From positions 1 through 35,978 of the IMG/VR virus record IMGVR_UViG_3300010883_000157: a DNA stretch of 35,978 nt, one strand, 5' to 3'. The stretch is from a virus. This document shows, piece by piece, positions 1-35,978 of this stretch; position 1 is the first letter of the stretch; each line of letters begins with the position of its first letter. Both the position numbers and the translations under genes were made by a program. The notes beneath the pieces were generated by a model that saw only the letters and a program-made list of their open reading frames with translations, did not search any database and had not been told where the DNA came from.

Positions 1-1
1 C

Positions 2-253
2 AGCATCGACGGCAGTCGTGCAGCCGACCTCTACCACGGAAGTGTTACCAGCGGGACAAACAACGATGGTGCGGTCTTGAAAAACAAGGTCCATTTGCCA
101 AACCAGACCAGCCACGACAAGCTAGTCCTAGATGGTGCAACCAAGGGTTGGGTTCAGGGTGGATATTTCCGGGTCGAGATCGCCGCTGCGAACATGCTGG
201 TAATCAGTGGGCAACTTGCGGGTATCGGAACTTCTGCAAATCCGTTTGTGTAG
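2..253 (+). CDS. Partial virion-type protein (3' end only)
   Basis: An open frame runs from the window edge to a TAG at 251-253, so only the last 83 residues are seen. The sequence is rich in Gly, Thr, Asn and short beta-type segments (for example HGSVTSGTNNDGAVLKNK and GGYFRVEIAAANMLVISG) and ends TSANPFV. A strong ribosome site for the next gene follows 1 base after the stop. It stands at the head of a run of structural genes, so a capsid- or tail-associated role is likely, but I do not recognise the family. The start and the N-terminal part lie outside the window. Confidence 0.7.
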   Translation, partial: SIDGSRAADLYHGSVTSGTNNDGAVLKNKVHLPNQTSHDKLVLDGATKGWVQGGYFRVEIAAANMLVISGQLAGIGTSANPFV

Positions 254-264
254 GGAGGTGATCT

Positions 265-723
265 GTGGTTTCTTCGACAACGTCAGCACTGTCTGAGTTT
301 CCGAATTTCACGTTCGGAGGTAGCGGTCAGAAGTTTGCGTTCACGTCTCTTAGTGACGACGGCATATTGGTCGCTGCGGTCACAGGAGCCAAGATTCGCG
401 TCTTGGCAATGTTTTCATCCTGCAACGACACCAACGAAGTCGTTAGCATTCACCTAGAGGACGGGACGACCCAGATCGGGCCGAAGTTTCTGGCGGGTGC
501 GCTGATCGTCACGACAAAGATTGTCGATGTTAGCGGGACGGGTTTGGATGCTACTGCAAATGCCGACCAGCACGTTGCCCACCTGCCCCCGTGCCTCCTG
601 CCGTTCAATCCTGCTGGTTGGTGCGAGACTACGGCAGGTGTCGCCCTCAACGCTGAGTTCAGTGCGGCCATCACCACCGGCACCGTCGAGTTCATGCTGG
701 TTTATGAAGAGGTTCCGGGTTAA
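265..723 (+). CDS. Small virion structural protein, unknown function
   Basis: A 152-aa protein. The start is GTG at 265, chosen because GGAGGTGATC, a near-perfect anti-16S match, lies just upstream and no ATG is near. The protein is mainly beta-type, with no signal peptide or membrane segment. It has a GAKIRVLAMF segment, an IHLEDGTTQIGPKF segment and an acidic end (FMLVYEEVPG). The layout suggests a beta-sandwich virion component such as a decoration or head-tail protein; this is inferred from fold type and position between structural genes, not from a recognised family. The stop TAA is followed within 12 bases by the next start. Confidence 0.65.
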   Translation: MVSSTTSALSEFPNFTFGGSGQKFAFTSLSDDGILVAAVTGAKIRVLAMFSSCNDTNEVVSIHLEDGTTQIGPKFLAGALIVTTKIVDVSGTGLDATANADQHVAHLPPCLLPFNPAGWCETTAGVALNAEFSAAITTGTVEFMLVYEEVPG

Positions 724-735
724 TGGGAGTCGTTG

Positions 736-3700
736 ATGGCACCTCCGAATCGCCGCTCAATCCGCCTTCCATTTCCGATGGCGGGAATCTTTGAAGGATC
801 TGGCTACGAGGATCAGTCGAACCTGACCACGGTTGATTGTCAGAACGTCCGGGTTATACCGGCTGACACCACCGAGGACACTACGAATCCGAGTACCAGA
901 AGCGGTCGCGCGCGCGGTGGGCAGCGGCCCGGACTCACGAAGTATCTGGCCGATGAGGAAGTGTTCCCGTTAGCCGGTCCCCCGCTGTTTCAGGATATCA
1001 ACAGCATCATCTGGTCGGAAATCACGCCGACCAACGGGGATGGCGACTCGGTAACATCTACGAACAGCGGCGGCTCGTTTCTGCTGATCGACAAGGATGG
1101 CGAGTTGACCGCCACGATGGGCATCGCGGGTGAGAAGTTCAACAATGCCGTCTGGGGCCGGGACGGGTTCTGCTACGTCGCCACCATCGGTGACCGTGGA
1201 AGTGGAGATCCCCGCTACTACGTGGTCCTGCGTAAGATCAACCGCAAGGGAACGGTCAAGTGGGACTGGATTGATGGCGGCAACCTGCCGCTGATCGACG
1301 TGGAAGCCTCTGACATGGTCGTTCGGGGCATGGACGTTTACGGGCAGACCCTCTACCTCTGGCTGACGAGCATCAAGGACGTTGGTTCGGAGGCGTTGTA
1401 TCGAGTAGACACCACCAATGGTGTGCTGGTGGAGGATCGGACGGCAGGGACGGCGGCTAACTACTGGAAGCTCTCAAAGACGGCAGGTGGCGCGTTCAAC
1501 CACTTCTACGAGAGCGGTGGTGAGACCAACCAGTACCTGAACGGGCTGACCATCTGCCGTGGCAAGATTGCCATGCTCTGCTTCAACGACAGTGGTGCGG
1601 CAGACGCTGCGAGCAACAAGACGGCTGGTATCGCCTTTGATGCAACCAAAACCACGATCAGCACGGCCCTACACGCGATCACCACTCTGGACGAATCGTC
1701 CAACATCACGGTTGCCGGTGGCCCTGCTGCCACGACGGACATAACGGTCGAGTTCAGAGGTGCGCTTGGCTCTCAGTCAGTCGTGAAGCTGGTGGCTGAA
1801 ACAGATGCTTCCGATCCGCTGGTCGGGGTGGACGAGAAGCAGCGGATCACGATCACCGGCACACCGACAGGTGGCGACTTCACCCTGTCGTTTACCAGTG
1901 GCGCGACGACGCAGACCACTGGCGCGATTGCATTTGACGCAGCCCACGGTGCTGTCCAAAGTGCCTTGCAGGCTTTGAGCCTGATTGATGCGGTCACGAC
2001 AAGCGGTGGTGCTTTCCCCGGAGCCTACGTGGATGTCGAGTTCACCGGCAGCGGCGTTGACGAAACCGACCAGACCCTGATGACGGTTGCCTCCAGCCTC
2101 ACCGGGGGGACAACACCGGCAATAGCCATCACCACGGTGACTGCCGGATACGCACCAACGGTGACGGTCGTCCGAAACATTTACGGGTGGAAGTTTGCCA
2201 ACGAGATTCAGAAGGTCACCGTTCAGGCGTCCGCTGGCAAGTTCAAGCTCGCGTGGGACGGGGCCACCTGCGTGCAGCTACTCGATATCGATCACGGAAA
2301 CCAGATGCGCTGCGAGGAGGTGCAGGAGTACGGCCCACGTTCGTCCGGTGACAAGAACCTCACTAACAACGCGATCAAGATCATCAACGACGAGTTGGGG
2401 AACCTGTACACGCTGACGAGGTTCAACGACGGAACCCTGCGGCATGTGATCTCGAAGTTCGACACGTCCATGACAAGGCAGTGGCAGGTCAGTAACACAG
2501 GAACCCATAGGAGCATCGCCTACGACTTCAAGAATTCCAGAATCGGAGTTGTCGGCGGTGGCGTGTTAGGGACTTTAGACAACTTTGGAACGATGGCAGT
2601 GGCGGACGGAGCTACGGTCTCGACGAGCGACTTGCAGAGCGTCAGCATCATCAATGACATATCAGCCGATATTGATGGGGGATTTCGCCTGTACCAAAAC
2701 GGGACCACCAATACGGTATTCAAGGTGAACAACGCCTTGGCTAACTCGTGGATTGTCGATCATGGTGGAGGTAACAGGTATTCGTCAGCCAATGCCGCCG
2801 TTTACATGCTGAACCCGGAGAACACGACCTCCAAGCGTCAAGCGAGAGCCGTGGCGGTTGCCGGGGGCGTGGTCTATGGATTTGACGATCAGGCGTGGAT
2901 CAGTGTGACTGGGGGTGGGACATACGACGCCCCTGCCTTCGACTTGGGTGAGGATATCTATTCAACGCAGCATGCCGGTTTGCTGTTCTACGCAGATGGC
3001 GTCAATTCCAAGTATTACGATGGTGATGCCAACGAGTTGAAGACGTGGAATACTACGACCGGCACGCTGCCCATCGACTCCAAGAGTCGTCGCCCCACGC
3101 TGATTGAGAACTGGCGTAGCCGGATCGTCATGTCTGGGACTGCGGGAGATCCGCAGGAGTGGTACATGAGCAAGCTGGGAGATCCGTTCGACTGGAACTA
3201 CAGTCCAGTCACCACCAGCGAAATTCAGGCAACCGCAGGGGCCAACGCGCCCGCAGGCAAGGCACCGGACGCCATCAGGACCATCATTCCTGTCAGCGAC
3301 GACATACTGATCTTCGGCTGCGACCACACCATCTGGCAAATGACGGGCGATCCGATGATGGGCGGTCGCCTCGACCTAGTGGCTGACGGGGTTGGAACAC
3401 CGCATGGAAGACCGTGGTGCCAAGACGGATCGCGAAATTTCTTCCTGATGAGCAATAACGGAACCGTGTGGCAGGGGATGGCTGGTCAAGGAATATCGAA
3501 GATCTCGGACGGCAAGGTCGAGGAGCGGTTGCAGGGCGTGAACTTGGACACGAGTCAGATCCAGATGCTCTGGAACTCGCAGCAGCACGGCGTTCATCTG
3601 TTCATTACTCCACGGGACGCCACCGTCAAGGGAGAGCATATGTTCTTTGACCCTCGTGCCAATGCGTGGTGGATCGACGTGTTTGATGCCGTGGATGCCA

Positions 3701-4176
3701 GTGGCAACTACTACATGAACCCAAGAGCGGTACACACCTACGATGGTGATGACCCCAATGATCGTGCGATTCTCATGGGTGGATATGACGGCCACCTGAG
3801 AAAATGGGATCTGACAGCCGGTGACGACGACGGCACGGCGATCAGCAGCCATGTCTACCTTGGTCCTCTCAAGGGTGGTACTCAGAGGGGAATCCGTCTC
3901 AAGGAGATGCGTGCGACGCTTGGGCTGACATCCGCTTCACTGAAATACACCGTGTTTGCAGGGGATTCTGCTGAGTCAGCCTACAACAGTACGGCTGCCG
4001 CCAGCGGCACGTTCTCAAGCACTCTGGCAGGGAAACCAGCGGTTTCTCACAAGGGGGCTATGGGACAGGCTATTTACATCAAGCTGTCGAATACGACGGT
4101 GGCGGAAAAGTGGACGCTGGAAAAGCTGGAGTGTACCTACCATAGCACCGGCAAGAAATTCGCTCGAATCAGTTAG
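736..4176 (+). CDS. Large tail/neck-like virion protein with beta-propeller-type repeats
   Basis: A 1146-aa protein starting at ATG 736, with GGGAG six bases upstream; a TTG at 733 is too close to that site. The N-terminus (RSIRLPFPMAGIFEGSGYE) and the second half look like podovirus tail-tube or tail-stabilising proteins (T7 gp12 or P22 gp10 type). There are many short beta strands, a segment GDPQEWYMSKLGDPFDWNYS near residue 810, and then DDILIFGCDHTIWQMTGDP. About residues 293-475 hold a repeated module: GIAFDATKTTISTALHAI near 297 and GAIAFDAAHGAVQSALQAL near 395, each followed by a beta segment of the ITVEFRGALG or VDVEFTGSGV type. This module looks inserted. No enzyme motif is seen. The family call rests on pattern recall and position before the fibre gene. 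Confidence 0.55.
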   Translation: MAPPNRRSIRLPFPMAGIFEGSGYEDQSNLTTVDCQNVRVIPADTTEDTTNPSTRSGRARGGQRPGLTKYLADEEVFPLAGPPLFQDINSIIWSEITPTNGDGDSVTSTNSGGSFLLIDKDGELTATMGIAGEKFNNAVWGRDGFCYVATIGDRGSGDPRYYVVLRKINRKGTVKWDWIDGGNLPLIDVEASDMVVRGMDVYGQTLYLWLTSIKDVGSEALYRVDTTNGVLVEDRTAGTAANYWKLSKTAGGAFNHFYESGGETNQYLNGLTICRGKIAMLCFNDSGAADAASNKTAGIAFDATKTTISTALHAITTLDESSNITVAGGPAATTDITVEFRGALGSQSVVKLVAETDASDPLVGVDEKQRITITGTPTGGDFTLSFTSGATTQTTGAIAFDAAHGAVQSALQALSLIDAVTTSGGAFPGAYVDVEFTGSGVDETDQTLMTVASSLTGGTTPAIAITTVTAGYAPTVTVVRNIYGWKFANEIQKVTVQASAGKFKLAWDGATCVQLLDIDHGNQMRCEEVQEYGPRSSGDKNLTNNAIKIINDELGNLYTLTRFNDGTLRHVISKFDTSMTRQWQVSNTGTHRSIAYDFKNSRIGVVGGGVLGTLDNFGTMAVADGATVSTSDLQSVSIINDISADIDGGFRLYQNGTTNTVFKVNNALANSWIVDHGGGNRYSSANAAVYMLNPENTTSKRQARAVAVAGGVVYGFDDQAWISVTGGGTYDAPAFDLGEDIYSTQHAGLLFYADGVNSKYYDGDANELKTWNTTTGTLPIDSKSRRPTLIENWRSRIVMSGTAGDPQEWYMSKLGDPFDWNYSPVTTSEIQATAGANAPAGKAPDAIRTIIPVSDDILIFGCDHTIWQMTGDPMMGGRLDLVADGVGTPHGRPWCQDGSRNFFLMSNNGTVWQGMAGQGISKISDGKVEERLQGVNLDTSQIQMLWNSQQHGVHLFITPRDATVKGEHMFFDPRANAWWIDVFDAVDASGNYYMNPRAVHTYDGDDPNDRAILMGGYDGHLRKWDLTAGDDDGTAISSHVYLGPLKGGTQRGIRLKEMRATLGLTSASLKYTVFAGDSAESAYNSTAAASGTFSSTLAGKPAVSHKGAMGQAIYIKLSNTTVAEKWTLEKLECTYHSTGKKFARIS

Positions 4177-4183
4177 GGACGAC

Positions 4184-4651
4184 ATGACAAGCACAATCAC
4201 GTCAGCCACGCTGACGGTAAAAATCACCGAGACGGTATCGCTCAACGGCAGAGAACAGGGTGGTGACAACACCCTGACGATTGCCAATGTCAACGAGATC
4301 TTCAAGAGGATCGTAACGGTGCCTACGAGCGGCGAGATTGGCATCTACACAACAACCGATGCCACCGCCGGGGGGTCACAGTTCAAGGATGGGCGTGTCG
4401 TCTACGTCCGTCTGACCAACAAGGATGACACGAACTACATGCTCGTCGTTGTCAAGAATTCGGGTAACGACGAGTTTGTGATCAAGCTCCGAGCGGGAGA
4501 ATCTTGGATGTCGCATATTCAGGACACCTGCATGAACGCTGACAATCAAGCGATCAGCGACATCACCGCTGGCCTTGTCAACATCGACACGGTCACAGCC
4601 CTAGCAAACACAGCCGCCTGTGACCTAGAAGTCTTCATAGCGAGCCTCTGA
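4184..4651 (+). CDS. Small structural protein next to tail fibre
   Basis: A 155-aa protein starting at ATG 4184, 7 bases after the preceding stop, with GGGACGAC as a modest ribosome site. A longer version of this frame starting upstream would only overlap the end of the tail gene and is not credible. The protein has beta-type segments (ATLTVKITETVSLNGREQGG, YMLVVVKNSGNDEFVIKLRA) and a GESW segment. That pattern is seen in small receptor- or tail-associated phage proteins, but I cannot name the family. Its stop overlaps the tail fibre start (TGATG at 4649-4653), so the two are translationally coupled. A degenerate copy of its first codons lies just after the fibre gene (7495-7524). Confidence 0.65.
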   Translation: MTSTITSATLTVKITETVSLNGREQGGDNTLTIANVNEIFKRIVTVPTSGEIGIYTTTDATAGGSQFKDGRVVYVRLTNKDDTNYMLVVVKNSGNDEFVIKLRAGESWMSHIQDTCMNADNQAISDITAGLVNIDTVTALANTAACDLEVFIASL

Positions 4652-7491
4652 TGGCAAGACCCGGATACGACAGGCCGAGATCCAAGTCTCCAACTCCGGC
4701 TGACAGGCGGGCGGCTAACGCTGATGCCGGTCAAGAGTCGGTGTTCAACCAGATAGGCATTGGTGTAGGAAATCCTCTGTACTCCACCGCTCTGCACATC
4801 CAGAAGCAGCACATCACCAATGTAATGGTGGACAGGCTACAGACGAGTCAGTTCGGGCCAACCCTCCAGCTTAGGAAGGCCCGAGGGGATCTGGATGAGC
4901 CATTGACGGTTGCGGATGAAGACTACTGCGGCCTTATCGCAGGATACGGATATGTTGGTGCGACCAACCAGTTCCTGAAGGGTGCGTCAATCGAAATCCT
5001 GATCGACGGGACACCCAGCGACAGCGGTTCAGGGGCGTTGCCGTCCTCCCTGCGATTTCGCACCAGAACCACTGCTGGAGCAGAGCCGACAATCTGCTGG
5101 ATGGATGCAGAGGGGAATGTCGGCATAGGGGACATCGACGACCCGGACCAGCAGTTGGAGGTGGGTGGCAGCATCCACATATCGGGCGAGGAGGATCTAT
5201 CCTCGACATCGGTTGCCGATGGGGACGGTGGGCTGCTTTACATCAAGACAAACGGCAAGATCTACTACAAGTCAAACGAGGTCAGCGAAACGGACCTAAC
5301 GGCTAGCGGTGGTGGTGGCGAGGCGAATGAGTCTTCCTTTAAGACGATCTCTGTCAGCGGCCAAGACAACGTAGTTGCGGAAGTTGACGACGACATATTG
5401 ACGTTTGCTCAAGCTGGCGGCATCACCCTCACGACAAACGCAACGTCTGATACCGTCACCATCTCATCGGCAGACACCAATACAACGTATTCTATCCAAG
5501 ACGGCGAGTTATCTCAGAACAACTTTACAAACACTGACCACACTAAGCTGAATGGTATTGAAGCAAGTGCCGATGTTACGGATGCCACCAACGTAACCGC
5601 AGCGGGTGCATTGATGGATTCAGAAGTAACAAATCTTGCGTTTGTAAAAGCCCTAGCTAAAGGTGTCAGCGATGGAAATGTTCTGACAGCCAATGACGTG
5701 GTGGCAGATGATGATTTTCTTAGAATCAACGGGACAGAGGTAGAAGGTCTAACCGTAGCCGAAGTCCTGACCGCATTGAATGTGGAAGCGGGGGCAACAG
5801 CCGACCAAAGTAATGCAGAAATAGTTGCGGCAGTTGAAGCAGGCTCAGACTCTAACACGTTTACTGACACTGACCACACTAAGCTAAATGGTATTGAAGC
5901 AAGTGCAGATGTAACCGACGCCACTAATGTAACCGCAGCAGGCGCGCTGATGGATTCAGAGGTTACAAATCTCGCATTTGTAAAAGCCTTAGCTAAAGGC
6001 ATTTCAGATGGGCAGGTTTTGACAGCTAATGACGTGGTGGCAGATGATGATTTTCTTAGAATCAATGGGACAGAAGTGGAAGGTTTGACCGTAGCTGAAG
6101 TCCTAACCGCATTGAATGTGGAAGCTGGGGCAGATGTAACCGACGCCACCAATGTAACCGCAGCGGGCGCATTGATGGATAGTGAACTGGCTGGCATAGC
6201 TGCTGTAAAAGCGACTACAGGTACTTTCCTGTCGGCAGATGAAAGCAAGCTAGATGGTATAGAAGCTAGTGCAGACGTAACTGATGCCACCAATGTAACT
6301 GCTGCTGGTGCCCTGATGGATAGTGAACTGGCTGGCATAGCCGCTGTGAAAGCAACTACTGGTACGTTCCTATCGGCAGATGAAAGCAAACTAGATGGTA
6401 TAGAAGCTAGTGCTACAGCAGACCAGACTGCTGGCGAAATCTTGACCCTCTTGGAAGATGGTGTTGATAGTGTTCACTATGTCGATGGGTCAATTGATGA
6501 AGCTCATCTAAACGCAACAAACTCCGCCACCGATAACTATCTCTTATCATATGATAGCGGTTCGTCTGGGTTCACTTGGGTCGCAGCCGGTGGAGGTAGC
6601 GGGACCATAACCAGCGTGGTTGCTGGTGCTGGCATGACTGGTGGTGCGACTTCTGGTGCTGCAACACTGAATGTGATTGGTGGCACTGGCATCACCGCCA
6701 ATGCTGACGATATCGAACTCACCGACAACGGAGTCACGCTGGCGAAGATGGCTGGCCTCGCCAGAGGCAAGATCATTTACGGGGACGCTAGCGGTGACCC
6801 AGCCGCCCTCGCCGTTGGTGACGCTGACCAAGTGCTGACACATGATGGAACGGATATCTCGTGGGAGGATGCTGGAGGTGGTAGCGCACGGTCGGTTGCC
6901 GGTGATACGGACAACGCCATCATCTCGTGGGTAACTAGCGACAACACGTTCGCTGCGGAGGCGAATCTGACGTTCGATGGCAACGCAATGGTCATCAACA
7001 ACGCGGGAGGTGCCGGGAACATCCCGCTGACGCTCACGGCCCACTCCGGTCAGACTGCTGACCTGCTTCAGTTTCAGGACAGTTCCGGTGACGAACTCCT
7101 CGTCATTGACAAGGGCGGCAGCATCAAGTTGGGACTGGGTGGGGACCGGGAAGTACACGTTGAACCCGAGAGCGGAAGCAACTCTGCGGGCAAAGACCTC
7201 TTCCTGAAGGGTGGAAAGAGTACTGGCAACACCGAAGGTGGTGACATTCGGTTCTACACCTCCCCGGTTGGATCATCGGGTGTCGGTGTCAACAACTGGG
7301 TCGAGGCAGTGAAGATCCGCCATGACAAAGTGGTGGACTTCAAGAAAGCGGGTGGTTCCAAGACCGTGACGCTCCAGAACGACGCGATGGATGAGTATAT
7401 GAGCGGAACGGCAACGGTCACGGTGAACGCGACCGAGTGGTTGGAGATCAAGGTTAACGGCAACACCCGGTATATCCCGGTCTGGAGTTGA
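4651..7491 (+). CDS. Tail fibre / receptor-binding protein with tandem repeats
   Basis: A 946-aa fibre. The N-terminal part carries GNVGIGDIDDPDQQLEVGGS (near residue 155), the 'VGIG...P...L.V' signature frequent in phage fibres. Residues 295-587 are repeats built on DHTKLNGIEASADVTDAT, AGALMDSE and ADDDFLRINGTEVEGLTVAE. These include one 112-aa unit, a second shortened copy, and two 47-aa units with ESKLDGIEASA. A GSGTITSVVAGAGMTGG segment and a second motif, LAKMAGLARGKIIYG, follow before a C-terminal beta region ending TRYIPVWS. Such repeats are common in marine phage fibres and form long trimeric shafts. The repeat region is less GC-rich than the rest of the gene, suggesting exchange of this module. 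It probably binds the host surface. Confidence 0.85.
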   Translation: MARPGYDRPRSKSPTPADRRAANADAGQESVFNQIGIGVGNPLYSTALHIQKQHITNVMVDRLQTSQFGPTLQLRKARGDLDEPLTVADEDYCGLIAGYGYVGATNQFLKGASIEILIDGTPSDSGSGALPSSLRFRTRTTAGAEPTICWMDAEGNVGIGDIDDPDQQLEVGGSIHISGEEDLSSTSVADGDGGLLYIKTNGKIYYKSNEVSETDLTASGGGGEANESSFKTISVSGQDNVVAEVDDDILTFAQAGGITLTTNATSDTVTISSADTNTTYSIQDGELSQNNFTNTDHTKLNGIEASADVTDATNVTAAGALMDSEVTNLAFVKALAKGVSDGNVLTANDVVADDDFLRINGTEVEGLTVAEVLTALNVEAGATADQSNAEIVAAVEAGSDSNTFTDTDHTKLNGIEASADVTDATNVTAAGALMDSEVTNLAFVKALAKGISDGQVLTANDVVADDDFLRINGTEVEGLTVAEVLTALNVEAGADVTDATNVTAAGALMDSELAGIAAVKATTGTFLSADESKLDGIEASADVTDATNVTAAGALMDSELAGIAAVKATTGTFLSADESKLDGIEASATADQTAGEILTLLEDGVDSVHYVDGSIDEAHLNATNSATDNYLLSYDSGSSGFTWVAAGGGSGTITSVVAGAGMTGGATSGAATLNVIGGTGITANADDIELTDNGVTLAKMAGLARGKIIYGDASGDPAALAVGDADQVLTHDGTDISWEDAGGGSARSVAGDTDNAIISWVTSDNTFAAEANLTFDGNAMVINNAGGAGNIPLTLTAHSGQTADLLQFQDSSGDELLVIDKGGSIKLGLGGDREVHVEPESGSNSAGKDLFLKGGKSTGNTEGGDIRFYTSPVGSSGVGVNNWVEAVKIRHDKVVDFKKAGGSKTVTLQNDAMDEYMSGTATVTVNATEWLEIKVNGNTRYIPVWS
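5533..6411 (+). repeat. In-gene tandem repeats of the tail fibre shaft
   Basis: Two kinds of direct repeat are readable at DNA level. A 336-bp unit runs 5533-5868 and restarts at 5869, its second copy being shortened and merging near 6130 into the next type. Two 141-bp units follow at about 6130-6270 and 6271-6411. Copies differ mostly at third codon positions (for example gatgttacggatgcc against gatgtaaccgacgcc), so the protein repeat is kept while the DNA has drifted. All units are in frame multiples of three. Confidence 0.85.
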
Positions 7492-7494
7492 GAC

Positions 7495-7524
7495 ATGACT
7501 AGCACAGTCACGGCAGGGCCATAG
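7495..7524 (+). pseudogene. Nine-codon relic resembling the start of the 4184 gene
   Basis: Just after the fibre stop the sequence reads as ATG plus eight codons and TAG (MTSTVTAGP). The 4184 gene starts MTSTITSAT from nearly the same bases: gacatgacTagcacaGtcacg here against gacatgacAagcacaAtcacg there. This looks like the remains of a duplicated or replaced gene start left when the fibre locus was rearranged. It may still be translated as a coupling peptide between the fibre and the gene at 7527. It could also be chance, since only about 20 bases match. Confidence 0.35.
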
Positions 7525-7526
7525 CA

Positions 7527-7838
7527 ATGGGAGTAGTTACACTAAACGCATGGGGCAAGCTCGCGACGATCACCTATCCAGATGCGATGGACGATCTGGC
7601 CCCCGGAGCGTTCGCGGACGCTTACGATTACGAAACACACATTGTGGATGACGACGACAACATAATCCCCAACCCCCAGTCGGAAGAGGAATTCGCAATC
7701 GAGAAGATTTTCGACTACGTTGGCGAGATCATGCGTGCGTACAGCATGAAGGAGCATCAGGCCGCAGCCTTGGCCGCTGCCCGTTCTGCGGCTGACGCTG
7801 CCTTGGGGTCCATCACTGTGGACATCGTAAACGAGTGA
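7527..7838 (+). CDS. Small acidic protein downstream of tail fibre, unknown function
   Basis: A 103-aa protein starting at ATG 7527; the upstream AGGG spaced 8 bases is a weak ribosome site. An N-terminal beta-type segment (VTLNAWGKLATITYPDAM) is followed by an acidic linker (VDDDDNIIPNPQSEEEF). An alpha-helical, Ala-rich C-terminal half (KEHQAAALAAARSAADAAL) could form a coiled coil. It sits between the fibre and the internal-virion-like genes. Position and size would suit a fibre-associated assembly factor or small tail protein, but no family is recognised and this role is only inferred. Confidence 0.6.
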   Translation: MGVVTLNAWGKLATITYPDAMDDLAPGAFADAYDYETHIVDDDDNIIPNPQSEEEFAIEKIFDYVGEIMRAYSMKEHQAAALAAARSAADAALGSITVDIVNE

Positions 7839-7856
7839 TGGAACTGGGTCTAAATA

Positions 7857-9545
7857 ATGGGAACATCACCGGGATGGCACGGAAACAACTACTGGTGGGG
7901 AGAGGGTATCGGCGGATTCCAGAAGCATCTGGAAGGTGGCGGAACCTCAAATGTCGGCTTGATCCCAGAAGGGGTTTATTTTCATTCCCGCAACAATGCC
8001 CCCGGAGAGAAAGAGTTCCACGGAATGCCAGCCGTGGGGATGATGGAGTGGGAACAAGACACATCCGGCGCGATGGAAAACATACGCACTGGGCCAATGG
8101 AATGGCAGCAAGGGCCGGATTGGGACTACCTAAGCGACTGGGGCGGCAGCGTAGAGGGGATGCACTACGAATTCCCTTCATATGGAAGCCAGTCGGCAAA
8201 GCTGACCGGATATGTACCTAGCAACGCAACCTTCGACTGGGATTACGAACCGATCCCCCGAGAAGGTAGACAAAAGAAATACGATTGGGATTACGAATCG
8301 ATGGTTGAATACAACGCTCCCGACCTCCCACCCGGAGAATACCCTGCTTTGTACGAGCAGCCCGGAGGCAATATGGGCTATGAGACCTACGACATGGGGA
8401 TGTCGCCAAGCCCCTATGCCCCGCAGGGACTAAAGTACACGCTCCCGGTCCCGCAGGACGTGGAGTTGGAGACTGGGATTGGGGTGGAAAACAGGGCGAG
8501 GGAGATTGGCGAGCAATGGCTACGCGACAGGAACCAGTGGTCGGTTCCCGATGCAACAGAGGGCAAGTACCGAGAGCGGGATGACTGGACGCCCATGTCC
8601 AGCGAAGATGTACGCCGAAAGCTGGCGACATGGGACGCGACTACTCGTGAGAAGTGGTACGTCGGGTTCCAGAAGCAGGCTCTTCAGGAGCAGGCGGAAC
8701 AGCAGCGACGGTATGCCAAGTACCAGAATGAACTGAGGTACTCGCAGGGATTGCTCCTCAAAGAGCAGGCGATGGGCAACATCATGAGCCAGATCGTTGG
8801 CCTTGGTGGGCAGGAGCGTCGTGATATCGAGTCCGACTTTGAGAGACAGCAGGCGGAGGAACTTCAGTCGGCTATGAGCCGTGGCATGTCGAGTTCGACG
8901 GTTCTGGGTTCGATCTCCCGTGGAATCCAGTCCGAGGAGTCCCAAGCCAAAGGGCGACTGGAAGAGCGACTGCGACGCGAGCAGGCTCAGACTCAGGCAC
9001 TGCTTGTCGGGGACATCACCAGTTGGATTGAGGGTCGTGTTGACGAGTACCCCAGCAGCGACCAGATGGCAAACATCATGTTCGGCTACGGGGCCAGCGG
9101 AGGAGGCCAGCAGGCCAAAGCCCAGAGCAACTCAGGGGCAGGTGCTGCCGGTGCAGCTATGGGATGCCTGATGAGCAAGTGCTGCTTCATGTTCCGACAC
9201 GCTCGACACAGGGATGGGACCGAGGACTGGGTGATCCGCGAGTACCGGGACAGCATGACAACGTCAGAGCATAAGCGTGGCTACTACAAGATGAGCGAGT
9301 TCTTGTGTCCACTGATGGAACGTCACCGATTCGTCCGGTACGCCGTGAAGTTTCTGGTGTGTGACCCACTGGTGGCATACGGCAAGTGGTTCTACCGCGA
9401 TCACGAGTATTACTCAGACAAGAAGAAGGGTCTGAGTCACCGATTCGGGTGGGTGTTTTCACCCATCAAGAAGTTCTGGCTTAAGACATGGAAGCATCTT
9501 GGTGGAGAATTCGAGTACATCCGTTCAAACGGGGAAGTAGTTTAG
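7857..9545 (+). CDS. Virion protein with aromatic N-terminus, coiled coil and conserved Cys-containing C-terminal module
   Basis: A 562-aa protein from ATG 7857. Residues 1-200 are unusually rich in Trp, Tyr, Gly and Pro, with several WDY motifs (DWDYLSDW, FDWDYEP, YDWDYES). Residues 265-400 are charged and helical with many Gln, Glu and Arg, likely coiled coil. A small Gly/Ala linker (GASGGGQQAKAQSNSGAGAA) leads to a C-terminal module of about 120 residues. It begins GCLMSKCCFMFRHARHRDGT and continues with REYRD, RGYYKMSEFLCPLMERH and VAYGKWFYRDH. I recall this C-terminal pattern from virion-associated proteins of marine phages, with no known function. It is probably an internal or tail-tip protein. 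A competing frame at 7835 is Arg-rich and judged a shadow. Confidence 0.65.
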   Translation: MGTSPGWHGNNYWWGEGIGGFQKHLEGGGTSNVGLIPEGVYFHSRNNAPGEKEFHGMPAVGMMEWEQDTSGAMENIRTGPMEWQQGPDWDYLSDWGGSVEGMHYEFPSYGSQSAKLTGYVPSNATFDWDYEPIPREGRQKKYDWDYESMVEYNAPDLPPGEYPALYEQPGGNMGYETYDMGMSPSPYAPQGLKYTLPVPQDVELETGIGVENRAREIGEQWLRDRNQWSVPDATEGKYRERDDWTPMSSEDVRRKLATWDATTREKWYVGFQKQALQEQAEQQRRYAKYQNELRYSQGLLLKEQAMGNIMSQIVGLGGQERRDIESDFERQQAEELQSAMSRGMSSSTVLGSISRGIQSEESQAKGRLEERLRREQAQTQALLVGDITSWIEGRVDEYPSSDQMANIMFGYGASGGGQQAKAQSNSGAGAAGAAMGCLMSKCCFMFRHARHRDGTEDWVIREYRDSMTTSEHKRGYYKMSEFLCPLMERHRFVRYAVKFLVCDPLVAYGKWFYRDHEYYSDKKKGLSHRFGWVFSPIKKFWLKTWKHLGGEFEYIRSNGEVV

Positions 9546-9553
9546 GTAATCCA

Positions 9554-9721
9554 ATGGTATACAAGAGCGCACCTCAACCGACTCCTGAAGAGATTGCCGA
9601 GGCGTGTCGTCTGATTCGCGAGGGTTGGTCTGAGGAGAAATGGAACAAGCAGACAGGGGCGGTGGCATGGGAAGTGCCTCGCCAGAAGGTTCCCACCCTA
9701 AAGTCTAGAGTTGTAAAATGA
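9554..9721 (+). CDS. Small protein of unknown function
   Basis: A 55-aa protein from ATG 9554, eight bases after the previous stop; its stop overlaps the next start as ATGA (9718-9721). An upstream in-frame ATG at 9488 would lie inside the previous gene and adds an Arg/Trp-rich shadow, so the shorter start is chosen. A predicted helix (TPEEIAEACRLIREGWSEEK) is followed by WNKQTGAVAWEVPRQKVP and a basic tail. It was probably kept for coupling with the next virion gene. No family is recognised. Confidence 0.55.
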   Translation: MVYKSAPQPTPEEIAEACRLIREGWSEEKWNKQTGAVAWEVPRQKVPTLKSRVVK

Positions 9722-11607
9722 GCATTGTCGTATCACACCAGCCGGATCTGGCAGTCACGTCGGAAATCGCTTACCAGAGCGGCAAGGGGCAATACAACCA
9801 GTGGCTGGCCCAATTCCAGCAGCAGCAGGAGAATGCCAAGACGCAGGCTCTGATGGGCGGCTTCAGTGCTGGTGGCAAGCTCGGCCTCGGCATCGCTGGC
9901 ATGCAGCAGAGGGAAAGGATGCAAGCCGCGACGCTGGCGGCAAACACGGCGGCAACGACGGCGAAGTCCGTAGCCAAATTGGAAGATGACGCAAGGTTTT
10001 CCAAGGCGATGGGCGACCGCCTAATGGATGCGCGGGCGATGCAAGATCCGTTGAATCCAACCGATTGGCCCGATGTTCTGAAATACCCACGGGAGCAGCA
10101 GGAAAAACTGCTCCAGTGGGCGGATGATGTCACAAAGAGCCGCATGAATTACAAGGCTCGCAGCAATCCCGGTACTGTCAGGGCGAGGGTGGGAGGGGAG
10201 GCGGCAGATCAGCAGGCGTTCAGCGCGGGAAAGGATGCCTATAGTACGGCAAGGCATTCGATCAATTCAGAGTTCAGAAAAGGCAACATAAAGCCCCAGT
10301 TGCGTGATCGTCTTTTACGGACGGTCGAACGAAACAAGAGGTTCTTCGGCAACAGTGCCAAGCGGCCCCCAACTCCTGACGAGGTGCTTGAAGGCCAGAA
10401 GACCAGCATGGACCTCCCCGGCGGTGGGGAATCTGTAGGGGTGGTGGGACCGGATAATAAGTACAACGAACTCTACCAAACCCCAACCAAGCAAGCTCGT
10501 GAAAAGGCAAGGACCGACAGGCTGGTCGCCGGTGCTGCTGGTGTATCCGCAATCAACACATCCCTAGCGAGCATATACTCGCAAATGGAGGATGAGCCAG
10601 CGAACGAGAAGACAGGATTTGCGGGAAGCAAAGTAGACCCGGCAACCAAGGCTCGCCTGCAAGCGGAAGCGGACGGACTGATAAAGATTAGGGACTCCCT
10701 AGTCAGGACGTCCACTGCATTAGACACCGGCTTCATTGAAGATCTGCCGCTGATTACACAGAGCTATATGAAACGCATCGCTGAGAACCCGAACTTTGAG
10801 AATGACTCACAGAAAGAGTTCATCCTGATGAAGCAGAGGACGCAGCCCCACAAGTACGTCCTTGACGATCCGAAATACATGCACTTCCGAATGGGCAAGG
10901 CTCCTAACCCAGCGAACCGATGGGACCACGGTGGCGCAGACCCAATCAGCACAATCAGTGATCGAGGACGCCGAGAGGGGAGAACATACTGGGAAAACGA
11001 AGGCACGGGAGAGTTCGGAGACGAGCGGCCAGTACGGCCTCCCGATCCGCCACCTCCCCCAATGCCGCAGGACATCTCGAATGAGGCTCCACCACCGCAA
11101 AAGGGTATGGGGCAACAGCCGATACGAGGAGAGTTGATGGATCTCCAGCGACAGGGTGATGCTGGAGTAGATGCGGCGGCCAAGTTCCAGAGCGACACGA
11201 AATTGTTTGAAGAGTCTGCTGCTGCTAGGAGCAAGGCAGTGCAGCAGGCTCTTGAGCCGCATGTTCGGATCAGCAATCGCAAGAAAGTGAAGCGAGAGTC
11301 TGGAGATCCCAGACGGCAGGGACGTAGCAAGAAGTTGCAATCGACGGGAGAGGTGGAAGCCCTCTTCCCACGTCCTGAAAATCTTGGCAAGCTGGGTGCG
11401 GGTTACGAGATACAGTTTGACCGCCTGTATAACGCTTTCCCGACTCTGAAGCACCGGACCCACGTCCGATTCATTCAGTCCATGCTCAGGAAGTACGGTT
11501 ATGATCGTGACACCATGAGGGCAGAGGCACCTGCTCACGAACAGGCTGCGTGGAATGACGCTATGGAAACCGTGAAGCAACTAAACGACTCGATGAAATC
11601 AAGGTAA
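9718..11607 (+). CDS. Internal-virion-like helical protein
   Basis: A 629-aa protein coupled by an ATGA overlap to the previous gene. Residues 1-130 are Gln- and Ala-rich (QYNQWLAQFQQQQENAKTQA) with a Gly-rich, mildly hydrophobic stretch (GGFSAGGKLGLGIAGMQQ), an arrangement seen in phage internal or ejected proteins. The middle is helical and charged. Residues 435-465 are Pro-rich (PVRPPDPPPPPMPQD). The C-terminal 130 residues are basic with an ESGDPRRQGRSKKL segment, then a small helical domain (FDRLYNAFPTLKHRTHVRF). No enzyme motif is seen. Its position directly before the giant gene suggests a shared ejection complex, which is inference. Confidence 0.6.
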   Translation: MSIVVSHQPDLAVTSEIAYQSGKGQYNQWLAQFQQQQENAKTQALMGGFSAGGKLGLGIAGMQQRERMQAATLAANTAATTAKSVAKLEDDARFSKAMGDRLMDARAMQDPLNPTDWPDVLKYPREQQEKLLQWADDVTKSRMNYKARSNPGTVRARVGGEAADQQAFSAGKDAYSTARHSINSEFRKGNIKPQLRDRLLRTVERNKRFFGNSAKRPPTPDEVLEGQKTSMDLPGGGESVGVVGPDNKYNELYQTPTKQAREKARTDRLVAGAAGVSAINTSLASIYSQMEDEPANEKTGFAGSKVDPATKARLQAEADGLIKIRDSLVRTSTALDTGFIEDLPLITQSYMKRIAENPNFENDSQKEFILMKQRTQPHKYVLDDPKYMHFRMGKAPNPANRWDHGGADPISTISDRGRREGRTYWENEGTGEFGDERPVRPPDPPPPPMPQDISNEAPPPQKGMGQQPIRGELMDLQRQGDAGVDAAAKFQSDTKLFEESAAARSKAVQQALEPHVRISNRKKVKRESGDPRRQGRSKKLQSTGEVEALFPRPENLGKLGAGYEIQFDRLYNAFPTLKHRTHVRFIQSMLRKYGYDRDTMRAEAPAHEQAAWNDAMETVKQLNDSMKSR

Positions 11608-11613
11608 CAGGCA

Positions 11614-14600
11614 ATGCCAAACGGCCCGCTTGACAAGTTGCTACAAGACCACTTCTCGTCTAAGGAGGGTGGCACTGCTCGCGTAGAACAGGAGAGAGCT
11701 AGGCAGTCTGCGAGTGTGGCTGCTGCTGGTAGCCAGCAAATCGACCAGTTGTGGGAAGACCACACCCGTGACCGGTCGGGATATGTCTTCACAAAGCCAC
11801 CGATGCAGAAGGAGCAGGAGAGGCACAGGGAGGGAGTCGAGGCACGATCTGGGGAGTATTTGAAGTCGATGGGCCAGCAGCCCAGTGACATCGACGAAAC
11901 AGGGCCAGTTGGACCGACCCGCCCATACGTGGCCGAGGAAGTGCCGGATATTGCCGAGCAATATGCGATACCTTCTGCTGAGAGGCGTGTCGAACTTCGC
12001 ACTCCGCACGAACACGCGATGGAGAAGCCTCGCGGCATTCCTCTTCAGCAGTACCTGCGTATGAAGGACATCCCGATCCCCGATGACGGGATGATGCCCT
12101 CCAAGAGTGAAGCACTTCAGTACCGGACTGTCCTCAAACGGGTGATGGCCAAGCAGAAGGGCGGACTGCCGAATGACACGGAAGTGTCTCCGTCCGACAT
12201 CTCGTCAATACCACGGAACCACCGATGGTACGCCGCGTGGCTGTGGAAGAAACAGGTTGCCAAAGCAATTCCGAAACAGCAGTCGTGGATGTGGAATGGC
12301 GAAGAAAGCTGGGCCGCAGAACACGCCTATCGTTCTTACGCGACGATTGGAGAAGCCACTGGCCGCATGAAGGATGCGTTCCACGATTTCGGAGTGCATA
12401 TACTAGCCTTGCGAGATACGGGTATATCCGATCCCGACAGGGAGTTTGCCAGACACCTCGACGAGATCAGGGACGCCTCAGATCCGTCTGGCATCAGGCC
12501 AAAGAGTCGGCAGGTTGAAGGGAAGAGCATTGTCGAGCTAATCCAAGAGGGCAGGTACAAGGACGTTGGCGAGCGCGGTGCTTACGGTGCATTGGGCATG
12601 GCCCCTGATGTAGCAGCCACCGTGGCGACCGGAGCCATTGGCAGGGCTGCCGGTGCAGCGGTCGGTCTCTCCACTGCCGGTAGTGGAATCCCCGGAATGT
12701 TCAATGCAACCAATACGGCAGCGACTGCCTACTGGTACGCGAGAAGTGCCCCGGACCTGCGCCGTGAACTTGTACAGCTAGGGTTCGAGGACGAGCATGC
12801 TACGTATGTGGCGGCAATTGTAGCGATCCCCTATGCAGCCATAGAACAGTTGCAGGTGAGTCAGTTAAGCGCACCGATGAAGCGATGGGCCAGAGAAGCG
12901 GTCAAGGCGTCGATGGCGCAGATGCTTGCACGGCAAGCAGGGACGACGCTGAAGCTCTGGGGTACGGAGTTTGCGGAGGAGGTGGGTCAGGGTGGGCTGG
13001 AGCTACTCGGAGTAGCGGCGGCGGCCTTGCACGATAAAGACCCGTCTATTGACTGGAACCAACTTCTAATGGAGAAGTACGAGGAGTTGCAGGAAGCGGC
13101 TGTGACTATTCCGTTCTTGATCGGACCTCGGCAGTCCTCGCAATTGATGATGGACTTCGTCGATAACGCCAGCCGAACCAACTATGACGCGCTTCCCGCA
13201 GGCGTAAAGAAGCTGATGGAGTTGGGTGATTCAACCAACCCGGACGATCCTGCCAGTAAGCACTCGGAGAGACAAAAGGAAGCGGACCTCCTGAAGAAGA
13301 GGATGCAAGATATTCTGACAGGGTTCGCGCAGTCCGTGGCGAAGGATGCCCCCACGAGGGCGGAAGCCGAGAAGGTGTTTAGCGAAACGCCTCCTACGGA
13401 GGCAGAGGTGGGGCAGTGGCCCGCAGGGAAGCGGATGCAGATATTCGGTGTGCCCAACCCGACAGAGGAAACGATCAACAGAACTTGGGAGCGGGTGCTG
13501 GAACAGTCGAGAAGCGAACCCCAAGCGACACGTCCACCCTCAAGAGACGAGGCAGTGGTCAACATAGAGTCGGATGTGGACGAGCAGATTGCGAAGACGG
13601 AAGCAAGGCTTGATCAGTACAGGCTTGGCAAGGTCAAGAAGCCCAAGTCCAAAGCCGCTCGCAAGCAGGAACGGAAGGATCTGGGCCTTCGCTTGACGAG
13701 GCTGAAAGGGCTGAAAAGGAGCCAGCAGGAGTTTGCAGAAAGGGAAACGGGGATATCACCTGAACCCGGCGCGGTCCCCGTGGAAGAAACCGCTCCGGGT
13801 GTTACTACACCGCCTGCCCAGCCAGAGCCTATCGGAACACTGGCCCCGGAAGGGGAGGCCGTTCAAACAGATGTCCAGCTTCTGCAAGCGAAACTAGCGG
13901 ACCTGCGGGGAACGCTGGAGAGGGGATGGCCGCCTCCGATCCCGGAGATGGTCGAGAGAGAAAATGAGGCCGCCATCAAAGAGGCCATCCTAGACGCAGA
14001 GCATGACCTTGGAATCGCCCAAGCAAAAGAGGCGGAATTTCAGGAAGCAGCCACGCCAACGGCACTCGCCCCCGAGACGCCTGCCGCCCCGCCAGCCACT
14101 CAGATATCTGTTGGGGATGAGGTGACGGTTCCGGCGAACAAAGAGGTATACGGCGGAAGCCGCACCGCAAGGGTCACGGAGATCTTAGACAACGGTGACA
14201 TCAAGGTCGCTTACGACAAGCTGGGAGTATTTATCGGCGTCTTCTCCCCGGCGCAAGTCGTAATCGGGGCACGCCCGAAGGCCGCCGCAGCGAAGCCAGC
14301 CGCCAAGAAAGGAACCAAGGCCGCCGCCGAGCCTGCCGCCGCCCCCCTCTCAGACTACCTCGCCCCACCACCCCCTGCCGTCGAGGAGCCTGCGCATCAG
14401 TTGTACGCCCCGGACGGAATAGTGGCAACGGCCCTGAAACTAACCGAACAAGGGAAGCAGGAGGAAGCAGAGAGCCTGATTGAAGACAACCGTGACGAGG
14501 TAGCGGATCTGGTAAAGGACAGGATCAATATTCTCGACGATGAAATTGGAGATCTGGCCCTGCGGGAATCCGACCAGTTGCACAAGGCAAGGCACTCGCT

Positions 14601-17600
14601 CAATAACGAGGGCTGGGGGCAATCTCTGATACACCTCGCAGATGCGACGGACTTTAGCGAGGAGGCGGTTCGCGGGTTCATGAAGGAAATCGCAGATGCG
14701 GAGGAAGCCCCCGAGGAGGTTGCCATCGGTGCCGACGAGCCTGCCGCCGAGGAGCCTGCCGCCGAACCTGCCCCCGCTGGTCGAGCGGAAGGGATCTTAG
14801 AACTAAAAGAAGCGGTGCTTAGTCTTGAGGGAGAGGCATACGATATTCATGACGAGTTGGGATGGCAGACAGACCAAGAAAGAGTAGACGAGTTAGAAGA
14901 ACGACTCCCAATTGTCCAGAGTGAACTTGGAAAGGCTAGAGCAAAAGAGAGGGAATTTCTGGCCGCCGAGGAGCCAGCCCCCGCAGCTGCGGAACCGGCA
15001 ACTTATGGACTGACACCGTTAGGTCGTCTTCGTCAAGAAGAAAGAGTAGCCAATGAGAAAGTGGAGGAAACGCGAGACGCATTGGAAACACTGGAGCATC
15101 GGGTAAAGGTTGCGATAAAGAAGCACGCGAAGAATCCAGACAGTGAAGAAGTTGCATACATCAAAGAAAAGGGGATTGAGCATTTCGTCAAAGAAGGCAA
15201 CAGGCTTTTAGGTTCGGCAAGAGAAGCCGTAGTCGCAGCAGAAGCCGAAGCCGCGAAGATCCAAGAAGAGATCGAGGCACTAGCGGCGGAGGAGCCTGCC
15301 GCACCAGCCAAGAAGGGAACCAAGGCCGCCGCCGAGGAGGCAGAACTTGAGGAGGACGCAGACGCCATTGCTAGGCTCGATGACGACGACGACCTCGCCC
15401 AACTTCTCAAAGCACTGAACGACGAGATAACTGGTCCGGGTGCTGCGGGTGGTCTGATTCCGATCAACCCGAAAGCAGTAGAGATAGCCCAGCAAATCGC
15501 GGTACTGCTCATCAAGAGCGGGGCGAAGAAGTTTGGCAACTTCGCTAGGCAGTTCCTAGCAGTTATCGCGAAACAATTCGGCGGAGAGGTTGCTGGTCAG
15601 TTCAAAGACAAGATCATGTCGATCTATGCCGGGGCGATGTACGATGAAAAGGTGACCGACGCCGAGCGGGAAAAAATGGCCACCCCGGCGAACGCGAAGC
15701 TGTGGGTAGATGCCAACATCGAAACGGCTTTGACAGCGGTCAAGAAGGTGTACGCGGGAGTCACGCCGACAGCAGAAAAGCCAAAGGTCGATATCGCCCC
15801 GGAGTTGCAGACCCAAGCGGAGTACGTCGCCCAGCAGGACTCTGACGATCCTCGACAAGACGCGGAGGACCATGAAGTGGCTCTTGCCGACGCACAGGCA
15901 GAGGGCAGGCCGGTCAGCACTGATGCAGTTGAGGATTACCAAGACACCGGAGGTGCGCAGGTTCCTGATGCTCCGCTGCCCAGTGCGGAGGAGGTTCGGA
16001 AGTCGCTCAAAGCAGTTGAGGAGACGATAAGTAGTCTACTGGAAACGCATGAACGAGACGATGGTCTGAGCGACGACGACGACGAACGCCTAGATCAGTC
16101 GTACTTGAAGCAGTTCGAGTTAGAGGCAACTCTTAAAGAAATAGCAGACGAACAGGAGGACAGAGATGAAACGCTCGGATCTCGACCCGCTGGGTTGGGC
16201 GTTGGAGAAGATGTGGATCAGTCAGAACCCGGCCCTAGTGAAGTCTATGAAGAGGACGGGGGAGCTTTACCCCCTGCTGAAGGAGAGGCAGGACTTGGTG
16301 GCATCGACGTTTCAGACGTTGATGATGAAGGAGGGGTGGCAGCCGTGGGAGGCGAAGGAATGGGTCATGCGGAACATGACCCAGCTTCAGCCGACGACGC
16401 CGCCTCAGAACAGGAACCCCGTCCCGGTAGCACCGGAACCAATCACCGAATAAAAGACGGTGACGATATCGGAGGCGGTGGCGTAAAGGAGAAGTTTGAA
16501 CGGAACATACGGGCACTGGTTCTTCTCAACGATCTGCGGTCCAGTGGCAGGAAGCCGACAAAGCCAGAGAAGCAGACCCTAGCGCGATACGTGGGATGGG
16601 GGGGACTGAAAAAGGTGTTTGACGAGGGCAAGCTGGACACCGCTTGGTCTAATCGTCGCGCAACACTCATAGACACCATAGGCCACGCAACCGAGGACTG
16701 GGATTCTGCCCATCTCAGCGTGCTGAACGCCCACTACACCAGCCCCCAGATCATCACGTCCATGTGGGAAGCTGTGGCGAACTTCGGGTTCACGGGCGGC
16801 AAGGTTCTAGAGCCGTCGATGGGTGTGGGGCATTTCTTCGGAATGATGCCCGGCGATCTTCACTCCGCCAGCGAGTTGACCGGCGTCGAGTTGGACAGGA
16901 TTACCGGTGAGATCGCGGAGTACCTCTACGAGAATGCGACCATCCACAAGACCGGCTTCGAGAAGGCCGTGCTTATGCCGGAGTTTGATCTGGTCATCGG
17001 CAACGTCCCGTTCGGGACGCAACGTCTGGCCGACCTTGCCGATGTTGAAGAACTGCAATTGAAGAACGCTGGCGGCAAGCTCAAGAAGAAGATGAGGATA
17101 CACAACTTCTTCTTCGCCAAGGCGTTGATGAAGACACGACCGGGTGGTCTGATCGCGATGCTGTCCTCGACCGGCACACTGGATTCAAACGAAGACGAAC
17201 ACATCACGTTCATGAAGAAGAACGGCGCGGATTTTGTCGGTGCTGTCCGTCTCTCAGAGATCGCCTTCAAGGCCAACGCCAACACCGGGGTGACCACTGA
17301 CATACTTGTGTTCCAGCGGCGGATGGAAGGGCGGGAGGCGGGGGGACAGGAGTGGGGCGGTGACGCCGAGTGGTACAGGACGGCGGACGGGGAGCATAGC
17401 GTCAAAGCCAGTCCGTACTGGGAGAGCCATCCCGACAACATCATGGGCGACATCGTGCAAAGCAAGGTGCAAGGTGCGCCTAGCAGCAGGATGGGTGTCC
17501 GTCCTGAAACAGACAAGACGATGCTCGACTACAAGCCGGAGATCGACGACCGCCTAGCCCGTCTCAAGGAGAACATCGACGCGGAAGCCCTCGACGCTGT

Positions 17601-20600
17601 GTCGGCACGCACGGAGGAGATGGACAAACCGGACACCGCAGAAAGACCGGAGAACGGTGACTGGGCGGAACTGACGGCTTGGCTTGAAGAGGGGAACCTG
17701 CACGTTGAGGAGGACGACGGCAAGTTCAGCATGTGGCGGAAGGAGTCGGGGGTTCTCGTAAAGCTGGAATGGACCCCGGCCAGAAAGTCGAGTTGGCAGC
17801 GTCTTATAGATATCAACGAGATCCGTGACGCCAGAAGGGTTCTTCTCATCGCGGAGAGCAACCCGGCCCTGTCGAAGGAGGAGGTGGAGAAGCTAAGAGA
17901 AGCACTCAACGAGGTGTACGACGCTTACAGGGTTGCGTGGAAGAAGCCGTTGAACGACGCCAATTCGTTCAGCCTCAACATAACGGACAACCCGGACGTT
18001 GCCGCTTCTGGCATCGAGTCGCTTGAGGTGGTTACAACACACCCCGACAAAAGCGTAACGGTCGAGAAGGCGGACATCTTCACTAAGAGGCTGACGTATC
18101 CTCGTGAGAAGATCGTCGATGCGAAGACGCCGGAAGACGCCTTGGCTGCCAGCCTGTCTGAAAGAGGCGGGATTGACTGGGAGTACATGGCAGGGCTGAC
18201 CAACATACCGGTTCATGGTCTACAGGATTCTCTATCAAGCCTGTTGTTCAAAAACCCGCTGGGTAACTGGGAGACCGGCGACATCTATCTGGGTGGCAAC
18301 GTCCGAAAGAAGCTGGCGGTAGCGATACGGGCTGCCGAGACCGATGCCCAGTTTGACAGAAATGTGAAGGAGCTAACGAATGTCCAGCCTCAAGACTGGT
18401 CACCTTCCGAGATAGCCGTCACCGCCGGGGAAAGCTGGATACCCCCGGCGTTTTACGACGATTTTGTCTACGAAATGGTAGACACCATGCCATACGGAAG
18501 GAGTTACCCGAAGAGAACGAAAAAGCAGGGCTATGTCTACACCGAGGCGACCGGGAAGTGGACGGCGGAAAACAAGCGAGATCCGAAAGTCGTAAACGAT
18601 AGGGGGCATCCGGTTACTAAGAACGGCACATACGGCACTCGACGGATGCCCTTCGACAAGCTGATGCTCAGGCTCATGAACGGTCAGTCTCTTGACGTGT
18701 ACGATCCGCCGATTGAAAGGGGTGGCAGAAGAACCCTAAACAGCGCAGAGACCGCGATGGCCGAGGCGGCTGGGGAGAATATCAATTCTGCTTTTGAGGA
18801 ATGGTTGTGGTTGCCTGCGGCATGGGACCAGCGTGGCGGCTTGATGGCCACGCTGTACAACTGGTTGAACAACAACTGGGCACCTCCCGTTTACGACGGC
18901 GCACACTTGCGGTTCCCCGGAATGTCCGAGGTGTGGAAGAACCGGTTGAATGATCCGAAATACAGCTACCAGAAGAACAACATCTGGCGAATGATTGTCA
19001 GCGGAAACACCCTGCTGGCGCATTCTGTCGGAGCAGGCAAGACCGTGCAGATGATTGCTGCCGCGATGGAGATGAAGCGTATCGGCCTGAAAAACCGTCC
19101 GGTATTCGTTGTCCCCAACACGCTGGTAGTACAGTGGCAGCAGGACATCAGGGAGATCTATCCGAATGCCAAGGTGCTGTCCCCAGACTCGAAAATGCTG
19201 GGCACGACGAACCCCAAGCGACGAAAGCTGATGCTGGAACAGATGCGGTCTGGGGATTGGGACATCATCCTCATGACCCCGGAGGCTTTCGAGCGGGTTC
19301 CCATGACTGAGGGTTACATCAGGTCATACTTCAGTAACGAGATAGCCGAACTTAACGAGTCTCTGCGAGCGGAGCAAAGGGATCGCGGGGCAAAATCTAA
19401 CACCGTCACCGCCATAGCCGAAGCAATCCAGTCCCTCGAAGGGACCATGAACAACCTGTTAGGTGGGTTGAAGAACAAGCAGGGCGAGGCCACGTACACA
19501 GGTCCGTTTTTTGATGAACTGGGAATCGACGGCGTGTTCGTTGACGAGGCCCACCTCTACAAAAACCTCTTTGCCAAATCGCGTCTGGGTCGCCTGCCGG
19601 GCGTGTCCGCACAGGCTCGACAGCGTCCTTACGACATGCACATGAAGACCTCGTTCCTGAACGCGACCACGAAGGGGCGTGGCGTCTTCTTTGCGACGGC
19701 GACTCCCGTCACCAACACGATGGGCGAGTTGCACGTCATGATGCGATACCTCGCGCCCAAGCTGTTGGAAGAGCGGGGCGTACAATCCTTCGACCAGTGG
19801 GCCAAGCGGTACGGGGTTGTCGAGAACAGGCTGGAGGTTGAGGTGGCAGGCCAAGGATTGAGGCCAAACTCTAGGTTCTCCAAGTTCACGAACGTACCGG
19901 GACTCAGGCAAATCTGGTTGCAGTTTGCCGACACGGTACTGATGAAAGATCTGGATCTGCGAATACCCTCCGTCAGAAAAGACTACCCGTTCCTGCGAAA
20001 GTTTGTCGGGAACAAGAAAACTGGCGAGATCCGGTCAGAGATCGTTGGCCATCACATGCTGGGGCCAGACCAAGGGGCGATACAGATTTCCGTTCCTATC
20101 AACGAGACACAGGACGCCTATGTGAAGGAGCTTATAGCCCGCACCAACGCCATCAGGTCCGGGGCAGTTGACAAGTCAGAGGACAACATGCTCTGGGTCA
20201 GCAGTGATGGCCGCAAGGCGGCAACGGATATGCGGCTGATAGACTCCGACGCCGAGGATAACCCCGAGTCCAAGACAAACCTGATGGTGCAAAACGTACT
20301 CGACGTGCATAAGAGGTACGAGGAAACCACGTTCTACGATCCAGAGGCCGACTCGGTCGAGGTCGCCCCCGGAGTGCAGGTACTGTGGGTGGACATGGGA
20401 GTCCCCGGCAAAAAGCTGGGGGAGGATGGATACGCAAAGTTTGACCTGTACAACGACATCAAGAACAAGCTGGTCCTTGGTGGGGTAGCCGTAGACGACA
20501 TCGCGTTCATACAGGACTTCAAGGGGAAAAAGAAGCGGGCGTTATTCAAACAACTGAACAACTCCGAGAAGAGGATCATCATCGCCAGCACCGCATCCCT

Positions 20601-23600
20601 GTCGGTCGGTGCGAATATCCAGAGACACCTAGTTGCCGCGCACCACCTCGACGCGCCTTGGCGTCCAGCCGACATCGAGCAGAGAGATGGCCGGATCATC
20701 CGCCCCGGCAACCTGACGGAAGAAATCGAGATCTACCGCTACGTCACAGAGAAGACGTTCGATGCGTACATGTGGCAGACACTGAATCGCAAGTGGCAGT
20801 TCCTGCTAGATTTCTACAAGGGGGACGTGAGCGTTCAGGAGATGGAGGACATAGAAGACGCGGTCCTGACACCGGAGCAGATGTTGGCACTGGCGACCGG
20901 CGACCCGAAGATGGCGGAGTTGATCGAGCTTGAATCCGAAGTCACGAAGATGGACCGGGAGAAGCATGGTCACGACAGGCGGATCTCCGCCGACAGGCAG
21001 CGACGGCGCATTGCCGCAGATGAGCAGGACATGGCCGTCCGAAGGGCTGGCGCACTGACTGAGGCGGACGATTATTTCACCGCCAAGAGAGCCGACTTGG
21101 TCGAAGGCGTGGATATCGAGTATTTCGTGAAATCCATTCCCAACGAAGAAGGCGTGATACCGGCTGACGTAAAGCACCTGAAGCCCGGAAAAGCTGGGGA
21201 CGCTTTACTTGCGTGGGTGATGAGCGATTTGTTTGATTCAGCAACACAGGAACGCGGACATGGCACGTATCAGGGCGAGCAGTCAGATCACGCGCCCATA
21301 GGGGTTCATGTTGGCAGCATCCTTGGAGTGAAGGTCTACTACGACAAGACCACCGCCAAGGTGCATATGCAACTCAAGTCGCGTCAGTTTGGTGCTGGCG
21401 TGGTAATTGGCGGTTCGCTCGCACGAGATGAGTGGGTAACACTTGGCGGTACACTCAAGCACGACAACACCTATCTCGCGTTCAAGGCGATCCACGACCA
21501 GATCAACAGGCTGGCTGGTGAAGCGAAGGAGGCACGGGAACGTGCTGGTGCTTTAGCGACAGAGATGAGGAGCATAGACCAGCGTCTGGAAAAACCAGAC
21601 TACCAGTACGTCTCAGATCTGAAAAAGAAGACCCTGCGGCTGGCGCAGTTGCAGCACGACATTCGCAACCAGACGGACGTTTCGCCCCCCGTGGAGACTG
21701 CCGAGGGATCGGCTGGCGAGGCCAAGATGCAGTCGCTGCGTGACGAGGCGTCTGCGCTTGATCAGCAGAAGCACCTGATGCAGGACAAGGTGGACGAGTG
21801 GCAGAAGGTTGCTGCGACGGGGCAGGCCACCTCGCTTTCTCCATACAAGAACCAGCCGTTCAACAACTACTCGGTGCTATTCCCCTTCATGCCCGGAGAG
21901 GCCGGGCGTCCACGGGGGAGCCAGTTGCAACACGGTGAATCGCCAGCCGATCCGCTCACAATCCCCGAGCAGCTAAAAGTCCCAGACGTAGAGGTCGAGC
22001 AAGCCCTTCAGGACAGCCACGGGATTCCCCCGGAGGCGATGTTTGCCGAGATACGGAGGGGCATTGATTGGATCTGGCGAGGGATGACCCGCGCAGAGAC
22101 AGAGATCAAGATACCCACCCTTCTCCGTCTCACCGGCAAGGCACGTGACGCGGCTCGGGCTGCGCAGAAGGTTATCGGCCCCGCCATTGAAATCTTCCGC
22201 CTCCTGAAAAACGTGGGGAACTTCGCCCAGTTCAAAGCGTGGGGGACGGTACACGCCATAGTTGGCAACCTCGATAAGGAACACTTCTGGATCTTCGAGC
22301 GGTACGTCATCGTGATGAACCAGTTGCGGGCACTCGATCTGGAGGAGCCACGACGACACAAGTGGAAGAATCGGCAGCAGATCGAGGACTACAAGAAGGT
22401 TCTGGACGATTTCATCGACGGCAAGGATGTCATGTACCGCACTCAGGATGGCCGAATGGTCGAGAGTGAGGGGATGCCCAACATCCGCCAAGCTATCACG
22501 CAACGCAACAAGATCATCCGAGAGATTGTCGAGGAACAGGTCGATCTCGGACTGCTTCCCACGGAGGTGCTGGCGGCCCCCGAACACTACTTCCACCAGC
22601 AGATCGTGATGCTTGCCAGAACGGCCCCGATGGCTCTCGCTTCAAGGCAGGCCAAGCCGGTCAAGCGTGGATACCAGCGGAAGAGGGTGGGAGCCGATGT
22701 TGTCGGTGAGGAGATGCCATCGTTTATCAATGAAGACGGTACGCAGTATTCACTGGACCCGAACACCGACTACCTGCAAGCAGAACTGACTTGGCTCATC
22801 GAAGCGCATGTTGAAGCACACAAGAAGAAGCTGTTCAACGAACTGAACAGGATATTCGGAAAGAAGCCGAAGCTCAGGAGGCTGGCCAAGCATGAAAACC
22901 ATCTGAACATCGTGGGCGGCGAGGCCAACCTGCGACGTGTTCGTGAACTGGAGGCGTTGATTGGGGAGTCAATGGAAAACCCGGACTCACAAGAGTCTGA
23001 CCAGTTGGCGAAGCGAAGGTCGTGGAGAGAACAGATACACAGTCTGGACCCGACGTATGAGTTCCGCCAGAAGAAGGGGGAGATGCGGGGCATTATCCAG
23101 AGGACGACCGATGCCTTGGACAACATCGAGAATGACGACGAGTTCTTTGCGGTGATACAGAGGTTGGCCATTCAGGACATTGGCAGACCGGGCGCGAAGG
23201 CGGCTCGCGGGTTCATGAAGGCAATCTCAGATGAGGAGAGCCTGCTGCGTGATCGTCTGGGTATCGAGTTCATGACATGGGAAAAAGTCCTGCGGCGAGA
23301 CCATCCAGAACTAGCGGTGTACCAGCCCGAGAACGCCAACGTCTACAGGGCATATGCCATACCGCAGCAGGTCATCAATCGGTTCCAAGAGGGCGTCATC
23401 AACCAGATCCTCATCAAGAACCTCGAAGTGGATGCGGATGAGGTGATGGTGCTGTCGGGAGCTAGGGCGAAGCACGTCCTGCCACGGGAGATTGTCAACC
23501 AGTTGAAGAAGCTGGAGTCGAAGCAAGCGAATTCCGATGCGGACGATTTAGCCGCCAAGCTGCTTGGCATGTGGAAGCAGTGGGTATTGCTCAACCCCAA

Positions 23601-25443
23601 GAGGGCGTTGCCTTACAACCTGAGAAACCTTACTGGCGATCTTGACCCCGTGATCGCGGCGGCTCCGGGCATCGTCAAGTACCTGCGCACAGCATTCAAG
23701 CACCTCATGCTGCACCAGAAGAGCCTGAAGGGTGAGCAGTTCGCCCTGCCCCCTGAGATAAGTATGGCCATCGAACATGGGGCCATGGGTTCTGGCATGG
23801 CGGCTACAGAGATTCCAGACACCAAGCAGAGTGCTGCCCTCGAAGAGCTTTACACGGAGGCCAGCAAGAAAGGCTCCATCCTGAACCCGCTCTTGTGGGG
23901 GAAAACAGGGTGGAACAAATACTGGAGCTTTGCGAAGCAGTTCAGTGAGTTCCGAGAGAACATGCTGCGTTACGCTGCCTTCCTTTATTACTTGGACATG
24001 CTGAAGCAGGGCAAGGTCAAGCACTTCGGTGCTAGCCGCAAGCACATCATCCTTGGCATACAGAAGGAACTTGGCGACGGATTCGCCGCCGGTCGGTTGG
24101 CACGGGAGCTTTTGGGCGACTACAACAACCTGACCGCGATGGGTGATTTCCTCCGAAAGAAGATATACGGTATTCCATTCTGGGGGTTTCAGGAGATCAA
24201 CCTGAAACGCTACCCCATGCTGATGCTCAACGCTTTCTCGACAGCCAAGATGTCGAAGGAAGACGCCGCGACGGGATTCGGCGTGGCATCTGGTGCGATC
24301 ACGATGGCCGTGCTGACCACGAGGGTCGGTCTGGGGTATGCCACGGTCATGCTGGCCAACTTGCTGTTCTTCGGTGACGAGGAAGACGAGCTTCCGCCGC
24401 ACGAGAAAGACAACCTCCACATCAATTTTGGTCGCAGTTCTGATGGAATGGTACACACCTTCCGCAACGTGGGTGCGGTGGGCGATTTCATGGAGTGGTT
24501 CGGATTGAACGAGGCCATCTCCATGATCCCGCTGTACAAGGAGGGCAAGGTCGATGGCTGGGACATAATGGAGGAGATGGCCAAGTCTTCGACGAACAAG
24601 CTGGCCAGTGGATTCGGTGCGCCCAAGATGCTGCTTGAGTGCATTACCGGCCAGACCTACTTCCCAGATATCACTGAGCCGAGGCAACAAGACTGGGACG
24701 AGACGTTGGCGTCGTTCTTCAACCTGAGAGACGAGGAGCGATTCGCCAAGGGGATGCTGATAGGAGAAGGCGACCGGGCAAGGCCGTACTACTTCAACCG
24801 CATGATGTGGGGAGTCAACCATCCGGGTCAGGCCGCGATGTCCACCATGTACGAACTGCGGGACCGGTTCCTCAAGAACAAGGGCGAGGACCGACAGGCG
24901 GCAGGCATCAGGAGTTCCATCCGCAAGCTGAAGTGGGCAGCCCAGAACGGCGATTACGACGCTTTCAAGGAGGCGAAGACGGCGTACCTGAAGAAGCCCA
25001 AGCACACCTACTCGTCCTTCTCCAAGGCGTTGCGGTACTTGGACCCCATCGACCAGCGGCTCAGGCAAGAACTGGAGTCGGAGTTTGAACACGAGTTCCT
25101 GACGGCCCAGCAGCGACAGACGCTCAAGTTGGCGAGGGACTACGCTCAGGACACTCGCGTGCAGATGTGGCAGTGGTGGCTGGCGGATGCCAAGGAGAAG
25201 AAGGGCGAGGTTGGTCTGGACCGGGCACTGAACAATGAGGTGCAATCCAAGCTGCGGACCATGTCCCGAGCCAAGCCGCTGAAGAAGTCGAAGAGGCCGG
25301 GATGGCGGATAGACCAGAACAAGGCGTCAATGTGGCTCAAGGAGCGGGGGTTCTCACGAAGCCGTCTGACCAAGCAGTACGAAGGCACACCGAGCAGTCG
25401 GATCAGGGTCAACACAAATCTGCGAAGAGCGGGTGTCGGTTGA
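11614..25443 (+). CDS. Giant DarB-like polyvalent virion protein: adenine methyltransferase and SF2/Snf2-like helicase
   Basis: A 4609-aa protein. Residues 320-470 form an Ala/Gly-rich helical, partly hydrophobic domain ending FAEEVGQGGLELLG. Residues 640-1510 are coiled coil and Ala/Glu/Pro linkers with a small SH3-like segment (830-885). From about 1626 a methyltransferase module follows: FERNIRALVLLNDLR, ARYVGWGGLKKVF, then the SAM site VLEPSMGVGHFFG (1731-1743) and catalytic NVPFG (1797-1801). The helicase has Walker A GAGKT (2473-2477), DEAH (2644-2647), TATPVTN (2695-2701) and motif VI QRDGRIIRPG (3023-3032). MLALATGDPKMAELIELESE (about 3090) resembles the post-helicase segment of P1 DarB-type proteins. 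Residues about 3990-4260 carry YNLRNLTGDLD and a hydrophobic stretch (4222-4254), and the C-terminus is basic. Such proteins are packaged and injected, protecting or processing DNA; that role here is inferred. Codon bias is broken at 1518-1614, where another gene lies in a different frame. Confidence 0.85.
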   Translation: MPNGPLDKLLQDHFSSKEGGTARVEQERARQSASVAAAGSQQIDQLWEDHTRDRSGYVFTKPPMQKEQERHREGVEARSGEYLKSMGQQPSDIDETGPVGPTRPYVAEEVPDIAEQYAIPSAERRVELRTPHEHAMEKPRGIPLQQYLRMKDIPIPDDGMMPSKSEALQYRTVLKRVMAKQKGGLPNDTEVSPSDISSIPRNHRWYAAWLWKKQVAKAIPKQQSWMWNGEESWAAEHAYRSYATIGEATGRMKDAFHDFGVHILALRDTGISDPDREFARHLDEIRDASDPSGIRPKSRQVEGKSIVELIQEGRYKDVGERGAYGALGMAPDVAATVATGAIGRAAGAAVGLSTAGSGIPGMFNATNTAATAYWYARSAPDLRRELVQLGFEDEHATYVAAIVAIPYAAIEQLQVSQLSAPMKRWAREAVKASMAQMLARQAGTTLKLWGTEFAEEVGQGGLELLGVAAAALHDKDPSIDWNQLLMEKYEELQEAAVTIPFLIGPRQSSQLMMDFVDNASRTNYDALPAGVKKLMELGDSTNPDDPASKHSERQKEADLLKKRMQDILTGFAQSVAKDAPTRAEAEKVFSETPPTEAEVGQWPAGKRMQIFGVPNPTEETINRTWERVLEQSRSEPQATRPPSRDEAVVNIESDVDEQIAKTEARLDQYRLGKVKKPKSKAARKQERKDLGLRLTRLKGLKRSQQEFAERETGISPEPGAVPVEETAPGVTTPPAQPEPIGTLAPEGEAVQTDVQLLQAKLADLRGTLERGWPPPIPEMVERENEAAIKEAILDAEHDLGIAQAKEAEFQEAATPTALAPETPAAPPATQISVGDEVTVPANKEVYGGSRTARVTEILDNGDIKVAYDKLGVFIGVFSPAQVVIGARPKAAAAKPAAKKGTKAAAEPAAAPLSDYLAPPPPAVEEPAHQLYAPDGIVATALKLTEQGKQEEAESLIEDNRDEVADLVKDRINILDDEIGDLALRESDQLHKARHSLNNEGWGQSLIHLADATDFSEEAVRGFMKEIADAEEAPEEVAIGADEPAAEEPAAEPAPAGRAEGILELKEAVLSLEGEAYDIHDELGWQTDQERVDELEERLPIVQSELGKARAKEREFLAAEEPAPAAAEPATYGLTPLGRLRQEERVANEKVEETRDALETLEHRVKVAIKKHAKNPDSEEVAYIKEKGIEHFVKEGNRLLGSAREAVVAAEAEAAKIQEEIEALAAEEPAAPAKKGTKAAAEEAELEEDADAIARLDDDDDLAQLLKALNDEITGPGAAGGLIPINPKAVEIAQQIAVLLIKSGAKKFGNFARQFLAVIAKQFGGEVAGQFKDKIMSIYAGAMYDEKVTDAEREKMATPANAKLWVDANIETALTAVKKVYAGVTPTAEKPKVDIAPELQTQAEYVAQQDSDDPRQDAEDHEVALADAQAEGRPVSTDAVEDYQDTGGAQVPDAPLPSAEEVRKSLKAVEETISSLLETHERDDGLSDDDDERLDQSYLKQFELEATLKEIADEQEDRDETLGSRPAGLGVGEDVDQSEPGPSEVYEEDGGALPPAEGEAGLGGIDVSDVDDEGGVAAVGGEGMGHAEHDPASADDAASEQEPRPGSTGTNHRIKDGDDIGGGGVKEKFERNIRALVLLNDLRSSGRKPTKPEKQTLARYVGWGGLKKVFDEGKLDTAWSNRRATLIDTIGHATEDWDSAHLSVLNAHYTSPQIITSMWEAVANFGFTGGKVLEPSMGVGHFFGMMPGDLHSASELTGVELDRITGEIAEYLYENATIHKTGFEKAVLMPEFDLVIGNVPFGTQRLADLADVEELQLKNAGGKLKKKMRIHNFFFAKALMKTRPGGLIAMLSSTGTLDSNEDEHITFMKKNGADFVGAVRLSEIAFKANANTGVTTDILVFQRRMEGREAGGQEWGGDAEWYRTADGEHSVKASPYWESHPDNIMGDIVQSKVQGAPSSRMGVRPETDKTMLDYKPEIDDRLARLKENIDAEALDAVSARTEEMDKPDTAERPENGDWAELTAWLEEGNLHVEEDDGKFSMWRKESGVLVKLEWTPARKSSWQRLIDINEIRDARRVLLIAESNPALSKEEVEKLREALNEVYDAYRVAWKKPLNDANSFSLNITDNPDVAASGIESLEVVTTHPDKSVTVEKADIFTKRLTYPREKIVDAKTPEDALAASLSERGGIDWEYMAGLTNIPVHGLQDSLSSLLFKNPLGNWETGDIYLGGNVRKKLAVAIRAAETDAQFDRNVKELTNVQPQDWSPSEIAVTAGESWIPPAFYDDFVYEMVDTMPYGRSYPKRTKKQGYVYTEATGKWTAENKRDPKVVNDRGHPVTKNGTYGTRRMPFDKLMLRLMNGQSLDVYDPPIERGGRRTLNSAETAMAEAAGENINSAFEEWLWLPAAWDQRGGLMATLYNWLNNNWAPPVYDGAHLRFPGMSEVWKNRLNDPKYSYQKNNIWRMIVSGNTLLAHSVGAGKTVQMIAAAMEMKRIGLKNRPVFVVPNTLVVQWQQDIREIYPNAKVLSPDSKMLGTTNPKRRKLMLEQMRSGDWDIILMTPEAFERVPMTEGYIRSYFSNEIAELNESLRAEQRDRGAKSNTVTAIAEAIQSLEGTMNNLLGGLKNKQGEATYTGPFFDELGIDGVFVDEAHLYKNLFAKSRLGRLPGVSAQARQRPYDMHMKTSFLNATTKGRGVFFATATPVTNTMGELHVMMRYLAPKLLEERGVQSFDQWAKRYGVVENRLEVEVAGQGLRPNSRFSKFTNVPGLRQIWLQFADTVLMKDLDLRIPSVRKDYPFLRKFVGNKKTGEIRSEIVGHHMLGPDQGAIQISVPINETQDAYVKELIARTNAIRSGAVDKSEDNMLWVSSDGRKAATDMRLIDSDAEDNPESKTNLMVQNVLDVHKRYEETTFYDPEADSVEVAPGVQVLWVDMGVPGKKLGEDGYAKFDLYNDIKNKLVLGGVAVDDIAFIQDFKGKKKRALFKQLNNSEKRIIIASTASLSVGANIQRHLVAAHHLDAPWRPADIEQRDGRIIRPGNLTEEIEIYRYVTEKTFDAYMWQTLNRKWQFLLDFYKGDVSVQEMEDIEDAVLTPEQMLALATGDPKMAELIELESEVTKMDREKHGHDRRISADRQRRRIAADEQDMAVRRAGALTEADDYFTAKRADLVEGVDIEYFVKSIPNEEGVIPADVKHLKPGKAGDALLAWVMSDLFDSATQERGHGTYQGEQSDHAPIGVHVGSILGVKVYYDKTTAKVHMQLKSRQFGAGVVIGGSLARDEWVTLGGTLKHDNTYLAFKAIHDQINRLAGEAKEARERAGALATEMRSIDQRLEKPDYQYVSDLKKKTLRLAQLQHDIRNQTDVSPPVETAEGSAGEAKMQSLRDEASALDQQKHLMQDKVDEWQKVAATGQATSLSPYKNQPFNNYSVLFPFMPGEAGRPRGSQLQHGESPADPLTIPEQLKVPDVEVEQALQDSHGIPPEAMFAEIRRGIDWIWRGMTRAETEIKIPTLLRLTGKARDAARAAQKVIGPAIEIFRLLKNVGNFAQFKAWGTVHAIVGNLDKEHFWIFERYVIVMNQLRALDLEEPRRHKWKNRQQIEDYKKVLDDFIDGKDVMYRTQDGRMVESEGMPNIRQAITQRNKIIREIVEEQVDLGLLPTEVLAAPEHYFHQQIVMLARTAPMALASRQAKPVKRGYQRKRVGADVVGEEMPSFINEDGTQYSLDPNTDYLQAELTWLIEAHVEAHKKKLFNELNRIFGKKPKLRRLAKHENHLNIVGGEANLRRVRELEALIGESMENPDSQESDQLAKRRSWREQIHSLDPTYEFRQKKGEMRGIIQRTTDALDNIENDDEFFAVIQRLAIQDIGRPGAKAARGFMKAISDEESLLRDRLGIEFMTWEKVLRRDHPELAVYQPENANVYRAYAIPQQVINRFQEGVINQILIKNLEVDADEVMVLSGARAKHVLPREIVNQLKKLESKQANSDADDLAAKLLGMWKQWVLLNPKRALPYNLRNLTGDLDPVIAAAPGIVKYLRTAFKHLMLHQKSLKGEQFALPPEISMAIEHGAMGSGMAATEIPDTKQSAALEELYTEASKKGSILNPLLWGKTGWNKYWSFAKQFSEFRENMLRYAAFLYYLDMLKQGKVKHFGASRKHIILGIQKELGDGFAAGRLARELLGDYNNLTAMGDFLRKKIYGIPFWGFQEINLKRYPMLMLNAFSTAKMSKEDAATGFGVASGAITMAVLTTRVGLGYATVMLANLLFFGDEEDELPPHEKDNLHINFGRSSDGMVHTFRNVGAVGDFMEWFGLNEAISMIPLYKEGKVDGWDIMEEMAKSSTNKLASGFGAPKMLLECITGQTYFPDITEPRQQDWDETLASFFNLRDEERFAKGMLIGEGDRARPYYFNRMMWGVNHPGQAAMSTMYELRDRFLKNKGEDRQAAGIRSSIRKLKWAAQNGDYDAFKEAKTAYLKKPKHTYSSFSKALRYLDPIDQRLRQELESEFEHEFLTAQQRQTLKLARDYAQDTRVQMWQWWLADAKEKKGEVGLDRALNNEVQSKLRTMSRAKPLKKSKRPGWRIDQNKASMWLKERGFSRSRLTKQYEGTPSSRIRVNTNLRRAGVG
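16166..16453 (+). CDS. Nested gene in another frame inside the giant gene's linker
   Basis: A 95-aa protein from ATG 16166 with a full AGGAGG six bases upstream. Counting by hand, 78 of its 95 sense codons end in G or C, while the giant frame over the first 40 codons of the same DNA has only about 15. In the giant frame this stretch reads as a Gly/Asp/Glu-rich linker, while here it reads as a normal small protein. Recognisable parts are LGWALEKMWISQNPALVKSM, GELYPLLKERQDL, FQTLMMKEGWQPWEAKEWVM and a Pro-rich tail ending EPITE. The GELYPLL...FQTLM layout recalls small TnpV-like or phage hypothetical proteins, but only weakly. It is most likely a real gene over which the giant frame was extended. 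Function unknown. Confidence 0.7.
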   Translation: MKRSDLDPLGWALEKMWISQNPALVKSMKRTGELYPLLKERQDLVASTFQTLMMKEGWQPWEAKEWVMRNMTQLQPTTPPQNRNPVPVAPEPITE

Positions 25444-25469
25444 CAGGCCGCGATCCCTACCGTTACGAT
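25435..25469 (+). promoter_or_regulatory. Sigma70-like promoter before the HTH gene
   Basis: A perfect -35 TTGACA (25440-25445) overlaps the stop codon of the giant gene. An 18-base spacer leads to TACGAT (25464-25469), which matches four of six -10 positions. It lies just before the small HTH gene and marks the change from virion genes to the recombination operon. The ten bases GTCGGTTGAC around the -35 recur at 25689-25698. The -10 to ATG distance is only 7 bases, so a transcript from here would be nearly leaderless for the HTH gene, or would serve the downstream genes. Confidence 0.5.
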
Positions 25470-25476
25470 CCGAGGC

Positions 25477-25689
25477 ATGGAAATGACATCTGCTGATCCG
25501 TTTGCCCAACTTTTCACCGTCAAGCAGGTCGCCTCCCTGCTGAGAGACCCACCGTACACCACGGGATGGATCAGGCGACTGTGCATCAATAACGACGTTG
25601 GTCGCGTCGTTGGTCGAGACCGGCTACTGGCCGAGGACGACCTGCGACGACTGCGGACTCTCACCAACCCGCCAGAAAATCTGGACTAG
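25477..25689 (+). CDS. Small winged-helix/MerR-excisionase-like DNA-binding protein
   Basis: A 70-aa protein from ATG 25477; a second ATG two codons on is an alternative, and neither has a clear ribosome site. The segment FTVKQVASLLR (residues 13-23) followed by WIRRLCINNDVGRVVGRDRL and EDDLRRLR matches the helix-turn-helix plus wing of excisionase or MerR-type proteins (Tn916-like HTH_17 family). These proteins bind DNA as regulators or bend it during excision. No integrase is in the window, so a regulator is more likely. It lies between two promoter-like sites that share GTCGGTTGAC, which would be natural operators for it. That regulatory link is inference. Confidence 0.65.
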   Translation: MEMTSADPFAQLFTVKQVASLLRDPPYTTGWIRRLCINNDVGRVVGRDRLLAEDDLRRLRTLTNPPENLD

Positions 25690-25722
25690 TCGGTTGACGT
25701 GTAGTGGTGATGTGCGTACTCT
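25689..25722 (+). promoter_or_regulatory. Sigma70-like promoter before csrA
   Basis: TTGACG (25694-25699), a 17-base spacer and TACTCT (25717-25722) form a moderate promoter beginning at the stop codon of the HTH gene, 45 bases before csrA. The -10 is weak (three of six, but with the key T, A and final T). It shares GTCGGTTGAC with the site at 25435. The leader that follows holds two GGA triplets (25755-25766 region and the ribosome site itself), the core of CsrA-binding sites. Confidence 0.4.
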
Positions 25723-25767
25723 CTCCCGCAAGAGGTAACGCAAGGGATACATCATGGAGCAACAAGT

Positions 25768-25962
25768 ATGCTAGTCCTGTCAAGGAAGTTGGGCGAGAGG
25801 GTGTGCTTGTTCCTGCCCAGCGGGGAGACCATCTGGATCTCTGTGGAAACCAAGGGCAGACACAACGTGAAGCTGGGCATCGACGCACCGGAAAACGTCG
25901 AGGTGCTTCGGGAAGAACTAGTGGAGGAGAAGTATGGCACAACTGTACGAAATCGTCGGTGA
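25768..25962 (+). CDS. csrA: CsrA/RsmA-family translational regulator
   Basis: A 64-aa protein with the whole CsrA pattern. It starts MLVLSRKLGE, followed by the beta strand IWISVETKGRHNVKLGIDAP and VEVLREEL. The RNA-binding residues known from E. coli CsrA are kept: Leu4 and Arg6 near the N-terminus, and the Arg in LREE (residue 48 here, equivalent to Arg44). CsrA dimers bind GGA-containing hairpins in mRNA leaders and block or stabilise messages. The start is ATG 25768 with GGAG eight bases upstream; this ribosome site contains GGA, so self-repression is plausible. The last 29 bases overlap the next gene. It is the first gene of the recombination operon. A phage copy could retune host carbon, motility or stress genes, or time its own genes. 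Confidence 0.92.
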   Translation: MLVLSRKLGERVCLFLPSGETIWISVETKGRHNVKLGIDAPENVEVLREELVEEKYGTTVRNRR

Positions 25963-26425
25963 ATTCCTGTCAATCTACAACGGGATGATGGATGGAGACG
26001 AGGAGCCGAACGAGGAAGTCATGAAGCGGCTGGACGAGAACACCACCAAGTTTGCGAACAAGGTGGAGAGTTGCGTCAGGATGGTCAAGAACCTGCAAGC
26101 CGACCAGATGGGAATTGAGGAGGAGAGGAAGCGACTTCAGGCACGCGAGCGAGCTATCAAAAACAATGTTGAGTGCCTGAAGAAGTACGTCATGGACTCC
26201 ATGACCGACATGGGGACGCTGAAGTTGGACACGGGCGTCTTCCGGGTGGCCGTGCAGAAGAACCCGAAGTCGGTCAGCGTGCTGGACATCGAAAAGATTC
26301 CGTCGATGTACGACGTGGCTCAGGAGCGGAAGGTTAGCCTGACGCAAATCAAGGACGACCTGTTGAGCGGCACGGATGTGCCGGGGACCGAGTTGAAACA
26401 AACCGTATCATTGAGGATCAGGTAA
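25934..26425 (+). CDS. Siphovirus Gp157-like recombination accessory protein
   Basis: A 163-aa protein starting inside the end of csrA (29-base overlap) at an ATG with a strong GGAGGAG site. It has the shape of the Gp157 family (Streptococcus phage Sfi type). A helical N-terminus contains LYEIVGEFLSIYNGM. A long coiled coil carries ESCVRMVKNLQADQMGIEEE and RLQARERAIKNNVECLKKYV. The C-terminal part is beta-type with TGVFRVAVQKNPKSVSVLD. Gp157 proteins usually sit next to single-strand annealing proteins, as here before ERF. Their biochemical role is not settled, although resistance to other phages has been proposed. The stop overlaps the next start (TAATG). Confidence 0.85.
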   Translation: MAQLYEIVGEFLSIYNGMMDGDEEPNEEVMKRLDENTTKFANKVESCVRMVKNLQADQMGIEEERKRLQARERAIKNNVECLKKYVMDSMTDMGTLKLDTGVFRVAVQKNPKSVSVLDIEKIPSMYDVAQERKVSLTQIKDDLLSGTDVPGTELKQTVSLRIR

Positions 26426-27288
26426 TGGACGCTGAAGTTGAATACCACGAGGACACGCGGATCGACAAAATGGAGGCGGAGTTTGACCGCAGGCTGGTTG
26501 ACCCCCACAAGATCCGTCTTGGTGGGACCACGATGAGTGGTCAGGTGGACAAGCTGTTCGCTGCGATGGCGAAGGCTCAGGGCGAGATGGGTAACGCTGC
26601 CAAGACTGAGGAGAATTCGTTCTACGGCTCCAAGTACGCCGACCTCTCTGCCTGCTTCGAGGCGGTTCGCCAGCCTCTGTTCATGAATGGACTGTGCGTC
26701 ATCCAGTCGCCATCGTCTGAACTTGGTTACGAAGACCACGACGAGAAGTATCCTTCCCACGTGACCCTGAACACTCTGATTGGTCACACGTCCGGGCAGT
26801 GGGTCGTGAGTACGCTGTCGATGCCGTTGTCTCGTGAAGACGCCCACGGCGTTGGCAGTGCGGTCACCTACGCTCGCCGGTACGCACTGGCCGCGATGCT
26901 AGGTCTGGCTCAGGCGGACGACGACGGAAACGCCGCCACTATCCCAGAGGAAGCCCCAGCCAAGAAGAAGCCCGCGAAGAAGAAGGCTGCCAAGAAGAGT
27001 GAGTCAGTCCCCAAGCCAATCGAGCGTACCGACACATATTGGCGAGGCATTCTGAACGGACAACTGGTAGCAGCAGGCTGTACCAACACTGCGCAAGCGG
27101 ACAGTGTGTGTGCGTGGCTGTTCACATCGCCCGGCGTTGGAGTGGAGGACTGTCGCGGTGACGAGGCATCTGCCGAGGCTTTCAGCATTAAGTACAACGA
27201 GGCCGTCGATTCAGGGGTTCCGAGTGACGAATTCCTGACACGAGCGGCAGTCTGGCGAGACGGTACGCAAGAGGAGATGGTGAAATGA
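26425..27288 (+). CDS. erf: ERF-family single-strand annealing recombinase
   Basis: A 287-aa protein. The ERF domain (P22 Erf-like) covers about residues 37-170: VDKLFAAMAKAQGEMGNAAK, FYGSKYADLSACFEAV, LNTLIGHTSGQWVVSTLSMP, GSAVTYARRYALAAMLGLAQ and DDDGN. ERF proteins form rings on ssDNA and anneal complementary strands. A Lys-rich linker (KKKPAKKKAAKKSE) leads to a C-terminal domain with RTDTYWRGILNG. The start at 26425 is taken because it overlaps the Gp157 stop; an ATG at 26533, closer to the domain, is an alternative. It works with Gp157, the SSB-like protein and RusA in phage DNA recombination. Confidence 0.88.
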   Translation: MDAEVEYHEDTRIDKMEAEFDRRLVDPHKIRLGGTTMSGQVDKLFAAMAKAQGEMGNAAKTEENSFYGSKYADLSACFEAVRQPLFMNGLCVIQSPSSELGYEDHDEKYPSHVTLNTLIGHTSGQWVVSTLSMPLSREDAHGVGSAVTYARRYALAAMLGLAQADDDGNAATIPEEAPAKKKPAKKKAAKKSESVPKPIERTDTYWRGILNGQLVAAGCTNTAQADSVCAWLFTSPGVGVEDCRGDEASAEAFSIKYNEAVDSGVPSDEFLTRAAVWRDGTQEEMVK

Positions 27289-27554
27289 GTGGTTGGACGC
27301 AAGAGCAACGAGACGCACAGTCTGCTGCGTTGAAGAAGGCGTGGCGGCGTCGCAAGAAGGCGGCACGCCTTGGACGGGACGCGAAGAATGGCAATGGCAT
27401 GCCGCGACCTGCGACAGTTCCAGAGCAGGCGGCCCTCATGCACGCCAGAGAACTTCTGTCGAGTGTGAATGGTGACGCGGCAGCGGCCAAGGCTGCGATT
27501 GACCAGATGCTGGAACCGGGATGGAAGGTAGTGGCGTGGGAGACGATTTCCTGA
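27285..27554 (+). CDS. Small basic protein in recombination operon
   Basis: An 89-aa protein coupled at both ends (ATGA at 27285, TGATG at 27552). The N-terminal half is strongly basic (AALKKAWRRRKKAARLGRDAK), with a short linker and then a helical segment AALMHARELLSSVNGDAAAA. The basic stretch suggests nucleic-acid binding. It lies between the annealing protein and the helicase and may be an accessory factor. No family is recognised. Confidence 0.65.
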   Translation: MSGWTQEQRDAQSAALKKAWRRRKKAARLGRDAKNGNGMPRPATVPEQAALMHARELLSSVNGDAAAAKAAIDQMLEPGWKVVAWETIS

Positions 27555-29050
27555 TGGAGATTCAGGTCGGACCCTACGTTCTGAGAGGGCATCAGACTCG
27601 CATCATTGGTGGTTGCAGGGAAGCAGCCGTCGATGGTGTGCGGAAGATGGTCATCCAAGCCCCCTGCGGCTTTGGCAAGACTATCGTGGCACTGGGCATC
27701 ATCAGCCGCATCCTCTCGAAGGAGGGCAGCGTACTGGTGCTGGCCGACACGAGACAACTGGTCTATCAGCTACGCAACAAGCTGAGCGAGTGCGGGATAC
27801 CTCATGCCGTCCTGATGGCGGGGGAAGAGTACCGCCATTCCAACGTCACCATCGCCTCCAAACAGACCATGTGGTCGAGGTGCTACACGAAGCAGTCTAC
27901 GCCCAAGCCTGCCGCTGATGTGGTGATCGTTGACGAGGCCCACAAGTCCCTCTCGAAGGACTGGCAGTCAATACTGGCCGACTACCCTGCGGCGTTCGTG
28001 ATTGGGCTGTCGGCCACGCCGGAGGGGGTGGGCGGTTACTACGAGAAGATACTGGTCGGTGGGACTTACGAAGAACTGACGCCAGAGTTCCTTACCCCAT
28101 GCCGAGTGTTCGCACCGTACACCGTGGACATGAAAGGCGTACCTATCCGCAAGGGCGAGTACGTCTCGAAGCACGCCCAGAAACAATTCAACACTGATCC
28201 GTTGGTCGGTGACATCTTTGAAAACTGGAAGAAGATTGCACCGGACAGGCCCACGGTGATTTTTGCGAGTGGGGTGGATCACAGCATCCACCTCTGCGAG
28301 GTGTTCAACGCGAGGGGTATCCCTGCCGCCCACGTTGACGCTTCGACGCCACAAAGATCGACGCCCAGCAAAGTCGGACGCGAAGACATCTTTGACGATC
28401 TGCGGCATGGACGTATCCAAGTCGTATGCAACGTGAGGGTGTGCGACGTGGGCTGGGATGAACCGTCTGTCTCTTGTGGCGTCCTCGCTTTCTCCACGCT
28501 GTCACTGGTCCGCTACATGCAAACCTGCGGTCGCCTGTTCAGGACATTCAAGGGCAAGGAGGACGCCGTGTTGATCGACCACGGCGGCAACGTGGCTAGG
28601 CACGGCTGGCCCACCAGTGACATCGAGTATGAACTGAACCCACAACGCAAATTGGAGGAGCGGCTTGCCGAGGAGCGGGAGAGCGGTCCCGTCATGGAGT
28701 TGCACTGTCCTTCCTGCGGCTACGTCTGGCCCAAGGGGAAATCGGCTACCGTCTGCCCCTGCTGCGGTGCGGAGAAGGTTCGTCGTGGATTCCCCAAGAA
28801 GGTGCTAGACGGGGATCTCAAGGAGGTCATCAGAGTTCAGGCTCCACCCAAAACACGAGAGCAGAAACAGTGGGACCGTTGTGTCGGAGTGTCTGCCAAT
28901 CTCAAGGGCGGCAGCGCACGTCAGGCGAGGCTGTTCTTCTTCCGAGAAACAGGGAAGTGGCCGAACCGAAACCTCCGCAACTGGCTCGGTCATGACGCCA
29001 GCCACTCCGACACCTCGACAGTCTTTGACAAATACCGAAGGGGCCGGTGA
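27554..29050 (+). CDS. SF2 DEAD/DEAH helicase with C-terminal zinc ribbon (RadD/UvsW-like)
   Basis: A 498-aa protein started at ATG 27554 by coupling. Motifs in order are Q-like RGHQTRII, Walker A PCGFGKT (37-43), motif II VDEAH (126-130), motif III SATPEG (153-158), motif V region NVRVCDVGWDEPSV and motif VI QTCGRLFR (323-330). A zinc ribbon uses CPSC (385-388) and CPCC (401-404). The end has QARLFFFRETGKWPNR. This order matches RadD/YejH-type helicases and phage UvsW-like enzymes that remodel branched DNA or recombination intermediates. It sits between ERF and the nucleases, which fits. The frame with an upstream ATG at 27521 overlaps the previous gene and is less likely. Confidence 0.85.
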   Translation: MEIQVGPYVLRGHQTRIIGGCREAAVDGVRKMVIQAPCGFGKTIVALGIISRILSKEGSVLVLADTRQLVYQLRNKLSECGIPHAVLMAGEEYRHSNVTIASKQTMWSRCYTKQSTPKPAADVVIVDEAHKSLSKDWQSILADYPAAFVIGLSATPEGVGGYYEKILVGGTYEELTPEFLTPCRVFAPYTVDMKGVPIRKGEYVSKHAQKQFNTDPLVGDIFENWKKIAPDRPTVIFASGVDHSIHLCEVFNARGIPAAHVDASTPQRSTPSKVGREDIFDDLRHGRIQVVCNVRVCDVGWDEPSVSCGVLAFSTLSLVRYMQTCGRLFRTFKGKEDAVLIDHGGNVARHGWPTSDIEYELNPQRKLEERLAEERESGPVMELHCPSCGYVWPKGKSATVCPCCGAEKVRRGFPKKVLDGDLKEVIRVQAPPKTREQKQWDRCVGVSANLKGGSARQARLFFFRETGKWPNRNLRNWLGHDASHSDTSTVFDKYRRGR

Positions 29051-29478
29051 TGGCAGACCGAAAGACTTGTGAATCGTGCCGGACATTCTTGAAGGTGATA
29101 CTGAATATGGGAGAGGGCAGTCTGAATAAGGACAAGCGGATAGATCAGTTACTGGGCGAGGAGCAGCGTTTACAGGCGGAGTTTTCCGCGCGTGTGGACG
29201 AGCTATTGGAACTGAAGGCAGACATGTGCGACGAGATCGAGAAGATCAAAAAGGAGCGTGACGAGTTACTAAGGCAGGAGCCGGAGCCTGCGTGTAGCTG
29301 GGCTGGCTGTTTTGGTAAACGGCATGGTGGCTGGCGGTTTTGTGAGCATCATCTGACGAGGGCTAGGAAAGACCTAACGGAAGCTGGGTATCTACAGTCG
29401 GTTCCGTGGCGAGGCGGGGGAGTGCGGACCCCGTCGATGATGGAAAATACCCGCGAGACCAAGAACGGCAGGGATTGA
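29050..29478 (+). CDS. Coiled-coil protein with Cys/His clusters, unknown function
   Basis: A 142-aa protein started at ATG 29050, whose first base is the last base of the helicase stop, with AAGGGG upstream. It has an N-terminal CESC pair, a coiled coil (LLGEEQRLQAEFSARVDELL, DEIEKIKKERDELLRQ) and a second cluster, CSWAGCF then WRFCEHH, that looks like a zinc-binding finger. There is no nuclease signature such as HNH. The fold suggests a DNA- or protein-binding accessory of the helicase. The family is not recognised. Confidence 0.6.
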   Translation: MADRKTCESCRTFLKVILNMGEGSLNKDKRIDQLLGEEQRLQAEFSARVDELLELKADMCDEIEKIKKERDELLRQEPEPACSWAGCFGKRHGGWRFCEHHLTRARKDLTEAGYLQSVPWRGGGVRTPSMMENTRETKNGRD

Positions 29479-29480
29479 AA

Positions 29481-29930
29481 ATGGCCGCTAGACAGTGGTA
29501 CGAAACAAACGACGACCTGATGCGTGAGAAGCAGGCTGCCCTCCGTCTGGAGACGGCTTGGCACTGCGACATCGTGAAGCTCTCCGTCAAGTACGGAGCC
29601 GACTGGATGGCTTGGCGGGACGGTGAGGTGGTCGGAGTCATCGAGTACAAGAACCGTCCGCACGAATGGAACACCTACTCGACCTACATGATCAGCCTGC
29701 ACAAGTGGATCGCGCTGCGAGTGGCGGCGGAGTATTCCGTGACGCAAAAGCACAGAGTGACGCCGATCATCGTCGTCGAGTTCAAGGACGGGATGTACTG
29801 GCTGGAAGTCAAACCGGAGTTAGCGACATTGGAGATGGGCGGCAGGATCGACAGAGATGATCCAGAGGACATGGAGCCGTGCATGTTCATCCCGATGCAC
29901 CACTGGAAGAAGATCAAGGAACATAATTGA
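29481..29930 (+). CDS. PD-(D/E)XK-like nuclease
   Basis: A 149-aa protein; ATG 29481 is chosen for its AGGGA site six bases upstream. The core reads LETAWHCDIVKLS, then YGADWMAWRDGEVVGVIEYK, where a helix Glu, an Asp and an E-x-K on the next strand fit the PD-(D/E)XK active site. YSTYMISLHKWIALRVAAEY and a strand PIIVVEFKDG follow. Small nucleases of this kind in phage recombination operons process DNA ends or mismatched DNA. The fold assignment comes from motif spacing only. Its place between the helicase and the SSB gene supports a recombination or repair role. Confidence 0.55.
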   Translation: MAARQWYETNDDLMREKQAALRLETAWHCDIVKLSVKYGADWMAWRDGEVVGVIEYKNRPHEWNTYSTYMISLHKWIALRVAAEYSVTQKHRVTPIIVVEFKDGMYWLEVKPELATLEMGGRIDRDDPEDMEPCMFIPMHHWKKIKEHN

Positions 29931-29932
29931 TA

Positions 29933-30103
29933 ATGGCGTTCACGAGACGGCAACAGAAAATTCGAGGCTGTAAAACTAAACCGGCGCGGGTCAGCTTCAT
30001 CGCGTCTTTGTCTGTTGCACCGACCGACGTATGTCGGGTGGAGTACCCAGCGGCCTCGCCAGCCGACACCGCGCACTTGGCCGAAATGGTCAATGGGGCA
30101 TAG
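29933..30103 (+). CDS. Possible small ORF (56 aa)
   Basis: An ATG two bases after the nuclease stop opens 56 codons to TAG at 30101. The protein starts MAFTRRQQKIRGCKTKPARV and ends AHLAEMVNGA. By hand count about 36 of 56 third positions are G or C, weaker than neighbouring genes, and the only ribosome-like site (AAGGA) is about 12 bases away. It may be a real small basic protein or just spacer. Without it, 29931-30189 has no gene apart from the micro-ORF at 30137. Confidence 0.3.
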   Translation: MAFTRRQQKIRGCKTKPARVSFIASLSVAPTDVCRVEYPAASPADTAHLAEMVNGA

Positions 30104-30136
30104 TGACAGCGGTGGACCTTTGTGGGTCTCGTGGAC

Positions 30137-30202
30137 ATGTATGGGCTTGCCCCAGAAGAATGGCGTTACGCGCCGAGAAAGGTTTTGAGATGTCTGAACT
30201 GA
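30137..30202 (+). other. Possible 21-codon leader ORF overlapping the SSB-like start
   Basis: MYGLAPEEWRYAPRKVLRCLN is encoded from ATG 30137 and its TGA lies 13 bases inside the next gene, so translation could feed ribosomes to ATG 30190. The peptide composition is protein-like, but no clear ribosome site precedes it. The evidence is weak. Confidence 0.25.
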
Positions 30203-30561
30203 ATAAGTTTGAGGTTGTGGGGACCATTGTGGATGTGGTCCGCAAGTCGGTTGGTCAGCGAAATACGCTACTGGTCGAGGTGACTATCGAGCAGCAGTGG
30301 CAAGACTGGCAGGGTGCAGAGTCGGTCAATCCACTGGTCGCGAAGGTTCTGGGGAAGCGTGCGGACAGCATGTTCAACCCCGGACCCGACATTGGTGATC
30401 ATGTATCAATCGCGGGCTTCATCGAGGGGCGAAGCTGGAAAGACCGTCTGTACCTCGACCTCCAGATTGATACAATCACGGTCTTGGCACAGGCAATCGC
30501 GGAGGGCGTGGCTCAGGAGGTCGCTGACGACTCCGTGGACGATGACGAGGTTCCATTCTGA
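30190..30561 (+). CDS. OB-fold single-stranded DNA-binding protein (DUF3127/SSB-like)
   Basis: A 123-aa protein from ATG 30190 with AAGG seven bases upstream. The body is a series of beta strands typical of an OB fold (FEVVGTIVDVVRKSVG, NTLLVEVTIEQQW, GDHVSIAGFIEGRSWKDR, LYLDLQIDTITVL). The end is an acidic tail DDSVDDDEVPF, the type of tail with which SSB proteins recruit partners. It probably coats ssDNA during replication and recombination next to ERF and RusA. A longer frame from 30031 is Arg/Cys-rich and rejected. Confidence in ssDNA binding is good, but the exact family is less sure. Confidence 0.75.
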   Translation: MSELNKFEVVGTIVDVVRKSVGQRNTLLVEVTIEQQWQDWQGAESVNPLVAKVLGKRADSMFNPGPDIGDHVSIAGFIEGRSWKDRLYLDLQIDTITVLAQAIAEGVAQEVADDSVDDDEVPF

Positions 30562-30576
30562 GGGAGCGGGCCGTAC

Positions 30577-30969
30577 ATGACTGACAAGGACAAGGCAATC
30601 AAGATTCGGCTCCCCTTGCCCCCCCGTGATCTGTCGCCCAACGCGAGGGTTCACTGGGGGCGGCGTCACCGCCACTCGAAGGCGTACCGTGCCATCGCTC
30701 GTCTGGCAGCGATGGAGGGGACGATGGACACCGCCTTGGGTCTGGACTGGTCCCGGTCGGAGGTAACAACAATCTTCTATCACCGGGACAAACGGAAGCG
30801 TGATCAGGACAACTTGATTGCGATGATGAAGTCAGCCTACGACGGGATCGCGGATTTCCTTGGCGTGGATGACGTGGGGTGGATGCACGTTCGGATCGAG
30901 CGACGACTCGACCCCAAAGATCCGCGTGTGGAAGTCGTCTTGACCAAGGTTCCAGAAGACGGAAGATAG
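30577..30969 (+). CDS. rusA: RusA-like Holliday junction resolvase
   Basis: A 130-aa protein. Seen: an N-terminal RLPLPPRDLSPNARVHWGRR, then RDQDNLIAMMKSAYDGIADF and GVDDVGW. The two Asp of DxDN (residues 76 and 78), Lys85 and the Asp pair 98-99 fit the catalytic residues of E. coli RusA (Asp70, Asp72, Lys76, Asp91). RusA dimers cut Holliday junctions symmetrically. This gene ends the recombination series; a hairpin follows its stop within 3 bases. The start ATG 30577 is 15 bases after the SSB stop, with GGGAG somewhat distant. Confidence 0.88.
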   Translation: MTDKDKAIKIRLPLPPRDLSPNARVHWGRRHRHSKAYRAIARLAAMEGTMDTALGLDWSRSEVTTIFYHRDKRKRDQDNLIAMMKSAYDGIADFLGVDDVGWMHVRIERRLDPKDPRVEVVLTKVPEDGR

Positions 30970-30971
30970 GC

Positions 30972-30992
30972 GGGCAGACCTCCTGTCTGCCC
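30972..30992 (+). terminator. Hairpin after rusA
   Basis: An 8-bp perfect stem GGGCAGAC/GTCTGCCC with a 5-base loop starts 3 bases after the rusA stop. No T-run follows, so it is a terminator-like or processing hairpin rather than a clear intrinsic terminator. A TATAAC box (31033-31038) downstream might start a new transcript for 31057, but no convincing -35 is present. Confidence 0.45.
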
Positions 30993-31056
30993 TCGACAGT
31001 ATTCACGTCCCTGCTGGCTGTCGTGGCGTGATTATAACAACTGCGGAGCCAAGACA

Positions 31057-31263
31057 ATGAACATAAATGGCAAGCACCCCTTCTGGGGTATACTGAGAAT
31101 GGCGGTTTTTTTCACTGGCCTGACAGTGTTCCTGTGGCTGAATTCAACGACCTTCGACAAGGGCGAGGTCACGACGATTCTTGAGCTACTGCTACTTGCA
31201 GGCGGGTTCGAGGCGGTTCGCCACAAGATGGCCGGTTCCAAAAAAAGTGACCCAGTGGACTAG
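31057..31263 (+). CDS. Small membrane protein (possible holin)
   Basis: A 68-aa protein from ATG 31057, with GGAG eight bases upstream. A membrane segment is clear (ILRMAVFFTGLTVFLWLN) and a second hydrophobic stretch follows a short polar loop (ILELLLLAGGFEAV), then a basic tail HKMAGSKKSD. Size and layout suit a two-segment holin, but no endolysin was found in the window, so another membrane role is equally possible. It is preceded by a hairpin and a possible -10 box. Confidence 0.6.
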   Translation: MNINGKHPFWGILRMAVFFTGLTVFLWLNSTTFDKGEVTTILELLLLAGGFEAVRHKMAGSKKSDPVD

Positions 31264-31297
31264 ACGCCGCGACAACGGCAGCGTTACCATCACGTAA

Positions 31298-32149
31298 ATG
31301 CGTCATGGTCTCCAAAGCGCGGCTGTCTTGTGTCTCCTCGCGGTCGCCCCGCACGCCGTCGATCCGACCCTTGCCCCATCGGTCAGGGTCGGCGGTTGTG
31401 GTGGGACCATCGTCCGCCAGACTGACGGCCACCTCTGGGGTATCTCTGCCGGTCACTGTGCCACGGTGGGTGTCCCCGTGACGGTGACGTTCTCCGATGG
31501 CAGCACCGCTACCGGAAAATGGCTCCACATTGACCGTGAGAGCGATTTGGCCGCATTCGCCGTGGCGTTTAGCACGTCCAAGCGTGTCAACGTGGCTCAG
31601 ATCGCCGCTCAGGGCGTCACAGGGGCACATACGGCGAACGGGTCTCGTGGACCGATCAAACTGCTTAGGCACGGTCATAGGGAAATGAAAAGCACCGCCG
31701 GGGGGACGTATGACCGGACGCTTTACGCCGTCAAGTCGGGCAAGTTCCGCGACGGAGACAGTGGCGTTGGCGTGTGGGCAGGCGGCAAATTGGTTGGTGT
31801 CGCCAGCCACGGTGAAGACGACGAGGAGTTGTACGCCTGTCGGGTGGGGCAGCTACGGGAGTTCGCCGCCAAGCTGCACGATGCGGCAGACCTGCCCGAC
31901 TGGGGAGACAAGGACCGCACGAGGGAGATCCTCGCCCTCAAGAAGCGGCTGGACGGACTCACTGCGTCGTCTCCGGGCAAGGCTGGCCCTGCTGGCTCCC
32001 CCGGCAAGGATGGCAAGGATGGCTTGCCAGCGGACCTTGGCCCGTTGATAATCAGGATCGAGTCACTTGAGAAGTGGCGCGGAAACTTCCGTGCCGTCAT
32101 TCATGTACGGGTAGTACCCAAGGAGCAGAACGATGCCAATCAACCTTGA
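31298..32149 (+). CDS. Exported trypsin-like serine protease with collagen-like stretch
   Basis: A 283-aa protein with a probable signal peptide (SAAVLCLLAVAPHA, likely cut near residue 20). The chymotrypsin-fold triad can be read: His53 in GISAGHCAT, Asp83 in RESDLAAFAV and Ser155 in DGDSGVGVWAGG. Before the C-terminus there is a short run of Gly-X-Y triplets (GKAGPAGSPGKDGKDGLP), then IIRIESLEKW, which may trimerise. The start at 31298 keeps the signal peptide but has a poor ribosome site. The enzyme should act outside the cytoplasm, on envelope or external protein. Phage proteases of this fold are unusual apart from head-maturation proteases, which lack signal peptides. Confidence 0.8.
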   Translation: MRHGLQSAAVLCLLAVAPHAVDPTLAPSVRVGGCGGTIVRQTDGHLWGISAGHCATVGVPVTVTFSDGSTATGKWLHIDRESDLAAFAVAFSTSKRVNVAQIAAQGVTGAHTANGSRGPIKLLRHGHREMKSTAGGTYDRTLYAVKSGKFRDGDSGVGVWAGGKLVGVASHGEDDEELYACRVGQLREFAAKLHDAADLPDWGDKDRTREILALKKRLDGLTASSPGKAGPAGSPGKDGKDGLPADLGPLIIRIESLEKWRGNFRAVIHVRVVPKEQNDANQP

Positions 32150-32339
32150 CGACAAATTGGACACGGCAGCAGGCGAACGGATCGGTCGCCAGAGCGACTC
32201 ATCCGTCAACTTCATGGCACTCCTCGACCGAGTGTTCCTGAAATTGTCCGCCGAGACTGACCCTGTTCAGGCTGCCGCCATCTCCCAGATCATCGCACGC
32301 GCGCCTGCTGGCAAGCAGCCGGGTGAGGCGGGTGGCTGA
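32133..32339 (+). CDS. Small protein, unknown function
   Basis: A 68-aa protein overlapping the protease end by 17 bases, with an excellent AAGGAG seven bases before ATG 32133. Short helical segments (DKLDTAAGERIGRQ, VNFMALLDRVFLKLSAE, AAAISQIIARA) are visible. There is no signal peptide or cysteines. Coupled expression with the protease suggests a related job, but the family is unknown. Confidence 0.65.
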   Translation: MPINLDDKLDTAAGERIGRQSDSSVNFMALLDRVFLKLSAETDPVQAAAISQIIARAPAGKQPGEAGG

Positions 32340-32581
32340 TGGGTCTGACTGATGAGGAGCATCGGGAGGAGGCCCGTCGTCTGGTGGGTCTGTCTACCGA
32401 CGAGTCCGACGTAGAGGACGTGGCTCTCGCTCTGCGCATAGCGGACGATCAGGAGCAGGCGTCGTCTGATCTGGCAGAACTGGACCGACGTACTCTCGTG
32501 GAGATTGTGGAGGTGTTGGATGCACGACGAACTGGAGGAGGTCGCAGAAACGAATCGGCAGCGGTTCAGCCTGCTGAGTAA
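32339..32581 (+). CDS. Small acidic protein, unknown function
   Basis: An 80-aa protein whose ATG shares its A with the preceding stop (TGATG). It is highly acidic and helical (LTDEEHREEARRLV, STDESDVEDVALALRIADDQ), ending with a basic GGGRRNESAAV. The next gene begins inside its last 62 bases. No family is recognised. Confidence 0.6.
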   Translation: MGLTDEEHREEARRLVGLSTDESDVEDVALALRIADDQEQASSDLAELDRRTLVEIVEVLDARRTGGGRRNESAAVQPAE

Positions 32582-32930
32582 TATCTGGCATCACGACCTG
32601 ACCAACAGGCTGAAGATGCGGCGAGTGAGTGACGCGAAAACCATGGGTCTAGGTGACGATTATCCTGTTGGCACATATCCGTCTCATCCGGCTACGATTG
32701 TGAACCAACACAAGGCAGGACCGCTGGTCCCAATCCTGCTGTCCACCCTGCTTGGCGGCGGCGGTGTTATGAGCGGGATGGCGTTGTCCTCCTCCATGGG
32801 GACACCGCCTATCCCTCCTGCCGTGACCGCTCCGTCTCCTCCACAGACGCTGTCACCCATCGAATTCAGCATCGAGATCCGTGGTACGGACGACGGGATA
32901 GAAGCTAATGTCATACCCCCTCAAGACTAG
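32520..32930 (+). CDS. Small protein with one hydrophobic Gly-rich segment
   Basis: A 136-aa protein; ATG 32520 follows GGAGGTG and overlaps the previous gene. The polar N-terminus is DELEEVAETNRQRFSLLSNI. A hydrophobic stretch (LVPILLSTLLGGGGVMSGMA) could insert in a membrane, then Pro-rich residues (TPPIPPAVTAPSPPQ) and a beta end (IEFSIEIRGTDDG). It looks like a small membrane-associated phage protein, family unknown. The last 23 bases overlap the nuclease gene. Confidence 0.6.
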   Translation: MHDELEEVAETNRQRFSLLSNIWHHDLTNRLKMRRVSDAKTMGLGDDYPVGTYPSHPATIVNQHKAGPLVPILLSTLLGGGGVMSGMALSSSMGTPPIPPAVTAPSPPQTLSPIEFSIEIRGTDDGIEANVIPPQD

Positions 32931-33309
32931 ATATGTGTATCAGGGCGTCGTCGAGTCTGTCTACGACGCTGACTCGTGGACGATCTCTCTGGATCTCGGC
33001 TGCCACGTCACCCTGAGCGGTGAGAAGGTCCGCCTCTACGGCCTCGACGCTGCGGAGTTGCGTGGCCCTGAGCGTGAGCAGGGGAAGCAGGCCAAGGCTC
33101 ACGTCGAGGGGTTGCTGGATCGCTACTCCCTCTCGGACAACGAGCGTCGATTCTGCTTCCGCACCCATCCGGGCAAGGGCAGGGAAAAGGGGAAGTACGG
33201 GAGGCTCCTCATCGTCTGCTATGGCCGAGACCCTGACACTGGCGTCCCGGTGAACCTCAACCGTCGCTTCACCCTTCACCCGTACATCCTCGAAGCGGAC
33301 TACGGCTAG
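32908..33309 (+). CDS. Staphylococcal-nuclease-like (thermonuclease) protein
   Basis: A 133-aa single-domain SNase fold. VYDADSW (18-24) holds the metal-binding Asp. VRLYGLDAAELRGPE supplies Arg42, Asp47 and Glu50 at the spacing of Arg35, Asp40 and Glu43 in S. aureus nuclease. KYGRLLIVC provides the second Arg (99). These residues suggest an active Ca2+-dependent nuclease for DNA or RNA. No signal peptide is visible, so it would act in the cytoplasm or after lysis. It might help degrade host DNA or protect against plasmids. It is the last plus-strand gene before the convergent minus-strand block. Confidence 0.85.
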   Translation: MSYPLKTRYVYQGVVESVYDADSWTISLDLGCHVTLSGEKVRLYGLDAAELRGPEREQGKQAKAHVEGLLDRYSLSDNERRFCFRTHPGKGREKGKYGRLLIVCYGRDPDTGVPVNLNRRFTLHPYILEADYG

Positions 33310-33316
33310 GCGCACG

Positions 33317-33350
33317 AAAAAACCGGGACACCCTCTCGGATGTCCCGGTT
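33317..33350 (-). terminator. Intrinsic terminator of the minus-strand operon
   Basis: A perfect 10-bp stem AACCGGGACA/TGTCCCGGTT (33321-33330 and 33341-33350) with a 10-base loop. On the minus strand it is followed by a run of T (33322 to 33317). It lies 6 bases after the stop of the last minus gene and 11 after the plus-strand nuclease stop. It is an efficient terminator for the minus operon and a weaker barrier for plus-strand transcripts. Confidence 0.85.
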
Positions 33351-33356
33351 GTCGCC

Positions 33357-33686
33357 TCAGTCATCACTCGTATCGACAATCTTGATCATCTGCCCCACGT
33401 CGTACAACGCCTGCTCGGTTGCCTCGATGTCGAGCCTCAGTTCGTCGGGACAGGCCATCTTCGCCACTACCAGCGTATCCTCCAGTACGGTGTAAATGCG
33501 TCCCAGCTTCTGCTGTTCGGCTAGCTCCTTCCCGTTCGCGATATCGGTGACCACGTTCTGGAACGCCTCCAGTTCCTTGTCACTCACCTCCTTGAAACGC
33601 GACTGGTCGTGTTGGTAATCCTCGTCCATGATTCCGGCATCACTGGGTGATCCGTAATTGTCGCTGCTCGGTCGTGGTACGGGCAT
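33357..33686 (-). CDS. Small acidic protein, unknown function
   Basis: A 109-aa protein read on the minus strand. ATG (33684-33686) overlaps the TGA of the preceding gene, with GAGGAAAC as ribosome site; a GTG one codon upstream is an alternative. A disordered N-terminus (PSSDNYGSPSDAGIMDEDY) is followed by helices (KELEAFQNVVTDIANGKELA, LDIEATEQALYDVGQMIKIV). It is acidic with no cofactor motif. It is the last gene before the terminator. No family is recognised. Confidence 0.65.
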   Translation of the reverse strand: MPVPRPSSDNYGSPSDAGIMDEDYQHDQSRFKEVSDKELEAFQNVVTDIANGKELAEQQKLGRIYTVLEDTLVVAKMACPDELRLDIEATEQALYDVGQMIKIVDTSDD

Positions 33687-34033
33687 CACTTGTTTCCTCT
33701 GTCGTCGCGGTTGTTGAAATAGGTTAGAACGGCAGTCCTCGCCTGCCCGACGAGCAGTCGGTCCAACTGCTCGTCACTGATGTCGATCTCCTCACCCTCG
33801 TCGTCGCATCCGCCAAAAAAGACAGCGTTGCCGACGACGCCATGCCCTAGCAGTTCACTAGCCGTGGCGTTGAAAGGCAACTCCATCATCAATCCGTTCT
33901 CGTTGACGTAGGCGTCCCATCCGTTGCCCGCCGTCATCTCAATCATGCCATCGACAGACGCCTGCATCGCCGTCAGTCCTTTGACTGTCATGATGTGAAT
34001 ACTGCCGTCTGGTCTGATCTGTGCTACGTGCAT
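33686..34033 (-). CDS. Small protein, unknown function
   Basis: A 115-aa protein. ATG 34033 is chosen because AAGGAGACCGA stands eight bases upstream; a start 14 codons further up has no support. It is beta/alpha mixed (MHVAQIRPDGSIHIMTVKGL, GMIEMTAGNGWDAYVNENGL, FNATASELLGHGVVGNAVFF) with an acidic C-terminal part (DDEGEEIDISDEQLDRLLVG). Its leader matches that of the 34828 gene base for base over much of the ribosome site. The family is not recognised; small phage proteins of this type often bind host factors. Confidence 0.65.
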   Translation of the reverse strand: MHVAQIRPDGSIHIMTVKGLTAMQASVDGMIEMTAGNGWDAYVNENGLMMELPFNATASELLGHGVVGNAVFFGGCDDEGEEIDISDEQLDRLLVGQARTAVLTYFNNRDDRGNK

Positions 34034-34054
34034 TACTCGGTCTCCTTGAAAGAA

Positions 34055-34102
34055 GGGGCGAGGGGGGTGGCACATTGGTTTGCGCCAATTCCCCCCTGCC
34101 CC
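34055..34102 (-). other. GC-rich intergenic hairpin
   Basis: Plus-strand GGGGC-G-AGGGGGG (34055-34067) pairs with CCCCCCTGCCCC (34091-34102), with one bulged base. An inner ATTGG/CCAAT pair (34074-34078 and 34085-34089) extends the stem. There is no T-run on either side. It sits between two minus genes, so processing, attenuation or messenger protection is possible. The counterpart at 35059-35098 has the same C-rich style. Confidence 0.5.
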
Positions 34103-34131
34103 GCAGTATGGCTGTGGCTAGAACCACAGTA

Positions 34132-34587
34132 TCAGTCATGGCATGGAGCGAAAAGCACCTTGCTGACAGCCTTGTCGAGGAAGTGCAAGAACTGCTCAAG
34201 CTCCTCGCCACCGGAGTGGCCACCGATGTGCCAATTGGCCCTCTCGCCCTTAGCCGCGCCGGTCCCTTCCCGCCACTCCTCGACGGATGGGAAGCCCTTG
34301 CCACCGTAGAGGTCGGTTGCCTTCCAATCGTAGAGGGTGAAGACGGTTGCCACGATTTCGTCGTCCACCTTCCATATGCCGGAGTAGTCTCCCTTCCCGA
34401 ACACAAACTCCGTAGACACCTTCGACTCGCAATTGTCGAGATCGTTCAAGGCATCGTAGGTGGGTTGGCCAAACGCCTTCACCAGATCGGCGTAGGACAC
34501 TTGAACCTCCCCGACAAGATACGAGCCTGCCCGCAGCTTACCGCCCAGTCGCTCGTCCGTCATCTTCACGAAATCAGTATCAGTCAT
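34132..34587 (-). CDS. Conserved-looking phage protein, unknown function
   Basis: A 151-aa protein; ATG 34587 has AGGAGG nine bases upstream and overlaps the previous gene by 8 bases. It shows VQVSYADLVKAFGQPTYDA near the start, then WKVDDEIVATVFTLYDWKAT and ANWHIGGHSGGEELEQFLHF. The 'F-G-P ... T-DW/YDWK ... WHIGG' pattern recalls a small phage family of unknown function that I have seen in several tailed phages. No catalytic residues are evident. The antisense frame (34021-34608) is judged a shadow. Confidence 0.7.
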   Translation of the reverse strand: MTDTDFVKMTDERLGGKLRAGSYLVGEVQVSYADLVKAFGQPTYDALNDLDNCESKVSTEFVFGKGDYSGIWKVDDEIVATVFTLYDWKATDLYGGKGFPSVEEWREGTGAAKGERANWHIGGHSGGEELEQFLHFLDKAVSKVLFAPCHD

Positions 34588-34828
34588 TGGTCTCGTCCTC
34601 CTCTTTAGTGTCACTGTCGTCCACAAACGTCCATCGCCCCACCGTGTTGCCGTGATGGTCAAAGATTGGCCACGAGGCATTACGGATGATCGGCTGGGTG
34701 AGGGTTCCGTGCTGCTCGATGATTTCAGCAGCGGCCCGAACGGTTACTGCCACCTCGTCGCAGAGCAGAGCATCGGTGTCGTCGCGGTACGCTGCATTGT
34801 CCACGTCGAACTGTAGGTGTAATCGCAT
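34580..34828 (-). CDS. Small protein, unknown function
   Basis: An 82-aa protein. ATG 34828 is chosen for ACAAGGAGACC eight bases before it. It shows MRLHLQFDVDNAAYRDDTD, a helix CDEVAVTVRAAAEIIEQHG and then a strand-turn section (ASWPIFDHHGNTVGRWTFVD) ending with an acidic tail. The length and mixed layout are typical of phage early proteins. Its stop lies inside the next gene's start. Confidence 0.65.
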   Translation of the reverse strand: MRLHLQFDVDNAAYRDDTDALLCDEVAVTVRAAAEIIEQHGTLTQPIIRNASWPIFDHHGNTVGRWTFVDDSDTKEEDETND

Positions 34829-34845
34829 TAGTCGGTCTCCTTGTG

Positions 34846-35028
34846 TTACCCGTGTCGGATTCCATCGGCGTCGTACCATTCTCCCAGCAATGGCATATTG
34901 TCTGTCACGTGCCATAGGTGTTCCGCTTGAGACCAGAGTGCGTAGTGTCGTTCTCCGCTACCTCGCTCCCTCACCTTGGCGAGATGAACTGCATCTTCTT
35001 TCGTGTTCACTCGTGTATTGTCTGGCAT
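34846..35028 (-). CDS. Small protein, unknown function
   Basis: A 60-aa protein started at ATG 35028, with AAAGGA about ten bases upstream. It contains VNTKEDAVHLAKVRERGSGE, HYALWSQAEHLWHVTDNMP and EWYDADGIRHG. The stop TAA is followed 17 bases later by the next gene, whose ribosome site fills the gap. The His/Trp/Tyr content suggests a real folded protein, but no family is recognised. Confidence 0.6.
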   Translation of the reverse strand: MPDNTRVNTKEDAVHLAKVRERGSGERHYALWSQAEHLWHVTDNMPLLGEWYDADGIRHG

Positions 35029-35058
35029 CTTGTGTGTGTCCTTTCAGTGTGCAGGCTC

Positions 35059-35098
35059 GGCGGGGGGAGAGAACGAATCAGAGTAATCCCCCCCCGCC
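35059..35098 (-). other. GC-rich intergenic hairpin
   Basis: GGCGGGGGGA (35059-35068) faces TCCCCCCCCGCC (35087-35098) across about 18 bases. The minus strand thus carries eight G in a row. There is no T-run. It stands in the 134-base gap between the minus genes at 35163 and 35028, next to one copy of the duplicated element (35103-35146). Confidence 0.5.
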
Positions 35099-35102
35099 TT
35101 AC

Positions 35103-35146
35103 CCACCACAAGGAGAAGTCAGTCAGCGGGTGGAGGGTGTGGTGAG
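35103..35146 (+). repeat. Copy A of a bipartite intergenic element
   Basis: On the plus strand: CCACCACAAGG, four bases, then CAGTCAGCGGGTGGAGGG and TGTGGTGAG. The minus strand of 35828-35879 holds the same two blocks in the same order (CCACCACGAGG, 12-base gap, CAGTCAGCCGGTGGCGGG, TGTGGTGAG). The long block matches at about 26 of 29 bases. Copy A lies between two minus genes in the opposite orientation to copy B. Confidence 0.65.
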
Positions 35147-35162
35147 TCGCTCTTGCGTTACT

Positions 35163-35411
35163 TCATTCTGACGGTTGGACCGCTGCCCTACAAGCCTCGG
35201 CCAGTAGTTCGTCGGCCTTGGTGTTGAGATCGGTCAAACCTAACTCGGACAGTGTGGCCAGCAGTTCGTTGTAAAGGTCTTCAGGGTCGTGCGTTTCCTC
35301 GGGTTCCATCTGACTCTCCTTCCACGTGTTGCCGTTGGCGATACTCGGTCGTCCTGCTCCGCCGGTCAGAGCGTAGACCTTGCCCTCTTCGGGTCGTCCT
35401 TTGTCACTCAT
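35163..35411 (-). CDS. Small acidic protein, unknown function
   Basis: An 82-aa protein starting at ATG 35411, which overlaps the stop of the upstream gene (ATGAGTGA) and has AAGGAG nine bases before it. A second in-frame ATG at codon 35 also has an AAGGAGA site six bases away, so a 48-aa short form may be made. The short form would begin MEPEETHDPEDLYNELLATL and is mostly helical and acidic. The longer form adds a Gly/Lys N-terminus (SDKGRPEEGKVYALTGGAGR). No family is recognised. Confidence 0.6.
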   Translation of the reverse strand: MSDKGRPEEGKVYALTGGAGRPSIANGNTWKESQMEPEETHDPEDLYNELLATLSELGLTDLNTKADELLAEACRAAVQPSE

Positions 35412-35808
35412 ACTGTCTCACTCCTTGGTTGGTCCGCGAGCCAGCGTGTCGCTCGACGGTTGCGTAATAGTCATCGGCCCCTGCCACCTCGGGCAAGTAA
35501 TCAGCGTCTAACCCTCTCTCGTCCAGCCACTCGCAATCCTTCAAGCACTGGTCGCCGTGCTTCCTCTCAGCATCCTTCGACAGTCCCTTGGCAACGTCCT
35601 CGACAACTCGTAATGCCCGTTCGGCCAGTTGCCTTGTCGGATACCACTGGGTTGCCTCAAGGAACGTGTCGCTGCCCCACCATCCTCCCTCCTCTGGTCC
35701 TCCGTAATAGGATGCGTTCTGGTACAGCGAGCAGTGCCACCCCTCCTTATCCTTCTCGGCGTCGGGGTTGGCGTCGTAAAACGCCTCGACAACGTTAAAC
35801 ATGTTCAT
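35404..35808 (-). CDS. Small protein, first gene of the minus-strand block, unknown function
   Basis: A 134-aa protein; ATG 35808 is chosen because ACAAGGAGAC stands eight bases upstream, while the longer frame to 35913 runs through the inverted repeats. It shows MNMFNVVEAFYDANPDAEK, a Gly/Tyr/Trp-rich stretch (NASYYGGPEEGGWWGSDTF), helices RQLAERALRVVEDVAKGLSK and a second acidic part. The protein is acidic with two Cys and no known motif. It leads the operon, and the regulatory-looking sequence lies just upstream. Confidence 0.65.
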   Translation of the reverse strand: MNMFNVVEAFYDANPDAEKDKEGWHCSLYQNASYYGGPEEGGWWGSDTFLEATQWYPTRQLAERALRVVEDVAKGLSKDAERKHGDQCLKDCEWLDERGLDADYLPEVAGADDYYATVERHAGSRTNQGVRQYE

Positions 35809-35827
35809 CGTCGTGTCTCCTTGTGTT

Positions 35828-35879
35828 CTCACCACACCCGCCACCGGCTGACTGCCCGGATGAAATACCCTCGTGGTGG
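35828..35879 (-). repeat. Copy B of the bipartite intergenic element
   Basis: Read on the minus strand, this is CCACCACGAGG, a 12-base gap, CAGTCAGCCGGTGGCGGG and TGTGGTGAG, ending 19 bases before the ATG at 35808, so it forms the leader of the minus block. Copy A is at 35103-35146 on the other strand. The CCACCACGAGG part is also one arm of the inverted repeat at 35869-35951. Confidence 0.65.
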
Positions 35880-35951
35880 TCTTGGTGTTGGCGGGAGTGT
35901 CTAGCCGTAGCACGCACTCTCTTTATGCGCCCACCAAGTCCCACCACGAGG
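35869..35951. repeat. Long inverted repeat upstream of the minus block
   Basis: CCTCGTGGTGG-T-CTTGGTG (35869-35887) pairs with CACCAAG-TC-CCACCACGAGG (35932-35951): 18 paired bases with a small internal bulge and a 44-base loop. Nothing in 35809-35978 codes convincingly. The structure could be a cruciform, an operator for a dimer, or a hairpin in the leader. No good -35/-10 pair was found around it. Confidence 0.65.
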
Positions 35952-35978
35952 AGTGTAACGCTTGCGTGCCTGGCGGCA

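Follow-up and report, generated by a model that had tools for sequence, protein, structure and literature searches.

Giant phage proteins in which a methyltransferase is fused to an SNF2 helicase are known from DarB of phage P1, one of the polyvalent proteins (Iyer et al. 2017, PMC5512222). A term search of that 2017 survey gives no mention of an overlapping gene. The Dar proteins of P1 also include Ulx, a small protein listed as aiding the localization of DarB (PMC9024508). A gene hidden out of frame in a phage methylase is likewise on record, since the ShiLan out-of-frame element of an actinobacteriophage methylase is an HNH homing nuclease and an insertion element (PMC11855218). A further system of relevance is TnpV, for which resemblance to lambda Xis led to the postulate of a role in the excision of Tn4451 (PMC3158075), and which is also carried by streptococcal elements inserted in snf2 genes (PMC9815147). 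Here, we analyse an IMG/VR virus record over its whole length of 35,978 bases (hereafter the window), which holds a giant open reading frame (ORF) of the DarB-like class and, in the +1 frame of the giant, a small ORF at positions 16166–16453. Judged from sequence comparisons, this small ORF is very probably a genuine gene for a protein, lying inside that of the giant, a statement that concerns the gene and its architecture, not its function. Such a nested gene is not described in the literature searched, which consisted mostly of papers available without subscription, and a prior description is possible.

The giant reading frame and the small frame inside it

The features of the locus are given in Table 1. 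The giant combines an adenine methyltransferase and an SNF2 helicase in one chain, as the DarB-like class does, with the methyltransferase domain scoring just under its cut-off. Its methyltransferase segment is 40–49% identical to those of DarB-like homologues, and numerous relatives of the giant carry the annotation DarB-like or PLxRFG protein.

Table 1. Features of the giant ORF and of the nested ORF, with positions in the window.
Feature	Position	Strand	Basis
Giant ORF, 4609 codons, DarB-like / polyvalent protein	11614..25443	+	SNF2 and helicase C-terminal domains above Pfam cut-off, methyltransferase just below; DarB-like relatives
AGGAGG, putative Shine-Dalgarno of the nested gene	16154..16159	+	6-nt spacer to ATG 16166; read directly
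Giant-frame linker across the overlap, Gly/Asp/Glu-rich	16165..16452	+	15% hydrophobic; w about 1.1 in relatives
Nested small gene, probable divergent TnpV-like helical protein	16166..16453	+	95 codons, TAA stop, giant's +1 frame; 37.9 bits, E 5e-11 within the window's ORFs (106-sequence profile without the window ORF); AlphaFold2 mean pLDDT 81.6
Conserved segment with N6-adenine methyltransferase domain	16489..17103	+	begins 36 nt past the nested gene; alignment A8
Eco57I-like methyltransferase match	about 16933–17184	+	23.5 bits against a cut-off of 25.3, just under
SNF2-related ATPase domain, matched stretch	19003..19290	+	PF00176, 47.6 bits
Helicase C-terminal domain, matched stretch	20521..20709	+	PF00271, 26.6 bits

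An earlier note on this DNA, made from the letters alone, had reported a full AGGAGG six bases before ATG 16166, a run of 95 codons with G or C in 78 of 95 third positions, and only 15 of 40 such positions in the giant frame over the first 40 codons of the overlap; direct reading finds all of these values correct. The same note took the giant frame to read here only as a linker, and the composition agrees with this, as the content of hydrophobic residues places the overlap in the lowest 0.4% of the giant's 95-residue windows. Along the giant, G or C at third positions (GC3) is equally high in the +1 frame in 0.9% of 95-codon windows, and equally low in the giant frame in 2.1%. Codon bias alone cannot tell which frame is driving, because the GC3 of the small frame is the first-position GC content of the giant, which is high wherever the linker is rich in Gly, Asp, Glu or Ala. 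Nor is the length of the ORF evidence for a gene, and it was dropped as such after synonymous shuffling, because 93% of shuffled giants hold at least one +1 open run of at least 95 codons; the overlap site itself stays open in the +1 frame in 20% of shuffles. Both the chance runs and the effect of linker composition on +1-frame GC3 would suit the view that the open frame is a mere by-product of a Gly/Glu/Asp-rich linker and that no small protein is made. This view is nevertheless scarcely credible, since in relatives purifying selection acts on the small frame and not on the giant frame, Shine-Dalgarno (SD) motifs stand at the starts, and stand-alone homologues are recognised by Pfam. The gene status of the window ORF thus rests on its relatives, and not on its own length or bias.

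The window ORF forms a long branch in the tree, without a close relative. Searching the 95-residue protein for relatives, which the earlier note had proposed as a check, was fruitless when done directly: single-sequence searches gave no significant match in Pfam or PHROGs, nor in scans of IMG/VR, and tblastn against phages gave no match even at E ≤ 10. Weak plasmid matches in a Pantoea methyltransferase were inspected and look like chance. Homologues were found, however, by way of the giant's relatives and of profiles. The scores used here for the window ORF come from profiles that leave it out, as alignment A5 contained it and was circular in this respect. Against the profile of 106 embedded relatives (Table 1), the second-best ORF of the window reaches 2.5 bits. 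The window ORF scores 14.1 bits against a 52-sequence profile that likewise leaves it out.

Nested homologues and frame-specific selection

Six-frame reading of nine DarB-like or PLxRFG loci showed that seven of them contain an unannotated ORF just upstream of the methyltransferase; these ORFs resemble the 95-residue protein, at first weakly, and lie in the +1 frame in all six of those loci whose giant is annotated. The consensus of these ORFs reads MNLxNWxxQARxHWKExxPxxYxxLKxxGxLxxALxxAAExTxxExxxLExxGxxxxEAWxMxRExYLFPPEE. Same-frame homologues directly upstream of the methyltransferase occur in the DarB-like giants of phages from Erwinia, Klebsiella, Pseudomonas, Vibrio, Agrobacterium, Sinorhizobium, Ochrobactrum and Microcystis, and the nested ORF of Klebsiella phage LASTA has homologues in 20 more phage records (E 4e-10 or better), none of which is annotated as a gene of its own. 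A profile scan yielded 67 IMG/VR and 20 bacterial loci with an ORF of this family. About 80 of these 87 loci have it embedded in the +1 frame of a giant, with the third frame closed. Most of the others are broken giants whose small ORF has stayed open, and one is a stand-alone homologue from Pseudidiomarina. Degraded giants with an open nested ORF lie in bacterial genomes at L092, L093 and L103, and the homologue of Pseudidiomarina sediminum (L100, 6974–7759) continues into a long C-terminal region that is hydrophobic and membrane-like, and no giant surrounds it. In a sample of Gammaproteobacteria, the nested family is present in 1 of 369 genomes, which is an already known locus. Among small genes near the giant in relatives, no evident homologues of the nested protein were seen.

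To avoid a choice by the small ORF, 80 giants were fetched by the methyltransferase segment only; they are the best 80 of 356, i.e., those closest to the window, and their contigs are partly shared with the loci above. Among these best 80 of 356, a small-ORF homologue is recognisable by HMM in 63, always in the +1 frame; L198 adds a nested ORF like that of the window, and 12 further giants carry a nested ORF of a second family (type 2, see below), which brings the giants with any nested ORF to 76 of the 80. The earlier note had called an overlap of this length unusual, which is true of genes in general but not of these giants. In addition, protein-like +1 ORFs outside both families were observed in BcepMigl (L225), about 360 nt before the methyltransferase, and at the same place in Bacteroides phage BKO1-TP3 (L226) and in L223. 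No recognisable nested gene was found in P1 DarB or in Thermus Lalka27a. A sequencing indel, raised in the earlier note as a reason why two ordinary genes might appear as one, does not account for the arrangement, as the giant frame crosses the overlap uninterrupted in numerous independent genomes.

In a non-redundant set of 106 nested ORFs, 81 have an SD-like motif before the start and 82 begin with ATG; among same-register ATGs taken as controls, such a motif is seen in 16%. Because SD motifs and start codons are conserved, the sequences favour independent initiation from the small ORF's own start over programmed frameshifting, in which the +1 frame would be reached without internal initiation and the product would consist of a truncated N-terminus of the giant followed by a TnpV-like C-terminus. 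Frameshifting would agree with the small frame often being open before its start (median 25 codons), and also with the giant of phage PBC5, whose N-terminal half is continuous in frame with the small ORF, and with PHROG_938, which ends with small-ORF sequence. However, at 33 of 163 loci the opening of the +1 frame lies no more than five codons from the homologous start, and PBC5 is a lone exception, possibly a sequencing break; together with the conserved starts, this makes frameshifting very improbable. In the two records of Sinorhizobium phage PBC5 (L011 and L012, 5767–12309), the frame break lies just upstream of the nested gene, and the N-terminal half of the giant ends in the small frame. 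It is because of this break that the C-terminus of PHROG_938 consists of nested sequence, and the 'endolysin' matches of PHROG_938 were rejected as a functional hint for the same reason.

Selection can be measured only in the relatives and not in the window ORF itself, because the latter has no close relative. In a four-class overlap test, each change was classed as silent or non-silent in each frame for 22 independent pairs of relatives. Within the overlap, w is 0.28 for the small frame (bootstrap 0.22–0.34) and 1.11 for the giant frame (bootstrap 0.90–1.41). The constraint is reversed in nine control segments of the giant flanking the overlap, where w is 0.04–0.22 for the giant frame and 0.44–1.02 for the +1 frame. 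The small frame also has the lower w in the window's own clade (0.47 versus 1.45, six pairs) and in Bacillota (0.17 versus 1.80, two pairs), and the codons of the overlap give 46% amino-acid identity when read in the small frame, compared with 33% for the giant frame. In these relatives, therefore, the small frame is under purifying selection in the overlap and the giant frame is not. Per-frame conservation was among the checks proposed in the earlier note, and its central claim, that another frame hides a real gene, receives strong support from this result along with the same-frame, same-place homologues and the SD motifs. The giant frame is nonetheless open beyond chance: given the codons of the small protein, the median chance of its being open is 0.21 per locus, and the joint log10 is about −18 for 22 loci taken as independent. 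As the frame is kept open in this way and yet has a w of about 1.1, the giant is read through the overlap, which serves it as a spacer. The internal SD sequence and ATG would let ribosomes begin the nested gene independently. The giant frame, as the selection test in relatives shows, crosses the same DNA as a linker that joins its N-terminal part to the methyltransferase and is kept open but has no further constraint.

Relation to TnpV and to a second nested family

The nested family and TnpV (PF14198) are of similar length and have a common core pattern, P..Y..L...G.L...L, and an iterative profile started from the phage family recovers 36 of 37 TnpV-profile matches. In Pfam scans, 44 of 58 members of the phage family touch PF14198 at E ≤ 1 (best 2.9e-7); a phage-type member, L079, scores 30.9 bits, above the gathering score of 27 bits, and the nested ORFs of Bacillota score 86.8–141.8 bits. 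TnpV itself is nested in the +1 frame of the same type of giant in Bacillota elements, namely human-gut contigs, an Enterococcus faecalis plasmid and a Monoglobus plasmid. On the other hand, the phage family has a different C-terminus, profile–profile comparison with TnpV gives modest support (39%, E 3e-4), and the window ORF is without a significant Pfam match, with its score against PF14198 below the gathering score (27 bits) and no match at E ≤ 1. AlphaFold2 predicts a helical protein, with a mean pLDDT of 87 for a typical member and 82 for the window protein. A fold search of the PDB with the nested protein gave no informative match, and one of BFVD gave nothing informative either, its single good match being nameless and taken as the PBC5 protein. 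By sequence and predicted structure, the nested family is one of widespread small helical proteins related to TnpV.

A further difference is that TnpV occurs in stand-alone copies adjoining a large serine recombinase, with no giant; in Campylobacter coli pCOS502, a stand-alone TnpV directly follows a large recombinase gene. Both forms can also be seen on one contig, L162, which has a TnpV nested in a giant (4654–5202) and a second, stand-alone TnpV downstream (11929–12306). Another contig, L124, has two stand-alone TnpV ORFs beside a giant (5896–6285 and 10862–11239). The earlier note supposed that the small gene came first and that the giant frame was fused across it. Stand-alone TnpV and the unconstrained linker fit this order, but the two forms intermingle in a phylogeny of 122 sequences, with at least three changes between them, which agrees with either direction; that the small gene is older than the giant frame across it is thus no more than possible.

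Type 2 is a second conserved family of +1 ORFs, which occupies the equivalent position before the methyltransferase and contains ANRWMLGWPKRV; it was found at L155, L161, L171, L172, L179, L191, L202, L207, L214, L215, L216, L218 and L007. Selection in its overlap follows the same pattern, with w 0.24 in the small frame and 1.25 in the giant frame (five pairs). Profile comparison with the main nested family gives a probability of 17% and an E of 0.0014, which is suggestive, and type 2 may be a remote relative of it.

Possible function and comparison with known systems

The distances of the nested gene and of the methyltransferase are closely correlated over 114 loci (Mantel 0.77, reached in 0 of 500 permutations), with no discordant pair, and this congruence argues for joint inheritance and not for a homing passenger. 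A selfish or homing element that entered the methyltransferase giant as a passenger, in the manner of ShiLan, would have precedent in the out-of-frame gene of a phage methylase whose host frame is open (PMC11855218), and the mobile elements that carry TnpV include Tn4451 (PMC3158075) and the elements inserted in streptococcal snf2 genes (PMC9815147). However, scans of Pfam and NCBIfam found no nuclease or splicing family in the nested proteins, the gene is not patchy but present in 76 of the best 80 of 356 giants, the distances are congruent, and the predicted helical fold has no informative match in the PDB; a passenger is accordingly most improbable.

The most likely function, put forward tentatively, is that of a dedicated partner of the giant: the nested protein would be a chaperone or adaptor for its folding, loading or delivery, and as both would share an mRNA, the amount of the partner would follow that of the giant. 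Such a partnership cannot be the only role of TnpV, because stand-alone TnpV occurs without a giant, and a role confined to the capsid is unlikely, because nested TnpV also resides on plasmids and on further elements other than plain phages. Co-inheritance and a common transcript would suit an inhibitor as well as a chaperone, and the product might instead be a negative regulator, or an immunity-like protein, holding the methyltransferase-helicase of the giant inactive in the producing cell. The small ORF still being open in several decayed giants (L092, L093, L103) would agree with such a regulator, but the decay of these giants may simply be recent, and we regard this function as unlikely.

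If the partner reading is extended, giants of phages, ICE-like elements and plasmids of Bacillota, Pseudomonadota and others may carry an out-of-frame gene for an obligatory partner, with the giant frame there only a spacer; this is a tentative generalisation. If true, few long same-strand gene overlaps in prokaryotic mobile elements would be as widespread, and TnpV would have to be understood anew, as a partner of these giants that can also exist alone. The nested gene is present in nearly all sampled giants (best 80 of 356) of a class thought to shield incoming DNA from restriction, and TnpV, which is named after a transposon and whose function is unproven, is strongly linked, in genetic terms, to giants of the methyltransferase-helicase type. 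The case is one of a long out-of-frame gene on the same strand that goes systematically unnoticed, as annotation either omits the nested gene or trims the N-terminus of the giant. On the Monoglobus plasmid NZ_OY725736 (L143, 7160–14836), TnpV is retained in the annotation and the SNF2 gene is made to begin far downstream, at 10271, which removes the N-terminal part of a frame that is open from 7160, ahead of TnpV, and in Pseudomonas phage Itty13 (L005, L015), three hypothetical genes are annotated on the opposite strand and the giant itself is unannotated. The overlap also gives a clear example from nature of a constrained frame paired with a free one, and what these giants need becomes directly testable.

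Among described systems, P1 DarB has the same fusion of methyltransferase and SNF2 helicase in a giant phage protein, but it differs in having only 87 codons ahead of its methyltransferase match, with no nested gene found. ShiLan is alike in that an out-of-frame gene is hidden in a phage methylase whose frame stays open; the present family differs from it in the lack of a nuclease, in its near-universal presence and in co-inheritance. Ulx of P1 is the product of a separate downstream gene and has no sequence similarity to the nested protein (hhalign probability 0.2%), but, as a small protein encoded beside a DarB-type giant, it offers a model for the partner role.
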